Assembly (NCBI GenBank): GCA_945905925.1
Contig: CAMDQN010000008.1
Span: 1-64,000 of the forward strand
Direction: 5' to 3'
From: Singulisphaera sp. GP187
GTDB lineage: Bacteria > Planctomycetota > Planctomycetia > Gemmatales > Gemmataceae
Length of the DNA stretch: 64,000 bases
Positions 1 to 64,000 of the stretch are shown in pieces; the stretch's first letter is position 1; each line of letters begins with the position of its first letter. The position numbers and the translations under genes are program-made. The notes beneath the pieces are model-generated. The model was not told the origin of the DNA, searched no databases, and saw only the letters and a program-made list of their open reading frames with translations.

Positions 1-6
1 AGGAAT

Positions 7-20
7 CCGTTCTCGAACGG
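7..20. repeat. Small perfect hairpin at window edge
   Basis: CCGTTC, a TC loop, then GAACGG. It may belong to the end of a gene lying before the window. No coding sequence is supported from the left edge to about 205; I see no clear promoter there. Confidence 0.3.
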
Positions 21-209
21 GTGCTGCCCCATCCGAGCGGCTAATGGCCGTGCGTCTGCCGGTCTCCCAGTCCTCTTCTTCCGGCAACCACGTCAACCTG
101 AGGCGACCTCGGGCCGTTCCACGCTGCGCAGAGAATATTCAACTACAACCTTTCTTATCGGAGTCTCGTCTTATCAAGTGGCGCCGTGACGACGTTCCCA
201 GGGCAAACC

Positions 210-1094
210 ATGTTCGTTCCGGTCAACTGCACCGCCTGCGGCAAACCGTTCCAGGTGCCCGACGCGGCGCTTGGTAAATCGACCGCGTGCCCGTGGTGTT
301 CGGCCATCGTCACCGCGCTACCGGTCGTGGCGACCGTCGAACCCACCCCGCCTCAACCCGCGACGAGCGCACCCCGCCCGGAAACGCCGAAGCCCGTCGT
401 CCCAGGCGCGAAGCCGTATCAGCCGCAACCGCTCTCGCTCGATGACGCACCCACAAATCCCCGCTCGCGCTCGCGAACTCGCCCGCCCGCCGCGTCGTCG
501 TGGATGTTCCACCCGATCGTGATTATCGCGGGGGTGTTAATCTCGTTTTTCGCGATGGTGCTGACGGTGGCCATCCTCGGCTACGGATCGGGTCGCGCTC
601 AGGAGTCGCGGTGGACGGAGTTCGTCGCACCGGACGATTCGTGCTCCATGCTGCTCCCCACCTCACCGACCGAAGAACAGGTGGAAGCCAACGCCCCCGG
701 CTCCGTGACCGGCGGCAAGCGGTTCACCGCGAAGGGGTGGTACACGCGATCGTCCGCGTGGCTCGCGTGGAGCGACCTCGACCCCGGGTTCGCCGCGGCG
801 GTCGTGAAGGACAAAGACAAGGTGTTCACCGCGTCCGCGATTCAGGCCGAACTGAACCGCGAAAAGACGCGTCTCCAGGGCACCGTCACGAAAGAAGCCG
901 AAATCCGGTTCCAGAACGCGTGGGGCATCGAAGTTCAGATGGACACGCCACGCGGAAAGGTTATTGAGCGGTTCATCGTCTTCGCCGAAGGCCCGCGACC
1001 GCGACTTTACGTGTCCGGTGTCCAGGCGAAGAACATCGCGCACGATAGCGTGGTCGTCACCCGCATGTTCGCGTCGTTTAAGGTAAATGAGTAG
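210..1094 (+). CDS. Zinc-ribbon, single-pass membrane protein
   Basis: A 294-residue protein of unknown function. The N-terminus holds a zinc-ribbon-like pair, CTAC (residues 7-10) and CPWC (27-30), a common opening in planctomycete membrane proteins. A Pro/Ser/Arg-rich linker follows, then one strong membrane segment at about residues 96-127 and a C-terminal domain of about 165 residues that contains short beta-like stretches. The topology suggests a cytoplasmic zinc ribbon and a periplasmic C-terminal domain. I chose the ATG at 210 because the cysteine pair begins six residues later; a GTG at 186 in the same frame would add eight residues. The gene stands alone, followed at once by a transposase remnant on the other strand. 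Confidence 0.75.
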   Translation: MFVPVNCTACGKPFQVPDAALGKSTACPWCSAIVTALPVVATVEPTPPQPATSAPRPETPKPVVPGAKPYQPQPLSLDDAPTNPRSRSRTRPPAASSWMFHPIVIIAGVLISFFAMVLTVAILGYGSGRAQESRWTEFVAPDDSCSMLLPTSPTEEQVEANAPGSVTGGKRFTAKGWYTRSSAWLAWSDLDPGFAAAVVKDKDKVFTASAIQAELNREKTRLQGTVTKEAEIRFQNAWGIEVQMDTPRGKVIERFIVFAEGPRPRLYVSGVQAKNIAHDSVVVTRMFASFKVNE

Positions 1095-1118
1095 ATGATA
1101 CCGGATTGTGTTGCATCA

Positions 1119-1498
1119 TTATGATTCGAGGGTAGCGGCCCAGTGGAAGCCGACAGCCCCTTTGACCGTCGCCTGGTCGTCGGCCAACCGCCAGCACCGG
1201 CGGGTGACCCTCTGCCGGAGGTCGGACAACTTTCCGAACGTGTCGTTGGCCACCGCCTCCCGGACCAGCGCCCAGAACGGCTCGACCGGCTGCAACTCCG
1301 GGGTACACGACGGGAGGAAATGCAGCCGGACGTTGCCCGGCACCGCCAGACGTTTCGCCCGATGCCACCCGGCGTTGTCCACCACCACGACCAGGATTTT
1401 CGTGCCGCCTGGGTCGGCGTAGGCGGCGAACGCCTCCAACGCCTCGGCCATCCGTTCGGTCTTCACCCGGGGGATACACGGCTTGCCGATGGAATCGC
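1119..1498 (-). pseudogene. IS630-type transposase, 3' remnant
   Basis: About 125 codons reading on the minus strand to a TAA at 1119. They keep the C-terminal half of a DDE transposase: VVVVDNAGWHRAK carries the second catalytic Asp, and LPSCTPELQPVEPFWALV carries the third acidic residue (Glu), as in the IS630/Tc1 family. The N-terminal helix-turn-helix region and the first catalytic Asp are missing; the readable frame breaks off near 1498, just before the next gene. No terminal inverted repeats were recognised. It cannot encode an active transposase. The nearest usable start, a GTG at 1466, would give a 115-residue fragment. Confidence 0.8.
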
Positions 1499-1559
1499 TA
1501 TCCGGTCACGGTTCGCGTCGCGTATGCTGCCGGCATCCTCATCGCCTCGGAGTTCTGCC

Positions 1560-3482
1560 GTGCGTCAGTTCCTCGCGTTCCTCGCTTTGGTGTCGTTCGC
1601 ATCGTTCGCTTCCGCCGCGGAGCACAAGTCGCACCCACCGCTGCGACCGCTCCCGGTTCCGTCCGATCGCCCGAAGGCCACCGGTCCCGCGTTCCACGTT
1701 GACGCAACCAAGGGCGACGACGTGAACGACGGTTCCGCCGCGAAACCGTGGAAAACGCTGGCGCACGCGGTTCCCAAACTCAAGGCCGGCGACACGCTGT
1801 ACCTGCGCGGCGGCACGTTCTACGAACGCGTCGCGATGAAGAACGCCGGCACTCCAGAGAAGCCGATCACGCTTCGGTCGTTTCCGGGCGAACTCGCGGT
1901 CATCGACGGCGGGTTGCGCGAGTTCGCCGAGGCAAGCGCGACCGCGTGGGAACCGGTCAAGGGCGGTGCTACCAACGAGTTCCGTTCCGTGAAGCCGTAC
2001 CCGAAGCACGAGGGTATGGTGTTCGGTCATTTCCTTGACTCGATGGTCACGCTACACGGCTACCGGTTCGCGAACGACCTGCGCTCCGACAACCCGTACT
2101 GGACCGTGAAGAGCAAGATCGAGGACGACCCCACCGGCATCTATTGCGGTCCCGGGCTGTGGCTCGACCCGAAGACCGGTCACCTCCACTGTCGGCTTGC
2201 TCACACGAAGTTCCCTCACCTCGCTCCGGCCGACAACTACAAGGGCGAGACTGACCCGCGAAAGCTCGCGTTGGTGGTTTCCGCGCCCGGCGCGCCGCTC
2301 GCGCTCGTCGAGGCCAAGCACGTTCGCGTGCAGGACATCGTGATTCGCGGCGGCAACCGCGCCACGCTCAACGTCGAGAAGTGCGCGAACGTCGAGTTAG
2401 ACGGCCTCACGGTGTACGGCGGTTCGCCAGCCGTGCTGCTCTCGGAGACGCAGAACCTGAAGTTGGTGAACAGTTCCGTGCGAGGCATCTCGGCCGCGTG
2501 GTCGTGGCGCGGCGGGCAGAAGTATCGCGGAAACGCCGCGTATGTTCTCACCGCGCGCGAAACCGGCGGCGGATGCAAGAACGTCGAGATCGCACACTGC
2601 GAACTCACCGACTGCCACGACGGGCCATTCCTTGGCACGATCACCGGACTGCGGTTCCACCACAACCTTGTCGATAACTTCAACGACGACGGCATCTACC
2701 TCATGGCGATGGGTGTGGGTGGCGACCAGCACTACTACCAGAACCGTATTTCGCGGTGCCTGCACTGCTTCGCGTTCGCGGGCAAGTACGAACTCGGCGG
2801 TGGCGTTTACATCTTCCGCAACCTGATCGACCAGCGCGGCCCGGTGTGGTATCAGTGGCCGGAATCCGCCGCCGACCCGAAGCTGAAGCCGATTACGAAC
2901 GGGAAGCCCGCGGAGATTCCACACAGCGGCTGGCTGATGGGCGACCACGGCAGCCCGACGTGGGAGAAGATTTACTTCTATCAGAACACCGTGCTGTTCA
3001 GGGACAAGACGTTCCGCGACAACTACGGCTTCGGCGTCGCGCGCGCCACAGCCGGCACCACGCGGCACGCGTTCAACAACGTGCTCGTCTGTACCAACGG
3101 CGTTCCCGGTCTGGTGCTGCCGTCGCCCGAAGACGACTTCGCCGCGGACCACAACCTATTCTGGAGCACGACCGACGGCCCGGCGTTCCAAGGCGACTTC
3201 TTCGCAATCATGAGGAAGTCCAAGCCGTTTGAAGCGAGCAAGAAGGTCTACGCGCCCGGCTGGGGCGCGCACGACACGTTCGCGGACCCAAAGTTCGTGA
3301 AGTTCGCGGATTGGAACGACGGCACCGGCGATTACCGGCTCGCGAAAGGTAGCCCGGCGATCGCGGCCGGCGTGGTTCTCGACCCAAAGTGGCCCGACGT
3401 GCGGAAAGCCGGCGCCGGAAAGCCGGACCTCGGCGCGTTCCCGCTCGGGCCGGACACGTTCAAGGTCGGTCCGAAGCGGTAG
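1560..3482 (+). CDS. Secreted right-handed parallel beta-helix protein
   Basis: A 640-residue exported protein. The open frame extends back to 1143, but that stretch is antisense to the transposase remnant. The GTG at 1560 is chosen because it opens directly onto a signal peptide (MRQFLAFLALVSFASFASAA, cleavage after SAA). After a Pro-rich linker comes GPAFHVDATKGDDVNDGS with AAKPWKTLAHAV and GDTLYLRGGTFYERV, the standard opening of pectate-lyase-like beta-helix proteins of the DUF1565/NosD type. Repeated short rungs with Asn and Gly follow through about residue 550. Such proteins act on or bind polysaccharides outside the cell; the substrate cannot be read here. The last 23 bases overlap the convergent lipoprotein gene. 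Confidence 0.85.
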   Translation: MRQFLAFLALVSFASFASAAEHKSHPPLRPLPVPSDRPKATGPAFHVDATKGDDVNDGSAAKPWKTLAHAVPKLKAGDTLYLRGGTFYERVAMKNAGTPEKPITLRSFPGELAVIDGGLREFAEASATAWEPVKGGATNEFRSVKPYPKHEGMVFGHFLDSMVTLHGYRFANDLRSDNPYWTVKSKIEDDPTGIYCGPGLWLDPKTGHLHCRLAHTKFPHLAPADNYKGETDPRKLALVVSAPGAPLALVEAKHVRVQDIVIRGGNRATLNVEKCANVELDGLTVYGGSPAVLLSETQNLKLVNSSVRGISAAWSWRGGQKYRGNAAYVLTARETGGGCKNVEIAHCELTDCHDGPFLGTITGLRFHHNLVDNFNDDGIYLMAMGVGGDQHYYQNRISRCLHCFAFAGKYELGGGVYIFRNLIDQRGPVWYQWPESAADPKLKPITNGKPAEIPHSGWLMGDHGSPTWEKIYFYQNTVLFRDKTFRDNYGFGVARATAGTTRHAFNNVLVCTNGVPGLVLPSPEDDFAADHNLFWSTTDGPAFQGDFFAIMRKSKPFEASKKVYAPGWGAHDTFADPKFVKFADWNDGTGDYRLAKGSPAIAAGVVLDPKWPDVRKAGAGKPDLGAFPLGPDTFKVGPKR

Positions 3483-4299
3483 GGCGCGGAACCAGAGCAC
3501 CGGTTGGGATCACCGGAGGCGGCGGGAACCGGAACGGGATCACGGGAGCCTGAGGCACGAGCGACGGGGCGGGCACCGGGTCCGGCGGCAGCGTCGGAAC
3601 GGCGGTCGGCAGTGGCGGGTAGGGGACCGGCACCTGGTCCGAGCCCGGCGACACCGGGGGTGGCGTGAACTTCGTGTCGTTGGGCAGCACCGGGTTGAAC
3701 GGTTTGATGACTGGTAGTTCCGGCTTCGGCAGCGGCGGGACCGATCGGGTCGGCTCATCCAGCGGCGGCTTTTGCGGTTCGCTCCCAACCGGCTTCGGGC
3801 CGAACCTGTTCGCGCCGCTCCCAGTGTCGCTCGTCGCCGGGCGGGTCGTCGACGGCGCGAACGGAACCATCGGCGCAGGCCCCGCGCCGAGCAGCGCCGA
3901 CTGGCGCCCACTCGCGACCGCGACCTCGCTGCCATAGCGGAAGCCGGCGTAGTAGTCGCGGATCGCACCGTGTTCGGTGGTGTCGGGGTTATTGTCGCTG
4001 GCGGACCTGTATTTGGTGGGCGGCACAGCCGGTGGGTGCGCGGCTTCGCCACGATCAAGGTAGTCGGCGTAGCCGTCGAGAAACCCGTCGCTAAACGCGG
4101 TGGTAAAAACGCGACCCGTGTGCCGGGCGGTGACCGCCCGCCACGCGTCGCGGGCGTCGCGGCGCTGGTCGCGCGCGATCTCGCGCCGGGTTTGACTCGG
4201 CAGGGTTTCGTCGGTCACCCTGGGTACGTGCCGGAACGCCCCGCACCCGGCGAGTACTGGAACGAGACAACCCGCCCACGCGACCGACTTCCAGACCAT
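3460..4299 (-). CDS. Proline-rich lipoprotein
   Basis: A 279-residue predicted lipoprotein. The ATG at 4299 opens a short signal sequence ending in the lipobox LAGC (MVWKSVAWAGCLVPVLAGC); an ATG at 4320 would add seven residues ahead of it and is less likely. The N-terminal half (about residues 20-150) has an Arg-rich helix followed by a Gly/Tyr-rich stretch (FSDGFLDGYADYLDRG and GAIRDYYAGFRYG), resembling small planctomycete surface proteins of unknown function. The C-terminal half is almost entirely Pro with Val, Thr and Ser, a likely extended spacer through the wall. It overlaps the end of the convergent beta-helix gene by 23 bases. Confidence 0.75.
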   Translation of the reverse strand: MVWKSVAWAGCLVPVLAGCGAFRHVPRVTDETLPSQTRREIARDQRRDARDAWRAVTARHTGRVFTTAFSDGFLDGYADYLDRGEAAHPPAVPPTKYRSASDNNPDTTEHGAIRDYYAGFRYGSEVAVASGRQSALLGAGPAPMVPFAPSTTRPATSDTGSGANRFGPKPVGSEPQKPPLDEPTRSVPPLPKPELPVIKPFNPVLPNDTKFTPPPVSPGSDQVPVPYPPLPTAVPTLPPDPVPAPSLVPQAPVIPFRFPPPPVIPTGALVPRPTASDRP

Positions 4300-4595
4300 G
4301 ACGATCTCCGCCGCACCCAAGGGTGAACTTGGTCTAGATCGGCCGAACGTAGCGGATGGATTCAGCAGATGGGTGAAATTCCGCGCTTGCGCCGGTTGCG
4401 CCGCTCGCGTCGTGTGTCAGAATTGCCCCGTTGAGCGCGGCGCCGCCGGTTGGTTCGGTGGGCAGATCCAAGAAGAGCCCCAACTCAGCTTGATTTGCTG
4501 CCCGCCAATCCCGTCGCGGTCGATGAGTGCGACACCGATTCGATCTACAGGCACGGTCGAACCGCTTCATTCCCCCCAACTCAGGAGTCAGCATT
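4300..4595. other. Divergent intergenic region
   Basis: Separates the leftward lipoprotein from the rightward Lys/Ala/Pro-repeat gene. It reads open in one frame but with no recognisable protein. No clear sigma-70 -35/-10 pair is visible. Confidence 0.4.
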
Positions 4596-4928
4596 ATGGC
4601 GAAGGCGGCAGCAAAGAAACCAGTGGTCAAGAAGGTAGTGGCGAAGAAGCCGGCAGCAGCGAAGAAGCCGGCAGCGGCGAAGAAGCCGGCAGTGGCGAAG
4701 AAGCCGGCAGCGGCGAAGAAGCCGGCAGCAGCGAAGAAGCCGGCGGCAGCGAAGAAGCCGGCAGTGGCGAAGAAGCCGGTAGCGGCGAAGAAGCCAGCCC
4801 CGTCCGCGAGCAAGGTCACCAAAAAGAAATCGGCCGCGAAGAAGAAGCCGGCTGTGGCCCCTGCGGCGCCCCCGACCCCGGTGGCAGCGCCGGCCGTCGA
4901 TTCCCTCCCGACCCCGCTCCCGATGTAA
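4596..4928 (+). CDS. Histone-H1-like AAKKP-repeat protein
   Basis: A 110-residue, extremely basic protein made of a five-residue repeat (AAKKP, with Val replacing some Ala) running about ten times through residues 5-70. A KKKSAAKKKP block and a Pro/Ala tail follow. Low-complexity Lys/Ala/Pro tails of this kind occur in bacterial histone-H1-like (Hc1/AlgP-type) proteins that bind DNA without sequence specificity and help condense the nucleoid, which would suit the compact nucleoids of Gemmataceae. ATG at 4596 follows CAGGAGTCAGC, a usable ribosome binding site. A strong hairpin lies 32 bases after the stop. DNA binding is inferred only from charge and composition. Confidence 0.75.
   Translation: MAKAAAKKPVVKKVVAKKPAAAKKPAAAKKPAVAKKPAAAKKPAAAKKPAAAKKPAVAKKPVAAKKPAPSASKVTKKKSAAKKKPAVAPAAPPTPVAAPAVDSLPTPLPM
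4636..4797 (+). repeat. 15-bp tandem repeat coding AAKKP
   Basis: About ten tandem 15-bp units of the type GCGGCGAAGAAGCCG, with third-base variants GCA/GCG/GTG, inside the histone-like gene. Unit number may vary between strains by slippage. Confidence 0.85.
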
Positions 4929-4959
4929 GTTCCCGGCTCGGCACGACCGGCGCATTTTG

Positions 4960-4985
4960 CGAGGGTGAGTTTCGGCTCACCCTCG
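4960..4985 (+). terminator. Hairpin after histone-like gene
   Basis: Perfect 10-bp stem (CGAGGGTGAG with CTCACCCTCG, 6-base loop) 32 bases after the stop codon, followed by TTCGTTTC. Likely an intrinsic terminator, although the T-run is short. Confidence 0.6.
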
Positions 4986-5012
4986 TTCGTTTCTGCGGAG
5001 CGGTTTTGTCGA

Positions 5013-5061
5013 GGTGCAGGCGGCCCGCCTGCGTCGGTTCTGGAGGCGGGCCGCCTGCACC
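5013..5061. repeat. Perfect 18-bp inverted repeat
   Basis: Arms 5013-5030 and 5044-5061 (GGTGCAGGCGGCCCGCCT and its exact complement) around a 13-base loop. It ends 6 bases before the stop of the leftward membrane protein gene, so it may also terminate that transcript. Confidence 0.85.
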
Positions 5062-5066
5062 ACGAT

Positions 5067-5618
5067 TCACACCGGCGGTTCGTCGGTTGCTGTGTCGTCG
5101 GCGGTGGGTGGCTTCAGACCGGGTACACGCGCGTTCAACTTCTGCTGCCGATACACGGCCAGATCGCGCTGCAACTTCGTTTCGTGATCGGCCTTCATTT
5201 CCTTGTAGCGCGCCATCCAGTATTTGCGCGTCGCCCAGAAATCCGTGACGGCGAGACACACGGCGACGAAAACCAGCCCGAGGACAGCACTCCAGTAGAC
5301 GGCCGCGAGTTTCGTGAACCGTTTATCGGTTTCCGTTCGCGGGTCCGGTTCGCTTTCGGCGCCGACCTTGTCGCGGTCCGGGATCGCGTCCATCCGCGCG
5401 TCCATGCCGGACATGTAGTAGTTGGCGATCAGGCCGCCGAGAACGACGAGCAGAACAGACGTGAGTCCCCGGCGCCGGGCCTGTCCGCGCCGGTACACGC
5501 GGTCCTCGTCTGGCACGAACGGCTCGTCGGCCAGGGCGCGCAGCGCCCGGCGCTGGCGCACGGCGGTCGCCAGCCCGACCATCACCAGAACCGCCGCGAG
5601 AATCAGACCGCCGGTCAC
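5067..5618 (-). CDS. Two-TM membrane protein, unknown function
   Basis: A 183-residue protein with no recognised family. It has three hydrophobic stretches: an N-terminal helix (GGLILAAVLVMVGLATAV, about residues 3-20), a second at about 52-66 (LTSVLLVVLGGLIANYYM) and a third at about 104-122 (YWSAVLGLVFVAVCLAV). A basic linker and an Asp/Lys-rich tail follow. I placed the start at the GTG at 5618, where the first membrane helix begins. The frame stays open to 5717, but that extra part is one arm of an inverted repeat and would encode an unlikely Trp/Cys-rich leader. The upstream PQQ-propeller gene runs the same way, with the inverted-repeat element in the gap. Confidence 0.6.
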   Translation of the reverse strand: MTGGLILAAVLVMVGLATAVRQRRALRALADEPFVPDEDRVYRRGQARRRGLTSVLLVVLGGLIANYYMSGMDARMDAIPDRDKVGAESEPDPRTETDKRFTKLAAVYWSAVLGLVFVAVCLAVTDFWATRKYWMARYKEMKADHETKLQRDLAVYRQQKLNARVPGLKPPTADDTATDEPPV

Positions 5619-5635
5619 GGTGGCACCTACTTGTG

Positions 5636-5719
5636 GGGTGGGACAAGGCTTTGCGCAGGCCCACCATACTTCTGGACTCGCTTCGCGCTGATGGGCCTGC
5701 GCAAAACCTTGACCCACCC
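5636..5719. repeat. 28-bp-arm inverted repeat element in operon gap
   Basis: Arms 5636-5663 and 5692-5719 match at 26 of 28 positions (core CAAGG.TTTGCGCAGGCCCA) around a 28-base centre. The right arm touches the first base of the TAG stop of the PQQ-propeller gene and the left arm ends 17 bases before the start of the next gene, so the element fills the gap. Confidence 0.9.
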
Positions 5720-6927
5720 TACTTCAGCTCGAAGCACATCAGTTCCTTGTCGTCGCGCAGGTACAACTTGCCGTCCACGAGGGCCGGGTGCGCCCACGTG
5801 TTGCCGCACACCTTCGACCGGGCCAGTTCCTTGAACTCTTTCGGGTTTGCCTCGAACAGCGTGAGGAACCCATTGTCGTCGAGCATCAGAAGTTGCTCCT
5901 TGCCCGCCGGTCCGCACCGCATGATCGCCGCGTGGTACTTGCCAACGTCCTTCTTTTCCCACACCAGTTTGCCGGTCTTCAGTTCGACACACCGCAGCAC
6001 GATGCTCTTGGCCGTGATCGAGCCGTTCACCATGTAGAGGTAGTCCCCGACCACGACCGGCGTGGAGAAGTAGCACGTGAGCGCCTTGTTCTCCCACACC
6101 TTCTCGGCCTTGCCGTCGCTCGTCACCTTCACCGCGATGCTTCCGGCCGTCACGGAACTCGCGAAGATCATTCCGCCCGCGGATAGTGGTGTCGTGGACG
6201 ATTCGTTCAGCAAGTCCCTAAAAGGGACCGCCCACAACTGCTTGCCGTCGGTCCCGAGGCCGCGCACGTTCGACCCGGTCAGCGCGACGATCTGTTCGTT
6301 GATGATCGTGGGCGAGGCGTAACTCGCCGGGTCGTCGGTGGCCTTCCACGCGGTCTTGCCGGACTTCGCGTCCAGTGCAACGATCCCGGCGCCCTTCGCG
6401 CCTACAAGCACGACCACCTTATCACCGCTGACGAGCGGCGACGCGGAGGTGCCGAAGAACAGGTTCTTCCCGCCGAAGTCTTTGAGTGCTTCCACCTTCC
6501 AATCGACTTCTCCGGTCTTGGTGTCCCAGCACGCGACAACGCCGGTCCCGCCGTAGGTGAACACCTTGCCGCCGCTGACAGCGGGCGTGCCACGCGGCCC
6601 GTTGCCGAACGGCGGCTTGAACTCCGGCCGCTCGTAACTCTTCTCCCACTTTATCTTGCCGGTCTTCGCGTCGAACGCGGCCAGTGCGTCGGCGTTCTTG
6701 TCCTTCGGCTGATAAAACGCGTACACGACACCGTCCGCGATGACGGGCGAACTGTGCGACTCGCCGACCGTCTTCTTCCAAACCGGCTTGAGGTCTCCTT
6801 TCCACGGTGCGACCGTCTCGGCCGTGCTGTTGTCGCGATTCAGCCCGAGGAACTGCGGCCAGTCGCCCGCGGAAAGTGTGAGCGTGGGGGTGAGTGTGAG
6901 TGCAAAGGCAATCAGGAAGCGGGCCAT
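5719..6927 (-). CDS. Exported PQQ-type beta-propeller protein
   Basis: A 402-residue protein of the PQQ-binding-like propeller (BamB/Pyrrolo-quinoline quinone repeat) family. Signal peptide at residues 1-20 (ALTLTPTLTLSAGDWPQFLG). The mature start WPQFLGLNRDN is the hallmark of the planctomycete members. Blades are marked by repeats such as VVYAFYQPKDKNADALAAFD, KTGKIKWEKSY, KTGEVDWKVEAL, KSGKTAWKAT and KTGKLVWEKKD, each with the Trp-docking GxxxW pattern, through about residue 390. The family acts as scaffolds or, in some members, alcohol dehydrogenases; no quinoprotein active-site residues are evident, so a scaffold or sugar-related extracytoplasmic role is more likely. It precedes the membrane protein gene on the same strand. 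Confidence 0.88.
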   Translation of the reverse strand: MARFLIAFALTLTPTLTLSAGDWPQFLGLNRDNSTAETVAPWKGDLKPVWKKTVGESHSSPVIADGVVYAFYQPKDKNADALAAFDAKTGKIKWEKSYERPEFKPPFGNGPRGTPAVSGGKVFTYGGTGVVACWDTKTGEVDWKVEALKDFGGKNLFFGTSASPLVSGDKVVVLVGAKGAGIVALDAKSGKTAWKATDDPASYASPTIINEQIVALTGSNVRGLGTDGKQLWAVPFRDLLNESSTTPLSAGGMIFASSVTAGSIAVKVTSDGKAEKVWENKALTCYFSTPVVVGDYLYMVNGSITAKSIVLRCVELKTGKLVWEKKDVGKYHAAIMRCGPAGKEQLLMLDDNGFLTLFEANPKEFKELARSKVCGNTWAHPALVDGKLYLRDDKELMCFELK

Positions 6928-6955
6928 GCGAACCTCCCTGGCGAGCCGGGCGGCG

Positions 6956-7450
6956 TCAGCCCCCGGAGTGATTAACGACGGGCAGCGACACCCGTGTCAC
7001 GGGCGGTGTCATGCTATCGCTGCCCTGATTGTTTGGCCGCGCCGGGAGGGGTGCATTCAGGAAGTGATGAAGTGGGGCGTAATGCCAGCCGGTGCCGTGG
7101 GTGTCCGCGATGTGTTTCAGTTTCGCGAGCGCCTCTTCGGTAATCTCGGCCATGCGTGTCTCATAGCTCTCGTCGCAGAAGTAGATGCGGCACCCCAGCG
7201 GGCGCGCGTCGCGTGCGGTACAGAGACCTTCGATCTGGAACGGGCAACCGTCACGCGATACAGGTTGTTCGTAGAAGGGCGCGTTTTCGAGGAGAATCTC
7301 CGCCTCGAACGCGCTGATGAAGAGTGTGTGTCCGTACTCGGTGAACCGGCAGCAGCGCCCGGACGCGTCGCAGCGCGGCCCGGCGGCACCCACGGCCGCG
7401 TCCGCAGCAGCGTACACCGTGAGCACGTCCTTCCGCACGTCGTCAATCAT
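6956..7450 (-). CDS. YkgJ-family cysteine-cluster protein (second copy)
   Basis: A 164-residue protein of the YkgJ/CxxCxxCC family (zinc- or iron-binding cluster proteins of unclear activity). Clustered cysteines: CDASGRCCRF near residues 27-34, GCPFQIEGLCTARDARPLGC around 69-88 and FCDES. The ATG at 7450 is chosen over the longer frame to 7486; AAGAAGTGAGC just ahead is a ribosome binding site lying over the end of the GDPD gene, whose stop is two bases upstream, so the two are translationally linked. Last gene of a three-gene operon, YkgJ-GDPD-YkgJ. C-terminus is Pro/Ser-rich. Confidence 0.82.
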   Translation of the reverse strand: MIDDVRKDVLTVYAAADAAVGAAGPRCDASGRCCRFTEYGHTLFISAFEAEILLENAPFYEQPVSRDGCPFQIEGLCTARDARPLGCRIYFCDESYETRMAEITEEALAKLKHIADTHGTGWHYAPLHHFLNAPLPARPNNQGSDSMTPPVTRVSLPVVNHSGG

Positions 7451-7452
7451 GC

Positions 7453-8247
7453 TCACTTCTTTTCGCCGCGCCACCCGGCGCGGCATTCGAGCGGGTAGTC
7501 CGTGAGGATCGCGTCCACGCCGGCGGCGCGGCCCTTCGCCCAGTTCTCAGGTTCGTTGCCCATCACCAGCGGGCCGACCAGAAACACCTTCTTCCCGGCC
7601 GCGTGGATGCGCTTCACCTCGTCCGCGGTGGGAATGAATCGCACGTACACCCACGAACACGTCTTGTCCGCGAGCGCGTCGCCGAGCTTATCCGCGGCCG
7701 GGCAAAGCGCGGCGCACGCGACATTCTTGTTGGCTTCGAGGAGCTTTTCGCGCACGGCTGGCTTCTCAATCGTGATCCCGATGAACACGAGTTGCTTCAG
7801 GACGCCGTACTTCTCCGCGAGTTTCACCACGTCCGTTTCGCAATCGGGCACCTTCAAATCGATCGCAATCGTGAGCGGCGCTTTGCGGTCGCGGACCAGC
7901 GCGAAGACCTCTTCGAGCGTGGGCACTCGCTCCCCGGCGAACGCGGGATCGAATTTCTTCCCAGCGTCGAGCAACCGTACTTCACGGAGCGAAAATTCCG
8001 CGACCTTGCCCGCGCCATCGGTGGTGCGGTTGAGTGTGTCGTCGTGGAGGCAGACGAGTTGGCCGTCGCGGGTGCGGCGCACGTCGAGTTCGATGTGAAC
8101 GCGAAGGTCGATGCACGCGGCGAAGTTGGCGTGCGTCTCTTCCGGTGCGTGCTTCACCAGCCCGCGGTGCCCGACCACGACCGGATCGGCGGCCGAAGCG
8201 CCCGACGCGACGAACCCTGCGAACACCGTCAGGAGAGCGCGAACCAT
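7453..8247 (-). CDS. Exported glycerophosphodiester phosphodiesterase
   Basis: A 264-residue GDPD-family enzyme that would hydrolyse glycerophosphodiesters to glycerol-3-phosphate and an alcohol outside the membrane. A signal peptide (residues 1-19, FAGFVASGASA) precedes VVVGHRGLVKHAPEETHANF, where HRG is the first catalytic motif. IELDVRRTRDGQLVCLHDD carries the metal-binding Glu and Asp and the second catalytic His; LNRTTDGAGKV follows. IDLKVPDCETDV in the middle and GVDAILTDYPLEC at the C-terminus complete the TIM barrel, and the length is normal for the family. It lies between two YkgJ proteins: 9 bases after the upstream one, 2 bases before the downstream one. Confidence 0.9.
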   Translation of the reverse strand: MVRALLTVFAGFVASGASAADPVVVGHRGLVKHAPEETHANFAACIDLRVHIELDVRRTRDGQLVCLHDDTLNRTTDGAGKVAEFSLREVRLLDAGKKFDPAFAGERVPTLEEVFALVRDRKAPLTIAIDLKVPDCETDVVKLAEKYGVLKQLVFIGITIEKPAVREKLLEANKNVACAALCPAADKLGDALADKTCSWVYVRFIPTADEVKRIHAAGKKVFLVGPLVMGNEPENWAKGRAAGVDAILTDYPLECRAGWRGEKK

Positions 8248-8256
8248 GAGGCTACC

Positions 8257-8685
8257 TCAGATCTTGATGACCTTGAGACGGCGGGAGATTTCTTCGACCG
8301 GAATCACTTCGCCTTTGCCGGACCCGGGACACGCTTCGCAGGTGTGTTTCCAGTCTTCGGGCGTCGCGACGTTGCTATCCCAGAACGGCCACGTGCGGCA
8401 CTGCGCCGGGCGCACCTTGTACACGGTGCAGCCTTTTTTGCGGTCGTAGAAGGCGCAATCGCCGTTGGCTTTTTCGCGGAGCGTGCGCCGGCCGCGCGCC
8501 TTGCGGGTGTGCAGTTCACGCACCTCGTCGAGCGGTTCGCCCAGAAACGCGGCGAGGGCTGCGAGTTCTTCGTCAGTAATCCACACGAACCCGGGCGCGC
8601 CGGTGCAGCAGTCGCCGCACTGCGTACACTCGAACGCGAGTCCACCAGCGTACCACACGTTCTCGGTCTGCATTTCTTCGCTCAC
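8257..8685 (-). CDS. YkgJ-family cysteine-cluster protein (first copy)
   Basis: A 142-residue member of the YkgJ/CxxCxxCC family. FECTQCGDCCTGAPGFVWIT (residues 18-37) is the diagnostic cluster; further Cys lie in GDCAFYDRKKGCTVYKVRP, QCRTWPFWDSNV and HTCEACPGSG. The set suggests one or two bound metal ions. The GDPD gene begins 9 bases after its stop. It shares only the fold pattern, not close sequence, with the second YkgJ protein of the operon, so they are not a recent duplication. Family activity is not established. Confidence 0.85.
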   Translation of the reverse strand: MSEEMQTENVWYAGGLAFECTQCGDCCTGAPGFVWITDEELAALAAFLGEPLDEVRELHTRKARGRRTLREKANGDCAFYDRKKGCTVYKVRPAQCRTWPFWDSNVATPEDWKHTCEACPGSGKGEVIPVEEISRRLKVIKI

Positions 8686-8757
8686 GGTTACGCTGCTCCG
8701 GTGTCGGTGAAGATGATGATACCGCGCCCGCGGAGCACTCGTCGCCCTGATAAACGC

Positions 8758-8785
8758 GAACCGGTCGCCCGAAGGCGGCCGGTTC
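8758..8785 (-). terminator. Hairpin after macro-domain gene
   Basis: Stem GAACCGGTCGCC with GGCGGCCGGTTC (11 of 12 paired) and a CGAA loop, 23 bases beyond the macro-domain stop. Probable terminator for the leftward transcript. Confidence 0.6.
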
Positions 8786-8808
8786 AGTTTCGCTTCGCGA
8801 TATTCGCA

Positions 8809-9501
8809 TCAGTGGCAACAGCCGTCGGTGTGTTCTTCAAGCACTGCGGGTGGCTTCACGCGCAGGCGGTCACGTTCCAGACGCGGCCCGATCGCGCCGA
8901 ACTGTTCCTGCATCGTTTCGCGCAGGGAGTCGTAGTCGCGGAAGTCGTGGTCGTTGAACAGAGTGTAGCCGGTCCACATCAGGTTCGCACACACCCGCGG
9001 CGGAACACGCCCAGTCGCGGCACCCAGACCCGGAATCGCGACCGACGTGATGCTGTCGGGGATTCGCGCGTTCTGCTGGTGGATCGCCTGGAACGCCGCG
9101 GCACACGCCAGCGCCACGTTGAACGTGTTGCTCACGTTCTCCGCGGAAGTCACCATCGTTGGTGTGGAGATGAGATACTTCGGGAGTTCCGCGTCGGTCG
9201 GCACGCAGGTCGCGGAGCCGATCGGCATTGCGCCGTCGAATCGCTTCTTGATTTCGGTCTGAACGCGGCGCTCGATCTTGGAACCGAGGAACCGCTTGAT
9301 GACGGCATCCAGTCCGCCGTCCATGCTGCCTTGGGAGTTGGTTGGTGTGACCCAGGCATCGACCGGTTGCGAGAGCATCGAGCCGTGCGTGATCTCGACC
9401 TCCGGCGTGTCCGCGAACGCGGCCTGCCACGCCCGCACCACGGCGGTGTTCACGTCCACCAGAACGACGTTCAGCACGGGTTTCATGAACACTACAGACA
9501 T
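8809..9501 (-). CDS. Macro-domain (ADP-ribose-binding) protein
   Basis: A 230-residue protein built around one macro domain. GLDAVIKRFLG is preceded by VTPTNSQGSMDGG (about residues 44-62), the nucleotide-binding loop where macro domains have NAAN...GGGV, and SVAIPGLGAATGRVPP (about 158-173) is the second phosphate loop. Macro domains bind ADP-ribose or hydrolyse its esters and phosphates. The frame runs open to 9777, but the ATG at 9501 follows GGAGAAAGCAC, a strong ribosome binding site, and the family similarity starts there. The C-terminus ends DGCCH, possibly a metal site. Nothing around it (no toxin or sirtuin gene) ties it to a pathway. Confidence 0.82.
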   Translation of the reverse strand: MSVVFMKPVLNVVLVDVNTAVVRAWQAAFADTPEVEITHGSMLSQPVDAWVTPTNSQGSMDGGLDAVIKRFLGSKIERRVQTEIKKRFDGAMPIGSATCVPTDAELPKYLISTPTMVTSAENVSNTFNVALACAAAFQAIHQQNARIPDSITSVAIPGLGAATGRVPPRVCANLMWTGYTLFNDHDFRDYDSLRETMQEQFGAIGPRLERDRLRVKPPAVLEEHTDGCCH

Positions 9502-9902
9502 GTGCTTTCTCCGGTTTGAGAAAATGGGTGGTTGGGAAGTGAGGTGGGTATACCGCGCCCGCTCCGCGCACCGGATGTCGGTTGGTACAAAAGTGTTGAA
9601 CCCCTTGACGGGATGACCGACCTTGGCGACCAGAACGGCACGTCGGTGACCTTCGCCGGACTGACCGCGCTGAAACAGCGGCTCCCCCGGTTGCCGGATT
9701 GATGGCTCGGCCGTCTTACCCATAGAAGTAGTTGTTTCTGCCTCTTCACCCGGTGGCACGGGCGCTGCTTCTGTCATGGAACAGCAAGTCCCCTCTTGCC
9801 CCGGCGCGGTCGCGTTCGCATCCTGTTAACACCGGCGCCCACCGGTCGGATCTCTCCCCACCACCGCTCCGAGGGTTCCGCTGCCCTTCGCGGAGGTCGC
9901 GA
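9502..9902. other. Divergent intergenic region, 401 bp
   Basis: Lies between the leftward macro-domain gene and the rightward membrane/spermidine-synthase gene and must hold both promoters. A GTATAC palindrome at 9548-9553 could be part of a -10 element for the macro-domain gene, but no matching -35 is visible. Frames through here read open but with low-complexity translations; I see no gene. Confidence 0.4.
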
Positions 9903-12188
9903 TTGCTCGCCGTCCTGTACGCGACAACCCTGTTCGTCGGGGCAGCTCTGCTGTTCCTCGTCCAACCGCTCGTCGGCAAGCTCCTCTTGCCGCTCGTCGG
10001 AGGTACGCCCGGGGTCTGGAACACTTGCATGGTGTTCTTCCAAATCGTTCTCCTTGCGGGCTACCTCTACGCACACCGCAGCACCGGTAGACTCGGCGTC
10101 CGACGACAGACCGTGTTCCACCTGCTCGCGCTCGCCACCGTGGTCGTGTCGTTCAAGGTCGCGGTCGCGATCACAGGGTCACCGGTCGCGGTCGTGCCGT
10201 CGATGCTCCCCGACGATCAGGATTCGTCGTTCCTCATGGTCATCCGGCTCGGCCTCGCGGTCGGGGTCGCGGTCGGCGTGCCGTTCTTTGTGCTGTCCAC
10301 CACGTCGCCGCTGCTCCAACGTTGGTTCGCTTCCACCGGCCACCCCGCCGCGAAAGACCCGTACTTCCTCTACGCCGCGAGCAACGCCGGCAGTCTGTTG
10401 GGGCTACTCGCGTACCCGCTCGTCATCGAGCCGCGGCTCACGCTGTACGAGCAACAGTGGGTGTTCACGGGCGGTGTGATCGGCTACGTCGCGATGGTCG
10501 TCGCGTGTTCGCTCACGGTCATTCGAAAGCCCGCGACGGAACTGAAACCGACCGAATCGCTCAGCCCGAAACCGGACCGCTTGCGCATCGTTCGGTGGGT
10601 GATGCTCGCGGGGCTACCGTCGAGCCTGCTCCTCGGCGTCACCACGCACGTTTCGACCGACCTCGCGCCGGTGCCGCTACTGTGGGTGGTGCCGCTCGCG
10701 CTGTACCTGATGAGCTTCATTCTGGTGTTCGCGCGATGGCCGGACAGTGTTCACCGCGTCGTTGGTCGCGTCACGCCGATGCTGCTCCTGTTCGTCGTGC
10801 TCACGCTCCTGACCAACGCGGCCGAACCGCTCGCGGTGGTCGGGATGCTGCACATGCTCGCGTTCTTCGGCGTGTGTCTGGTGTGTCATGGTGAACTCGC
10901 GAAGGACCGCCCGCCGCCCGAACACCTCACCGCGTTTTACTTCTGGATGTCGTTCGGCGGCGTCCTCGGCGGGCTGTTCAACGCGCTCGTCGCACCCATC
11001 GTGTTCGCATCGGTCGGGATGGTGGAATACCCGCTCGCGCTCCTGTTGGCTGCGGCCATCAGACCGCGTGGCGACGAACAAGAAGCGAAGTTGCGGTTCG
11101 CCGATGTTGCGCTGGTGTTGGTGCTACTCGGGTTGTCCGTCGGGTTGGTCCTCGCGGTGCAACACTACGTGAAGATGCCGACCGAACCGGACTCGCCCGA
11201 CGCGCTGGTGACGCGTCTGCTTCGTGGCGGACTGATGTTCGGCATTCCTGGTGTGGCTGCGTTCGCGCTGGTCCGCAAGCCAGCACGCTACGCGCTCGCG
11301 CTGGGCGCCATTTTGGTGGCCAGTGCCTTCGATACCGGGCACTTTGGCGAGACCTTACACAAGGAACGAAACTTCTTCGGCGTGATTCGCGTCACGCGCG
11401 ACGGGAAGTTCATCAAGTTGATCCACGGTACCACGCTGCACGGGCAACAAAGAGCCGACGAACCCGGCCCGCCGCGCCCGATGACGTATTACCACCGGAG
11501 AGGCCCGGTCGGGCAGGTGTTCGATTCGCTTCCACCGAAGCCCGGTCGGAAGGTGGGTGTCGTCGGCTTGGGTACGGGAGCCGTGGCGTCTTATGCGAAG
11601 CCGGGGGAGGAGTGGACCTTCTACGAGATCGACCCGGCGGTGGTGCGGATCGCACGCGACACGTCGTACTTCCGCTTCCTGTCGGAGTGCCAGGGTACGT
11701 GCAACGTGGTTCTCGGCGACGCCCGCCGTCACCTCTCGCGACCGGACAGCGGCTCCTACGACGTGATCATCCTCGACGGCTTCTGTTCCGACGCGATCCC
11801 GGTTCACCTGCTCACGCGCGAGGCCATCGCGCTTTATGTGTCGAAGCTCAAACCGAACGGCATCATCGCGCTACACGTGTCGAACAACCACCTCGATCTG
11901 CCGCCGCTGATCCGCCGGTTGGCCGACGACCACGACTCGAAGTTGGTCGTCCGCTACTGTCACGATGTGCCGCTCGAAACCGAGCGCGACGACGGCAAGA
12001 CGGAGTCGCAGTGGATGCTGTTGGCGCGAACGGAAGCCGACCTCGCCCCGATCCTCGACCGCGAGCACGCGTCCGCGAAGAAGTCACTCGTGCAGTGGAA
12101 CGAGGTTCCGTGGGAGGACGGCCCGATCTGGCGCGACGACTTCGCGAACCTGCTCCGCGTCTGGAAGAAGCGCGGCAAGCAGGACTGA
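9903..12188 (+). CDS. Fused multi-TM / spermidine-synthase-like protein
   Basis: A 761-residue fusion. The first 470 or so residues are a run of about twelve hydrophobic helices opening with LLYA-type sequence (LYATTLFVGAALLFLVQPLV, then GTPGVWNTCMVFFQ), the MFS-like membrane half of this family. The C-terminal half is a Rossmann methyltransferase fold: VGVVGLGTGAVASYA (about 557-571) is the SAM-type glycine motif, FYEIDPAVVRIA gives the acidic ribose contact, and YDVIILDGF follows. Members are called fused MFS/spermidine synthases, but the substrate is unproven and there is no speD or arginine decarboxylase nearby. The TTG at 9903 is chosen because GGAGG lies 6 bases ahead and it begins the first helix; the frame runs open to 9732. 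Confidence 0.82.
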   Translation: MLAVLYATTLFVGAALLFLVQPLVGKLLLPLVGGTPGVWNTCMVFFQIVLLAGYLYAHRSTGRLGVRRQTVFHLLALATVVVSFKVAVAITGSPVAVVPSMLPDDQDSSFLMVIRLGLAVGVAVGVPFFVLSTTSPLLQRWFASTGHPAAKDPYFLYAASNAGSLLGLLAYPLVIEPRLTLYEQQWVFTGGVIGYVAMVVACSLTVIRKPATELKPTESLSPKPDRLRIVRWVMLAGLPSSLLLGVTTHVSTDLAPVPLLWVVPLALYLMSFILVFARWPDSVHRVVGRVTPMLLLFVVLTLLTNAAEPLAVVGMLHMLAFFGVCLVCHGELAKDRPPPEHLTAFYFWMSFGGVLGGLFNALVAPIVFASVGMVEYPLALLLAAAIRPRGDEQEAKLRFADVALVLVLLGLSVGLVLAVQHYVKMPTEPDSPDALVTRLLRGGLMFGIPGVAAFALVRKPARYALALGAILVASAFDTGHFGETLHKERNFFGVIRVTRDGKFIKLIHGTTLHGQQRADEPGPPRPMTYYHRRGPVGQVFDSLPPKPGRKVGVVGLGTGAVASYAKPGEEWTFYEIDPAVVRIARDTSYFRFLSECQGTCNVVLGDARRHLSRPDSGSYDVIILDGFCSDAIPVHLLTREAIALYVSKLKPNGIIALHVSNNHLDLPPLIRRLADDHDSKLVVRYCHDVPLETERDDGKTESQWMLLARTEADLAPILDREHASAKKSLVQWNEVPWEDGPIWRDDFANLLRVWKKRGKQD

Positions 12189-12210
12189 CCGCCGCGAGCC
12201 ATTCAACGCA

Positions 12211-12242
12211 GAAAGCCCCGAGGTTCTCACCTCGGGGCTTTC
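12211..12242 (+). terminator. Strong intrinsic terminator
   Basis: Perfect 14-bp stem GAAAGCCCCGAGGT / ACCTCGGGGCTTTC with a TCTC loop, 22 bases after the fusion gene stop; an A-run before and T-run after the stem make it work on either strand. Confidence 0.9.
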
Positions 12243-12479
12243 GCGTTTGTGTTGCAGTGCGGGTCTACTTCTCGACCTGGATTGTGGCTTCAATTCGGGC
12301 ACGGCTTCCGAGCCGTGGAGATACGAGCTAAACTCACACCAACAATACTCACGCAGAGTAACCCGGCACGCGGGCACACACAATCGCCGTTGCGGATTCG
12401 CGATGAAATCGTACGCACTCTTCGCGTTGGCACGCGGCCCGATCGCGGCTATCATCCGCGTACTCGCGGAGGGTTCGCT

Positions 12480-14720
12480 ATGGTCGGCGGGTTACTCATC
12501 GGTGCTGTGCTGTGCGTGTCGGCCGATCCGGTGCTGGTCGCGCCGGGGATGGCCGAAGCGCGACGAGACGCGCTCGCGCGATACGGTGTGGCCGTCTGGA
12601 ACCTCCGACGCGATCGCCTCCTCACCGCCGCGAAGCAGTTCGAAGCCGCCGCCAAACAAGACCCGGACGCGACCGCACCACTCAAGGAACTCGTCAAGCT
12701 CTACGCGCAGTTGGGACGCGACTCGGAAGCCATCAAACTCGCACGCAAAGTCATCGACAAAGACCCCACCGATTACGACACCGCGATACTCCTCGCACGG
12801 CTGCTCTTTGATGCCGGCGAACTGAAAGAAGCCGTCAGCGCCGCGAAGCTCGCGGCCGAAAGCAAGGGACTTGCGGAGCGCCCGGAGAAAGCCGTGCGCG
12901 TCTATCGTGATCTTGCGATGCTGTGCGAAAAGGCCGGTGATCTCGCCGCGGCGGAGTTCGCGCTTCGGAACGCAGCAGAGCTTGTCACCGAAGGCCGCGC
13001 GGCAGTCATCGCGATTCGCGCGTTCACGCCGAAAGAGGCCGACACCGAAGCCGCCGATTGCCTCGAACGACTGGGGCACATTCTCGTGAAGCGGCGGAAG
13101 TTCGACCCCGCGGCCGAAGCCTACGCCGCGGCAGCCAAACTGTACGCCGACCCCAACAAGGTCGATGACCCGCTCAGCGCCGCGCGCCTTGGCTGGAACC
13201 TCTCCGGTGCGCTTCAAGCGAAGGGCGAGCCGGCCGACGCCATCAAACACCTTGAAGACTTCCTCAAGTTGCAACCGCACGCCCCGGAACCGTATCAGCG
13301 GTTGGCGGATCTGCTCCGCGCCGCGAACCGCGACACCGAAGTCGTCGGCAAACTGCGTGGATACACCACGCGCGACACACTGAACCGCCCGCTCGTGGCG
13401 GTGTACGCCGCGGAGATGGCCCGCGACTCGGCCACGCGGCGCGACGCGGACGAACTGTTTGCCACCATCATGAAGGTCAGCGGCGACCCGAAGGTGATCG
13501 CGGTTATCGTGCGGTCGCACCTCGACACGGGCCGCGCGAAGGAGATCATCGCCGCCATCGATCGCTCTTTCACCCTGCTCGACGACAAGAAGAAGGAGAA
13601 ACCGGTCGCACCCGCGACGGCCACGCAGAAGACTCTCGCCGCGGACCAGGCCCGGGCCATCGCCGACGCGTTCCGCGACAACCCAAAGGGCGTCGAGTCG
13701 CTCATGCACGCCGCCGCCGAAGACCTGGGTCTCGGCACCAATCGCAGTCACGGCACGGGCTACTTCCTGGGCGCGCTCGCGGCGAAGCACGACAAACTCG
13801 CCCTCGCCGCGGGGCAGTTCCGTCAGGCGATTTCCCGGTTACAAACGCCGAACGATTCGGCCGCGCGGGCCGAGGCGTACTCGGCGCTCATCAACGTGCT
13901 GTGGCTCGCGAACAAGCCGGACGAGGTCGAGAGAGAGTGTCACAACGCGATGGACCCGCAAAGCATTCAGCCGTTCCTCTCCTATCACCTCGCCCTCGCC
14001 CTCGCCGAACAGGGCAAGGCGAAGGAGGCCATCGCCACCGCGGACCAGACCATTCTGCAAGCACCAGCCGGTGAACGCCTTCCGGTCCGGCTGGCGAAGC
14101 ATCGCGTGTTGTGTGTCCTGGGCAAGTGGGACGAAGCCATCGAGTACGGCAAGAAGCTGTCCGACGAGTTCGACGGTCCGGCCGACAAGCAGCGACTCCG
14201 GCACGCGCAGGCGACGGCATACTCCGGCGCAAAGAAACCGGCGGAGTCGGAGTCGCTGTTGCGCGCGATTCTCGACGACGACGCCGACGACGCAGGCGCG
14301 TGCAACGACCTGGGCTACAACCTCGCGGACCAGGGGCGCAACCTCGATGAAGCAGAACGGCTGGTTAGGCACGCGATTGTTCTGGACCGCATCAAGCAGC
14401 GGAAAGCCGGGAGCGTGGAGGTCGAGAACGCGGCGTATCGCGACAGCCTGGGTTGGGTGTTCTTCCGTCAGGGGAAGTTCGCGGAGGCGAAAGCGGAACT
14501 GGAGTACGCGTTGACGCTCCCGGGCGGGGCGAAGAGTGGGACGATGTGGGACCACTTGGGCGACGTGCTGTTCCGACTGAACGACAAGGTGAAGGCAAAG
14601 GCCGCGTGGGAGAAGGCGAAGGAGTTGTACGAGGCGGACGTGCGGCAGTCGTCGCGCCTGAGGCGCGACGGCCACCTGGAAGAGGTGAAGCGGAAGCTCC
14701 AGCGTGCCGTGCCGCAGTGA
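12480..14720 (+). CDS. TPR-repeat protein
   Basis: A 746-residue tetratricopeptide protein. The ATG at 12480 follows GGAGGGTTCGCT and opens a hydrophobic stretch (MVGGLLIGAVLCVSADPVLV) that acts as a signal peptide. Repeats with the TPR pattern (W/L, G, Y, A, P spacing) are visible from about residue 40 to 130 (ATAPLKELVKLYAQLGRDSE and PTDYDTAILLARLLFDAGEL), around 200-290 (AEAYAAAAKLYADPN) and again at 620-730 (AGACNDLGYNLADQGRNLDE and DSLGWVFFRQGKFAEAKAEL, GTMWDHLGDVLFRLN). TPRs mediate protein contacts; the partner is unknown. It is isolated from the preceding gene by the terminator and may be monocistronic. Confidence 0.85.
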   Translation: MVGGLLIGAVLCVSADPVLVAPGMAEARRDALARYGVAVWNLRRDRLLTAAKQFEAAAKQDPDATAPLKELVKLYAQLGRDSEAIKLARKVIDKDPTDYDTAILLARLLFDAGELKEAVSAAKLAAESKGLAERPEKAVRVYRDLAMLCEKAGDLAAAEFALRNAAELVTEGRAAVIAIRAFTPKEADTEAADCLERLGHILVKRRKFDPAAEAYAAAAKLYADPNKVDDPLSAARLGWNLSGALQAKGEPADAIKHLEDFLKLQPHAPEPYQRLADLLRAANRDTEVVGKLRGYTTRDTLNRPLVAVYAAEMARDSATRRDADELFATIMKVSGDPKVIAVIVRSHLDTGRAKEIIAAIDRSFTLLDDKKKEKPVAPATATQKTLAADQARAIADAFRDNPKGVESLMHAAAEDLGLGTNRSHGTGYFLGALAAKHDKLALAAGQFRQAISRLQTPNDSAARAEAYSALINVLWLANKPDEVERECHNAMDPQSIQPFLSYHLALALAEQGKAKEAIATADQTILQAPAGERLPVRLAKHRVLCVLGKWDEAIEYGKKLSDEFDGPADKQRLRHAQATAYSGAKKPAESESLLRAILDDDADDAGACNDLGYNLADQGRNLDEAERLVRHAIVLDRIKQRKAGSVEVENAAYRDSLGWVFFRQGKFAEAKAELEYALTLPGGAKSGTMWDHLGDVLFRLNDKVKAKAAWEKAKELYEADVRQSSRLRRDGHLEEVKRKLQRAVPQ

Positions 14721-14801
14721 GCGAGCAATACCGACGGTCAGGTGTTGGAGGTTCTGGACGCGACCGAGGAGAAGATCCGCGGCAAGAAACTGGAGCCGTA
14801 G
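14721..14801 (+). pseudogene. Orphan C-terminal gene tail
   Basis: Right after the TPR stop and in the same frame, 26 codons run to a TAG at 14801: ...NTDGQVLEVLDATEEKIRGK and KLEP. Codon use is coding-like and the text reads like the last residues of a protein, but there is no start codon context and no body. I read it as the remnant end of a lost gene; its parent is not recognised. A read-through tail of the TPR protein is a less likely alternative. Confidence 0.35.
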
Positions 14802-14807
14802 CGGACG

Positions 14808-15023
14808 TCACGGCTTCACAAGTCGCGGGGCGGGAGCAACGACGGGCGGCAGGTGGTCCTGCTTCGGGTGTTTCTTGATCGCACGAACGCAATCTTGGGT
14901 TTCGCGGAACCCGTCGCCGGCCTTCGCCTTGCACTGGTAGAACGCCGGGTCCGCGACCGGGGCCATCTCGAACACGAACCGCCCGCCCTTCTTGGGGTCG
15001 TCGTCGGTGCCGAACGCGAACAT
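14808..15023 (-). CDS. Short hypothetical ORF, probably a truncated gene
   Basis: A 71-residue reading (MFAFGTDDDPKKGGRFVFEM...) with good coding-type base composition and two Cys (YQCKAK, TQDCVRA). The frame remains open upstream through PLNDRPLIGAIQDARRKT and into the palindrome next to the copied sdhA end, with no convincing start signal. It is more likely the C-terminal part of a gene whose front was lost than a complete small protein. It stops 6 bases from the orphan tail on the other strand. Function unknown. Confidence 0.4.
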   Translation of the reverse strand: MFAFGTDDDPKKGGRFVFEMAPVADPAFYQCKAKAGDGFRETQDCVRAIKKHPKQDHLPPVVAPAPRLVKP

Positions 15024-15078
15024 GGTCTTGCGCCGCGCGTCCTGAATCGCGCCGATCAGCGGCCGGTCATTCAGCGGG

Positions 15079-15262
15079 CTGCGGGCTTCACCCCCCGCGG
15101 CCCGTTCGCTTCCCGCGCCTCACTTGTAGCTCCGCTCCACCAACTTCACGGTCTCGAAGGTGAGCGGTTCCTCGTTCCTCACGGGCGGCTTGCCGTCGCC
15201 GGCGTACTCCCACGCGGCCACATGGCAGAACTTCGCGTCGTCGCGCTTCGCCTCGCCGTCGG
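15079..15262 (-). pseudogene. Copied 3' end of sdhA
   Basis: Bases 15145-15262 are identical to 16441-16558 inside the real sdhA, 118 of 118. The similarity continues, weaker, to the shared stop codon (15120) and into a GC-rich hairpin downstream. It encodes only the last 46 or so residues of SdhA ([20 protein letters not shown] to RSYK). It has no start of its own; the frame runs backward into unrelated sequence antisense to the next gene. The exact identity indicates a recent duplication or gene conversion. Confidence 0.85.
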
Positions 15263-15272
15263 TGCTGGTCAA

Positions 15273-15707
15273 GTGAATCAACTCCGTATCTACCTCGAAC
15301 TGTTGGGTAGTGGTAAAACACTTTCGGTCGCTCAGAAGGCCGAAATGGAACAGTGGCTGGAACGCATGGGCAAGTACGGGCTCGCAGCAGAAGGTGAACA
15401 GCGACTCGAACAACTTCAGACGTTGGTTGGCGCGCTCGGCAAAGTCGTGAAACGGCCAGCCGCCGTTGGCGGGGCGCTCACTTATTACAAGCAGTGCGTC
15501 GATGCAATCGTCAATCTGACGAAAGGCGTGAAGGAGAACGAGTACCAGAAGTTCAAGAACGAAATGGGTGACTTGGTCTGGGAGAAGGCAAAAGAAAAGT
15601 ATGACGAAATCAAGGCCGGGTTCGTCGCCGAGTGGGCGGCGCACCACTGGCTTCGGTATCAGGCCGAGGTGCTCCAAGGGAAACTGAATGCCATGCCAAA
15701 CCCATAA
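15273..15707 (+). CDS. Helical hypothetical protein, 144 aa
   Basis: Not recognised. A mostly alpha-helical, soluble protein: MNQLRIYLELLGSGKTLSVA then long charged helices (QKAEMEQWLERMGKYGLAAE, ENEYQKFKNEMGDLVWEKAK) and an aromatic end (AEWAAHHWLRYQAEVLQGKL). Its base composition is clearly less GC-rich than the neighbours, which together with the odd junction suggests arrival from elsewhere. The GTG at 15273 lies 10 bases after the edge of the copied sdhA segment, so its original upstream region may have been lost; AAG ahead of the GTG is a poor ribosome binding site. Frame also opens back to 14853 but that part is antisense to other features. The opposite-strand 199-residue reading is rejected as shadow. 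Confidence 0.5.
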   Translation: MNQLRIYLELLGSGKTLSVAQKAEMEQWLERMGKYGLAAEGEQRLEQLQTLVGALGKVVKRPAAVGGALTYYKQCVDAIVNLTKGVKENEYQKFKNEMGDLVWEKAKEKYDEIKAGFVAEWAAHHWLRYQAEVLQGKLNAMPNP

Positions 15708-15743
15708 TACTCCGCCCAACCTTCGGATGCCGAGAGGTGACTA

Positions 15744-16328
15744 ATGCTCCGTCTCGTTCTGATTGCGCTGTTCAGCCCATGCCTTGCCGCTCTTGCTGCG
15801 CCCGTGCCGAAGGAACCGCCGCAGCCGACCGTGGCGGTCCTCCGGCAGGCGATCGGGAAAAGTCACCTGGGTAAAGAGGTGCGTGCCATCGGACGACACC
15901 TCGGGGAAGACCCGGTGATCAAATACAACGCCTGGTCGGGCGATCCGAAGCGAGACAACGGCGGTGAAGACACCGGCTTCTACCTGCTCTGGAAATCGAA
16001 GGGGCTCGACATGGCGTTCGAGAACGGAAAACTGAAAACGATCTGGCTGTTCAACGAAGGCGCGGACGAGCACAAGCGATACAGCGGAGAATTGCCCGGT
16101 GGTGTGTCGTTTGACGACGACCGAGTTGCGGTCGAGAAGAAACTCGGCAAGCCGGACGAGGTAACCGAATTAGGTGTTCGGAAGGTTTTGGGAAAAGGAC
16201 CAGAGATCGAAGAAATCTGGCTTGATTATACGAAGGGGCCATCGATCAGCATGCGCCGACCTGCGAACAGCGAAAAGTGGACAGTCCATTACATTGCTTT
16301 TCACTCGGTTGATGAAGACAGGAAATAA
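15744..16328 (+). CDS. Secreted hypothetical protein
   Basis: A 194-residue exported protein. Signal peptide at residues 1-18 (MLRLVLIALFSPCLAALA, cleaved before APVPKEPP, a common planctomycete mature start). The body has alternating charged and hydrophobic strands (DTGFYLLWKSKGLDMAFENG, IWLFNEGADEHKRYSGELPG) resembling small secreted proteins compared with a 'SMI/phytase-like' fold only loosely; no family assigned. ATG at 15744 follows GAGAGGTGACTA. It converges on sdhA with 87 bases between. Confidence 0.65.
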   Translation: MLRLVLIALFSPCLAALAAPVPKEPPQPTVAVLRQAIGKSHLGKEVRAIGRHLGEDPVIKYNAWSGDPKRDNGGEDTGFYLLWKSKGLDMAFENGKLKTIWLFNEGADEHKRYSGELPGGVSFDDDRVAVEKKLGKPDEVTELGVRKVLGKGPEIEEIWLDYTKGPSISMRRPANSEKWTVHYIAFHSVDEDRK

Positions 16329-16415
16329 CCAAACTTCGCTGGCGCTAACCAACACCGCACCGCGCTTTGACGAGGCAGGCGAGCCGCGAGTTCATCCCCG
16401 CGGCCCGCTTTCATC

Positions 16416-18332
<1,917 letters not shown>

Positions 18333-18364
18333 GATTTACCCGTGTGTAACGGCAGAAAGGAGGG

Positions 18365-18488
18365 CCGTAGGTCGGGCCTCGTCTTCGAGGCCCGACGTCT
18401 TCTCGTCACCCGCACCGCGCGGCGATTGCTCCCCATCTCGCGGCGCGGGGCGCCACGTCGGGCCTCGAAGGCTCGACCCGACCTACGG
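18365..18488. repeat. Nested palindromic element between sdhC and sdhA
   Basis: Outer arms CCGTAGGTCGGG (18365-18376) and CCCGACCTACGG (18477-18488). Inside is a second hairpin, GTCGGGCCTCG / CGAGGCCCGAC (18371-18396). It fills most of the operon gap; a hairpin here could lower or separate sdhA transcription from sdhC. Confidence 0.85.
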
Positions 18489-18492
18489 TCGT

Positions 18493-19281
18493 TCAAACGG
18501 TCTTGTACAGCGGTGGTGCGAGGCCGGCCCAGACGCCGATCACGATGAACAGGTTGCCCACCAGGATCAGCGTCGCGACCGCGAAGCCGGCCAACCTAAT
18601 CGCTGAAGCGAAGCGATTGTTCTTCAACCCGAGCGTCTGGAACGCGCTCTGGACGCCGTGCAACAGGTGAACGAACAGCACGACCTGCACGACGATGTAC
18701 AGCACCGCGAGCCACGGCGTCGCGAGTCCGAACACCACCATGCTGTACACGTCGTGCTGGCCGTTGTGTTGCAGTTCCGCGTAACTCACGAACCGGTCCG
18801 GTGCGACCTCCACCGTGTGAATCCACGCGAATGTGAAGTGCGCGAGGTGGAACAGCACAAACAGCCCGACGACAATTCCGCTCCAGATCATCGTGCGACT
18901 GGAAACGGTCGCCTGCACGCTCCCCGGATACGCATACGGCACCGGGCGCGCGCGCCGCGAGCGCCGCGTGAGCCTGATTGCAAGAGTGAGATGCAGGAGG
19001 AAAATCGTGAGCAGTCCGACGCGTGCGACCCAGATCAGCGCGCCGAGGCTGTGCGTGAGGAAGTACGCGTAGCCGTTGATCGCGTCCGGTCCCTGGAACA
19101 CTTTCAGGTTGCCGATCATGTGGAACACGCTGAACCCGACCAGTCCCAACCCCGTGAGCGCAATGATGATTTTTGCGCCGACGCTGGAGTCGAAGAACGC
19201 CCACGCGAACGAGTTCGCACTGGTGAGCGCCGCGTCTTTCCTCTGTTTGGGGTGGCGCACGGAGGAGGTCGAACCGGCCAT
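18493..19281 (-). CDS. sdhC: Succinate dehydrogenase cytochrome b subunit
   Basis: A 262-residue membrane anchor of complex II, type B: five hydrophobic helices (IIIALTGLGLVGFSVFHMIG; WVARVGLLTIFLLHLTLAI; WSGIVVGLFVLFHLAHFTFA; VLYIVVQVVLFVHLLHGVQS; FAVATLILVGNLFIVIGVWA) with His in HMIGN, LLHLTL, LFHLAHF and HLLHG positions that ligate two hemes in this family. It binds heme and quinone and holds SdhAB on the membrane. The ATG at 19281 is my choice; upstream in-frame starts (19323, 19350) would add a Pro-rich leader and no better ribosome site is visible. It is first gene of the sdhCA pair. Confidence 0.9.
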   Translation of the reverse strand: MAGSTSSVRHPKQRKDAALTSANSFAWAFFDSSVGAKIIIALTGLGLVGFSVFHMIGNLKVFQGPDAINGYAYFLTHSLGALIWVARVGLLTIFLLHLTLAIRLTRRSRRARPVPYAYPGSVQATVSSRTMIWSGIVVGLFVLFHLAHFTFAWIHTVEVAPDRFVSYAELQHNGQHDVYSMVVFGLATPWLAVLYIVVQVVLFVHLLHGVQSAFQTLGLKNNRFASAIRLAGFAVATLILVGNLFIVIGVWAGLAPPLYKTV

Positions 19282-19385
19282 GAGGGCTGCTCGCGGGGCG
19301 GTCAGTGGGTGATGTGGAGGCATCTTACGTGGCGACCCCGCGCTGGCCACGAAAGGCCGGATCGCGGGCCGGGAAGTGAGTGAAG

Positions 19386-19459
19386 TACACCCGAGAGGAT
19401 TTGAACCTCTAACCCTCGGTTCCGAAGACCGATGCTCTATCCAGTTGAGCTACGGGTGC
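19386..19459 (-). tRNA. tRNA-Arg (anticodon TCG)
   Basis: Cloverleaf read on the minus strand: acceptor GCACCCG / CGGGTGT with a G-U end pair, D-arm GCTC...GAGC, anticodon stem TCGGT / ACCGA around loop CTTCGGA (anticodon TCG, reads CGA-type Arg codons), T-arm AGAGG-TTCAAAT-CCTCT. Discriminator A; no encoded CCA. 74 bases. Confidence 0.95.
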
Positions 19460-19672
19460 GTGTAGTGAAAGTGTAGGCACTGGAGCGGGAACGCACAAGC
19501 CCGCGCCTTTGAGCCGCAGGCTTCGCGAGTAAATGGCTTCAGGCCGCCTTCGCATTTCTGCCACCCGCGATGTTGCCTCGACCGGGTGCGTCCGATTAAA
19601 GTGTTGAGAAGTTCGCTCGTGCGCCGCGCACTCTCCTACCCTTACAACCGGCTCACGCCGGGGAAGTTGCCA

Positions 19673-21157
19673 ATGGACGTCTTCAATCGTCGCGAATTCA
19701 TCAACCGCTCCGCGATCATCGCCGCCGCTGCCGCAGCCAGTTCCACAGTCACCGCCGAGGACAAACCCGCACCCGCGGTGGCCCGTGCGCAAGCCGACAA
19801 ACTCCGCGTCGCGGTCGTCGGCGTGCGTGGTCGCGGAATGAGCCACGTGTCCGGGTTCCTTGGCAAGAACAACTGCGAGATCACCACCGTCTGCGACTGC
19901 GACGAAGCCGTGATCGGCAACGCGATGAAGGCCATCGAGAAAACCCAGGGCAAGGCCCCGAAGTACGAGAAGGACATTCGGAAGGTCATCGAGAACAAGG
20001 ACATCGACATCGTCTCGATCGCGACACCGAACCACTGGCACGCGCTCATGGCGGTGTGGGCGATGGAAGCCGGCAAGGACGTGTATTGCGAGAAGCCCGC
20101 GACGCACAACGTCCGCGAAGGCGCGATCATGACCGCCGCGGCGCGGAAGTTCAAACGCATCTGTCAGGTCGGTACGCAGAGCCGCAGCAACCCCGGCATG
20201 AAGGACTCCATCGCTTACGTGAAGAGCGGGAAGATTGGGAAAGTCGATCTCGCTATCGGGCTGTGCTACAAGCCGCGCGGCAGCATCGGCGACGTGGGCC
20301 TGAAGATGGGCGAGCAGAAGACGCCCGCGACGATGGACTATGACCTGTGGTGCGGACCGGCCCCGAAGACGATGCCGAAGCGCAACACCAAGAGCAACGG
20401 CACCGTTCACTACGACTGGCACTGGATCTGGGACTTCGGCAATGGCGACCTCGGCAACCAGGGCGTCCACGAGATGGACAAAGCCCGCTGGGGTCTCGGC
20501 AAAACGACCATGCCGAACAGCGTGTTCAGCGTCGGCGGGCGCTTCGGCTACACTGACGACGGCGAAACCGCCAACACCCAACTGTGCGTGTTCGACTACA
20601 CCGACGCGAAGATGATCTTCGAGGTCCGCGGGCTGACCACCGACACCTACAAGGGCGCGAAGGTCGGGAACATCTGGGTTGGCACCGAGGGTTACGTGGT
20701 GTGCCCGAGCTACAACGCGGGCGTCGCCTACGACAAGGCCGGGAAAGAGGTCGCGAAGTTCGCCGGTGGCAGTGACCAGTTGCACTTCGACAACTTCGTG
20801 AAGGCCGTGCGCAGCCGCAAGGTCGAAGAACTGAACTGCGACATCGCGGAAGGGCACCTGTCCGCGGCGCTGTGCCACCTGGCGAACATCAGCTACCGAC
20901 TCGGCACCGAGGCGGTTATCGCGGAGGCCGCGGGCGTTTACGCGCAGGAAAACGTGAAGGAATTCTCGGCCGGTCTCGTCGCGCACCTGAAGGCGAACAA
21001 GGTGGACGTGGAGAAGGTAAAGGGTCGGTTCGGCATCCCGACCGCGTTCGATCCCAAAACCGAGCGGTTCCCCGGTCTGGGGCCGGCGTCGAAGAAGGCC
21101 AACGACATGCTGTTCCGCGAGTACCGCAAGGGCTTCGAGCTGAAGGAAATCGCCTGA
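19673..21157 (+). CDS. Gfo/Idh/MocA-family oxidoreductase, Tat-exported
   Basis: A 494-residue NAD(P)-dependent sugar/inositol-type oxidoreductase. The N-terminus has a twin-arginine signal (NRREFINRSAIIAAAAAASS) with the mature part starting near EDKPAPAV. The Rossmann motif is LRVAVVGVRGRGMSHV (about 45-60); EKPATHNV (about 140) is the conserved EKP catalytic-lysine motif, and the C-terminal domain carries GVHEMDKARWGLG. Planctomycetes have many Tat-exported MocA proteins of unknown substrate. ATG at 19673 is chosen as the Tat signal starts at once; an ATG further upstream would add a leader. A hairpin follows the stop. Confidence 0.9.
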   Translation: MDVFNRREFINRSAIIAAAAAASSTVTAEDKPAPAVARAQADKLRVAVVGVRGRGMSHVSGFLGKNNCEITTVCDCDEAVIGNAMKAIEKTQGKAPKYEKDIRKVIENKDIDIVSIATPNHWHALMAVWAMEAGKDVYCEKPATHNVREGAIMTAAARKFKRICQVGTQSRSNPGMKDSIAYVKSGKIGKVDLAIGLCYKPRGSIGDVGLKMGEQKTPATMDYDLWCGPAPKTMPKRNTKSNGTVHYDWHWIWDFGNGDLGNQGVHEMDKARWGLGKTTMPNSVFSVGGRFGYTDDGETANTQLCVFDYTDAKMIFEVRGLTTDTYKGAKVGNIWVGTEGYVVCPSYNAGVAYDKAGKEVAKFAGGSDQLHFDNFVKAVRSRKVEELNCDIAEGHLSAALCHLANISYRLGTEAVIAEAAGVYAQENVKEFSAGLVAHLKANKVDVEKVKGRFGIPTAFDPKTERFPGLGPASKKANDMLFREYRKGFELKEIA

Positions 21158-21171
21158 GCCTTGCGTCTCTC

Positions 21172-21210
21172 GTTTAGCCGCGCTCCGTAGTCCGCGGAGC
21201 GAGGCTAAAC
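21172..21210. repeat. Inverted repeat / terminator after MocA gene
   Basis: Arms 21172-21187 and 21195-21210 (GTTTAGCC.CGCTCCG), 15 of 16 paired with a 7-base loop, between the MocA stop and the next start 20 bases on. Possible terminator followed by TATTTCT. Confidence 0.75.
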
Positions 21211-21229
21211 TATTTCTCCTGAGCTTCCG

Positions 21230-22252
21230 ATGCGCCTCGCCCTTCTCGCGATCCTGCTCGTGGCTGCGCCGCTCAGCGCCGCGGATTTCCCCAAGCCAGC
21301 GCCCGCGAAAGCCGACGAGCCGCTCGCGAAACAGTTCTCCTATGCGAAGGCCGGCGAGTACCTCGACGGTGTCGGCGTGAACTGGACACGCGACCGCGAC
21401 TGCATCACCTGTCACACCAACATGCCGTACCTTACCGCGCGGCCGTTGCTCAAAGGCGCCGCGGGCTGGAAAGAGGTTCGCAAGTACCTGGAAGACGACG
21501 TGAAGAGTTGGTCGAACGGCGGGAAGCCGCAAGGCACCGCGTATGTGGTAGCGACCGCGTTCGCGCTGTCGTTCAACGACGCGCAGCAGACCGGCACACT
21601 GCACCCGGCCACGCGAACCGCACTCGACCGCATGTTCGACCCGTCCCGCCGGGCGAGCGAGTGGCAGTGGCTCAAGTGCGAGTGGCCGCCGCTCGAACAC
21701 GATGACTACTACGGGGCGACCCTCGCGGCGCTCGCGATCGGCTACGCACCCTCGGATTACGCCAAGACCGCGAAGGCCAAAGCCGGCATCGCGAAGCTCA
21801 AAGCATATTTCAAGAAGGTGCCGCCGCCGGACCTTCACCACACCGCGATGCTCCTCTGGGCTTCCACAAAACTCGACGGCTTGATGACCGCCGCCGAGCG
21901 GAATCGCGCGGTTGCTTCACTGAAGGCGAAGCAGCGCAAGGACGGCGGGTGGGCGCTGCCGTCGTTGGGCGACTACGAGCGGCGCGACGAGGACACGCCG
22001 ACGAACGACCCGAAGGCCAACAGCGACGGTTACGGCACCGGGTTCATCACCTACGTGCTTCTGCAAGCCGGCGCGAAGCCGACCGATGCCGAGATCGTGA
22101 ACGCGGTGAAGTGGTTGAAGGCGAACCAGCGCGCGAGCGGCCGGTGGTTCACTCGCTCGCTGAACACCGACAAGGCGCACTACATCTCCAACGCCGGCAC
22201 CGCGTTCGCCGTGTTGGCGCTGCTCGCAGCCGGCGAGAAGGTGAACGAGTAG
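21230..22252 (+). CDS. Secreted squalene-cyclase-fold protein with a CxxCH motif
   Basis: A 340-residue exported protein. Signal peptide to about residue 18 (LLVAAPLSAADF). Residues 58-62 are CITCH, a c-type heme attachment motif, directly before TNMPYLTARPLL. The rest looks like the alpha-alpha barrel of the terpene/squalene cyclase family: QRKDGGWALP, RASGRWFTRSLN and repeats such as LHHTAMLLWASTKLDG. No DxDD cyclase motif is visible, so it is unlikely to make terpenes. Planctomycetes carry several such CxxCH/cyclase-fold proteins; their role is unknown, with electron transfer or a wall role possible. Confidence 0.75.
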   Translation: MRLALLAILLVAAPLSAADFPKPAPAKADEPLAKQFSYAKAGEYLDGVGVNWTRDRDCITCHTNMPYLTARPLLKGAAGWKEVRKYLEDDVKSWSNGGKPQGTAYVVATAFALSFNDAQQTGTLHPATRTALDRMFDPSRRASEWQWLKCEWPPLEHDDYYGATLAALAIGYAPSDYAKTAKAKAGIAKLKAYFKKVPPPDLHHTAMLLWASTKLDGLMTAAERNRAVASLKAKQRKDGGWALPSLGDYERRDEDTPTNDPKANSDGYGTGFITYVLLQAGAKPTDAEIVNAVKWLKANQRASGRWFTRSLNTDKAHYISNAGTAFAVLALLAAGEKVNE

Positions 22253-22257
22253 AAAGC

Positions 22258-22373
22258 CTCCGGTCGCTGACGCTCCCGGCTCGCCGGGGTGAACGAGAGT
22301 TCGCGTCGCGTCTCAATCGCGCTGAAAGGAAGGTGCATTCACCCTGGCGAGCCGGGAGCGTCAGCGACCGGAG
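22258..22373. repeat. 36-bp-arm inverted repeat
   Basis: Arms 22258-22293 and 22338-22373 match at 35 of 36 positions (GACGCTCCCGGCTCGCC core) around a 44-base centre. It begins 5 bases after the stop of the CxxCH protein and ends 9 bases before the small SdhA-tail ORF. MITE-like, without visible target duplication. Confidence 0.92.
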
Positions 22374-22382
22374 CGAGACACG

Positions 22383-22550
22383 ATGAGCGAAGCCGCGTTC
22401 CTCGGTGCGATCTGCGCGAACCCCTGCAGCAACGCGAAGTTCTGCTACGTGGTCGCGTGGGAGTACGCGGGCGAGGGCAAGACGCCTGTGAGGAACGAGG
22501 AACCGCTCACGTTCGAGACCGTCAAACTCGTCGAGCGCAGTTATAAGTGA
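22383..22550 (+). CDS. 55-aa ORF matching the SdhA C-terminus
   Basis: Starts ATG at 22383 with AGCGAAGCCGC following. The last 40 residues (NAKFCYVVAWEYAGEGKTPV ... VKLVERSYK) match the SdhA end closely at the protein level but differ at many third positions, so this copy is older than the one at 15 kb. The first 15 residues (MSEAAFLGAICANPC) are unrelated to SdhA. A GC-rich hairpin resembling those after the other two copies follows the stop. It may be a translated fragment with a new start or a decayed remnant; there is no evidence of function. Confidence 0.5.
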   Translation: MSEAAFLGAICANPCSNAKFCYVVAWEYAGEGKTPVRNEEPLTFETVKLVERSYK

Positions 22551-22618
22551 GGCGCGGGAAGCGAGCGGGTCGCGGGAACAAATCCCGCGGCCCACTGAAC
22601 GATACGCCTCCTGCCGCG

Positions 22619-23062
22619 CTAATCGCGTCGCGGATTGGGCTTCACTTCCCGCGGCATCGGCGCAACGTTCGGAATCGGCCACAACTCTTGCTGGAGTTTG
22701 GCGAGCCGTTCGATCGCCTTGAGGTCGGTCTCAACTCCAGGGTTGAGTTTCCGCTCTTTTTCGTATCGCACGAGTTCTCGCTCGATCTTCTTCATCTTTT
22801 CCAGTTCGTCGCGCCGATCCTTTAACCTTTGGCGCAACTCCTGCTCTCTTTCTGGTGAAAGGTGAGAAGGAAACAGTTCCAGTCGCATCTCAAGCAATTC
22901 GATGCTTGACTGGATGATCGCGCAACTTCGCCGACATACTTCGAGGTATTGGCGGTGGAACTCCTCGTCATGAGGGGGGAGTTCCAGAATCGGTTGGGGT
23001 GACGGCAAATTGCCGTTACACCAACCCGCGAACGAAAGGCACAGAATGAATGACAGTGTCAC
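22619..23062 (-). CDS. Small secreted helical protein
   Basis: A 147-residue exported protein of unknown function. The GTG at 23062 opens a signal peptide (MTLSFILCLSFAGWCNG); the longer frame to 23218 is antisense noise at the end of the adhesin gene. After cleavage comes a Pro-rich strand, then a long charged coiled coil (EFHRQYLEVCRRSCAIIQSS, SHLSPEREQELRQRLKDRRD, LEKMKKIERELVRYEKERKL). It starts 7 bases after the stop of the large adhesin and may be co-transcribed and co-secreted with it. Confidence 0.6.
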   Translation of the reverse strand: MTLSFILCLSFAGWCNGNLPSPQPILELPPHDEEFHRQYLEVCRRSCAIIQSSIELLEMRLELFPSHLSPEREQELRQRLKDRRDELEKMKKIERELVRYEKERKLNPGVETDLKAIERLAKLQQELWPIPNVAPMPREVKPNPRRD

Positions 23063-23069
23063 GATTTCC

Positions 23070-25220
23070 TCAGTTGAGTTTGGGAGTGAAATCTGTTTCG
23101 AAGTTACGCGGTGTGGGAAGCGTCGGTGTCGGCAACCTCCGAATTGCCGGCGGTCCTGCGCCAGGGAATGCGCCCCCGAGAGCGGTGCGTAATGGTAATA
23201 CTCGCGCGTAACTATCAAAGGTAGCTTTTGCGACGGATTGGTACGTCAGGTGGATCGAGTCGTGAATGTCATGGAGCGTAAAGAACGCAACGCGAAGGGC
23301 CAGAATCTGAACGCTGTTTGGATTTGGAGCACGCACGGCCGCCGTCAGTTCACCCACGATGGCCTCGACGCGAGCCTTGTTCGCGATGAGAATAGCGGCA
23401 AGTTGGGCTTCCAACGCCCGCAGTTGGTTGTACTGATCGTACATGTTAAGGTATTCATTAGCGACGCTCTTCACGAACGCGCGGGGATCGGAATTATTGG
23501 CACTTAGCGTTTCGATATTTGCTGCGGAAATGGCCGATGTGGCATCTCCCATGTAATCGGTAAGCGCGTCGATAACGCTTGCCGCTGCGGTCTGAATTGT
23601 CGCGGGTGAGCCCTCGTCCTCGATCTCATCGACGATCTCCGACAGCGCGTCTTCGATCTCACTCGCCGGTGTGCTACTCGGCCCTGGGCCAACCGTCACA
23701 GTGATAGTGCCAACAGTTGGGTTCGAGTTTGCATCCAACACCGTGTAGGTGAACGTGTCGGTCCCCTCGTAATCGGTGTCAGGTGTGTAGGTGATTGTTC
23801 CGTCGAAGTTGTTCACCACCGTTCCGTGACCGCCTTGAGTCACGGCGGAGACGGTCAGTGTGTCCCCGAACGGGTCGAACGCGTAATCCGCCGCTGTGAT
23901 TTCCAGCGCTGTGTTGACATCCGTCGTCGCGGTGTCGTAGAGCACGATCGGATCCGTGTCCCCGACGGTCACTGTTATCGTGTTCGTCGCCTCGTTCCCG
24001 TCCGGGTCTTCGACGGTGTAGGTGAACGAGTCTTCGCCAACGTAACTGGTGTTTGGGGTGTAGGTGACCGTTCCATCGACGTTCAGCACCACTGTTCCGT
24101 AAGTGCCCTGCGTCACCGCAGTAGTGGTAAGTTCGTCTTCGTCTGGGTCGAATGCCATATCGAGAACCGCGACCGTGATCGGCGTGTCTTCGTCGGTCCA
24201 AACGGAAGTCGGGGAAGCGACGGGGGCTGTGACTCTGACGTACACGGTCCCGGTCGATTCGTTGCCGAACGCATCCTCCACCGTGTAGGTGAACCAATCC
24301 TCGCCCGCGAAGTCCGTGTCGGGCGTGTACGTCACGGTGCCGTCGAGGTTGTCCACCACGCTACCGTGATCGCCCTGCGTGACGCTCAACACGGTCAGCG
24401 CGTCATCGTCCATGTCGGACGAAAGTTCCAGAACATCCACAATCACCGGATCGTTCACGGAGACGGTTGCCCACCCGTCGTAGGCGGTCGGCAGGAGATC
24501 GGGAACGTCGATGATGGTGACGGTCGCGACGTAAGGACCACCCACGGTGTACCCGGTGCCGCTCGTCACGGTCGCGATGACCGTTTCGTCTTCGTCTTCG
24601 ACACTGTCGTGGATCGCCGCCACAGCAACATTCGCGGTGGCCGCGCTCGCCGCGAACGTTCCGCTCAGCGCGGTGAAGTCGGTGCCCGAGATGGCGGTCC
24701 CGCCCGCCGAGGAGTAGTTCACGACCAGCGAACCGCTCAGGTCGCCGGTCCGTATGAACCGGAACGTGCCATCGCTCCCGCCCTCGGTCGTATCCGCGAC
24801 CTTCTCCACGGTCACCACCTGGGCGTCGTTGTCGAACAGGTTCACCGTCGCCACGTCCGCAGTGCCGATAGTGTAACCAGTCCCGGAAGTGAGGGTGAAG
24901 ACCATCGTCTCCGTTGGCTCGGAATCGGTGTCGTTGGTTGGGGTGAAGAGGACCGTGGCGACTCCAACCCCGTCCGCGAACTCGACCGTGCCCGACGTGC
25001 CCAGCGAATGATCTGAACCGTTGGTCGCGGTTCCGCCGATGGAGTAGTTCACCGTCAGCGCGCCGGTCGTGTTCACCGTGCGCGTGAACACGAGCCCGCC
25101 GGTCCCGCCCTCAGTCACGTCTCCGAACGAGGTCACGTCGATGACCGCTGTCACCGCTGTCGGCACCGTGCGGTCCTCCAGTGGTGTTAGGCTCAGGTGG
25201 GCCTTCACCACAGGAGACAT
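23070..25220 (-). CDS. Large surface protein with Calx-beta and tandem-95/cadherin-like repeats
   Basis: A 716-residue cell-surface protein. The N-terminus has the planctomycete LSLTPLEDRTVP motif rather than a classical signal peptide. Two Calx-beta-like domains follow (about 22-120 and 135-240; DNDAQVVTVEKVADTTEGG, NYSIGGTATNGSDHSLGTS). Then three tandem-95/cadherin-like repeats at roughly 250-520, each ending like GTVTYTPDTDFAGEDWFTYT. The C-terminal 180 residues are helical and Ala-rich. Calx-beta and cadherin folds bind calcium and mediate adhesion. I use the ATG at 25220; a TTG at 25259 would add 13 residues. It is divergent to the WD40 gene and appears to lead the small secreted protein. 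Confidence 0.82.
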   Translation of the reverse strand: MSPVVKAHLSLTPLEDRTVPTAVTAVIDVTSFGDVTEGGTGGLVFTRTVNTTGALTVNYSIGGTATNGSDHSLGTSGTVEFADGVGVATVLFTPTNDTDSEPTETMVFTLTSGTGYTIGTADVATVNLFDNDAQVVTVEKVADTTEGGSDGTFRFIRTGDLSGSLVVNYSSAGGTAISGTDFTALSGTFAASAATANVAVAAIHDSVEDEDETVIATVTSGTGYTVGGPYVATVTIIDVPDLLPTAYDGWATVSVNDPVIVDVLELSSDMDDDALTVLSVTQGDHGSVVDNLDGTVTYTPDTDFAGEDWFTYTVEDAFGNESTGTVYVRVTAPVASPTSVWTDEDTPITVAVLDMAFDPDEDELTTTAVTQGTYGTVVLNVDGTVTYTPNTSYVGEDSFTYTVEDPDGNEATNTITVTVGDTDPIVLYDTATTDVNTALEITAADYAFDPFGDTLTVSAVTQGGHGTVVNNFDGTITYTPDTDYEGTDTFTYTVLDANSNPTVGTITVTVGPGPSSTPASEIEDALSEIVDEIEDEGSPATIQTAAASVIDALTDYMGDATSAISAANIETLSANNSDPRAFVKSVANEYLNMYDQYNQLRALEAQLAAILIANKARVEAIVGELTAAVRAPNPNSVQILALRVAFFTLHDIHDSIHLTYQSVAKATFDSYARVLPLRTALGGAFPGAGPPAIRRLPTPTLPTPRNFETDFTPKLN

Positions 25221-25620
25221 TCTAACGTTTCTAAGAATTGGGGCAGTCGGTCCGGCCAAGAAGCCGGTTGAGGCGAGACAGGGTGCGGCGAAGCATTGTA
25301 TTCATCCTGCCGAGCGGTTGAGGTGTCGTCAAACTCCACTCACCACAAGGTAATCACACGGAAGGCGAACGCAAGCCGCGTTGCGAACAACCAACCAATT
25401 CCATCTTTATCAGAACGACACGCGAATTCGTACCCGGAACGCAACTTTTCGCACCCGGCGCGAACGCCAGCCGTCGCAGCGATTGAGGCGTGCCAATCGC
25501 GGCGCTGTTGGTTCACCCACCTTGCCGAGTTGTTACGTTCGCTCCGTTGGGGCGTCTGTGTATACTGATCCCCGTTGATCCGTAACCGTTTGCGTCGCCA
25601 GCTCCGCGTGTGAGGCCACC
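25221..25620. other. Divergent intergenic region with a possible promoter
   Basis: A 400-base gap, distinctly less GC-rich than its neighbours, between the leftward adhesin and the rightward WD40 gene. TATACT at 25561-25566 is a good -10-like box about 55 bases ahead of the WD40 start; TTCGCT at 25538-25543 is a weak -35 at 17-base spacing. No gene is seen in any frame that has family features. Confidence 0.4.
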
Positions 25621-28600
25621 ATGCGTTCCCTTCTCCGTACCCTTGCGCTGATGCTTTGCGCGGTTGTCGTCGCGATTCCATTTGTGTCCGCACAGCCCGC
25701 ACCGGGCGAGCCGACCGCCAACGACGTGAAAGCACTTCGCGAGAAGTTCCAGACCGAGCGCGAAGCGGCACTCAAAGCCAAGTTCCCGGCCGATACGCTC
25801 ACGAAGGCCGATGACATCGTGAAGCGCGCCGACGAGGCCGCGAAGACCGAGAACTTCAAGGCCGCGATGCGGCACCTGCGCGACGCACGCTGGCAACTCC
25901 CGTACCTGCCGCCCGGCCTGCCGCCGCACGTCACGCGCGTCCTCGGCGAGTCGCGAATGCGCCACGCGGACCGCGTCAACTCGCTCGCGTACAGCCCCGA
26001 CGGGTTGTACGTCGCCAGCGCGAGCCGCGACTTCAACGTGAAGATTTGGGACTTGGGCAACGGCCGCGAGATCGTCACCTATCGCGGCCACGTCGATCAA
26101 CAGGACGACCCCACTCGCGCGGGTACCAACGTACTCGGCGCCACCGACGTCGCGTTCCACCCGAAAGAGAAGATCGTCGCGTCTTCGAGCGGGAACCAAG
26201 TTCACACCTGGGATCCGACCACGGGCAAGCTTCTCAAGACACTCGTGAACCTCGGCAAGACGGACAAGCCCATCAAGGCGCTCGCGTTCAGCCCCGATGG
26301 GAAACTGCTCGCGATCGGCGCCGACGACGGCATCCTTCGTGTGGTCGAATCGGACACCGGCAAGGCGGTGTACACCAGCGCGTCGCGCAACGCCCGCGTC
26401 GAGCGCGTCGCGTTCAGCCCGAACGGGAAACTCGTGGCGCTCGGCGACAGCAATTCGCAAGTGGCGGTGTACGTCCCCGAAGGTAAGGGCAACCAACTCG
26501 CGATGAGCGTGCAGGGTGTGGATCTCGGCGAAGTGATGGGCGTCGGATTCAGTGCCGACAGCGGAAGCGTGTTTACGTGTGGGCGCGACGGCAAGGCCAG
26601 GCTCACGGCCGGGCCGAGTCCAGACGGCACGAGCGTCGGCAACACCGCGACCAAGCTCCGCGACTTCCTCGGTCACGATAAGGCCGTGACCGGGTTGGCC
26701 GTCACGAGCGACGGCAAGTTCCTCGTCACCAGCGGCGAAGACAAGACCGTGCGCGTGTGGGATGTTACGAGTGGGAAGTCGCTTCGGTCGTTCCAGGGCC
26801 ACATGACGAAGGCGACCGCGGTGGCCGTGCGCGGCGACGGGCGACAAGTCGCGTCCGCGTCCGACGACGGCGCGGTTCGGGTGTGGGACTTGAACACCAC
26901 CGACGAACACCGGGCGCTGACGGAGTCGAAAGAGTCTTTGTGGGCGGTCGCGATTGCTCCAAACGGGAAGCGGGTTGCGTCGGCCGGCGCGGACAAGAAG
27001 ATTCGCGTGTACGAACTGGAAACCGGCAAACTCGAAGCCACACTCGACGCGGGCGCCGCGATGACTTCACTCGTGTTCCTGCCGGACAGCAACCTGCTCG
27101 TCGCGGGCGGCGGCGACAAGGTGGTGAAGGTCTGGGACGTGACTGGCAAGAAGGTCGAGAAGGAACTGCCCGGCCACGCCCTCGCGGTACTCGCGCTCGG
27201 TGCTTCGGATGACGGCAAACTGGTGGTGTCCGGTTCGGCGGACTCGAGCGTTCGCGGGTTTGACCCTGCCGGGGGCAAGGAAGTGTGGAAGTGGATGTCG
27301 CGCAAAGCCGCGTGCGCCATCGCGATCCGCAAGGGGAGCAAGCAGGTCGCGGTCGGCATCGCGGACGGCGGACTGGTGATTTTGGACATCAGCGGAACCA
27401 CGCCGAAGGAAGTCTCCGCGCAGGGCGCGCACACGGCCGGAACGACGTGCGTCGCGTACAGCCCAGACGGGAACCGGCTCGCGAGCGTCGGCGGCGACGG
27501 CGCCCTTCGCGTCTGGTCCGTCGGCGAGAACGGCTCGCTCGTCCAACTGGTGAAGTTCGACGGACAGGCGACGCCGAACAGCACCACCGGGTTCTCGCCG
27601 CTGTCCACGGTCGCGTTCAGCCCCGACAACCGGTTCGTCGCGGCGGCCGGTGCGGACTCGGTCGTTCGCGTGTGGGACGTGCAGACCAAGAGCGAGGTTC
27701 GCGGCCTGCGCGGACACACGGACTGGGTGACTTCGGTCGCGTTCAGCCCGGACGGGCGGTTCGTCGCGTCCGTGGCCGCGGAGAAGGACAACACGCTCCG
27801 CGTGTTCGAGATTCCGCCGTTAGACAATGCGAGTGCGGCTGGCGGGCACCTGCTCGCGGTGAACGCGGTCGCCGTCAGCCCGAACGGAAAGTTCGTCGCG
27901 ACGGCCGCGACTGATCAGACGATCAAGGTGTGGGACATCGCGACCGGGAAGGAAGTGGCGACGCTCATCGGCAACGCGGACACACCGTTCGCGATCGCGT
28001 TTCTGGGTAACGACGGCGTGGTGATGGGCGGCAGTTTGCCGACGCGCGACACCGGCCGGTTGCACTTCTGGGGGACCACGCCGCCGCGCCTCGGCACATT
28101 GGTTGCAACCGGCGAAGTGTACACGGTCATGACTTCGACCGACGCCACGAAGATCGGCGCGTGGGCTTCGCGCCAGGCCGTCGGCGACACGGTGAAGAAC
28201 AACGCTTATGAGATTTACGACGCGAAGGGCAAGTTGCTCTCTTCGACGCCGGACAAGAGCCGGAACGTGCGATCCGCGACATTCACAGCGGACCTCGCGT
28301 GGGCCGTGGCCGGTGACGAGTCCGGCACCGTGCGCGTCTTCGACCTGGCGACGAAGGAGCGAATTGGCGGCGACTGGCCGCTGTTCCAGCGGAGCTTCGC
28401 GGACCTCGGCGTGACCGCGGACAAGAAGTACCTGGTCGCGTCCGACGACGAAGGTCTGGTGAAGGTGGCCGAGATCGCGAAGCGTGAAGTGGTGGCCGAC
28501 GGCAATGCACACAAGACCGGCGTGCGTGTGCTGGTCGTGTCGCCGACCGGCAAGACCTTCGTCACGATTAGCAATGACCGCGAAATCAAGGCGTGGTCGT

Positions 28601-28746
28601 TAACGGAGTTCAAGAACAAGAAGGTCACCGAAGTTCGCTCGTGGACCGTGCCCGTGACGATCAACGGTGCCGTGTACACGCCGGACGGGAAGTCGGTGGT
28701 CACCGCGAACGCCGACGGCACCGCTTACGTTCTGGAACTGCCGTGA
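25621..28746 (+). CDS. Large exported WD40-repeat protein
   Basis: A 1041-residue protein. Signal peptide (RTLALMLCAVVVAIPFVSAQ, residues 6-25) and a helical segment (about 35-90) lead into at least twelve WD40 repeats recognised by blades such as VKIWDLGNGREIVTYRGH, VRVWDVTSGKSLRSFQGH, VRVWDLNTTDEHRALTES, VKVWDVTGKKVEKELPGH, VRVWDVQTKSEVRGLRGH and IKVWDIATGKEVATLIGN. Two seven-bladed propellers would account for the number. Planctomycetes have many such proteins, inferred to be interaction scaffolds. ATG at 25621 follows GTGTGAGGCCACC. It lies just upstream of the WXG100 cluster with a long hairpin between, so co-transcription is possible but unproven. Confidence 0.88.
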   Translation: MRSLLRTLALMLCAVVVAIPFVSAQPAPGEPTANDVKALREKFQTEREAALKAKFPADTLTKADDIVKRADEAAKTENFKAAMRHLRDARWQLPYLPPGLPPHVTRVLGESRMRHADRVNSLAYSPDGLYVASASRDFNVKIWDLGNGREIVTYRGHVDQQDDPTRAGTNVLGATDVAFHPKEKIVASSSGNQVHTWDPTTGKLLKTLVNLGKTDKPIKALAFSPDGKLLAIGADDGILRVVESDTGKAVYTSASRNARVERVAFSPNGKLVALGDSNSQVAVYVPEGKGNQLAMSVQGVDLGEVMGVGFSADSGSVFTCGRDGKARLTAGPSPDGTSVGNTATKLRDFLGHDKAVTGLAVTSDGKFLVTSGEDKTVRVWDVTSGKSLRSFQGHMTKATAVAVRGDGRQVASASDDGAVRVWDLNTTDEHRALTESKESLWAVAIAPNGKRVASAGADKKIRVYELETGKLEATLDAGAAMTSLVFLPDSNLLVAGGGDKVVKVWDVTGKKVEKELPGHALAVLALGASDDGKLVVSGSADSSVRGFDPAGGKEVWKWMSRKAACAIAIRKGSKQVAVGIADGGLVILDISGTTPKEVSAQGAHTAGTTCVAYSPDGNRLASVGGDGALRVWSVGENGSLVQLVKFDGQATPNSTTGFSPLSTVAFSPDNRFVAAAGADSVVRVWDVQTKSEVRGLRGHTDWVTSVAFSPDGRFVASVAAEKDNTLRVFEIPPLDNASAAGGHLLAVNAVAVSPNGKFVATAATDQTIKVWDIATGKEVATLIGNADTPFAIAFLGNDGVVMGGSLPTRDTGRLHFWGTTPPRLGTLVATGEVYTVMTSTDATKIGAWASRQAVGDTVKNNAYEIYDAKGKLLSSTPDKSRNVRSATFTADLAWAVAGDESGTVRVFDLATKERIGGDWPLFQRSFADLGVTADKKYLVASDDEGLVKVAEIAKREVVADGNAHKTGVRVLVVSPTGKTFVTISNDREIKAWSLTEFKNKKVTEVRSWTVPVTINGAVYTPDGKSVVTANADGTAYVLELP

Positions 28747-28751
28747 CCGTC

Positions 28752-28836
28752 GAAGAGAGGGGGAGAGGGGGTGAAGGGGAGACGAAGACAGGTTCGCTGC
28801 CTTTGTCTCCCCTTCACCCCTTCTCCCCCTCTCTTC
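28752..28836. repeat. Long purine/pyrimidine inverted repeat
   Basis: Arms of about 37-40 bases, purine-rich GAAGAGAGGGGGAGA... and its near complement, with TTCGCTG between, 5 bases after the WD40 stop. A very strong hairpin, probable terminator; family resembles the other GGGAGGGG-type elements of this window. Confidence 0.85.
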
Positions 28837-28896
28837 AAAAGAGCGGCCGTGGTATTATGTGACAACACCCCTTCACATCTCGCAGAGGTTCGCGCC

Positions 28897-29169
28897 ATGT
28901 CACAGGCCATCGTGGACCCGGCCGAAGTGCGGCGGTTCGCCAGCAACCTGAAGCGGTTCAACGCCGACCTGCAATCCGCCATCGCCGGTCTGCACGGCCA
29001 ACTCATGGCGCTGGGCGACAGTTGGCGCGACCAGGAACAGGACCGCTTTCGGCAAGAGTTCGAGGCGACCATGCTCGTGCTGGAACGCTTCATGGAAGTG
29101 TCCGGCGAACACGTCCCGTTCTTGCTCCGCAAGGCTGAGCGGATCGAAGAATACCTGTCGCAACGCTGA
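28897..29169 (+). CDS. WXG100-like type VII secretion substrate
   Basis: A 90-residue helical-hairpin protein. It has the WXG100 size, and SWRDQEQDRFRQEFE (about residues 41-55) places Trp at the turn where the family has Trp-X-Gly (here Trp-Arg-Asp). The first helix is RFASNLKRFNADLQSAIAGL and the second runs to ERFMEVSGEHVPFLLRKAER. WXG100 proteins are exported by FtsK/EccC-type ATPases or act as partners of them. ATG at 28897 follows AGAGG. An in-frame extension to 28771 is antisense hairpin sequence. It opens the four-gene cluster. Confidence 0.75.
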   Translation: MSQAIVDPAEVRRFASNLKRFNADLQSAIAGLHGQLMALGDSWRDQEQDRFRQEFEATMLVLERFMEVSGEHVPFLLRKAERIEEYLSQR

Positions 29170-29176
29170 CCCGTCT

Positions 29177-29251
29177 CAAGTTCGCAAGTCGCAAATCGCA
29201 AGTCCAAACCGGGCTGTTGACTTGGGACTTGGGACTTGGGACTTGAGACTT
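29177..29251. repeat. 7-bp tandem repeats (GACTTGG type)
   Basis: Left block 29177-29205 holds CAAGT-type units, right block 29219-29251 holds four GGGACTT-type units in direct 7-bp periodicity, and the two blocks are roughly complementary. The block runs to within 4 bases of the next start codon and replaces any normal ribosome binding site. Confidence 0.8.
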
Positions 29252-29254
29252 CCC

Positions 29255-29884
29255 ATGTCCGCCGACGTTCGCTCCATCGCCGCGGTGATCGACTGGCACG
29301 CGGCCCTCACCAACTACGGCGACGGGCTGGCTGAAGCCCTGGCCGGTGTCGATATGGAAATCCGCCGCGCGTTCGACTGGCTCGGCGAACAACTCACGCG
29401 CTGGCAGCGAGCCGTGCGCGACTGCGAAGAAGAAGTCATTCGCGCGAAAGCGGAACTGTCGCAGCGGAAACTCCCCACCTGGGACGGTCGCGACCCCGAT
29501 TGCACCGTTCAGGAGAAGGCGCTCAGGCTCGCGAAGGCACGGAAGGAGCACGCGGAAGAGAAAGTCGAAACCGTGCGCCGGTGGATCGGGCGGTTACCGA
29601 AATTGGTGGACGAGACGTACACCGGGCCGTCGCGCCGGCTCAAGTCGATGCTCGAACTCGACCTGCCCAACGCGCTCACGGAACTCACGCGGCGCATCGG
29701 AGCGCTGGAGAGGTACGCGGGGTTGCGACCGGACTACGCACCGCTGCAACCTCTCCCCCCAACTCCCTCCCCTAAGAAGGGAGGGGGAGAAAGAGAAGAA
29801 TCGCGAGCGCCAGCGAGCGATACTCCCCCTCCCTTCTTAGGGGAGGGGGCCGGGGGGAGAGGTTCTTCTGGAGGCGAGCAATGA
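29255..29884 (+). CDS. Coiled-coil protein of WXG100/FtsK cluster
   Basis: A 209-residue protein not matched to any named family. Residues 1-165 are nearly all helical: AVIDWHAALTNYGDGLAEAL, then EIRRAFDWLGEQLTRWQRAV, KAELSQRKLPTWDGRDP and EKVETVRRWIGRLPKLVDET. The last part (about 165-205, PLPPTPSPKKGGG...) is low-complexity and is encoded by a GC-rich inverted repeat that invaded the gene end. The ATG at 29255 begins at the end of a 7-bp repeat block. Its stop overlaps the next start (ATGA), so the genes are coupled. It could bridge the WXG100 protein and the ATPase; no direct evidence. Confidence 0.65.
   Translation: MSADVRSIAAVIDWHAALTNYGDGLAEALAGVDMEIRRAFDWLGEQLTRWQRAVRDCEEEVIRAKAELSQRKLPTWDGRDPDCTVQEKALRLAKARKEHAEEKVETVRRWIGRLPKLVDETYTGPSRRLKSMLELDLPNALTELTRRIGALERYAGLRPDYAPLQPLPPTPSPKKGGGEREESRAPASDTPPPFLGEGAGGRGSSGGEQ
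29750..29862. repeat. Inverted repeat inside coding sequence
   Basis: Arms 29750-29788 and 29823-29862 (CTCCCTCCCCTAAGAAGGGA core) around a 34-base centre. Translated in frame as PLPPTPSPKKGGGE and PPPFLGEGAGGRG. Related to other GGGAGGGG palindromes at 46.9, 56.1 and 63.4 kb. Confidence 0.88.
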
Positions 29885-30102
29885 AATTCGGTGCCACGCG
29901 GAGCCAGATCTACGACGCACAGAAGACCGCGCGCGCGAAGTGGAACGAGACGCTCGACACCTGGAACGACCCCGTTCACGCGAAGCACGGCGAGGAGACC
30001 GTCGAACCACTCGACGACGCGGTTAGCAACGAACTGCGCGCGATCGACCAACTGTCCGTGCTGTTCACGCAGATTCGCCAAGAGTGTGAGTTCCCATCAT
30101 AA
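29881..30102 (+). CDS. 73-aa protein of WXG100/FtsK cluster
   Basis: MKFGATRSQIYDAQKTARAK then ...DPVHAKHGEETVEPLDDAVS and a helical end (NELRAIDQLSVLFTQIRQEC). Small, acidic at the centre, helical; not recognised. Start overlaps the stop of the previous gene by ATGA; the ATPase starts 63 bases later. In T7SS-like loci small partners of this size often pair with the WXG100 protein, which is an inference here. Confidence 0.7.
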   Translation: MKFGATRSQIYDAQKTARAKWNETLDTWNDPVHAKHGEETVEPLDDAVSNELRAIDQLSVLFTQIRQECEFPS

Positions 30103-30165
30103 GTCTTCCGTCGCGCCACTCCCGCGTTTATCGTGGGCCTGGTATTCGTCCGTTTACGGTGCAGC

Positions 30166-33100
30166 ATGTCCGACAACCTTTTCGATAAGCAGCGGGCCGC
30201 GCTCGCGGGCCTATCCGACACCGCCCGCGTGCGGACCGCCGCCGCCGCGGAACTCACGGCCGCGTTCCAGACGACGAGCGAGAAGGCCGAGCGCGAGGTT
30301 TCGCGCGCGCGGAAGGCACACGCGGCGGCGCGCGAACGGGAACTCGGCGAACTCGAGTCCGAGCGCGCCGCGACCCAGGAGCGCCTCGCGAAAGACTTTA
30401 CCGCCGAGCAACTCACCAACGACCGCGCCCGCGACGAGCGCCGGAAACTGATCACGGACCGCTTCCACGCCGCGCAAAAGAACGGGCAAACCAAGTACGA
30501 CGAACAAATCTGGAGCCACAACACACTGCTCGAAGCCGGCGAGAAGACCGCGAAGGAGCAACTCGACACGCTTCAACGGAAGGCCGCCGCCGGGCGCGAA
30601 CAGGTCGATGCGGTTTGGCTCGAAACCGAACCACTCTTGAATCGCGGTCGCGTTCCGAAAACGGAAGTGGACTTCGCGGGCGAACTGCCCGCGCCTACCG
30701 ACGACGACCCGATCAAGCGCATGAACAAAGGGCTTGCCGCAGCCGAAGCGACCAGCGCGAGGTTGCGCGCCGCGAAGTCGCCTGGTTGGGGAAGCCCGGT
30801 GCGGTTGGTTGTCCTGTTCATTCCGTTCGCGGGCCTTGGCGCGACCGCGTTCGCGTTCGCGGACCCGCTGACCTCGGGCATCGTCACGGTGTGCGTTGGC
30901 CTCGTGTTTGGTCTTGCTTCGTGGCTACTCCTTCGCTCGCTCGGTCGGCGCGTTACGGTGCGTGAGGGGAAGAAGATCGCGGAGCAACTTGCGGAAGCGA
31001 CGCGCTCGTGTCAGTTGCTCCGCGACTACGCCGCGACTGAGTTCGTCGCCGCGAGCCGGCGCCTCGCGGAGAAACACGACCGCGCCCGGCAGCGCACAGA
31101 CGAGTATTACGTTCCGCTTCTCGCGTCACAGAAGCAACAGTTCGACGAGGAAATTCTGCGTGTCGAAGCGGAGTTCGCAACGGTGGCCGAGCGCATCCGC
31201 CGCAAACGCGACAACGAAACGCGAGCGGCCGACGAACGCTACCACACGAAGAGGAGCGAGATCGAAACGCGGCTCGGCGCGGAACTGAACGCCGCGGAAA
31301 CAACGTTCGCCGAGAAGATGTCCACGGCGACCGCCGCCCGCGATGCCGCGTGGAACACGATGGCCGGCGCATGGAACAGCACAACGCACGCTGTCGCGAA
31401 CACGTTCACCGAACTTCGCGAAGCGGGCGCCGCGACCTTCCCAAACTGGGACGCTCTTCCCGCTCGCGCCCTTGCGGACCGCGTGCCGGACGGCATTCGC
31501 TTCGGCGCGCTGAACGTTGACCTGAGCGCGATCACCGACGCGGTTCCGACGGACGATCGCCTGGTCCCGCCGCCCGCGCTCAGCGGCGACGTGCCCGCGT
31601 TCCTGCCGTTCCCGGATCGGTGTTCGGTACTGATGCGCTGTCGCGAGGAGGGCCGCGCCGCGGGCGTGTCGGCGCTGCAAGCGATGATGCTCCGATTCCT
31701 CACCGGGTTGCCGGCGGGCAAGGTGCGGTTCACCATCGTCGATCCGGTGAGTCTCGGCGACAACTTCGGCGCGTTCATGCACCTCGCGGATTTCGACGAG
31801 AAACTGATCACTTCGCAAATCTGGACCGAGGCGCGCGACATCGAGCAGCGGCTCGCGGACCTCACCGACCACACCGCGAGCGTGATTCAGAAGTACCTGC
31901 GCAACCAGTACAAGTCGATCGAGGAGTACAACAAGGCGGCGGGCGAAGTGGCCGAACCGTACCGCGTGCTGGTGGTCGCGAACTTCCCGAACAACTTCAC
32001 GCCTGAGGCCGCGAAGCGGCTCGTGAGCCTCGCGAGTAGCGGCCCGTCGTGCGGCGTGTGCGTGCTCGTTACGGCCGACACGCGCGCCGCGATGCCGCGC
32101 GACTTCAACATCGCGGACCTCGAAGCCGCGAGTTACACGCTCGTGTGGAAGGAAGGAAAGTTCGCGCCGAAAGACCCGGTGCTCGCGCCGTTCCCGCTGA
32201 CGCTCGACGTACCGCCGGCGACCGCGACCGTGGCCGCGATCGTGCAGCGCATTGGCAAGGGAAGCAAGGACGCCGCGCGCGTGGAGGTGCCGTTCGAGTA
32301 CATCGCCCCGAAGCCATCCGACATCTGGACAGGCAGCGCGGCGAAGGGTTTTGAAGTGGCCGTCGGGCGCGCCGGGGCGACGCGAAAGCAGATGTTCTCG
32401 CTCGGGCGCGGCACGGCGCAGCACGCGGTCGTCACGGGGAAAACCGGCTCGGGTAAGTCCACGCTGCTGCACGCGCTCATCACGAACCTCGCGCTGATGT
32501 ACAGCCCCGACGAGGCGGAACTGTACCTCATCGACTTCAAGGAAGGCGTCGAGTTCCAGTGGTACGCGACCTACCGCTTACCTCACGCGCGCGTCGTCGC
32601 GATCCAGAGTGAACGCGAGTTCGGTCTCAGTGTGCTCCAACGGCTCGACGGCATCCTGCGCGAGCGCGGCGAGAAGTTCCGCGACGCCGGCGTGAACGAC
32701 CTCGCGGGTTACCGGATCGCGAAACCAGAAGAGAAGACACCGCGCATTCTGCTCGTGATCGACGAGTTCCAGGCGTTCTTCACGGAAGACGACAAGCTCT
32801 CACAAGAAGCATCTTTGCTCCTCGACCGGTTGGTGCGGCAGGGTCGCGCGTTCGGGCTTCACGTGTTGCTCGGTTCGCAGACGCTTGGCGGGGCGTATTC
32901 GCTCGCGCGAAGCACCATCGACCAGATGGCGGTTCGCGTTGCGCTTCAGTGTTCGGACGCCGACGCGCAACTCATTCTGAGCAAGGACAACACCGCGGCG
33001 CGGCTGCTGTCACGGCCCGGCGAGGCGATCTACAACGACCAGAACGGCCTCGTCGAAGGGAACGATCCGTTCCAGGTGGTGTGGCTCGCGGAGGAGAAGC

Positions 33101-34029
33101 GAGAGCAGGTTCTCGAAGACCTGCACAATCGCGCGGGTGACAAGTGGCCGGCACCGCTCGTGTTCAGCGGGAACACGTCGGCCGCGCTCGCAAACAACCC
33201 CGCGCTCGCGAAGCAACTCACAACGCCGACCCCGGTGAAGGTGCCCGGCGCGTGGCTCGGCGACCCGGTCGCGATCAAGGAACCGACGGCCGCGATATTC
33301 CGCGCGCACGGCGGTGCGAACCTGCTGATGGTAGGGCAGAGCGAAGACGCGGCCCGCGCGCTGTTCGTGTCGTCGCTGGTCAGCCTCGCGGCGCAATCGC
33401 CAGGTTCGCACTTCACCGTTCTCGACGGCACGCCGGACGACGCGGACGAAGCCGAGTACCTCCGCAAGCTCGCGGAGAAACTGCCGCACGCGAGCGCGCC
33501 GAACCGCGCTGGGCTGCCGGCGGCGCTCGCGGAACTCACGAGCGAGATCGAACACCGACAGAAAGGCGAAGCCGACCGCACGCCGCGCTTCGTACTCATC
33601 TTCGGTGTCCACCGGTTCCGCGAGCTCCGCAAAGCCGACGATGACTTTAGCTTCGGTCGAAAGGGCGAGCGCGAACCGTCGCCGGCCGAACGGCTCACGA
33701 CGATCCTCAAAGACGGCCCGCTCAGCGGGGTCCACGCGATCGTGTGGTGCGACTCGTTGGTGAACCTGAATCGCGCGTTCGACCGGCCGCTGTTGCGCGA
33801 GTTCGCGATGCGTGTGCTGTTCCAGATGAGCGCTACCGATTCCAGCACGCTGATGGACTCGCCCACCGCGTCGAAGCTCGGCAGGCACCGCGCGCTGTAC
33901 CTTCAGGACGAGCAAGAACGCCCGGAGAAATTCCGCCCCTACGGGTTGCCCTCCGCCGAGTGGCTGAACGGGACGTGCGCCACTCTCCGCACGCGACTCA
34001 CGTTGCGGTCGGAACCGGCCACAGTGTAG
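30166..34029 (+). CDS. FtsK/EccC-type ATPase with coiled-coil and membrane domain
   Basis: A 1287-residue ATPase. Residues 1-205 are Arg/Ala/Glu-rich coiled coil. Two membrane helices lie at about 213-260 (VVLFIPFAGLGATAFAF and VCVGLVFGLASWLLL). A second long coiled coil fills 265-410. The FtsK/SpoIIIE ATPase domain has Walker A TGKTGSGKSTLLHAL (about 756-770) and Walker B RILLVIDEFQAFF (about 858-870). A third, degenerate nucleotide-binding domain follows (LLMVGQSEDAARALFVSSL, about 1053-1071; no Lys in the loop) with a Walker B-like FVLIFGVHRF. One active plus one degenerate ATPase domain suits EccC-type export motors rather than a DNA translocase. ATG at 30166 is chosen; the GTG at 30133 is also possible. 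Confidence 0.88.
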   Translation: MSDNLFDKQRAALAGLSDTARVRTAAAAELTAAFQTTSEKAEREVSRARKAHAAARERELGELESERAATQERLAKDFTAEQLTNDRARDERRKLITDRFHAAQKNGQTKYDEQIWSHNTLLEAGEKTAKEQLDTLQRKAAAGREQVDAVWLETEPLLNRGRVPKTEVDFAGELPAPTDDDPIKRMNKGLAAAEATSARLRAAKSPGWGSPVRLVVLFIPFAGLGATAFAFADPLTSGIVTVCVGLVFGLASWLLLRSLGRRVTVREGKKIAEQLAEATRSCQLLRDYAATEFVAASRRLAEKHDRARQRTDEYYVPLLASQKQQFDEEILRVEAEFATVAERIRRKRDNETRAADERYHTKRSEIETRLGAELNAAETTFAEKMSTATAARDAAWNTMAGAWNSTTHAVANTFTELREAGAATFPNWDALPARALADRVPDGIRFGALNVDLSAITDAVPTDDRLVPPPALSGDVPAFLPFPDRCSVLMRCREEGRAAGVSALQAMMLRFLTGLPAGKVRFTIVDPVSLGDNFGAFMHLADFDEKLITSQIWTEARDIEQRLADLTDHTASVIQKYLRNQYKSIEEYNKAAGEVAEPYRVLVVANFPNNFTPEAAKRLVSLASSGPSCGVCVLVTADTRAAMPRDFNIADLEAASYTLVWKEGKFAPKDPVLAPFPLTLDVPPATATVAAIVQRIGKGSKDAARVEVPFEYIAPKPSDIWTGSAAKGFEVAVGRAGATRKQMFSLGRGTAQHAVVTGKTGSGKSTLLHALITNLALMYSPDEAELYLIDFKEGVEFQWYATYRLPHARVVAIQSEREFGLSVLQRLDGILRERGEKFRDAGVNDLAGYRIAKPEEKTPRILLVIDEFQAFFTEDDKLSQEASLLLDRLVRQGRAFGLHVLLGSQTLGGAYSLARSTIDQMAVRVALQCSDADAQLILSKDNTAARLLSRPGEAIYNDQNGLVEGNDPFQVVWLAEEKREQVLEDLHNRAGDKWPAPLVFSGNTSAALANNPALAKQLTTPTPVKVPGAWLGDPVAIKEPTAAIFRAHGGANLLMVGQSEDAARALFVSSLVSLAAQSPGSHFTVLDGTPDDADEAEYLRKLAEKLPHASAPNRAGLPAALAELTSEIEHRQKGEADRTPRFVLIFGVHRFRELRKADDDFSFGRKGEREPSPAERLTTILKDGPLSGVHAIVWCDSLVNLNRAFDRPLLREFAMRVLFQMSATDSSTLMDSPTASKLGRHRALYLQDEQERPEKFRPYGLPSAEWLNGTCATLRTRLTLRSEPATV

Positions 34030-34069
34030 TGTCTTCGGAATGCTCCGCGAGCGGACTCAAGAGGGACAC

Positions 34070-35227
34070 ATGCTCAAAACCACTCCCCTTCGCATCGCGA
34101 TCATCGGCGCGGGCCCGATCGGTATCGAAGCGGCGCTGTACGCGAAGGCGTGCGGGTTCACGGTCGCGGTGTTCGATCGCGGTCCGGTTGGCGAACACCT
34201 GCGGCGCTGGGGCCACGCGAAGATGTTCACGCCGTTTGGCATGAACACCACGCCGCTCGGATTGGCCGAAGTGCGCCGCGAAAAGGGGTCGCGATCGATC
34301 CCCACGGAAACCGACCTGCTCACCGGGCGCGAGTTCCTCGCTGCCTACCTTCTGCCGCTCGCGGAATCCGAAACGCTCCTCGAGTCACTCAACCTCGAAG
34401 CCGCCGTGCTTCAAGTCGGGCGCGCCGCGAGCGTGAAGAAGTCGGAAGCGGTCGAGCGACTTCCGTTCCGGTTGCTCGTGCGCGACGGCGCGGGGGCGGA
34501 GCGCATCGAAACCGCGGATGTCGTTCTCGACTGCACGGGCACGTACATCACGCCGCAGCGCCTCGGCGACGGCAACATTCCCGCCGTCGGCGAACTCGCG
34601 GCGCGAGCACAAATCGCATGGGGATTGGAAGACATTCTTGGCGAGAAGCGGGCACACTACGCGGGCCGGAGCATCATCCTTGTGGGCGACGGCTATTCCG
34701 CAGCAGCGACTATCTGCGCGCTCGCGCAACTGGCCGAAGAAGCGAACGATACATGGGTATTCTGGCTTACGCGTGGGCCGCGTGGGCAGCCGCTTCCGCG
34801 CATCCCCAACGACCCGCTGAAGGAACGCGACCGGCTCGCGACGAAAGCGAACTCGCTCGCGACACGGTGCGACGGCAACCTCGAATTCCACCCGCAAACG
34901 GTTCTCGATGAAGTCATCTCGCACGGCCCGGACAAGGGCTTTCGCGTGGCTGGGCGGAGCAACAACAAGCCTGTGTCGTGGGAAGTCGAGCGCGTAATCG
35001 CGAGCGTGGGCTATCGCGCCGACTTGCGCATCAGCGACGGTCTTCGCGTGGCGGAATCGACCGGCACGCCGGAAACGGGTGAACCGAATTACTTCGTCCT
35101 CGGCGCGAAGAGCTTTGGTCGCGACTCGGGGTTTCTTCTGCGCGACGGTTTCAGTCAAATCCGCAAAGTGTTCGCGGCACTCACGGCAAATGCCCGTCTC
35201 GACCACTACGCGAAGAAAGCCGCGTGA
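34070..35227 (+). CDS. FAD/NAD(P)-binding oxidoreductase
   Basis: A 385-residue flavin oxidoreductase. RIAIIGAGPIGIEAALYAKA (about 8-27) is the FAD GxGxxG motif followed by the acidic strand end FDR. SIILVGDGYSAAATICALAQ (about 193-212) is a second dinucleotide site, and FFVLGAKSFGRDSGFLLRDG (about 345) closes the FAD domain. The pattern fits thioredoxin-reductase-like or lysine/ornithine monooxygenase-like enzymes; no redox-active CxxC is present, so a monooxygenase-type is more likely. ATG at 34070 follows GAGGGACAC. The cyclase-fold gene starts 80 bases after its stop, and in one reading overlaps it as GTGA, suggesting a pair. Confidence 0.82.
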   Translation: MLKTTPLRIAIIGAGPIGIEAALYAKACGFTVAVFDRGPVGEHLRRWGHAKMFTPFGMNTTPLGLAEVRREKGSRSIPTETDLLTGREFLAAYLLPLAESETLLESLNLEAAVLQVGRAASVKKSEAVERLPFRLLVRDGAGAERIETADVVLDCTGTYITPQRLGDGNIPAVGELAARAQIAWGLEDILGEKRAHYAGRSIILVGDGYSAAATICALAQLAEEANDTWVFWLTRGPRGQPLPRIPNDPLKERDRLATKANSLATRCDGNLEFHPQTVLDEVISHGPDKGFRVAGRSNNKPVSWEVERVIASVGYRADLRISDGLRVAESTGTPETGEPNYFVLGAKSFGRDSGFLLRDGFSQIRKVFAALTANARLDHYAKKAA

Positions 35228-35307
35228 CGCCGCAGTTGCCCTTGCGACTGCGGATTCCCGTTCGGTACCGTCCCCTTCCCACACCAGCACGGAAAGGACT
35301 CCGCACT

Positions 35308-36231
35308 GTGAAGCACACACATTATTCCGAGCGCGACGCCGCCTGGTTCGATGAAGTCGCGGACACGATCGCGCGCGGCCGGACCGCGTTGCTCGTGCCA
35401 TCGGAACCGGTGGGCGCCGCGTTGTCACTCATCGCCGCGACCGACGCCGGCGCGTCGGGTGAGGACGCCGTGCTGTGGCTGTTGTCGCAGGAGACGCAGC
35501 CCGACGTGGACGCGACGGCGCTGGCGCTGATCGCGCTGGCGCGGAGCGGGAACGCGGCACGCGCACGGTGCCACGCGACCATTCACAGCGCGATTAACTT
35601 CCTACTCGCGGTTCAGAACCGCGATGGCGGGTGGCCCGGATTCGACCGCCACGTGAAGTCCGATCCGAGTTGTCCCGCGATCACCGCACACGTGCTCGAA
35701 GCGCTCGGTCACTTCGGGTTTCGCGTCGGTCAACCGCCGGTCGATGCGGCCGTGAAGTTCGTCCTCTCGCGCCAGGAAGAAAGCGGCGCGTGGCTGAACC
35801 GGGGTGGCACCAACGAACTTCAAACGACGTGGCAGGTAATCGCGGGATTGCGCGCAGTCGGTTCCGACGTGTACACGCTGCCGGTGCGCCGGTCGGTGCG
35901 GTGGTTGAAGGAGTCGCAACGCGAAGATGCCGGCTGGGGCGGTTCCACACCGACCGAGACCGCGTGGGCGCTGCTCTCGCTGCTTGCGGCCGGCGACGGC
36001 GAGGGCGCCGAGGTCCGCGCCGGTGCGGAGTTCCTCGTCGGCACACAGCACGCGGACGGCACGTGGAGCGAAGGAGCCTTCGCAGGCACCGACTTCGCTC
36101 TGATGGCGCTCGGGCGGTATTTGTCCGATCGCTCCAGACCCGCAGAAGTGCGAAAGGTTCTGGTGCGAACCGACGCCGGGTACCGCGCGAGCAGACCGAA
36201 GAGCTACCGGCACACACTCGCCGAGATGTAG
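35308..36231 (+). CDS. Squalene-cyclase C-terminal-like protein
   Basis: A 307-residue stand-alone cyclase-fold protein. QW motifs are clear: QNRDGGWPGF (about 108-117), QEESGAWLNRGG (about 157), QREDAGWGGS (about 206) and QHADGTWSEG (about 250). TNELQTTWQVIAGLRAVG is close to the C-terminal half of squalene-hopene cyclases, while the catalytic DxDD of the other half is not present. It therefore looks like one domain of a cyclase and may bind isoprenoids without cyclising. GTG at 35308 follows GGAAAGGACTCC; an overlapping GTG at 35224 could also start it. It is linked to the FAD oxidoreductase upstream. Confidence 0.72.
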   Translation: MKHTHYSERDAAWFDEVADTIARGRTALLVPSEPVGAALSLIAATDAGASGEDAVLWLLSQETQPDVDATALALIALARSGNAARARCHATIHSAINFLLAVQNRDGGWPGFDRHVKSDPSCPAITAHVLEALGHFGFRVGQPPVDAAVKFVLSRQEESGAWLNRGGTNELQTTWQVIAGLRAVGSDVYTLPVRRSVRWLKESQREDAGWGGSTPTETAWALLSLLAAGDGEGAEVRAGAEFLVGTQHADGTWSEGAFAGTDFALMALGRYLSDRSRPAEVRKVLVRTDAGYRASRPKSYRHTLAEM

Positions 36232-36286
36232 CCCTCCTCCGAGTCTCACGCGAAACGAAGATGCGCCTCGCTCAACGACAACCTCG

Positions 36287-38884
36287 TCACCCCACGACGA
36301 GGTTCACCATTTTTCCAGTCTTTACGATCGTCCTCTTGATCGTCTTGCCCACGAGCGATTCTTTCACTTTTTCGTCGGCCAGCGCAAGGGCTTCTAGCGC
36401 CGCGTCGTTGATCTCGGCTGGCACCTTCAGCACCGTGCGCAATTTGCCGTTGATCTGCACCGGGATGTCGATCTCGTCGGTCGCGGCCAGCGCCGCGTCG
36501 AACTTCGGCCACGGCGCGTAGGCCAGCGTGGTGCTGTGACCCAGAGCCCGCCACAGTTCCTCCGCGACGTGCGGCGCGTAAGGCGCCAGCAGCAGCACGA
36601 ACGGGTCGAAGATGCTCCGCGGGCGTGCTTCGAGCTTCGTAACGTGGTTCACGAACTCCATCATCGCGGAGATCGCGGTGTTGAATCGCAACCCTTCGGT
36701 GTCCTCGGTCACCTTCTGAATGGTGCGGTGCAGCACGCGAACCGTGTCGCGGTCCGGTTCGATGTCCTTGATGGCCGAATTCAGCACCAGTGATTCGGCG
36801 TGTTCGTCGACGATCATCCGCCAGGCGCGGCCCAGGAACTTGTACACGCCCGCGATAGAGGCTGTGTTCCACGGCTTCACCGCTTCGAGCGGCCCCATGA
36901 ACATTTCGTACAGCCGCAGGCTGTCGGCCCCGTACTCGCGCACGATGTCGTCGGGGTTCACGACGTTGCCGCGAGCCTTCGACATCTTTTCGTTGTTCTC
37001 CCCCAGAATCATGCCCTGGTTCACCAACTTCTGGAACGGCTCCGTACACGGCAAATAGCCGCGATCGAACAGTACCTTGTGCCAGAACCGCGAGTACAGC
37101 AGGTGCAGAACCGCGTGTTCCGCTCCGCCGACGTACAGATCCACCGGCAGCCAGTGCTTCAGTTTTGCGGGGTCCGCGAACGCCTTGTCGTTCTTCGGGT
37201 CGATGTAACGCAGGAAGTACCAGCACGACCCAGCCCACTGCGGCATCGTGTTCGTCTCGCGCTTGTACTTCGTGTCGCCAATCTCGACGTTCACCCAGTC
37301 GGTTGCCTTCGACAGCGGACCGTCGGGAGTGCCGGTCGGCTTGAAGTCTTCCAGGTCCGGTGGGATCAGTGGGAGATCGCTTGGCGACAACGCGACCGTT
37401 TCGCCGTTCGCGGCGTGCAGCACCGGGAACGGCTCACCCCAATACCGCTGACGGCTGAACAGCCAGTCACGCAGTTTGTAGTTCACGCGACGAGTACCGA
37501 TGCCACGCTCTTCCAGCCACGCGCTGATCTTCGCTTTCGCATCGGGTGTGGGCAGCCCGTCCAGAATGCCGGAGTTGACCGCGACGCCTTCCTCGCAGTA
37601 CGCCTCTTTCAGTTCGTTCAGCGTGCTGCCGGTTGTCTTCAGCCATTCCTCGGTTGGCTTCACGACAGTGACGATAGGCAGCCCGAACTGCTTCGCGAAC
37701 TCGAAGTCGCGCTCGTCGTGACCGGGAACGGCCATAATCGCGCCGGTGCCGTAGGTCGCCAGCACGTAGTCCGCGATCCAAATGGGAATCTTCGCGTCGT
37801 TCACCGGGTTGACCGCGAACGCGCCCGTGAACACGCCGGTCTTTTTCTTCGCGGTCTCCGTGCGCTCGAAGTCGCTCTTGCGCGCTGCTTGCTCTTGGTA
37901 TGCCTTCACCGCGCTTTGCTGCTCTGGCGTGGTGATCTTCGACACCAGCGAGTGTTCTGGCGACAACACCATGTAGGTGGCGCCGAACAGGGTGTCAGGG
38001 CGAGTGGTGAACACTGAGATTTGCAACCTAGTCGTCGCAACGACCGGGCTTGCGGCTACTGCGAATGTCACTTCGGCGCCTTCTGATTTGCCGATCCAGT
38101 TGCGCTGCATTTCCTTGATGGAGTGCGACCAGTCCAGCGGTTCCAGATCCGACAACAGACGTTCGGCGTAAGCAGTGATCCGCATCAGCCACTGGCGCAG
38201 CGGTCGGCGTTCGACGGGGTGCCCGCCGCGCTCGGATTTGCCGTCGATGACTTCTTCGTTCGCCAGCACTGTGCCCAGGAATGGGCACCAGTTCACCGGT
38301 ACTTCCGCTTGGTAAGCGAGGCGGTGATCGTCCTGGTATTTGCGCACCGCAGAGTCGCCCTGCTTCCGCACGCTTGCGGGGATCGGCAGTTCGCTGATAG
38401 GGCGGCCCTTCTGCGCGACCGCGTCGTACCATGTGTCGTAGATGGTCAGGAAGATCCACTGCGTCCACTTGAAGTAACTCGGGTCGGTGGTATCGACCTC
38501 GCGGTCCCAGTCGTAGGAAAACCCTAGCGATTTGATCTGGCGCCTAAACGTGTCGATGTTGCTCCGCGTCGTGATTCGCGGGTGGACATTTTTCTCCACC
38601 GCGTACTGTTCGGCGGGCAACCCGTAGGCGTCCCAGCCCATCGGGTGCAGTACGTGGAAGCCACTCATTCGCTTGAAGCGGGCCAGGATGTCGGTCGCGG
38701 TGTAGCCTTCGGGGTGGCCGACGTGCAGCCCGGAGCCGCTCGGGTACGGGAACATGTCCAGCAGGTAGCACTTGGGTTTGCCTTCGGTTCCTGGTTCGCC
38801 GGGGTCCGGCGTGCGGAACGTCTTGTTCGTTTCCCAGAATTGCTGCCACCGGCGTTCGACATCGGCGGGTTTGTAGCTCGGCAT
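36287..38884 (-). CDS. leuS: Leucine--tRNA ligase
   Basis: An 865-residue class I synthetase charging tRNA-Leu. HIGH motif as HVGH (54-57) in [20 protein letters not shown]; the KMSKS loop is [12 protein letters not shown] near residue 633. The CP1 editing domain is present between ([19 protein letters not shown], with the editing Asp). The anticodon-binding domain follows with IRKTL-type helices, and the ending MVNLVVG is normal. Length is typical. Leftward, divergent from purC with a 153-base gap; ATG at 38884. Confidence 0.97.
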
Positions 38885-39037
38885 CGCTTGGCCTTCTGTG
38901 CGGAATACGGTCGTGTTGGCTTACGCACGGGAGAAACCCGCGTCCAGAAAGTGACGGGAGACGTGGGCACGAGGTTCGATCGCGCGACACTACAATAGCG
39001 ACACGATCCGTCGCATCCACCACACGAGTACGAAGCG

Positions 39038-39910
39038 ATGCCCGCTGAATCACTGTTGCAGAGTCAGGTGCCGGGGTTCACACCGCGTCGAGGAAAGGTG
39101 CGCGACGTGTACGACCTCGGCGACACGCTCGCCATCGTCGCCACCGACCGCATCAGCGCCTTCGACTGGGTGATGCCCAACGGCATTCCGAATAAAGGCG
39201 CGATCCTTACTTCAATGACGCTGTTTTGGCTGAAGTGGCTGAACGTGCCGAACCACTTCCTGAGCGCGAACCTCTCTGACCTGCCGCCCGCGTTCCGTCA
39301 GCCGGAACTTGAAGGGCGGACGATGCTCGTGAAGAAGGCGACCGTGGTGCCGGTGGAGTGCGTCGCGCGCGGCTACCTTCTGGGTTCGGTGTGGAAGGAA
39401 TATCAGACGCACGGCACCGTTTGCGGCATCGCGATTCCGGCGGGGTTGCAACTCGCGAGCAAGCTGCCGGAACCGATCTTCACGCCCGCGACGAAGGCTG
39501 AAGAGGGATTGCACGACGAGAACATCACCTTCGACACGGTTGCGAAGCAAGTCGGCACCGACACCGCGACCGAACTGAAGGCGAAGACGCTGGACGTGTA
39601 CCGCCGGGCCGCGGAGTACGCGGACGGTAAGGGCATCATCCTCGCGGACACGAAGTTCGAGTGGGGCCGGTTGCCGACGGGCGAGATGATCCTCGTTGAC
39701 GAAGTGCTGACGCCGGACAGCTCGCGATACTGGCCGAAGGAGACGTATCGGGTGGGTGCGTCGCCGGTGTCGTTCGACAAGCAGTTCGTGCGCGACTGGC
39801 TCGAAACGACCAGTTGGGACAAGGCGAGTCCGCCGCCGCCGCTTCCAGATGAGGTGGTGGCACGCAGCGTTGCGAAGTACCAGGAAGCCCTGAATCGCCT
39901 CACGGGGTGA
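39038..39910 (+). CDS. purC: SAICAR synthetase
   Basis: A 290-residue phosphoribosylaminoimidazole-succinocarboxamide synthase, joining CAIR and aspartate with ATP in purine synthesis. [20 protein letters not shown] and [16 protein letters not shown] (about 14-48) hold the ATP lid; [14 protein letters not shown] (about 103-117) and [11 protein letters not shown] (about 202-212) are the PurC signatures. Length suits the longer eukaryotic-like bacterial type. A nucleotidyltransferase gene starts 43 bases after the stop. ATG at 39038 is preceded by the weak ACGAAGCG. Confidence 0.96.
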
Positions 39911-39953
39911 GGTATGGCCCTGCGGTGCCGGCGCTAAACCTCAGAAGAACGAT

Positions 39954-40715
39954 ATGACCATCACGCACGACCTCGACTTACCGGCGCTTGGTGTCTGGGG
40001 CAGCGAGCGCGTTCCGACCGCGCTGTTCTGGACGATCAGCGGGTCGCACCTCTATGGCTTCCCCTCGGTCGATAGCGACATCGATCTTCGCGGGTGTTTC
40101 CTCGCGCCGCTGCGCTCCATCGTCGGCCTGCGGCAGCCCACCGAAACCGTCGAGCCGAAAGGCGAGTTCGAGGGGCGCGAGGTCGAAGCGGTCAGCCACG
40201 AAGTCGGGAAGTACCTGAGGCTGATGTGCAAGCACAACGGGTACGTGCTCGAACAGGTCTTTTCGCCACTCGTCGCGCACGGTGCGGAGTTCCTACGTGC
40301 GCTGCGCCCGCTCGCGGCGCGGTGCGTCACGAAGCACTGCCACAATCACTATCGCGGGTTCCTGCACACGCAGCGAAAGCTCTTCGAGAAGGAAGACGTG
40401 AAGCGCGCGAAGACGCTGCTGTACGCGTACCGCGTGGCGCTCACCGGTGTTCATTTGCTCGAAACCGGCGAAGTGCAAACGCATCTCCCGACGCTCAACG
40501 AGCGGTTCGGGTTGCCGTTCATCCCGGAACTGATCGCGCGCAAAGCCAGCGCCGAGTTCGGCACGCTCAACGCGGTGGACGTGGCCTTCCACACGCAACA
40601 ACTCGACGGATGGGAATCGCGCCTGAACGTGGCTTACGAAGCGAGCACGCTGCCGACGGAACCGCCGGCCGAAGAGCTGGACCGGTTCCTGGTCGAACTG
40701 CGGTTGCCACAATAG
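39954..40715 (+). CDS. Nucleotidyltransferase-domain protein
   Basis: A 253-residue protein. TISGSHLYGFPSVDSDIDLR (about 24-43) is the Gly-Ser and Asp-x-Asp motif of the nucleotidyltransferase superfamily, here of the type predicted as DNA polymerase beta/YcgL-like. A helical C-terminal region with CHNHYRGFLHTQRKLFEKED follows. It might act on RNA or small molecules; no partner with an RNA-repair or toxin role is next door. It is 43 bases downstream of purC and probably co-transcribed. Confidence 0.8.
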   Translation: MTITHDLDLPALGVWGSERVPTALFWTISGSHLYGFPSVDSDIDLRGCFLAPLRSIVGLRQPTETVEPKGEFEGREVEAVSHEVGKYLRLMCKHNGYVLEQVFSPLVAHGAEFLRALRPLAARCVTKHCHNHYRGFLHTQRKLFEKEDVKRAKTLLYAYRVALTGVHLLETGEVQTHLPTLNERFGLPFIPELIARKASAEFGTLNAVDVAFHTQQLDGWESRLNVAYEASTLPTEPPAEELDRFLVELRLPQ

Positions 40716-40810
40716 CGATGAACGAGCCAGAAGTGTGAGCAACGGACGCGAACACGTGCCGGTCGGCAATCAGGTCGTTCACCGCCCCGCCCTTCCCGCT
40801 CCGGTGGGAG

Positions 40811-41287
40811 TCAATTTGCGGTCTTCACTTTCTTCCGCTCGCCGGCTGGCGGCTCGACCTTGATCTTGAAGGTGTTCTTGGGCACCGGGTCGATGGTCAC
40901 CGTGATCCCGGACGTGCGAAACTCCAGGTGCTTCGGGTTCATCACCCGGGCCAGGACAACGTCCGGGTTTTCGGTCGATGCGCTGTTCGGGACGAACGGG
41001 TCGAACCGGACGCGGTGTTCGCCGGAGATTGCGCCGTTCCCGTCCCGCGTCGTGCTCAGGTAGAACTTCCCGTCCTTCACGATCCCGGACGACCGTTGAT
41101 AGGGCGGAGTCGTGGACTCGAACCAGACGGTCAGTGACCCCGGGACGAGTTCGCCGGTGTCGGCGTACACCACTTCCCCCTCGGTCGGGTACGTCGGCGC
41201 CTCGGTCTTACCGCATCCCACCAACGAAAGCACCCCCGCGACCAGGATCGCGGTCGATAGTCGCCGGAGCAAGATTACTCGGGTCAT
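40811..41287 (-). CDS. Lipoprotein, carboxypeptidase-regulatory-like
   Basis: A 158-residue lipoprotein. Lipobox in LVAGVLSLVGC (Cys25). Mature part KTEAPTYPTEGEVVYADTGE is the start of a transthyretin-like / carboxypeptidase regulatory fold; beta strands continue to KIKVEPPAGERKK. In planctomycetes such small lipoproteins are regularly placed right after DUF1559 genes, as here (31-base gap). ATG at 41287 follows GAGGGCTGAACCGA. Confidence 0.82.
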   Translation of the reverse strand: MTRVILLRRLSTAILVAGVLSLVGCGKTEAPTYPTEGEVVYADTGELVPGSLTVWFESTTPPYQRSSGIVKDGKFYLSTTRDGNGAISGEHRVRFDPFVPNSASTENPDVVLARVMNPKHLEFRTSGITVTIDPVPKNTFKIKVEPPAGERKKVKTAN

Positions 41288-41317
41288 TCGGTTCAGCCCT
41301 CGTGAGCGTGCGGCGGG

Positions 41318-42319
41318 TTATTCCTGGATAATCAGTCCGTCCCGGATCGACGACAGCCGGTGCAGCGTCTCCAGTGGGGTATTCGCGCGCACGCTACGGA
41401 CGCTCCCGTCACCCAGCGCGAACTGTCCTGCCCCGATGTGATGGCTGGCAGCGAACAACTGATTCCAGTCGGTCGCGCTGTAGTTCTTGTCGTTGACGAG
41501 CGGGTACTCGTTGGTCCACCGCAGCGTGATCGGATCCTGGGTGCCGGCGTGCCCGAGATACCGGAGATAGTTGCTTTGGAAGTCGCCGTTGTAGGTGGCG
41601 CCCCCGTTGGAGGTCTGGATGTAGTACTTCTCGCCGATGAAGACGGTGTTGCTCAGCCCGTCGGTCACGTCCGTGAACTTCCGGCTGTGGGTGAAGCTGA
41701 ACCACGACCGGCTGGGCGAACTGATGGTCGCCGGGGCGGTCGGGCCGTTCTCGAACGCGTCCTGCTGGTACGGGTTGCAGTAGTTCCCGGTAGCTGGGTT
41801 GATTGCCCGGGTGAACGGCCCTTCGGACGTGGTCTGGTAGTACAGGTTGTTCGGTCCGGCGTTCACCGCGTAGTCCGAGTACCCGGCTGGACCGGTGACA
41901 CTCCCGCCGATCGTGAACGACCGCGACTCGCCGGTGGACCCGTACTGGCCGGGGGCGCTTCGCGACGGGCAGTGGTAGACCGGCAGGTCGGCAGACGCGG
42001 CCGACGACTGGGCGTGATACCGCATGTTGATGTTCCACTTCGAGTAGACGGCTTGTTGCTCCAGGTGGGGCATGAGGAGGACCGCCCACGTCGCCCAGCA
42101 GTCGGCGATCTCGGCCGGGCAGATGGCTTGGTGGGCGTCGTGGTAGCCGTGAACGGAGAGGCCGATCTGCTTGAGATTGTTGGCGCACTTCATGCGCGCA
42201 GCGGCTTCGCGCACCTTCTGCACAGCGGGCAACAGCAGACCAATAAGAACGGCGATGATCGCGATAACAACGAGCAGTTCGATGAGTGTGAACGCGGACC
42301 GGTGCCGGGGCGTGGTCAT
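41318..42319 (-). CDS. DUF1559 prepilin-type surface protein
   Basis: A 333-residue protein with a type IV prepilin N-terminus: [20 protein letters not shown] (residues 7-26), cleaved before FTLIE by prepilin peptidase, and an N-terminal helix with [20 protein letters not shown], the DUF1559 opening. The C-terminal part is beta-rich with an SBP_bac_10-like ending ([16 protein letters not shown]). The family forms major pilin-like surface proteins of planctomycetes. ATG at 42319 follows GGAGGTCACCC, a perfect ribosome binding site; the longer frame to 42370 is rejected. Paired with the lipoprotein. Confidence 0.92.
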
Positions 42320-42660
42320 GGGTGACCTCCGGACAAAGAAAGGTGGGTTCCGCCGGCGCGAAGCAAACACAACTTGGCAAGGGATGGCAGCGGTCGCCGG
42401 CGCTGCGGAGTGACGAACGAGATGAGTTTCACGCCCAGTCGCGACGAATGCAATCGAAATCTGCGCCGGGGCATGTGCGCATGTGCGGGGTAGGCGTCAC
42501 GAAAGTCGGTGCAAAGTGGGTCGTGGCTGTTTTTGTAGGACTGGCCTCCCGGCCATGCCTCACGATGAGGGGAGAAGATTCGCCGCTGGCGGCTTCGCGA
42601 GATTCGCGCGCCCAATCACTCGCGAAGCCGCGAGCGGCTTCAAACTCCCTTCGACCCTCC
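42320..42660. other. 341-bp intergenic region
   Basis: Between phoH (whose stop is at 42661) and the DUF1559 start. Apart from the inverted repeat at 42582-42638 and some direct CGGC-rich text I see no gene, promoter match or RNA. Confidence 0.5.
42582..42638. repeat. 20-bp-arm inverted repeat after phoH
   Basis: Arms 42582-42601 and 42619-42638 (GCCGCT.GCGGCTTCGCGAG), 19 of 20 paired around a 17-base loop, 22 bases beyond the phoH stop. Possible terminator. Confidence 0.85.
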
Positions 42661-43629
42661 TCACCCACTCGACTTCTTCCCGCGTGGCGCGTCGTCCTCG
42701 TAAGCCTTCACGATGCGCGTGACCAGCGGGTTGCGCACGATGTCGGACTGATCCAGATACACGATCGACAACCCTTCCACGTCGCGCAACCGGTGAACCG
42801 CATCGGCCAAGCCGCTGCGCACGGTTCGCGGCAGGTCGGTCTGTGTGAGGTCGCCAGTGACGATCACCCGCGAGTTCGTCCCCATTCGCGTGAGGAACAT
42901 CTTCATCTGCTCCGCGGTCGCGTTCTGCCCTTCGTCCAAAATGATGCACGCGTGTGAGAGCGTCCGGCCTCTCATATACCCCAGCGGCAGAATCTCGATG
43001 ACTTCGCTCTCCATGTATTTCTTGACGGTGTCCGGTTCCATCATGTCCGCGAGCGCGTCGTAGAGGGGCCGAAGGTACGGGCTGATCTTCGCGATGAGGT
43101 CGCCGGGGAGGAAGCCGAGGCGCTCGCCGGCTTCGACAGCGGGGCGCACGAGGACGATCTTCCGTACCTTCTTCGTGTAGAGCAGCGACACCGCCCACGC
43201 GACCGCGAGGTACGTCTTTCCGCTCCCGGCCGGGCCGACGCAAATCACCGCGTCGTTGTTCTGGAGCGCCTGAACGTACCGCCCTTGGCCATCGGTGCGC
43301 GTGCGCAAGTTGCGTCCACCTTCGGTGGCAACGACCGCCGCGCTGCCGCGCGTGGTCCCGCCGCGGATCACGTCGATCACGCCGGCCACGTCCTTCGCGT
43401 CGAGTTTGCCGTGCTTGCGCGCCACCTGACGCACCTGTTGAAGCGCGCGCTCGAACTGCTCCGCGGCCTCGGCCGTGCCTTCGATCTTCAACTCGCCGCT
43501 GCGGTACACGGCTTTCACCGCGAACGCATCACGCAGCGCGCGCAAATATTGGTCGCGTGTGCCGAAGAGAATCACCGCTTCGTCGCGGTCCTCGATCGTG
43601 AGCGTGCGTGTCACCAGCGAATCAGACAT
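42661..43629 (-). CDS. PhoH-family ATPase
   Basis: A 322-residue PhoH-like NTPase. An N-terminal KH-like part (about 1-90) precedes Walker A GPAGSGKT (132-139) and Walker B CIILDEGQNATAEQMKMFLT near 229-248, then TGDLTQTDLP. PhoH proteins are predicted RNA-associated ATPases, often next to ybeY or membrane lipid genes. Here it is last in the run purA-uppS-cdsA-phoH with a repeat of about 100 bases separating it from cdsA. ATG at 43629. Confidence 0.94.
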   Translation of the reverse strand: MSDSLVTRTLTIEDRDEAVILFGTRDQYLRALRDAFAVKAVYRSGELKIEGTAEAAEQFERALQQVRQVARKHGKLDAKDVAGVIDVIRGGTTRGSAAVVATEGGRNLRTRTDGQGRYVQALQNNDAVICVGPAGSGKTYLAVAWAVSLLYTKKVRKIVLVRPAVEAGERLGFLPGDLIAKISPYLRPLYDALADMMEPDTVKKYMESEVIEILPLGYMRGRTLSHACIILDEGQNATAEQMKMFLTRMGTNSRVIVTGDLTQTDLPRTVRSGLADAVHRLRDVEGLSIVYLDQSDIVRNPLVTRIVKAYEDDAPRGKKSSG

Positions 43630-43649
43630 GTTGCTTTACCAGAGTGTTC

Positions 43650-43746
43650 ACCGCGGAGAACGCAGAGGGCGCAGAGGACAGACAGTGTATCGGACCGGAG
43701 GTAACTCAAAATCTGACAATCTTTGCGTTCTCCGCGTTCTTCGCGG
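43650..43746. repeat. Imperfect inverted repeat between cdsA and phoH
   Basis: A left arm beginning ACCGCGGAGAACGCAGAGGG (about 43650) and a right arm TTTGCGTTCTCCGCG...TTCGCGGT ending beside the cdsA stop. The motif CGCGGAGAACGCAGAG is a repeated element in other GC-rich bacteria. Confidence 0.7.
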
Positions 43747-44619
43747 TTAATTGAAACTGAACCATAGGTACGCGACCGGTGCCGCGAACAGCACGGAGTC
43801 GATCACGTCGAGCACGCCGCCGAAGCCGGGAATGCTCTTCGACGCGTCCTTCGTCTGGCAGTCGCGCTTGATGAGCGATTCGGCCAGATCGCCGAGCACA
43901 CCGGCAAGACCCACCGCCAACCCGAACGCGATTGCTTCCAATATGCCGTGGCGAAATACGTCGGCCATGAACGAGAACGCGACCGCAACGATTGCGCCCG
44001 TTGTCATGCCGCCAGCGAACCCTTCCCAGGTTTTCTTGGGGCTGAGCGTCGGCGTCATCTTGTGCCGGCCCAGGAATGTGCCGGTGAAGAACGCGCCGAT
44101 GTCGTTGCACTTCGGCACGAACACGACCAGTGCGAGCATCACCGCGCTGGTATCGACATCCTTAGACAGCCACCGAATCTGCGCGAAGAAGCACGGCAGC
44201 ACGCCGAGGTACGCGACCGCGAACACGGCCAGCGCAAGTCGCGGAACCGCGGCGCCCGGTTCACCGGTGTAGCGTTGCATTTCGATCAGGAACGCCGCGA
44301 TCAGCACGCCAGCAAAGACCCACACGAGCAGCGCCCACACGGACGCCGCCTCCGGGCTGAACTGCGCGCGAAGTGCCGGATACCAGTTGGCGAGGAGCGA
44401 AAGAAGCACACCGCAAGTGACGAGCGATTCGGATGGGCGCGATGCGACGGGGAACAGGCGAATGAGTTCGCGTGAGCCGACGACACCCGCGAACAGCAGG
44501 AACGCGAACAGGAACGGGAACCACGCGAACCCGTTCTTGGCGAGCCACGAATCGCCGAACAGCACCCCAGCGGCACCGAGCGCGAGCAGCGACCCGACCC
44601 ACAGTCGCGTTCGGATCAT
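43747..44619 (-). CDS. cdsA: Phosphatidate cytidylyltransferase
   Basis: A 290-residue membrane enzyme making CDP-diacylglycerol from phosphatidate and CTP, the branch point of phospholipid synthesis. Eight or so hydrophobic helices (LWVGSLLALGAAGVLFG; VFAVAYLGVLPCFFA; FGLAVGLAGVLGDLAE). The signature is FVPKCNDIGAFFTGTFLGRH (about 166) and LSPKKTWEGFAGG, then LGDLAESLIKRDCQTKD near the end, which matches the CdsA S-x(8)-K-R-x(3)-KD pattern. ATG at 44619 starts 22 bases after the uppS stop; the longer frame would overlap uppS by 38 bases. Part of the purA-uppS-cdsA-phoH run. Confidence 0.95.
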   Translation of the reverse strand: MIRTRLWVGSLLALGAAGVLFGDSWLAKNGFAWFPFLFAFLLFAGVVGSRELIRLFPVASRPSESLVTCGVLLSLLANWYPALRAQFSPEAASVWALLVWVFAGVLIAAFLIEMQRYTGEPGAAVPRLALAVFAVAYLGVLPCFFAQIRWLSKDVDTSAVMLALVVFVPKCNDIGAFFTGTFLGRHKMTPTLSPKKTWEGFAGGMTTGAIVAVAFSFMADVFRHGILEAIAFGLAVGLAGVLGDLAESLIKRDCQTKDASKSIPGFGGVLDVIDSVLFAAPVAYLWFSFN

Positions 44620-44641
44620 TACGAATGCGCCCGTGGTGCTG

Positions 44642-45409
44642 TCATGTGTGGGGGTCCAAGCCGCCAAAGCGCCGCTCACGCCGGGCGTAGTCGCGAAGTC
44701 CTTCGTGGAGAAGCACCGGGTCGAAATCCGGCCAGAACTTCGAGGTCACCCACAACTCGGCGTAGGAGATTTGCCACAGGAGGTAGTTGCTGACGCGCAT
44801 CTCGCCAGCGGTTCGCACGAGCAAATCCGGGTCCGGCATTCCGCCCGTGTAGAGCGCGCCGGAAATCGCGGCCTCGTCGATGTCTTCGGGCTTCAGTTCG
44901 CCGCGACTCACTCGTGTCGCGAGCGCCTGCACCGCGTCCACGATCTCGGCGCGGCTGCCGTAGTTGATCGCGAGGCACAGCGTCAACCCGGTGTTGTGCT
45001 GCGTGAGCCGCACGTTCTCGTCGATCTCCGCGAGTACTTCATCAGGCAATCCCGAGCGCCGCCCGATCACGGTGAATCTGATGTTCTGATCGAGGATCTT
45101 CTGCCGCTCCGCGAGCAGATACTCTTTGAGCAGCGCCATGAGGAAGTCGATTTCCGGCTTCGGGCGCTTCCAGTTTTCGGAACTGAGGCAGTACAGCGTG
45201 AGTTGCCCCAGCCCGAGCCGGCAGCATTCTTCTGTAATCACATCGACGGAGTGCGCGCCGCGCGCGTGCCCTTCCATCCGCTCCTTGCCCTGGCGCTGCG
45301 CCCAGCGCCCGTTACCGTCCATGATGATGGCGATGTGGCGCGGCAACCGGGCCGGGTCGAGCCCAACGGTGGCAGCGTAGGTTCGCGGGTCGTGTTGCGT
45401 TGAAGTCAT
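44642..45409 (-). CDS. uppS: Undecaprenyl diphosphate synthase
   Basis: A 255-residue cis-prenyltransferase. HIAIIMDGNGRWAQRQGKER (25-44) holds catalytic Asp31, with HARGAHSV and the RTAGEMRVSNYLLWQISYAE stretch (about 205-225) binding isopentenyl diphosphate. It makes the C55 lipid carrier used in wall and O-antigen export. The next gene is cdsA, a common pairing. The gap to purA upstream is filled with an inverted repeat. Confidence 0.96.
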   Translation of the reverse strand: MTSTQHDPRTYAATVGLDPARLPRHIAIIMDGNGRWAQRQGKERMEGHARGAHSVDVITEECCRLGLGQLTLYCLSSENWKRPKPEIDFLMALLKEYLLAERQKILDQNIRFTVIGRRSGLPDEVLAEIDENVRLTQHNTGLTLCLAINYGSRAEIVDAVQALATRVSRGELKPEDIDEAAISGALYTGGMPDPDLLVRTAGEMRVSNYLLWQISYAELWVTSKFWPDFDPVLLHEGLRDYARRERRFGGLDPHT

Positions 45410-45410
45410 T

Positions 45411-45484
45411 GGCGAACCCCGGCCGCAAGGCCGGGGGTGTTCAGGTACGGCGAGTTACCCCTAGCCTTGCGGCTGGGGTTCGCC
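45411..45484. repeat. 28-bp-arm inverted repeat filling purA-uppS gap
   Basis: Arms 45411-45438 and 45457-45484 (GGCGAACCCC.GCCGCAAGGC core), 25 of 28 matching. It begins one base after the uppS start codon region and ends one base before the purA stop, so the intergenic space consists of the element. Confidence 0.9.
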
Positions 45485-45485
45485 C

Positions 45486-46766
45486 TCACACCATAATCGT
45501 CTGTTCGCGATCCGGGCCGACGGACACCACACTCGCTCTTAACCCGACCAGTTCGCTGACGCGATCGAGGTAGCGCCGCGCCGCGCTTGGCAGGTCCGCC
45601 AACTTGCGCGCCGCGGTCAGGTCTTCGGTCCAGCCCGGCATCGTCTCGTACACCGGCTTGACACGTTCCAGCAAGTACGCGTCGCTCGGGAAGTGCGTCA
45701 CGCGCTCGCCGTCAAGGTCGTAAGCCGTGCAGAGCTTCAGTTCGGGAATGCCGCTCAACACGTCGAGCAGCATGATGGTGATTTCGTCCGCACCGGAGAG
45801 CGCCGCGGTGTAACGCACGGCCACGCTGTCGAGCCAGCCCACGCGGCGCGGGCGACCTGTTACCGTGCCGTACTCGCGCCCCACCTTGCGAATGCGCTCG
45901 CCGAGCTCGTCTGTGAGTTCCGTCGGGAACGGCCCCTGACCCACGCGACTCGTGTACGCCTTCACCACGCCGATGATCCGCTTCACGAACTTCGCGGGCA
46001 CGCCCGAACCGCCCCAGATGCCCGATGGCAAACTGCTCGAACTCGTCACGTAAGGGAACGTGCCGTGATCCACGTCGAGCAAACTACCCTGCGCCGCCTC
46101 GAAGATGAGCCGCTTGTTCGCCGCGATGGCGTCGTGCAACAGGCGTGGCGTGTCCCGTACGAACGGGCGGATGCGCTCTGCGTACCCGAGGTATTCGTCC
46201 GCGATTGCGTTGGGGTCGAAGACCTTCGGTGCGGTGCCGCCGAGCGCGGTCATCAGCTTGTTCTTGAACGGCACGATGAACTTCAATCGCTCGCGGAGAT
46301 GGTCGGGCCTGAGCAGTTCGCCGACGCGGATCGCGAACCGGCGCCCGACCTTGTCCTGGTAGCACGGCCCGATCCCGCGACCCGTCGTACCGATCTTCCC
46401 TTCGGTGCCGCTTTCGAGCAACCGCTCTTCTTCCATGTGGTACGGGAAGATGACGTGCGCGTGGTCGCTCAGGAACAAGGAACCGGACACGTCGATGCCG
46501 CCTTTCGCGAGCTGATCGACTTCTTCGAGGAACCGCGGCGGGTAGACGACGACGCCGTTACCGATGACGCTCGTGACGTTCGGCCTGATGACGCCGGTCG
46601 GCAGGAGCGAGAGCTTGAAACTCTTGCCGTTGACGACGACCGTGTGTCCGGCGTTGGCTCCGCCGTTGTACCGCACGACGAGATCGAACCCGTCGCCGAG
46701 GAGATCGACGATTTTCCCTTTGGCTTCGTCTCCCCACTGCAACCCAACCACGCACGTACCGGGCAT
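45486..46766 (-). CDS. purA: Adenylosuccinate synthase
   Basis: A 426-residue enzyme joining IMP and aspartate with GTP. The phosphate loop and catalytic start are GLQWGDEAKGKIVDLLGDGF (8-27) and VVRYNGGANAGHTVV with the catalytic His; GTTGRGIGPCYQDK (about 128-141) is the second signature. Length is usual. ATG at 46766; first gene of the leftward run. The gap to dacB holds the GGGAGGGG palindromes. Confidence 0.97.
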   Translation of the reverse strand: MPGTCVVGLQWGDEAKGKIVDLLGDGFDLVVRYNGGANAGHTVVVNGKSFKLSLLPTGVIRPNVTSVIGNGVVVYPPRFLEEVDQLAKGGIDVSGSLFLSDHAHVIFPYHMEEERLLESGTEGKIGTTGRGIGPCYQDKVGRRFAIRVGELLRPDHLRERLKFIVPFKNKLMTALGGTAPKVFDPNAIADEYLGYAERIRPFVRDTPRLLHDAIAANKRLIFEAAQGSLLDVDHGTFPYVTSSSSLPSGIWGGSGVPAKFVKRIIGVVKAYTSRVGQGPFPTELTDELGERIRKVGREYGTVTGRPRRVGWLDSVAVRYTAALSGADEITIMLLDVLSGIPELKLCTAYDLDGERVTHFPSDAYLLERVKPVYETMPGWTEDLTAARKLADLPSAARRYLDRVSELVGLRASVVSVGPDREQTIMV

Positions 46767-46869
46767 TGTGGAACCGCCGCGTTGCGAACTTTTGTAGGTG
46801 TGAATCGACCCGTCTCACGCTAGTCCGCGTCGTGGAAGGCGTCAAGGGCGGGAAGGGGCGAAGAGACCC

Positions 46870-46960
46870 CCCCTCCCTGCAGGGAGGGGAGCAAACCTTC
46901 GCGCTTCATCCGACGTCGCAGAGTTCCGAAGGTTCTTTCTCCCCTCCCTGCAGGGAGGGG
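46870..46960. repeat. Pair of CCCCTCCCTGCAGGGAGGGG palindromes
   Basis: The perfect 20-bp palindrome occurs at 46870-46889 and 46941-46960, in the divergent purA-dacB gap, 51 bases apart. The same 20 bases form the core of the element at 56090-56135. Confidence 0.92.
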
Positions 46961-47025
46961 GTGGGGGTGGGTCTGCGCCGTAGCATAACTGTTCCAATCA
47001 TGTCTCACCCGAAAGGCGGTCGCCT

Positions 47026-48588
47026 GTGTTCCGTGCCTGTCCCCCACTCGCGATCGTTCTGCTCACGGTTGCGTGCGCCGTTCCTGCTCCGGCCGCGGCG
47101 CCCGATCCGCTCACCAAAAAGCTCGACGGGGTGCTCGACTCCCCCGACTACAAACACGCGACCTGGGGCGTGCTCGTCGTGGACGCGAAGACCGGTGCGA
47201 CCGTGTACGCGCGCAACCCGGACACGATGCTCGCGCCTGCGTCCGTCACGAAGCTCTTCACCTGCGCGTCGGCGCTCGTCGCGCTCGGGCCAGACCACAA
47301 ACAAGAAACGTGCGTGTACCAGCGCGGACCGACATTCAAGGGTTCGCTTCGCGGCGACCTCATCTTGGTTGCGAGTGGCGACCTGATGCTCGGCGGGCGC
47401 ACGAAGGACGGGAAGACGGTCTTCAAAGACAAGGATCACACCTACGCGAACGGCGGGTTCGGCGACAGCGAGGTAACCGACACCGACCCGCTCGCGGGGT
47501 TGAACGAACTCGCGAAGCAGGTGAAGGCCGCCGGTATCACGCGAATCGAAGGCGAAGTGCTCATCGACGACCGGTTGTTCGCACGTGTTCGTGGCACCGG
47601 TAGCGGCCCGGACACGGTGGCGTCGATCGTCGTGAACGACAACGCGGTCGATGTTCTGGTCACGCCGGGGGAAAAGGAGGGTGACCCCGCAAAGGTGGTG
47701 ACGCGCCCGGAAACGAGCTACTTCAACGTGGACGTGGTCGTGACGACCGGCGCCGCGGACGCCGGGCCAAACCTCCATCTGCTCCCCATCGGTCCGACGC
47801 AGTTCGCCATTCGCGGACGGGTGCCGAAGGGCGGGAAACCACACCTGCGCGTCTACAGCGTGGACGATCCGACGACGTTCGCCCGCGCGCTCTTCATCGA
47901 AGCGCTCCGGCGCAACGGGGTACAGGCTCAAGCCGCAGTGCTGCGCCCCTCCAACAACAACCTGCCCGCGAAGGGTGATTACGAGAAATTCCAGAAGGTC
48001 GCAACGCTCACCTCGGCCCCGTTCAAGGACACCGTTCTCGTCACGCTGAAGGTGAGTCACAACCTGTACGCGAGCGCGCTGCCGTGCCTGGTGGCCGCGT
48101 CGAAGGGCCACAACACCGCGGACGCGGGCCTGAGGGAGCAGCGCAAGATTCTGAAAGATTTGGGCGTGGACACGGACGCGGTATCGTTCGGTGGTGGCGC
48201 CGGCGGCGCGCCCGCGGATCACGCGTCCGCGACGGCGACGGTGCAGCTCATTCAGGGGATGGCGAAGCGCCCGGAGTGGGACGCGTACAAGGCCGCGCTG
48301 CCGGTGCTGGGCGTGGACGGCACGCTCAGCGAGGTGGTGAAGACCGACAGCCCCGCGAAGGGCAAGGTGTTCGCGAAGACCGGCACGCTCATCTGGTACG
48401 ACGCGGTCAACGAGCGGTATCTGCTCAAGAGCAAGGCGCTGGCCGGTACGATGACCACGAAGACCGGCACCGCGATCCATTTCTGCGTGATGGTGAACAA
48501 CGTACCGCTGCCGGAGGGCGTGAGTGCAACCCGCGAGGGAAAGGTTCTCGGCCGTTTGTGCGAACTGCTCTACGAACACGGCCCGTGA
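47026..48588 (+). CDS. dacB: D-alanyl-D-alanine carboxypeptidase/endopeptidase (PBP4 type)
   Basis: A 520-residue class C penicillin-binding protein acting on peptidoglycan cross-links in the periplasm. Signal peptide ends near APAAAPDP. SxxK is SVTK (73-76, nucleophile Ser73) in APASVTKLFTC; SxN is SHN (about 343) in VSHNLYASALP; KTG is at about 450 in FAKTGTL. The large inserted domain of the PBP4 group lies between. It supports presence of some peptidoglycan in this organism. GTG at 47026 begins the signal sequence. Confidence 0.93.
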   Translation: MFRACPPLAIVLLTVACAVPAPAAAPDPLTKKLDGVLDSPDYKHATWGVLVVDAKTGATVYARNPDTMLAPASVTKLFTCASALVALGPDHKQETCVYQRGPTFKGSLRGDLILVASGDLMLGGRTKDGKTVFKDKDHTYANGGFGDSEVTDTDPLAGLNELAKQVKAAGITRIEGEVLIDDRLFARVRGTGSGPDTVASIVVNDNAVDVLVTPGEKEGDPAKVVTRPETSYFNVDVVVTTGAADAGPNLHLLPIGPTQFAIRGRVPKGGKPHLRVYSVDDPTTFARALFIEALRRNGVQAQAAVLRPSNNNLPAKGDYEKFQKVATLTSAPFKDTVLVTLKVSHNLYASALPCLVAASKGHNTADAGLREQRKILKDLGVDTDAVSFGGGAGGAPADHASATATVQLIQGMAKRPEWDAYKAALPVLGVDGTLSEVVKTDSPAKGKVFAKTGTLIWYDAVNERYLLKSKALAGTMTTKTGTAIHFCVMVNNVPLPEGVSATREGKVLGRLCELLYEHGP

Positions 48589-48641
48589 ATAAAGCGCCGG
48601 GAGCAACCGAGCGTTGCAATTCAAGCGATCGTTCGCCTCGC

Positions 48642-51600
48642 TCACTTCCCGATCTTGAACCGCCGTTCGATACGCGTGATGTTGCCCTGCTTGTCGGCCA
48701 CGCTCACGGTCAACGTGCCGGTCGGCAACTCCGTCAGCGGCTTCGATAGTTCCCACACCCGCACGCTCTGCGTCGTCGCCTTGAACTTCGGTGCGAGGTT
48801 CTCACCGGCCGGCACGCCATCGAGCGCGAAGTCGGCCGTAACGCGCAGGCTCTCGGCGTTCAGTCCGCTACCGTAATCGTGCGTCCCGATCACGATTCGC
48901 GACAGGTTCGCGTTCTTGCCCGGGAGCGGGTAGGTGAGCGCGAGCGTCGGGCGCTGGTCGTCGAGCATCCACCCAAAACCAGCAGCTTGCGGGTTCTTCG
49001 AGTCGTAGTCGAGGTCGATCGGGCACCCGAGATCGACCCACCGCGCGATGGTTCGCTTCTGCTCTTCGCTGATTGGGATGCCACCGCCCCAGCCGAGTGG
49101 CGGCATCACCTTCCCGGTGTAGTCGAGGTCTGCCTTCGATTTGTTCTTCTGAAGGTCTACTTCCTCGCCCTTGTGGAACAACTTCCCGCTGCCGGGAACC
49201 TTCTCGGAAGGATGGTCGTCGTTGCTAAAGCCGTCGAGCCGTTCGCCGTAGACCTTCCACACGAGCAGACTGCGCCGCGACTGGAACTTGCGAACGTAGC
49301 GGCTCGCGTTCTGCGAACCCCACGAGTCCCACCCCGCCGGCTTGTGGCCGAACTTCGCGCGCTCGTCGAGCGCGAGCCGATAGTACGTGCCCGGGAACTT
49401 CCCGAGGTTCTCACGGTCCACGAGCGCGTCGTCCGCGTCGAGGTCGAGGTTCCCATCCGGTTTCTTGCCGTCCTTCGACGTGTGGCACGACGCGCAGTGC
49501 TTCGCGAGGATCGGCTTCACGTCGCGCCAGTACTCGACGTTCAGCGGCCCGTTCTCGACGTACCGCAACCCGCTCTCGTCTTTCGCGTCCCACTTCGTCT
49601 TGCTCTCGTCTTTCGCTTTCTCCGTCAGAATTGGCGTGGTGTTGACGAGATCCCACACCTTGTAATCAGGCTTGCCAGCAATCGTGTTCTTGAACTCGGT
49701 CGGTGCCTGGCTGTGCGAGTGGCACCCGCCGCAGTCGTTGCGCACTTCGCCGGGGCGGAGTTGGTGCCAGGTCTGCGCCGCGTTCAGCACCATGCCGCGT
49801 TTGTCGATGGTCTGGAACGTGAAGCCTGTGTCCGCGGGAATCTTGGCGAGGAAACTGGTGTCGGGGTTTCCGTCCGGGTCGCGGGGTTGCGTGTCCTTCT
49901 CGAACTTGCGCAGCGGAATCTCGCCCAACACGCGCAACCGTTCGCCGGCGTGGTTGTAGTACCGGCGACCGGAGTTCGCGCCTTTCCGGTCGGTGGTCGG
50001 TTCCATCGCAAGCACGCGAACCGCGTGGATGTCGTCGTTGGTGTACAGCCCGGCTTCGGCGCCTTGATTGTGCCAGTTGAGCGGTGGGCCGTTCCCGTGG
50101 CTCGTGAACGGATCAAGCCCCTTCCACGGGTCATTGTTCTTGCCGACGTAGCCCGCGGTCACGCCTTTCGTCAGCCCGCCGTTCGGATAGCTCTCGCGCT
50201 TGTAGAAGCTCGACGTGCCGACCAACCCGAACGGCGTGCCTTCGGGAAGGTGCTTCGAGAGCTTGCCGTTGTTCGCGATGTGCGCGATGTTGCGCGGCTC
50301 CTTGATGCCATAAATGCGGCTGTACGGTACCACTGCGCGTGGCCAACACTCGTTGTACTCAGGGTCGTTCTTGATCAGCCGCATCTCGCTCGGCGAGTTC
50401 ACGACCTTGCCGCTTTTGATCAAGTAGATGCCGCCATCGAGTTCCGGCGGGTAACTGTACTGGTGGTTGACCGGTCCCGGTGAGTAGCACGTCAGAAGGT
50501 GATTGGCCGGCGCGCTGCTGGGGTGCGTGAACTTGCCGACCGCGGGTGAGGTCTTGTCACCGCGAACGGCCCGATCCGCCGGCCCTTCGAGACCGTGCGT
50601 GAACGGCGTGAACGAGACGCTGTGGCTCGGCATGAACGGCATCTTGTAGGTGCGCGGGTTGCCGTTGTCGTTGCGCCCATAGCGCCAACCGTTGTTGGCT
50701 GCCATGTTCGCCGGGCCGAACGCGGGGTAGCCGTGGTCGGTGGCTGGGAGCACGTCGGCGAAACGGTTCTGGTTCAGGAACTCGGGCGGGAACGAACTGT
50801 CCTTGAAGTCGAAGCCCCACACTGGGTCATACGCGAGCAACGGGTTGTACCCCGGTCGCGCGAGTTTGATGTACGCGCCGAACCCGCTGTTGTTCTGGTT
50901 GTAGTACTGCTCGATCACGATCTCGCGGTTGGAGAGCTGCGCCTGGAAGTGGAAGCCGTTGGGCGCGCCGCCCGGATCGAACGCGCTGACGAGCGGGTTC
51001 CAGTTCGTGCCGTCCGGGTTGATCGTCCAGATACCCCACAGAATGTCGCTGCGCGCACCTTGCGATTCGAGCGTGCTGTACATGATGCGGCCATCGACCA
51101 GCACGACCGGGTGCAGCGCGCCCGCGAGGTTGTGGTGCCCGATCTTCTCCAGGTTAGTCGGCACTTCGGTGTCGCCGATGTCGGTGTCGCGGTCGTCCAT
51201 CACGAACAGTTGGAGGCACACCGCAGGGTAGCCCTTCGCGGGCCTGAAACCGTCGCGATTTGAAGTAAACGCGAGTCGTCCGCCGGGCAGCGGGCACGGC
51301 CCCATGTTGTACACGCCATACTCGAAGTGCGACTTGCCTTGCTCCGACTTGCGGTAATCACTCGACCAGTTCGCGGCGCCGAGGTTCGGGCTGAACCGCT
51401 GGTTGGTGAGGCGCACGATTTTCTTGGTTTTCAGGTGAATCTTGTAGATGTCGCCGCCCTGCTTCGGCGGGTTCCACTGGCTTGCCTTCTGCATGTTGTG
51501 GAGCAGCACGTAATAGCACCACTCCGCGTCGAACGAGATGACCGGGTCGGTCACGGAGCCGTCGCCGCCGGCGACGAGCACTTCTTCTTTGCCGTCGGGG

Positions 51601-51863
51601 TGAAGCAGCATGAGGTCCGCACCGGGTTCGATCGTGACCGGGGAGGAGAAGTCCGAGAAGTACCGCTTGTGCGTCTTGTCGCCGGCGCGCTTCGCGCGAA
51701 CGTACACGATGTCGTAGTCGTACTTCACCGCCTTGTCGGTGGTGATGGCTGGCACCTTCGTGTCGATGGGGTCGAGGTACTTCTCTTCCTTCGGCTTCTT
51801 GTCCTGCGCGGGCAGCGCGAGCGCGAGGGCGATGAGAACGCAAGAGGCGAGCAGAGTTCGCAT
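48642..51863 (-). CDS. Large exported diheme beta-propeller protein (hydrazine-synthase-alpha-like)
   Basis: A 1073-residue exported protein. Signal peptide (MRTLLASCVLIALALALPAQ). The first 600 residues form a PD40/WD-like propeller (FSSPVTIEPGADLMLLHPDG, GGDIYKIHLKTKKIVRLTNQ). Two c-type heme sites follow: CGGCH (711-715, in NDCGGCHSHSQAP) and CASCH (790-794, in AKHCASCHTSKDG). A PSCyt-like tail with GKVMPPLGWGGGIP and WVDLGCPID closes the protein. The whole layout resembles the alpha subunit of anammox hydrazine synthase and its widespread planctomycete relatives, but heme-ligand details differ and no beta/gamma subunit is present, so no anammox role is inferred. Last gene of the DUF1501-LamG-diheme operon. 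Confidence 0.8.
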   Translation of the reverse strand: MRTLLASCVLIALALALPAQDKKPKEEKYLDPIDTKVPAITTDKAVKYDYDIVYVRAKRAGDKTHKRYFSDFSSPVTIEPGADLMLLHPDGKEEVLVAGGDGSVTDPVISFDAEWCYYVLLHNMQKASQWNPPKQGGDIYKIHLKTKKIVRLTNQRFSPNLGAANWSSDYRKSEQGKSHFEYGVYNMGPCPLPGGRLAFTSNRDGFRPAKGYPAVCLQLFVMDDRDTDIGDTEVPTNLEKIGHHNLAGALHPVVLVDGRIMYSTLESQGARSDILWGIWTINPDGTNWNPLVSAFDPGGAPNGFHFQAQLSNREIVIEQYYNQNNSGFGAYIKLARPGYNPLLAYDPVWGFDFKDSSFPPEFLNQNRFADVLPATDHGYPAFGPANMAANNGWRYGRNDNGNPRTYKMPFMPSHSVSFTPFTHGLEGPADRAVRGDKTSPAVGKFTHPSSAPANHLLTCYSPGPVNHQYSYPPELDGGIYLIKSGKVVNSPSEMRLIKNDPEYNECWPRAVVPYSRIYGIKEPRNIAHIANNGKLSKHLPEGTPFGLVGTSSFYKRESYPNGGLTKGVTAGYVGKNNDPWKGLDPFTSHGNGPPLNWHNQGAEAGLYTNDDIHAVRVLAMEPTTDRKGANSGRRYYNHAGERLRVLGEIPLRKFEKDTQPRDPDGNPDTSFLAKIPADTGFTFQTIDKRGMVLNAAQTWHQLRPGEVRNDCGGCHSHSQAPTEFKNTIAGKPDYKVWDLVNTTPILTEKAKDESKTKWDAKDESGLRYVENGPLNVEYWRDVKPILAKHCASCHTSKDGKKPDGNLDLDADDALVDRENLGKFPGTYYRLALDERAKFGHKPAGWDSWGSQNASRYVRKFQSRRSLLVWKVYGERLDGFSNDDHPSEKVPGSGKLFHKGEEVDLQKNKSKADLDYTGKVMPPLGWGGGIPISEEQKRTIARWVDLGCPIDLDYDSKNPQAAGFGWMLDDQRPTLALTYPLPGKNANLSRIVIGTHDYGSGLNAESLRVTADFALDGVPAGENLAPKFKATTQSVRVWELSKPLTELPTGTLTVSVADKQGNITRIERRFKIGK

Positions 51864-51897
51864 GGCAGCTTGTGGAGAGAGGGAATGGGGTGGGTGC

Positions 51898-52773
51898 TTA
51901 CGGGCGGAGGTCGCGGATGCCGTTCTTGAGTCCATACACGCGATCGACCTCCGCGTCAGTGAGCGCGCGGTCGAACACAGCGAGGTCATCTTGGTAGCCG
52001 ACGTAGGCGGCGCCGAGGACAAGAAGCACCTTCGCGGGATCCCACTCGAATCGCAGATCCCACTTCTCGATAGAGCCTTGTAGTTTGCCGTTGATGAAGA
52101 GTTTGCCGCGCGGCGAGTTCGCCTTGTCGTTGAGGTTCTCCACCGTGAACGCAACGTGAGTCCACTTCTCCCGCGAGAACGGAGCCTTTTCGACCTGCAC
52201 CATCGGCCGCTTCTTGAACGGGATGTCGCCCCACGCCTTGTTGTCGGGGTTCCAGATGTTGAACAGCGGGCGGATCGCGTAGCGGAAGTACCGCGGCGTC
52301 TCGTCCTTCGACCACTCGCAGAAGATGTAGCCCTTCTTGGTGTCGTCGCCGATGATCTGGAGCGGGTCGCAATAGCCCGGTTCGAGATCCTTGTCCGGGT
52401 TCAGCCTGAGCCACGCGGAGACGGTGCAACTCCAGCTCTTGGCGTTGTAGCCGAGGACGTCTTTGTCCTTGAACGACGGGCGCGTATTCCCCTTCTTGGG
52501 GAAGTGCAGCGCCCCGCCGAACTTCCCCGCGTCGGCCACGATCTTCGCTTCCTCATTCGGCTTGGCCTGAACGAGTTCCTTGCCCTGCTGAACGTAGCAC
52601 TTCTTGTCGCCGCGAGAGTAGTCCGCGTCGAGTCCCTTGTCGAACGACGCGTGCAGCGTCAGCGATTTGGCAAGCGCCGCGAGCGTCTCTTGCTCCTTGT
52701 CCTTGGCGCGCGCGGGCGCGCAAACAACGGTGGCAAAGGCAACAAGGGCACTGAAGAGAAGAAGAACTCGCAT
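51898..52773 (-). CDS. LamG-like (concanavalin-fold) secreted protein
   Basis: A 291-residue exported protein. Signal peptide MRVLLLFSALVAFATVVCAP then a LamG/laminin-G-like jelly-roll fold: SLTLHASFDKGLDADYSRG (start of the fold), SWSCTVSAWLRLNPDKDLEP, ARGKLFINGKLQGSIEKW-like beta strands and the ending FDRALTDAEVDRVYGLK, the hallmark LamG closing. Such domains bind sugars or proteins. It starts 62 bases after the DUF1501 stop and stops 34 bases before the diheme gene. Confidence 0.85.
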   Translation of the reverse strand: MRVLLLFSALVAFATVVCAPARAKDKEQETLAALAKSLTLHASFDKGLDADYSRGDKKCYVQQGKELVQAKPNEEAKIVADAGKFGGALHFPKKGNTRPSFKDKDVLGYNAKSWSCTVSAWLRLNPDKDLEPGYCDPLQIIGDDTKKGYIFCEWSKDETPRYFRYAIRPLFNIWNPDNKAWGDIPFKKRPMVQVEKAPFSREKWTHVAFTVENLNDKANSPRGKLFINGKLQGSIEKWDLRFEWDPAKVLLVLGAAYVGYQDDLAVFDRALTDAEVDRVYGLKNGIRDLRP

Positions 52774-52835
52774 GGGAGGTGCTGCTAAGGGGTGAACAAT
52801 GGGTTTAGCGGCGTCGCCACAGGCGACAACCAACG

Positions 52836-54272
52836 TCACGCCATGATCTCGCGAATCGGTTGGCCTCCATGCGAGATCCCGAACGGGCGCCCGGTCTTGT
52901 CGGGCACCATCGACTCGTGGTCAATGCCGAGACACTGGTAGATCGTCGCGCAGATGTCCGCGGTACTCACGGGCCGGTCTTTCACGTAAGCGGCCTGCGC
53001 GTCGGACGCGCCGCACACGGTTCCGCCCTTGATCCCCGCACCGGCGAATACCACCGAGTAGCAGTGCGTCCAGTGGTCGCGGCCGGCGTTCGCGTTGATC
53101 TTCGGCGTGCGGCCCATCTCACTCATCACCACAACTAACGTGTCGTCCAGTGTGCCGCGGTCCGTCAGGTCTTCGAGCAGCGCCGTGAACGTCTGGTCGA
53201 AGTGCGGGAGCTTGTTCTCCTTCATGATGCTGAAGTTCTTCGTGTGCGTGTCCCACGCGTCGTAATCGACCTTCACGCGGTCCCAGAACAGATCCCACGT
53301 CACGTTCACGAACCGCACGCCTTCTTCGATCAGCTTGCGGCCGATCAGCGTGCTGTGCCCGAACAGCGTGCGGCCGTAGCGGTCGAGCAGGCGTGGGTCT
53401 TCCTTCGAGAGGTCGAAACACGCTTTCATCTTCGACGCGGTGAGCAGCCCGAAGGCTCGCTGTTGAAGACGGTCGTAGCCGCCGATGGTGCCGTCGCCTT
53501 CCAACAGTTTCGCGCGAGCGTCGATCTGTTGGAGCAGCGAGCGCCGGTCGTTCAACCGGTCGATGGTGAGGTCCGTCTCGAACGCGGTGTTCGGCAGAAT
53601 CGGCGCTCCGCGAACGACCGCCGGTTTGCCCTGCACCGGAGTTACGCCTGGGTCGGCGTAAGGCGCGCACTCCGAAGTGAGCGGGTCGAAGCGGCGACCG
53701 AGCAGACCGGCGTAAGGCCCGGCGCGGCGGAACACTTGACCCCACCCGAGCCAGCACGGGAGGTATGCGTAGTCGGGCATGTCGCCGCGCCCGGCGCGGA
53801 GGTATTCGCACACGCTACCCATGCTCGGCGGGTCGGAGTCTCGCGGGTGCTGGTCCGGCATCAGCCCTTCAAAGCCGGTGTAACTCGGCAGGCAGTTGTG
53901 ACAGCCTGCCTTGTGGTTCACCGAGCGCACGATCGCGGCTTTGTGCATCCACTTCGAGGTTCGCGGGAGATGCTCACTGATCTTCACGCCGCTGGCGGAA
54001 GTCGAGATCGGTTTGAACTCACCGCGAACTTCGGCTGCCGCGTCGGGCTTCAAGTCCCACATGTCTTGCGTCGGCGCGCCGCCGAGCAGGTACAGCAGGA
54101 TGACGTTCTTGGCTTTGCCGGGTCGCGTGCCGGCGGGTTTCTTCGCTTCGGCGGCGAGCAGATTGGGCAGCGTGAAGTTGCTTCCCAAAAGCGTGAGCGC
54201 ACCGGCTGCGAGCGTTTCGCGCCGCGTGACGCCGTCGCACGTGCGTCGCGGGCTACCGTGCATGGTGATCAT
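52836..54272 (-). CDS. DUF1501 Tat-exported sulfatase-like protein
   Basis: A 478-residue protein. The N-terminal TRRETLAAGALTLLGSN is a twin-arginine signal. VILLYLLGGAPTQDMWDLKP (about 58-77) is the DUF1501 opening, which is related to alkaline-phosphatase/sulfatase superfamily folds; HNCLPSYTGFEGL and VVVMSEMGRTPKINANAGRD and HWTHCYSVVFAGAGIKGG are family motifs. In planctomycetes DUF1501 usually pairs with DUF1549/DUF1553 cytochrome proteins; here the partner is the diheme propeller instead. First of three genes. Confidence 0.9.
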   Translation of the reverse strand: MITMHGSPRRTCDGVTRRETLAAGALTLLGSNFTLPNLLAAEAKKPAGTRPGKAKNVILLYLLGGAPTQDMWDLKPDAAAEVRGEFKPISTSASGVKISEHLPRTSKWMHKAAIVRSVNHKAGCHNCLPSYTGFEGLMPDQHPRDSDPPSMGSVCEYLRAGRGDMPDYAYLPCWLGWGQVFRRAGPYAGLLGRRFDPLTSECAPYADPGVTPVQGKPAVVRGAPILPNTAFETDLTIDRLNDRRSLLQQIDARAKLLEGDGTIGGYDRLQQRAFGLLTASKMKACFDLSKEDPRLLDRYGRTLFGHSTLIGRKLIEEGVRFVNVTWDLFWDRVKVDYDAWDTHTKNFSIMKENKLPHFDQTFTALLEDLTDRGTLDDTLVVVMSEMGRTPKINANAGRDHWTHCYSVVFAGAGIKGGTVCGASDAQAAYVKDRPVSTADICATIYQCLGIDHESMVPDKTGRPFGISHGGQPIREIMA

Positions 54273-54381
54273 GACGCGCTCTCCGGGAGGGAGTAAGGTG
54301 GGAAGCGCCGGCGGGATTCACCTGACTCTACGCGACCGGCGGAGGGGGTGCAACGGTTGTTTCGCCGTTGGGGCACGGGTT

Positions 54382-54401
54382 CACAGGGCTTCCGCCCTGT
54401 G
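54382..54401 (-). terminator. Hairpin upstream of DUF1501 operon
   Basis: CACAGGGC / GCCCTGTG, 8-bp perfect stem with a TTCC loop, 7 bases after the bifunctional-nuclease-family stop. It separates that gene from the DUF1501 operon on the same strand. Confidence 0.55.
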
Positions 54402-54408
54402 CTTTGAT

Positions 54409-54813
54409 TCACTCCTCTTCTTCCAGCGCCTCACCCAGAACGGCTTCGTTCACGTAGATCGGCACGCGGTTCGCGACCGCGACCGCGATCGCATCGCTCG
54501 GCCGGCAGTCCACTTCGGTCAACTCGCCGTCCTTGCGGATGCGGAGCTTCGCGAAGTACGTGTGTTCTTTCAGGTCGCTAATCACGATGTCCTGAATCTC
54601 CCCACCCATCTGCTCCACGATGGTGGTGATGAGGTCGTGTGTGAGCGGGCGCGGCGTCTGAATACCCTTCACGCGGCGGTCGATGCTCGTGGCCTCGAAG
54701 ATGCCGATGACGATGGGGAAGTTGCGCGCCCCTTCCACTTCCTTGAGGACGACGATCTGGTGTTCCACCAGTTCGCTGATGATGATCCGGCGGAGTTCCA
54801 TCTGGACAGGCAT
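54409..54813 (-). CDS. Bifunctional nuclease (BFN/DUF151) family protein
   Basis: A 134-residue protein nearly all one BFN domain: ELRRIIISELVEHQIVVLKE, RNFPIVIGIFEATSIDR, then DCRPSDAIAVAVANRVPIYV (about 100-119), the family signature. The plant homolog is described as a bifunctional RNase/DNase; bacterial roles are unclear. The start is the ATG at 54813, or the one at 54801. The ATG lies in the arm of the heptad-repeat element, with no ribosome binding site. Divergent from the phosphatase gene. Confidence 0.9.
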   Translation of the reverse strand: MPVQMELRRIIISELVEHQIVVLKEVEGARNFPIVIGIFEATSIDRRVKGIQTPRPLTHDLITTIVEQMGGEIQDIVISDLKEHTYFAKLRIRKDGELTEVDCRPSDAIAVAVANRVPIYVNEAVLGEALEEEE

Positions 54814-54918
54814 CGGTATTTCGTGTTTGGTGTTTAGTGTTGCGCCGCAACTCGCAGCGTCGGCTACACGAAATACTAAACACCAAACACCAAACACCAA
54901 ACACGAAAAGCCGATGCC
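54809..54918. repeat. Heptad-repeat palindrome holding both divergent start codons
   Basis: Left arm 54809-54841 and right arm 54872-54918 with CCAAACA-type 7-bp units (four in the right arm). Reverse complement of the left arm matches the right; GGCATCGG and CCGATGCC, containing the two start codons, form the outer edges. The region replaces the ribosome binding sites of both genes. Confidence 0.85.
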
Positions 54919-56083
54919 CACACCTGCGACGATCCTGTTGAGCAGCCTCCAGGGTCGGGCCGGCGACGGTGAGTTGCGGAAACTCGTCGCGTCGGTGGGG
55001 TTCGCGGTCGCGGATCACTCGCTCGGGTCGGCGCCGGCCGTGGACTTCGAGCCGGTCGTGGTCGCGGTCATCGACACGGGCGAGCGAGTCGAAGTGGCTG
55101 CGGCGCAAACGCGGCGCTGGCGGGCCGAACTCGGCGACCAGATCGTGCCGGTGTTGTGGATCGCGTCCGCGGAGTTGGTCGCGACCGGTCTGGACGCGGG
55201 CGCCGATGTGGTTCTCGCGCGCCCGGTCGACCCGGTGACGTTTCTGGCGCACCTCCGCGCGCTAGCCCGCACGCGGGCGAACGCGGCGCGCACCGCAGTT
55301 CGCGCCGCCGAAGCCCGGTTGCTCGGTGATCAGTTGAAGCGGGCGCTCGCACACCTTGACCGCGAACAGGACATGGCACGCCGGGTCCGCGCGACGTTCC
55401 TGCCGAAGTCGTTCCCACAAGTCGGGAGCGTGCGGTTTCACGTACGCTATCACGCCCGAAACCGCGCCGGGGGCGACTTCCATGACGTGCGGCGTCTCGA
55501 CGAACACCATGTCGGGTTCTTCGTCGGCGACGTGAGCGGCACCGAGACCGCCACGGGCGGGTTGCTCGGCGCGTTCGTTCAGCAGTCCGTTGTGCTGAAG
55601 GAGATTACCGGGCACAGTTACCGCGTCGTTCCGCCGAACGAAGTGTTGAGTGCCGTGAACCGGCAGTTGGCTGACCTCGGCGCCGACGAGTTACCGCTCG
55701 TTGCGATGCTCGTCGGCGTGCTGAACGCGAAGACCGGTGCCCTCACCCTCGCGCGGGCCGGGTTGCCGACACCGGTTCATGTTCCCGCGGACGGTGCGCC
55801 GGGCGTGTGGGCGACCCCGGGTCCGTTCCTCAGCACCGCGGACACCACCTATCAACTTCTCTCCAACACGCTGAAGCCCGGCGACCGGCTTCTCATCGGC
55901 ACCGACGGCACGCGAGCCGACGGAGACCCCGGCTCTGGCGGAACCGATTGCTTGCTCGAAGCCGCCACGAAGCACCGCGCCTTGACCGGCCCCGGCTTCG
56001 TCGATGCGGTCGCGTGCGAGTTGCTTCAACAGGTACGCCACGCCGACGACTTCACGCTGTTGGGTGTGGAGATGATGGTGTAA
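54914..56083 (+). CDS. Receiver-like / SpoIIE-type PP2C phosphatase
   Basis: A 389-residue two-domain protein. Residues 1-115 look like a response-regulator-like domain with a degenerate phosphorylation site (VVVAVIDTGERVE; DQIVPVLWIASAE). A coiled linker (ARLLGDQLKRALAHLDREQD) leads to a PP2C SpoIIE/RsbU domain from about 155 to 385: FLPKSFPQVGSVRFHVRYHA, RAGGDFHDVRRLDEHHVGFF and VGDVSGTETATGGLLGAF carry the metal-binding Asp. Such phosphatases control anti-anti-sigma partner switching or other Ser/Thr phosphoproteins; the target is not nearby. ATG at 54914 has no ribosome binding site and lies inside the heptad palindrome. Confidence 0.88.
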   Translation: MPTPATILLSSLQGRAGDGELRKLVASVGFAVADHSLGSAPAVDFEPVVVAVIDTGERVEVAAAQTRRWRAELGDQIVPVLWIASAELVATGLDAGADVVLARPVDPVTFLAHLRALARTRANAARTAVRAAEARLLGDQLKRALAHLDREQDMARRVRATFLPKSFPQVGSVRFHVRYHARNRAGGDFHDVRRLDEHHVGFFVGDVSGTETATGGLLGAFVQQSVVLKEITGHSYRVVPPNEVLSAVNRQLADLGADELPLVAMLVGVLNAKTGALTLARAGLPTPVHVPADGAPGVWATPGPFLSTADTTYQLLSNTLKPGDRLLIGTDGTRADGDPGSGGTDCLLEAATKHRALTGPGFVDAVACELLQQVRHADDFTLLGVEMMV

Positions 56084-56089
56084 CGCGGC

Positions 56090-56135
56090 GACCCACCCCC
56101 AACCCCTCCCTGCAGGGAGGGGTTGGGGGTGGGTC
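56090..56135. repeat. Perfect 46-bp palindrome
   Basis: Arms 56090-56110 and 56115-56135 are fully complementary around TGCA; core CCCCTCCCTGCAGGGAGGGG. It begins 6 bases after the phosphatase stop. Strong terminator in both directions and a member of the family at 46.9 kb. Confidence 0.95.
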
Positions 56136-56200
56136 TTCTTGTCGCGCTCCACTAGCTCCACTAGTATAACTAGCCTCACTGATACCCTCGGAGCAGAGTC

Positions 56201-56500
56201 ATGAAGAAGGGCATTCACCCCAACTACCGCTCAGTCGTGTTCCAAGACGCGGCTGCGAACTTTGCGTTCCTGTCGCAGTCGTGCGTTCAGACCAACGAAA
56301 CGATCAAGTGGACCGACGGCAACGAGTACCCGCTGTACAAACTGGAAATCTCCAGTGCCAGCCACCCGTTCTTCACGGGTAAAATGAAGTTGCTCGATAC
56401 CACCGGGCGCGTGCAGAAGTTCAACGACAAGTACAAGAAGACCGCGACCGGCTACACCGGTGCGAAGAAAGATGCACCGAAGGCCGAAGAGAAGAAGTAA
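56201..56500 (+). CDS. rpmE2: 50S ribosomal protein L31, type B
   Basis: A 99-residue L31 of type [21 protein letters not shown] start, [20 protein letters not shown] centre, Lys/Ala-rich end. The zinc-ligand CxxC pairs of type A are absent (only Cys28). Type B forms usually replace zinc-containing L31 under zinc limitation. ATG at 56201 follows CGGAGCAGAGTC. prfA follows by 127 bases, with the repeat element in between; L31 next to prfA is a common arrangement. Confidence 0.95.
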
Positions 56501-56506
56501 TGCTGG

Positions 56507-56624
56507 GCGTTTGGTGTGTCGTGTTCGGTTAGCCGCGAGCCAGAGGCGAGCGTGGGCGCACGCGCATCCCTTCGGGATTGCGGCTAACCAGAACGAACCA
56601 AACACCAAATACCAAACACAACGA
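56507..56624. repeat. Inverted repeat with CCAAACA-type heptads
   Basis: Left arm 56507-56536 (GCGTTTGGTGTG... GTTAGCCGC), right arm from GCGGCTAACC at about 56579 to 56622, ending in CAAACACCAAATACCAAACA heptads directly before the prfA start. Same style as the element between the nuclease and phosphatase genes. Confidence 0.8.
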
Positions 56625-56627
56625 ACC

Positions 56628-57701
56628 ATGTTCCCTTCTCTCGAAACGCAACTCGCGCGTTACCGCGAACTCGAACAACAACTCTACGACCCCGAAATCA
56701 ACTCCGACCCGGCGAAGGTCGGCGCCATCGGCAAGGAACGCGGCGCGCTCGCCAAGAGCGTCGAACCGTACATCGAGTACAATCGCCTCTGCGCCGCGAT
56801 CGCGGACGCCGAAGCGATGGGCGCGGACCCCGACCTCAAGGCGATGGCCGACGAGGAACTCGCGGAGTTGCGCCCGAAGCGCGACGCGCTGCACGCGGTC
56901 ATCGAAGAACGACTGCTGATCGACCCGGACGAAGATTTCACGAAGATGATCGTCGAAATTCGGGCCGGGACCGGTGGCGACGAAGCGGCGCTGTTCGCGG
57001 GGAACCTGTACGAGATGTACACCCGCTACGCGCGCGAGAAGGGCTGGAAGATCGAGGAGCTTTCGTTCAGCCCCGGCGAAGCGGGCGGGTTCAAGGAAAT
57101 CAGCTTCGGCGTGTCCGGCGAGGACGCGTACCAGTACCTTCGTTACGAGTCCGGCGGTCACCGCGTGCAGCGTGTCCCGGCCACCGAAACGCAGGGTCGC
57201 ATTCACACGAGCGCGGCGACCGTGGCAGTAATGCCGGAGCCAGAAGAAGCGCAAGTCCACGTGAACGAAGCCGCGGACATCGAGTGGGAGCGGATGCGGG
57301 CCGGCGGCGCCGGTGGTCAGCACGTCAACAAGACCGAAAGCGCGGTCCGCATCTGGTACAAGAAGGGCACGCCCGAAGAGATGGAAGTGAAGTGCCAGGA
57401 CGGGCGGAGCCAGGGGAAGAACTACGACCAGGCGATGCGTATTCTGCGGTCGCGGTTGTTCGAGCGGCAGCAGGAGAAGTTGCACAAGGCACGTTCAGAC
57501 ATGCGGAAGTCGCTGATCGGCACCGGCGACCGTAACGCGCGCATTCGGACGTACAACTTCCCGCAGAATCGGTGTAGCGACCACCGCATCGAGTTCACCG
57601 CGTACAAGCTCGACGCGATCATGGCCGGCGACCTCGACCAGATGGTGCAGCCGATGCGCGACCACATCCGCAAAGAGAAGCTCGCGAACGCGGGTCAGTG
57701 A
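56628..57701 (+). CDS. prfA: Peptide chain release factor 1
   Basis: A 357-residue class I release factor for UAA and UAG. GGQ (228-230) in GGAGGQHVNKTESAV hydrolyses peptidyl-tRNA; the anticodon-mimicking PxT region and PCRF domain (about 10-120) are in place. End matches the family (NFPQNRCSDHRIEFTAYKLD). The ATG at 56628 lies 5 bases after a heptad-repeat element; the frame runs open to 56460. The usual prmC partner is not present. Confidence 0.96.
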   Translation: MFPSLETQLARYRELEQQLYDPEINSDPAKVGAIGKERGALAKSVEPYIEYNRLCAAIADAEAMGADPDLKAMADEELAELRPKRDALHAVIEERLLIDPDEDFTKMIVEIRAGTGGDEAALFAGNLYEMYTRYAREKGWKIEELSFSPGEAGGFKEISFGVSGEDAYQYLRYESGGHRVQRVPATETQGRIHTSAATVAVMPEPEEAQVHVNEAADIEWERMRAGGAGGQHVNKTESAVRIWYKKGTPEEMEVKCQDGRSQGKNYDQAMRILRSRLFERQQEKLHKARSDMRKSLIGTGDRNARIRTYNFPQNRCSDHRIEFTAYKLDAIMAGDLDQMVQPMRDHIRKEKLANAGQ

Positions 57702-57869
57702 GGAGCCAGCGCGGCTGTCTAATTCTCACCGGTTCCGGTTGTGCGGGCACTTCTAATATCTTTTTGTCCACTACTATACTAGCGAACATTTAATCGCGTC
57801 GTGCGCGCCGCGACGATGGCGTAAGTGTACCGTTGTTCCTGTTGGTAGTGTCCGAGGGAGAGCCGCACC
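57702..57869. other. AT-richer intergenic region
   Basis: Unusually AT-rich for this genome around 57750-57800; TATACT at 57775-57780 could be a -10 box for the AAA ATPase gene 90 bases on. A -35 is not clear. Confidence 0.3.
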
Positions 57870-58853
57870 ATGTTTGAAGTTCGTAAGGCGAAACGCCAGC
57901 GCCGGCCGCTCAAAATCAGTCTCGAAGGGCTGTCGGGGAGCGGCAAAACGTTCAGCGCGCTGCGACTCGCGTTCGCGCTGAAGCGTGCCGGGATCGGCAA
58001 GAAGATCGTCATCGCCGATTCGGAGAACGAGTCCGCCGGCCTGTACGACGGCGTGCAGATGGACGGCGAGAAGTGGGAGTACGAGGTGTGCCCGATCCCG
58101 CACTCGGCACAGCACCCAGTCGGCTATGCCGAGTGCTACGAGTACCTCGTCAGCGCCGGGTTCGACATCGTCATCTTCGATTCGCTTTCGCACGCGTGGC
58201 ACGGCGCGATGGAGAAGGTGGACGCCTACGCGCGCATGAACCGCGGCGACAAGTTCGGCGGCTGGGCGCAGGTGACCCCGGAGCAGCGCAAGATGCTGAC
58301 CACCCTCACCGACCCGCGGGCGCACACCATTGCGACGATGCGTGTCAAATCGGAGTACGAGCGCATCGACGACTCTGGCAAGACGAAGATCAAGAAGGTG
58401 GGCATGAAGACCGACCAGCGCGAGAACACCGAGTACGAGTTCGACGCGGTGATTCGGCTCGAAGTGGAGAACCACGCGGCGCGGGTCGAGAAGGTCCGCG
58501 GCTGCACGGCGATGGACGGCAAGACGTGCGATCACCCCGGCCCGACGTTCTGGAAGCCGCTGTTCGACTGGTGGCTGTCGGCGGAACCGGTCGAAGCGGT
58601 TTCGCCGGAAGATCACCACCGCAAGCAGCTCAACGCCGCGAAAACGCTCCCGGACCTGGCGACCGCGTGGGGCGCGATCCCGAAGGTACTTCAGTCCCGG
58701 CTCGCGGACGACAAGGACCGGCGGAAGGCGGCGCTCGCGCCGAAAGCGAAGGCGGGAGGCGCGGCGACTGTCGGCGCGAAGGCGCTGCCGGGACTGCCGG
58801 ACGACGATGACGCGCTGTTCCCGGTAGGCGCGCGGGCTGGGCTGCCAGACTGA
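57870..58853 (+). CDS. Phage-type AAA ATPase
   Basis: A 327-residue ATP-binding protein of the AAA_24 type common in phage recombination modules: Walker A SLEGLSGSGKTFSALR (about 17-31, core GSGKT), DSENESAGLYDGVQ, Walker B FDIVIFDSLSHAWHGAM (about 96-112), and GGWAQVTPEQRKMLTTL. The C-terminal 90 residues are Lys/Ala-rich. Related to Sak4/RecA-like single-strand annealing proteins, although no other phage gene lies within the window. ATG at 57870. Could be a domesticated or recently captured gene. Confidence 0.8.
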   Translation: MFEVRKAKRQRRPLKISLEGLSGSGKTFSALRLAFALKRAGIGKKIVIADSENESAGLYDGVQMDGEKWEYEVCPIPHSAQHPVGYAECYEYLVSAGFDIVIFDSLSHAWHGAMEKVDAYARMNRGDKFGGWAQVTPEQRKMLTTLTDPRAHTIATMRVKSEYERIDDSGKTKIKKVGMKTDQRENTEYEFDAVIRLEVENHAARVEKVRGCTAMDGKTCDHPGPTFWKPLFDWWLSAEPVEAVSPEDHHRKQLNAAKTLPDLATAWGAIPKVLQSRLADDKDRRKAALAPKAKAGGAATVGAKALPGLPDDDDALFPVGARAGLPD

Positions 58854-58935
58854 CGCGAACGAGTTGATCGGTTAACTTCTGCGGGTTTGTGCGGCGCGCC
58901 GTGATCCGGTCGCCGGGGCGCTCCCGCTTATTCGT

Positions 58936-59017
58936 TTGTAGGGTGGGCACTGCCCACCTCTTCGCGCAGCGCGGGAGCGGTTGGCGGCACTGGTGGGCAG
59001 TGCCCACCTACCTACAA
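58936..59017. repeat. Inverted repeat after AAA ATPase
   Basis: Arms about 58936-58958 (TTGTAGGGTGGGCACTGCCC...) and 58992-59017 (GTGGGCAGTGCCCACC...). Convergent gap to the HDOD gene; probable shared terminator. Confidence 0.85.
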
Positions 59018-59021
59018 GACG

Positions 59022-60023
59022 CTACTGGCGCGCGCCGACCGAGAGGCGTGAGAGCTCCGCGGACGCGGTCGTGAGCAACGACGCGTAGTCCGGGCAGAGG
59101 CCGATCTCACGGTCGAGCGTTTCCGCGAACGCGCTGATCTTCGGCCGCACCACGTCGAGAAAATCCACCAGCGCGCCAGCCGATAACGAAAACTGCTTTG
59201 CTGCGGTGAACAGGATGAAGTCGAGCGCCGCGGGGTGTTCGATGACGAACTCTAGACGCGTCAGCAGCCCCGCGAACCAAAGCAACTCGGCCCGAACCGC
59301 GTGCGGCGTTCCCGCTAACCGCTCCGGGTGGTGATGGTACCTGATCGGTTCGACCATATCATCGTGAAGCCCCCAGCGTCGCAGAACCTCTGCGCCGACC
59401 TCCGCGTGGTCCGTGCCGAACACGTTGCGCTCGCGTGCGCACGCGTCGGCCCCGAGCGGGTCGCTGGTGCGTGCGCTCAGTTCCGCCCAGGCGGCCGGGT
59501 AGGTCTGTTGGATGAGGAGAACGCCGATGTCGCGCAAGAGCGCGGCGTGCAGGTCGTCGTCCGGTGCCGGGTACCCGCGTCGGACGGCGAGTTCGCGGGC
59601 GATGATGGCCCCGCTGATGGATGAACGCGAGTGTTCGAGTGCCGCAGGGTGGTTGCGGTTCAGTGGGTGTATTGGGGGGAGGGAAAGGCTCAGCGCGAGC
59701 GCGCGAACCTTGTTCAAGCCAACCACGAGGACGGCGCGTTCGACGGAACTGACCGCCCGTCCGGGGCCGTTGCGTGCGGAGTTCACGGTTCGGAGCAGCG
59801 CCGCAGAGAAACTGGGATCGCTGGCGATCAGCGCACCGAGTGCGCTTGGGAGGCAGTCCGGTTGTGTGGAAACCCCGGCGACCTTCACTGCAGTCGCGGA
59901 GAGCGAGAGGAGTTGCGAGGGATTCAGGATCGCTTCGAGCACCTCGTCGAGGTTTGCGGTTGGATTGGGAACCGCGCGGTTGGTTGTTGGGCGGGTGATC
60001 CAACTGGTAATTCGGGTCGCCAT
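59022..60023 (-). CDS. HDOD-domain protein
   Basis: A 333-residue HDOD protein. The HD-like fold starts at about residue 50 (PSQLLSLSATAVKVAGVSTQ), with SDPSFSAALLRTVNSARNGP, then RAVSSVERAVLVVGLNKVRA, DDLHAALLRDIGVLLIQQTY and HHHPERLAGTPHAVRAELLW. HDOD members lack the full HD metal motif and act in signalling rather than phosphohydrolysis. The ATG at 60023 follows GAGGGCGAAC; an upstream ATG at 60086 is possible. Monocistronic. Confidence 0.85.
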   Translation of the reverse strand: MATRITSWITRPTTNRAVPNPTANLDEVLEAILNPSQLLSLSATAVKVAGVSTQPDCLPSALGALIASDPSFSAALLRTVNSARNGPGRAVSSVERAVLVVGLNKVRALALSLSLPPIHPLNRNHPAALEHSRSSISGAIIARELAVRRGYPAPDDDLHAALLRDIGVLLIQQTYPAAWAELSARTSDPLGADACARERNVFGTDHAEVGAEVLRRWGLHDDMVEPIRYHHHPERLAGTPHAVRAELLWFAGLLTRLEFVIEHPAALDFILFTAAKQFSLSAGALVDFLDVVRPKISAFAETLDREIGLCPDYASLLTTASAELSRLSVGARQ

Positions 60024-60161
60024 GTTCGCCCTCAGCGTTGTGGCGAACCGCTGCGCACGACGAGCGCGGCGGACGGCCGTAATCATATTCTAGCAGGCCT
60101 GCCGCGACAATTTGCGTGCCGGGCCGCGAAAGCAGACAAGAGTTCCGCAGTTGGCTCCCGG

Positions 60162-60195
60162 CTCGGGACCAGGGTCTCACGACTCTGGTCCCGAG
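60162..60195 (-). terminator. Terminator after DUF1080 gene
   Basis: CTCGGGACCAG / CTGGTCCCGAG, perfect 11-bp stem with 12-base loop, 39 bases past the DUF1080 stop. Confidence 0.75.
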
Positions 60196-60233
60196 GGGCA
60201 ACACCAACCAGGAGCTTCAGGTGACCCAAAGCA

Positions 60234-60956
60234 TCACTTCACGGTGATCAACTTGTCTTCCTTCGGGAAGGTCTCCAGCACCAGTCCCTTAAACTGAACT
60301 TCCTGCGGCACCGTGTTCGAGTGCAACTGGAGGCCGATCGGCGCTTCTTTGATGCTCTCAGGCTTCGGGTCGCGCCAGTCCACGACCGCGACGCCGTTGA
60401 CCGCGACGCGGACGCGGTTGCCCTGCGCCAGAATCTCGATGTCGTTCCAGTCGTGCTGCTTGCCGGCGCCGGCCTTCTTCGCGGGGCCGCCGTCCACCGG
60501 CAGGCCGTTGCGCCCGAACAGATCGTACATGCCGTAGTTGGACGGGAACATCACCAGGTGACCCGCGTAGGTGTGCTTCGTGCGGTCCTTCTCCGGGTCT
60601 TTGCTCACGTCCGGCTTGACAGTGCCCCAGAACGCCAAGCCCGAGTGCATCTCGGACGTGACCAACTTCGACGCGAACGTGAGCCGGAAGTCGGTGTACT
60701 TGTTCTTCGTGAGTAGGTACGTGCTGAACGTCAGTTTCTCCGTGTTTTTCGCGACGATCACGCCTTCCTTGACCGACCACAGGTCGGAGTAGCCCTCCCA
60801 GCCGGCGAGGGTCTTGCCGTCGAAGAGTTTAATCGTCTCCGATTTGCCCTCGCGGGGCTTCACGATCGGGGCTTCCTTCTTGTCAACGGGCTTCTTCTCC
60901 TGACCAACCGCGACACCGGTGGTCAGCACGAGCAACAGCGGAACGAGCAGACGCAT
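60234..60956 (-). CDS. Exported DUF1080 (3-keto-disaccharide hydrolase family) protein
   Basis: A 240-residue exported protein. Signal peptide MRLLVPLLLVLTTGVAVGQE. The jelly-roll DUF1080 domain starts with IKLFDGKTLAGWEGYSDLWS (about 43-62), followed by DFRLTFASKLVTSEMHSGLA and GLQLHSNTVPQEVQFKGLVL near the end. Some members cleave 3-keto-glycosides; the activity here is inferred. ATG at 60956; the frame runs open to 61775 as antisense noise. Confidence 0.92.
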   Translation of the reverse strand: MRLLVPLLLVLTTGVAVGQEKKPVDKKEAPIVKPREGKSETIKLFDGKTLAGWEGYSDLWSVKEGVIVAKNTEKLTFSTYLLTKNKYTDFRLTFASKLVTSEMHSGLAFWGTVKPDVSKDPEKDRTKHTYAGHLVMFPSNYGMYDLFGRNGLPVDGGPAKKAGAGKQHDWNDIEILAQGNRVRVAVNGVAVVDWRDPKPESIKEAPIGLQLHSNTVPQEVQFKGLVLETFPKEDKLITVK

Positions 60957-61098
60957 TTCTGAACTCCAGGCAGAGTAGGGAAGAGGGCGGGCGAACGCGA
61001 CCGGCCGATGATACCACACCCACGGCGGTTGGGCTTGTGGTGGGGGGATAATTCCGCCGTAAGAATTCGGGTCCAAATTCTTACCCGGAGCCAGCCCC

Positions 61099-61260
61099 AT
61101 GAAGACCGCGACCACGCTCGTGCAGGCCGCGCTAAAGGTGTTCAACCTGTACCCCGTGCGGCGCAACCGGTTCGACCGGCTGAAGGTGTTTGCGGTGGAT
61201 GGCGTGGCGCCGGTGCCTGGCTTGGGTGATGTGACTTCGCGGAATGCTTCGCAGAAATGA
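61099..61260 (+). CDS. Small hypothetical protein, 53 aa
   Basis: ATG at 61099 after CGGAGCCAGCCCC, stop TGA at 61258. MKTATTLVQAALKVFNLYPV, then RRNRFDRLKVFAVDGVAPVP and GLGDVTSRNASQK. Coding-type base pattern and a ribosome binding site support it. Basic N-terminal helix, no family recognised. Confidence 0.5.
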   Translation: MKTATTLVQAALKVFNLYPVRRNRFDRLKVFAVDGVAPVPGLGDVTSRNASQK

Positions 61261-61344
61261 CCACGCCCGGACGCATCCATGCGCCGGGCGTGATCGCGGT
61301 CGTGGCTTCCTTGCCAGCCGCTCGACCCGTCGATTTCGTTGCCT

Positions 61345-62160
61345 TTAGAGATCCGCTTTCCCGATGCGCAACCGGCCGAGGTGCGGGCGCGGGAACGACA
61401 CCGCGTCCGTTCGCACCGTTCCGCCCGGCACGCTACTCTTCGCACTGGTGCCGTCCGCGATCCGCACGAACGGGAGGAGTACACGGTCGCCATCCCTGGC
61501 GAATGGCGCGTCCTGCGCATACCGTGTGTTTCCGCGCGTCTTCGCACCTTGCCGTTGCGTAAGACGGGCGCGCTCGAACTTGGTTCGCTCCCACATCGCC
61601 GCGAGTTCGGGGTGACCGGGGCGAAGGAACTGCGCCTTCGAGATGACTCGCCGCGCTCGATTCGGCTTGCCCAACTCCAACAGACCGCCCACAGCGACGC
61701 GAAGTACCTCCACATCGCCGGGTGCCAGTTCGACCGCGGCGACCATTTCGCGAACGCCATGTCGCACCTTACCACACCTCGCCGCGGCGCGCCCGAACGC
61801 GGCGCGGTATAGCGGGTTCGTGCCGTCGAGCAGCGTTGCCTGGCGGAACCAGATCGCGGCCCGGCGGTCGCAGCCGTCCGGGTCTTCTTCCCACGCGAGC
61901 CCTGTGAGGTATCGCATGTGTGCGTGTGTCGCGTTGAGCGTCATTGCGGCCTTCAGGTGCCGCCGGGCGGCCGCGAATCGCCCGGTTTCGAGGGCGAGTG
62001 TTCCGGCCAGTTGGTGGCCCTCCACCGCGATATCCGCAGGCACGTCAGGGCGCGCGAGCAACCGGTCCAGTTGAGTGAGCGCGTCCGTTTTGCGACCGCT
62101 CTCGGCGATCGCTCGAACTGACTCCCAACCGGTTTGGATCAGGGTGAGCGTCCTGCTCAT
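61345..62160 (-). CDS. TPR-like protein
   Basis: A 271-residue helical-repeat protein. TPR-like units: SVRAIAESGRKTDALTQLDR, VEGHQLAGTLALETGRFAAA, AHMRYLTGLAWEEDPDGCDR, PLYRAAFGRAAARCGKVRHG and GGLLELGKPNRARRVISKAQ, covering about residues 15-190. The C-terminal 70 residues are Arg- and Thr-rich without repeats. ATG at 62160 follows GGAGGCAGAGGT; the frame opens to 62307 but that leader is unlikely. Divergent from the ExeA-like gene by a 255-base gap. Confidence 0.75.
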   Translation of the reverse strand: MSRTLTLIQTGWESVRAIAESGRKTDALTQLDRLLARPDVPADIAVEGHQLAGTLALETGRFAAARRHLKAAMTLNATHAHMRYLTGLAWEEDPDGCDRRAAIWFRQATLLDGTNPLYRAAFGRAAARCGKVRHGVREMVAAVELAPGDVEVLRVAVGGLLELGKPNRARRVISKAQFLRPGHPELAAMWERTKFERARLTQRQGAKTRGNTRYAQDAPFARDGDRVLLPFVRIADGTSAKSSVPGGTVRTDAVSFPRPHLGRLRIGKADL

Positions 62161-62415
62161 ACCTCTGCCTCCTTGCAGCGTGTGTGCTGTGTGGTGGTTT
62201 GTGAGTTGGGAAGATATACCAGTCGCGCCCGGGTGTGCAAGTACGAAATCGTATGCCGTTGCCGGGAGGAAATTCGAGGAGAAAAACTGGATCAACTCAC
62301 TTGACACGGAGCTTCCGTGATGGGGTCAAGTTGCGCCTTCACAATCGCCGATGACGCTTCGACGGGAACGGATCGTTCGCAACCCGCTCACGTCCTACAC
62401 ACTGGAGAAGCGGTC

Positions 62416-63372
62416 GTGGATTGGTCGCACTTCGGCATGGACCGGCCTCCGTTCCGCCCGGCCGTGGACACAACTGCGTACTTCCCCGCGCCGTCGCACG
62501 CGTCAGCACTCGCGGCTGTCGCAGCCACGTTCGCGCGTCGCGATCCGGTCGTTCTCATCGACGGTCATTCTGGTGTTGGCAAGTCGCTCGTCGCCCGCAA
62601 GTGGCTAGACGATCTGTTGCCCGACGTGCCGCGCGTGATGCTCCCGAGCGGTCGCGCCGACAAGCCCGCGGATCTTCTGCAAGCGATCCTGTTTGACCTC
62701 GGCAAACCTTATCAGGGCTTAAGCGAGCAGGAACTCAGGCTCGCGGTAACTGGTCACCTGCTCGACGCCGCGGCCGGTGGCTTTCCCACTGTGATCGTGA
62801 TCGACGAGGCACAACACCTGAGTCAGACCGCGCTCGAAGAACTGCGGCTACTCGGCAACTTGGAATCGCGCACTGGTGCGGTCGCGTTCGCGGTGCTGAT
62901 CGCGCACCCGATGTTGCGGGACGCGCTGCGATGTCCGGCATACTCGCTCATCGCGGACCGCGTTGCGGTGCGGTGCCGGATCGACGCGCTCACGCTCGAA
63001 GAGTCGGCCGGGTACCTTCGGCATCAACTCCGCGCGGCCGGTGGCGACCCCGCGAAGGTGCTCGACGGCGAGGCGGTGGCGCTGCTCGTGTCCGCGTGCG
63101 GCGGGTTGCCCCGCGTGCTGAACCGCGCCTCGGCGCTCGCGTTCGAGTTGGCTGCGGAAGCTGAAGCGGAAGTGGTGGACGTGGAAGCCGCGGTCGAGGC
63201 GCTAGACCGGCTCGGGATCGCGCCGCCGGACGAGGACGGCACCGGCGACGCGGTGCTGCTCCCGCACCCGGCGCGGGAGAGCGAACCGGAGCGGCGCGCG
63301 AAGCGGAAAACCGCGAGCGAGGCGACCGCACGCGGCCCGAAAGACAAGGCGAGTCGCAAGCGTTCGGCGTGA
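62416..63372 (+). CDS. ExeA/GspA-like AAA ATPase
   Basis: A 318-residue ATPase. MDWSHFGMDRPPFRPAVDTT opens the ExeA family pattern (FGL.E.PF); Walker A DGHSGVGKSLVARKWL (about 48-63), Walker B TVIVIDEAQHLSQTALEELR (about 124-143), ends with a Lys/Glu/Ala tail. Such ATPases with helices in the tail energise or position type II secretion or polysaccharide export. The GTG at 62416 follows GGAGAAGCGGTC; the frame runs open to 62317. Immediately upstream of a tyrosine-kinase-like gene, so a polysaccharide export locus is likely. Confidence 0.82.
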   Translation: MDWSHFGMDRPPFRPAVDTTAYFPAPSHASALAAVAATFARRDPVVLIDGHSGVGKSLVARKWLDDLLPDVPRVMLPSGRADKPADLLQAILFDLGKPYQGLSEQELRLAVTGHLLDAAAGGFPTVIVIDEAQHLSQTALEELRLLGNLESRTGAVAFAVLIAHPMLRDALRCPAYSLIADRVAVRCRIDALTLEESAGYLRHQLRAAGGDPAKVLDGEAVALLVSACGGLPRVLNRASALAFELAAEAEAEVVDVEAAVEALDRLGIAPPDEDGTGDAVLLPHPARESEPERRAKRKTASEATARGPKDKASRKRSA

Positions 63373-63389
63373 GCAGGCACGGGATTCAC

Positions 63390-63427
63390 AACCCCTCTCT
63401 TAAGAAGGGAGGGGTTGGAGAGGGGTT
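63390..63427. repeat. GGGAGGGG-type palindrome
   Basis: AACCCCTC... TTAAGAAGGGAGGGGTT with a further GGAGAGGGGTTT, between the ExeA-like and CpsD-like genes; related to the element inside the WXG100 cluster. Confidence 0.75.
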
Positions 63428-63446
63428 TCTCAGACAGGGGCACGGA

Positions 63447-64000
63447 ATGAGCCGGGTGTTTAGCGCGCTGACCGGATCGAATCTGGCCCGCTCGGTTGCG
63501 ATCGAAGAACCGCACGCGGACGACGACCTGTTCGTTGCGAGCGCCGAGGATGCGCCGTTCGTGGAGATTGGCGGGCCGGGCGGGCCGGTGTTTTCCGCCG
63601 CGTCGCCGAAACCGGAACCGGCGCGCTCGTTCCCGCGAATCGCGGCGCCGGCGGCTCCGCCCGCGGTGGTCGTCGATCCGTCGGGGACCGCGTTCCTCTC
63701 GGTGCACTTCCACGACACAGCGCCGCGCGTCGCCGGGCGCACAAGCGGACCGGACGAGGGTCTGGTCGCGCTGCACTTCCCGGATCACCCGGTGAGCGAC
63801 GAGTACCGCACCCTACGTGACGAGATCACCAAGCAGTTGCCGGACGCCACGTCGCGTGCGATCACGTTCACGGCCGCTTCGCCGGAAGCGGGCACCACCA
63901 CCGTGCTGTTGAACCTCGCACTGACGCTCGCCCGCGACGGGCAGCGGGTTCTGGTGGTCGACGCGAACTTCACGCGCCCCGGCGTTGCGAACAAGCTCGC
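63447..64000 (+). CDS. CpsD/CapB tyrosine-kinase-like protein, 5' part
   Basis: At least 184 residues, cut by the window edge. After a disordered Pro/Ala N-terminus, SDEYRTLRDEITKQLPD (about 116-132) matches the region where BY-kinase/Wzc proteins start their ATPase domain. Then ITFTAASPEAGTTTVLLNLA (about 139-158) aligns with the Walker A loop T.A.PGEGKST but has Thr-Thr-Thr where the Lys-Ser-Thr would be. VLVVDANFTRPGVANKL follows as the Walker A' motif. Kinase activity is therefore doubtful. ATG at 63447. Confidence 0.7.
   Translation, partial: MSRVFSALTGSNLARSVAIEEPHADDDLFVASAEDAPFVEIGGPGGPVFSAASPKPEPARSFPRIAAPAAPPAVVVDPSGTAFLSVHFHDTAPRVAGRTSGPDEGLVALHFPDHPVSDEYRTLRDEITKQLPDATSRAITFTAASPEAGTTTVLLNLALTLARDGQRVLVVDANFTRPGVANKL

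What the first reader, a model, noticed from the sequence alone, without database searches (positions are those of the whole stretch)
28897..34029. Compact type-VII-secretion-like locus with unknown partners
A WXG100-like protein, two unrecognised helical proteins (209 and 73 residues, start/stop overlap) and a 1287-residue ATPase with coiled coils, two membrane helices, one intact and one degenerate ATPase domain lie in one tight run. No EccB, EccD, EccE or mycosin homolog is seen. The ATPase has extra coiled coils where EccC has none, so this could be a distinct, minimal export machine of planctomycetes. It is the best candidate in the window for an undescribed system.
Basis: partly seen in the sequence, partly recalled or inferred. 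Interest (0 to 1): 0.78.

Follow-up and report, generated by a model that had tools for sequence, protein, structure and literature searches.

The report
Type-VII-like four-protein machine in planctomycetes
Many planctomycete bacteria carry a four-protein machine, a motor plus three small proteins related to those of type VII secretion, that is kept or lost as a set even when its genes lie far apart; what it moves is unknown.

Summary
In detail: four co-directional genes at 28897-34029 encode a WXG100-family protein, a 209-aa and a 73-aa helical protein, and an EccC-like ATPase. Corrections: the ATPase has one intact domain between two degenerate ones, and the 73-aa protein and first third of the 209-aa protein are profile-level relatives of the WXG100 protein.

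The order WXG-P209-P73-ATPase stands in 60 of 76 loci (6 of the other 16 are contig ends). In 294 sampled Planctomycetota genomes, 41 have the ATPase, 40 the WXG and 39 the P209, all inside the 41, none in the other 253. In some genomes the genes are scattered yet all present: one obligate machine.

It is not an undescribed kind: a 2012 footnote and later papers mention 'solo WXG' systems with a three-domain ATPase, only the middle domain active, planctomycetes included. New here: a membrane hairpin fused into the motor (lost in some relatives), a P209 without toxin domain, and co-retention of unlinked genes. A Helicobacter plasmid carries a related motor beside a nuclease and immunity-type gene. 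Export is the likeliest function but unproven: relatives lacking the membrane helices argue against it.

The parts
28897..29169 (+). WXG100-family protein P0001 (90 aa), W-R-D turn instead of W-x-G; nearest solved relative HP0062 of Helicobacter pylori
   Evidence: PF06013 4.9e-8; 39 of 39 family members match PF06013 at E<=1; PDB profile hit 3fx7 1.7e-12
29255..29884 (+). P209 (209 aa; conserved core residues 1-165, to 29749): two long helices (8-72, 84-157) predicted as a hairpin; first 49 columns related to the WXG protein; variable tail
   Evidence: AF2 pLDDT 92.9; hhalign to WXG 64%, E 6.4e-5, score 31.2 against 12.6 reversed and 14.9 best of 40 shuffles
29881..30102 (+). P73 (73 aa): second WXG100-like protein, invariant W28-x-D30, nearly invariant C69
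   Evidence: alignment; hhalign to WXG 88.7%, E 2.5e-6, score 34.4 against 16.1 reversed and 17.2 best of 40 shuffles; 8 of 41 members, not the window's own, touch PF06013, best 0.0013
30166..34029 (+). EccC-like three-domain ATPase (1287 aa)
30805..30933 (+). ATPase residues 214-256: two-helix membrane hairpin between two coiled-coil stretches (coiled coil by eye)
   Evidence: hydropathy 2.18 and 2.31; at least one helix in 68 of 76 planctomycete rows; absent in L045, L099, L095, L111
31582..32205 (+). degenerate ATPase domain D1 (about residues 473-680)
   Evidence: no Walker A in 76 of 76 rows; fold
32350..33135 (+). ATPase domain D2 with intact motifs (about residues 729-990; Walker A 758-765, Walker B ending D866-E867)
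   Evidence: Walker A in 76 of 76 rows
33157..34008 (+). degenerate ATPase domain D3 (about residues 998-1281)
   Evidence: no Walker A in 73 of 73 rows; fold
29748..29864 (.). inverted repeat (42-nt arms, 93% complementary) that encodes most of the P209 tail; not part of the conserved machine

Best explanation
The cassette is the planctomycete branch of the WXG100/three-domain-ATPase ('minimal type VII') kind. Shown by sequence or model: one FtsK/EccC-type motor domain with intact motifs flanked by two degenerate ones, preceded by coiled coils and usually a membrane hairpin; three partners of which two, and part of the third, are WXG100-related; all-or-nothing retention. Inferred: the ATPase forms a ring held at the inner membrane by its own two-helix hairpin. 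The WXG protein forms a four-helix antiparallel dimer like HP0062. P73 and P209 pair with it or dock on the degenerate ATPase domains, as EsxB docks on EccC (recalled). ATP hydrolysis in D2 moves the hairpin proteins (P209 as cargo or cargo carrier) across or into the inner membrane. On a Helicobacter plasmid the P209 position holds a nuclease with an immunity-type protein, and the CoCoNuT paper describes a coiled-coil nuclease there; the planctomycete version has lost, or never had, that toxin and serves a housekeeping role.
For: Same four-gene order in 60 of 76 loci, 6 of the 16 others being contig ends. Phyletic co-occurrence: ATPase 41, WXG 40, P209 39 of 294 genomes, all inside the 41, none in the other 253; Fisher p about 1e-48 and 1e-46, not corrected for phylogeny. 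WXG, P209 and P73 in 12 of 12 ATPase-bearing and 0 of 4 ATPase-free test genomes, though scattered in several. EccC/EssC the best models by sequence and the best Foldseek matches (4nh0 EccC 3.4e-32 over 945 columns, TM-score 0.38; FtsK 1.3e-15). WXG and P73 homology with controls. Membrane hairpin helices in 68 of 76 rows. Helicobacter plasmid with WXG, WHH nuclease PF14414 1.1e-11, SUKH-1 protein PF09346 1.6e-6, 77-aa protein, ATPase.
Against: No secretion data. The membrane hairpin is missing in L045, L099, L095 and L111, of which the first three have the full partner set and the last is cut at a contig end, and in the aligned region of all five plasmid relatives (three of those have one weak hydropathy window of 1.62-1.71 elsewhere, as strong as one inside D1 of the window's protein). 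No YxxxD/E on WXG (0 of 61) or P73 (0 of 64). No YukD/EccD-type domain in 94 of 95 genomes. VIA-align puts FtsK motors (Z 31.8, 277 residues, rmsd 2.7) above EssC (29.0, 489, 6.6) and EccC (28.1, 500, 7.6). P209 structure matches are generic coiled coils. P209 to the Rhodococcus 314-aa protein is weak (6.1e-4), and no match to the Helicobacter nuclease was listed.
Confidence: 0.47

Rival explanations
1. An intracellular ATPase-hairpin machine, not an exporter: the motor threads, assembles or releases helical-hairpin proteins (or protein-bound nucleic acid) inside the cell, with the membrane hairpin only an optional tether. In other phyla it would arm or release nuclease effectors in stress or defence islands.
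For: Clean loss of the membrane hairpin in L045/L099, L095 and L111 within Gemmataceae and its absence from the aligned region of the Caballeronia, Helicobacter, two Rhodococcus and Deinococcus relatives. Neighbours on plasmids include vWA, PP2C, kinase and CARF, TerD, with a TerD domain fused to one Rhodococcus ATPase at 4.4e-19, and Hsp70/GrpE. PMC11090510 also notes that the CoCoNuT-linked ATPases lack membrane helices (passages).
Against: Membrane helices are retained in 68 of 76 planctomycete rows. A separate membrane protein is encoded directly upstream of the shorter ATPase in L138 and, judged by eye from its sequence, in Deinococcus, as if the tether matters. The SUKH-1 gene beside the Helicobacter nuclease fits an exported toxin.
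Confidence: 0.32
2. A toxin-delivery cassette that has lost its toxin: P209 is the leftover targeting domain and the system is decaying or only occasionally re-armed.
For: P209 ends after the hairpin core plus a variable tail (61 loci; tail median 18, longest 88 residues), while on the Helicobacter plasmid the equivalent position carries a nuclease.
Against: No decay seen: Walker A intact in 76 of 76 rows, co-retention over a phylum, and one P209 match each in the 17 genomes with a match out of 19 searched in the window's genus, so no second, armed copy there.
Confidence: 0.11
3. A DNA translocase of the FtsK/SpoIIIE or conjugal TcpA type that happens to carry WXG-like partners.
For: Highest VIA-align Z for the active domain is to FtsK (31.8 against 29.0 and 28.1).
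Against: The four FtsK/TcpA-type rows (labels partly mine) form a clade without it (98/93). NCBIfam FtsK 0.0059 against EccC 2.5e-28. A second, FtsK-like match exists in the genome. Three tandem domains and WXG100 partners are EccC traits.
Confidence: 0.06

Closest known systems
'Solo WXG' systems with a three-domain YueA/EssC-like ATPase (Zhang et al. 2012 Table 1 footnote 6, PMC3482391; CoCoNuT extensions, PMC11090510; H. pylori HP0062/HP0066 'WXG100 secretion system', PMC4978471)
   Same: WXG100 protein, second WXG100-like protein without the classical motif, helical protein at the cargo position, three FtsK-like domains with only the middle one active, N-terminal coiled coil. The 2012 footnote names planctomycetes.
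   Different: Planctomycete motor mostly has a fused membrane hairpin; P209 has no nuclease end; no immunity-type or TerY-P gene beside the window's cassette (by eye; neighbours elsewhere were clustered but not annotated); genes may be scattered but are co-retained. The 2012 footnote calls such systems mobile versions of T7SS.
Type VII secretion systems (T7SSa ESX, T7SSb Ess/Yuk, T7SSc-j of PMC11217815)
   Same: EccC/EssC-like tandem-domain ATPase and WXG100 protein.
   Different: No YukD/EccD-type domain found in 94 of 95 genomes; three ATPase-like domains here against the four C-terminal NTPase domains that PMC11217815 counts; diderm phylum; coiled coils flank the membrane hairpin.
HP0062 of Helicobacter pylori (PDB 3fx7, 2gts)
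   Same: Best solved relative of the WXG family (1.7e-12); W-R-D at the bend; clusters with an FtsK-type gene according to PMC3397514.
   Different: The H. pylori cluster includes a nuclease of the HNH/EndoVII superfamily and a DnaK homologue according to PMC4978471; neither is part of the conserved planctomycete unit.

Membership tests
WXG100 / ESAT-6 superfamily (P0001) | Pfam PF06013 above its cut-off | tested here: met
   33.6 bits against 27.3; all 39 members match at E<=1
WXG100 / ESAT-6 superfamily (P0001) | W-x-G at the bend | tested here: not met
   W-R/Q-D in 61 of 61; solved HP0062 has WRD too (PMC3397514)
WXG100 / ESAT-6 superfamily (P73) | profile homology to WXG100 | tested here: met
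   hhalign to the WXG profile 88.7%, controls; but only 8 of 41 members touch PF06013, best 0.0013, and the window's own does not
Type VII secretion system | EccC/EssC-like ATPase with tandem FtsK domains | tested here: met
   but separate clade from EccC and NCBIfam scores far below the EccC cut-offs
Type VII secretion system | pattern of active domains as in EssC (D1 and D2 active, PMC11090510) | tested here: inconclusive
   Walker A in D1 0 of 76, D2 76 of 76, D3 0 of 73; which EccC/EssC domain each corresponds to is not settled: D2 matches EccC first and second domains equally (49.0 and 49.3 bits)
Type VII secretion system | YukD/EsaB/EccD ubiquitin-like partner | tested here: not met
   1 of 95 genomes, not the window's; control rang in Bacillus subtilis
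Type VII secretion system | EccB or equivalent membrane partners | tested here: inconclusive
   PF05108 0 of 19, but no control genome rang; EccE, mycosin, EssA and EssB not searched
Type VII secretion system | YxxxD/E export signal on substrates | tested here: not met
   WXG 0 of 61, P73 0 of 64, P209 (trimmed core) 3 of 61 in the last 30 residues; the broader HxxxD/ExxhxxxH pattern of PMC3935865 in 30 of 61 WXG proteins, with my own hydrophobic set and no chance control
Type VII secretion system | secretion of the WXG100 protein dependent on the ATPase | not testable with these tools
   needs an experiment
Solo-WXG / three-domain YueA-like ATPase kind | three FtsK/HerA domains, only the middle one active | tested here: met
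   (activity judged from motifs)
Solo-WXG / three-domain YueA-like ATPase kind | WXG100 protein plus a second WXG-like protein | tested here: met
Solo-WXG / three-domain YueA-like ATPase kind | mobile element | tested here: inconclusive
   leans against: families f1 (22 rows), f2 (10), f68 (3), f13 (3) each one clade in the ATPase tree, f49 (5) not; 76 of 95 Gemmataceae at E<=1e-30; but patchy in the phylum and no marker-gene tree
Solo-WXG kind, CoCoNuT form | nuclease-bearing coiled-coil cargo; no membrane helices in the ATPase | tested here: not met
   P209 ends after the hairpin and a tail of at most 88 residues; membrane helices in 68 of 76 rows
FtsK/SpoIIIE DNA translocase | falls inside the FtsK clade | tested here: not met
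   four-row FtsK/TcpA clade 98/93 excludes it; the family itself 93/95

The most novel reading that the evidence does not exclude
A conserved housekeeping machine built from type-VII-like parts that is not a toxin exporter and perhaps not an exporter at all: a motor plus three WXG100-like or hairpin partners, kept or lost as a unit across a diderm phylum even when the genes are scattered, with a membrane hairpin that evolution adds or removes. That would make type VII secretion one specialisation of an older hairpin-handling ATPase.
Probability: 0.3. Interest if true: 0.85.

Novelty: new variant of a known kind. Interest (0 to 1): 0.6.

Why it matters
Type VII secretion is usually described from Actinomycetota and Bacillota, with several membrane partners. 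Here the two universal parts plus two helper proteins form a unit that part of a diderm phylum keeps all-or-nothing, with no toxin gene in the conserved unit. Being so small, it is a clean place to ask what the EccC-like motor and WXG100 hairpins do by themselves. The relatives that lost the membrane hairpin make 'is membrane insertion needed?' directly testable.

Tried and rejected
Rejected: an undescribed kind (footnote and passages). Rejected: a conserved operon with the WD40 gene 25621-28746 or the downstream genes; WD40-type neighbours recur in 24 loci at varied places and the downstream gene at 35083 in 11 loci, mostly of the window's genus (whose clusters are polluted by spurious ORFs on high-GC DNA and were not annotated). 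Rejected: a defence-system label; the strongest PADLOC hits (SspH 1.1e-26, mad8 2.4e-20, HerA 1.4e-6) lie on the FtsK domain, and LeoBC (0.0011) on the coiled coil. Considered: an anti-phage or stress role through the TerY-P-like setting of the Caballeronia locus; I recognised no such genes beside the window's cassette, but neighbours of the other loci were not annotated.

Led nowhere: Foldseek and VIA-align on P209 give generic coiled coils. The first iterative HMM search mixed the three small families and was replaced by clean profiles. The EccC third domain of one row was dropped from the second tree because of its branch length of 10; with it, the family needs two changes instead of one. 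The five plasmid rows are long branches in the ATPase tree, so the order among phyla is unsure. The own-genome FtsK was meant for the tree, but the script found no ORF and it is missing. The gaps between P209 and P73 printed were measured from the trimmed P209 core and are not used. Paper searches for print precedents; in their listings I saw no paper on this planctomycete cassette itself. Anantharaman 2012 was not read; it is known only as cited in PMC11090510.


Full report
WHAT IS THERE. The four genes lie as described on the + strand. WXG starts at 28897, P209 at 29255, P73 overlaps P209's stop by 4 nt, and the ATPase ATG is at 30166. A 40-nt-arm inverted repeat (28752-28836) sits between the upstream WD40 gene and WXG, so I take the unit to start at WXG. 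The WXG-P209 gap runs from -4 to 353 nt over 60 loci (starts guessed).

ATPASE. Pfam finds FtsK_SpoIIIE at 729-906 (1e-30). NCBIfam gives EccCa 2.5e-28, EccCb 3.6e-28, EssC 1.9e-25 and FtsK 0.0059, all below the curated cut-offs. AF2 of residues 440-1287 on 48 sequences (pLDDT 89.8, pTM 0.73) shows three ATPase-like domains. Foldseek ranks EccC 4nh0 first (3.4e-32, 945 columns, TM-score 0.38), then EssC 4lya 1.0e-21 and FtsK 1.3e-15. VIA-align, in which single-domain matches weigh more, ranks FtsK 31.8 above EssC 29.0 and EccC 28.1. Walker A is kept only in the middle domain: 76 of 76 planctomycete rows for D2, 0 of 76 for D1, 0 of 73 for D3; in the five plasmid relatives D2 4, D1 0, D3 0. In the D2 tree the family is one clade (93/95), apart from four FtsK/TcpA-type rows (98/93; labels partly mine) and from EccC, whose four rows hang together weakly (52/0). 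With the degenerate EccC third domain left in, the family needs two changes.

SMALL PROTEINS. The WXG profile (39 sequences) matches H. pylori HP0062 (3fx7 1.7e-12; 2gts 4.3e-12) best, then EsxB and EsxA. Its bend is W-R-D or W-Q-D in 61 of 61. P73 has invariant W28 and D30 and a nearly invariant C69. hhalign relates P73 to WXG (88.7%, score 34.4; reversed 16.1, best of 40 shuffles 17.2) and the first 49 columns of P209 to WXG (64%, score 31.2; 12.6 and 14.9). As helical controls, WXG against the two ATPase coiled coils scores 10.8 and 12.3 (reversed 14.7 and 15.5); the highest control pairing of all was P209 against the second coiled coil, 18.5. P209 and P73 do not match each other. P209's core is predicted as two helices of 65 and 74 residues, pLDDT 92.9. 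P73 and WXG were not folded.

CONSERVATION. ATPase relatives at E<=1e-30 occur in 76 of 95 Gemmataceae genomes; the 19 without lie in genera g25, g26, g30, g35 and g36 plus one genome of g9 at 69% completeness (my count from its table; the family name is taken from record titles). In an even draw of 294 Planctomycetota genomes, the window's included, 41 have the ATPase at 1e-20, 40 the WXG at 1e-5 and 39 the P209 at 1e-5. Both lists lie wholly inside the 41. Missing are G313 (80% complete; both) and G201 (P209). None of the 253 others has either. Fisher p is 1e-48 and 1.3e-46, without correction for kinship. P73 was not searched in this draw. Copies are nearly always single; G170 has two long ATPase matches. 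Of 80 loci examined, 76 were non-redundant and 60 had all three partners in order on the same strand. Of the 16 others, L034, L041, L042, L044, L101 and L111 are cut short at contig ends; ten are real exceptions (L096, L112, L118, L120, L125, L129, L131, L136, L137, L138). Whole-genome searches of the genomes behind nine of these ten (not G201, L138) found the missing genes elsewhere: 12 of 12 ATPase-bearing test genomes have WXG, P209 and P73, and 0 of 4 ATPase-free ones. In G199 all four genes are far apart (ATPase near 0.23 Mb, WXG 0.71, P73 1.94, P209 2.66). In the ATPase tree, families f1, f2, f13 and f68 are each one clade, f49 is not. This looks like a resident machine rather than a mobile cassette, although no marker-gene tree was made.

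MEMBRANE HAIRPIN. Two adjacent helices at 214-256. By hydropathy, 47 of 76 planctomycete rows show two, 21 one and 8 none in that region. Of the eight, L041 is cut by a contig end, L138 has a separate 142-aa membrane protein upstream, L135 reads out of frame there, L100 is borderline (1.52), and L045, L099, L095 and L111 lack the stretch while the flanking sequence continues. L099 and L095 come from single-contig genomes. None of the five plasmid ATPases has it in the aligned region; three show one weak window elsewhere (1.62-1.71). This is the main evidence against simple export.

OUTSIDE PLANCTOMYCETES. tblastn in plasmids found relatives over much of the core (504-1262 in Rhodococcus at 3e-104; also Deinococcus, Helicobacter, a second Rhodococcus, Caballeronia). 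The Helicobacter sp. NHP19-012 plasmid reads WXG, a 340-aa protein with a WHH nuclease end (PF14414 1.1e-11), SUKH-1 protein (1.6e-6), 77-aa protein, ATPase. Caballeronia reads vWA, WXG, 436-aa, 113-aa and 76-aa proteins, ATPase, CARF protein, vWA, PP2C, kinase; its 436-aa protein and the 314-aa protein of Rhodococcus have no Pfam match at 0.05. The Rhodococcus AH-ZY2 ATPase carries an N-terminal TerD domain (4.4e-19). WXG homologues are clear in four of the five (3.4e-25 to 4.5e-8). P209 homology reaches only 6.1e-4 in Rhodococcus and none was listed for the Helicobacter nuclease. That P209 and these proteins are the same part is therefore positional inference.

PRINT. [quoted passage not shown] pylori 'WXG100 secretion system'), PMC3935865, PMC7159879. 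Seen as abstract, outline, discussion section and passages: PMC11217815.. In what I read the kind is known but untested, and the planctomycete form has that one footnote.

MECHANISM. Shown: part list, single domain with intact motifs, homology, co-retention. Inferred: ring assembly, docking, export, loss of toxin. I put four-part obligate machine at about 0.9 and export by it at about 0.5.

Noticed in passing
window 29748-29864; tails of P209 in L032, L035, L036, L047: The tail of P209 is largely made by a palindromic repeat with 42-nt arms; by eye, relatives carry similar repeat-like but different tails, as if such elements insert here repeatedly.
   Followed up: partly
window 28752-28836: A second long inverted repeat (40-nt arms, 5-nt loop) lies between the WD40 gene and the WXG gene.
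   Followed up: no
L138 7958-11628: A split version: WXG, then a separate 142-aa membrane protein, then an ATPase lacking that part; no P209 found in this genome at 1e-5.
   Followed up: partly
L045, L099, L095, L111 (ATPase N-terminal part): Loss of the membrane hairpin while the flanking sequence continues.
   Followed up: partly
L144 5746-10148 (Helicobacter sp. plasmid): WXG, WHH-type nuclease, SUKH-1 protein, 77-aa protein and ATPase in one run: a candidate toxin-immunity pair served by this kind of motor in a diderm.
   Followed up: partly
L142 6489-10457 (Rhodococcus plasmid): ATPase of the same family with an N-terminal TerD domain, next to TerD and DUF475 genes.
   Followed up: partly
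window 29881-30102 (P73 residue 69): A nearly invariant cysteine close to the C-terminus of P73, unexplained.
   Followed up: no
G170 C126 788-3697 and C138 11421-14960: One genome with two long ATPase matches but a single WXG match.
   Followed up: no
phage record MT836827.1, 2583-5384: A fecal 'Bacteriophage sp.' record encodes a relative of the Caballeronia ATPase over residues 152-748 (E 7e-44); may be a mislabelled contig.
   Followed up: no
L141 (G014 C13 5071-5271): The only YukD-like (PF08817) match among 95 Gemmataceae genomes.
   Followed up: no
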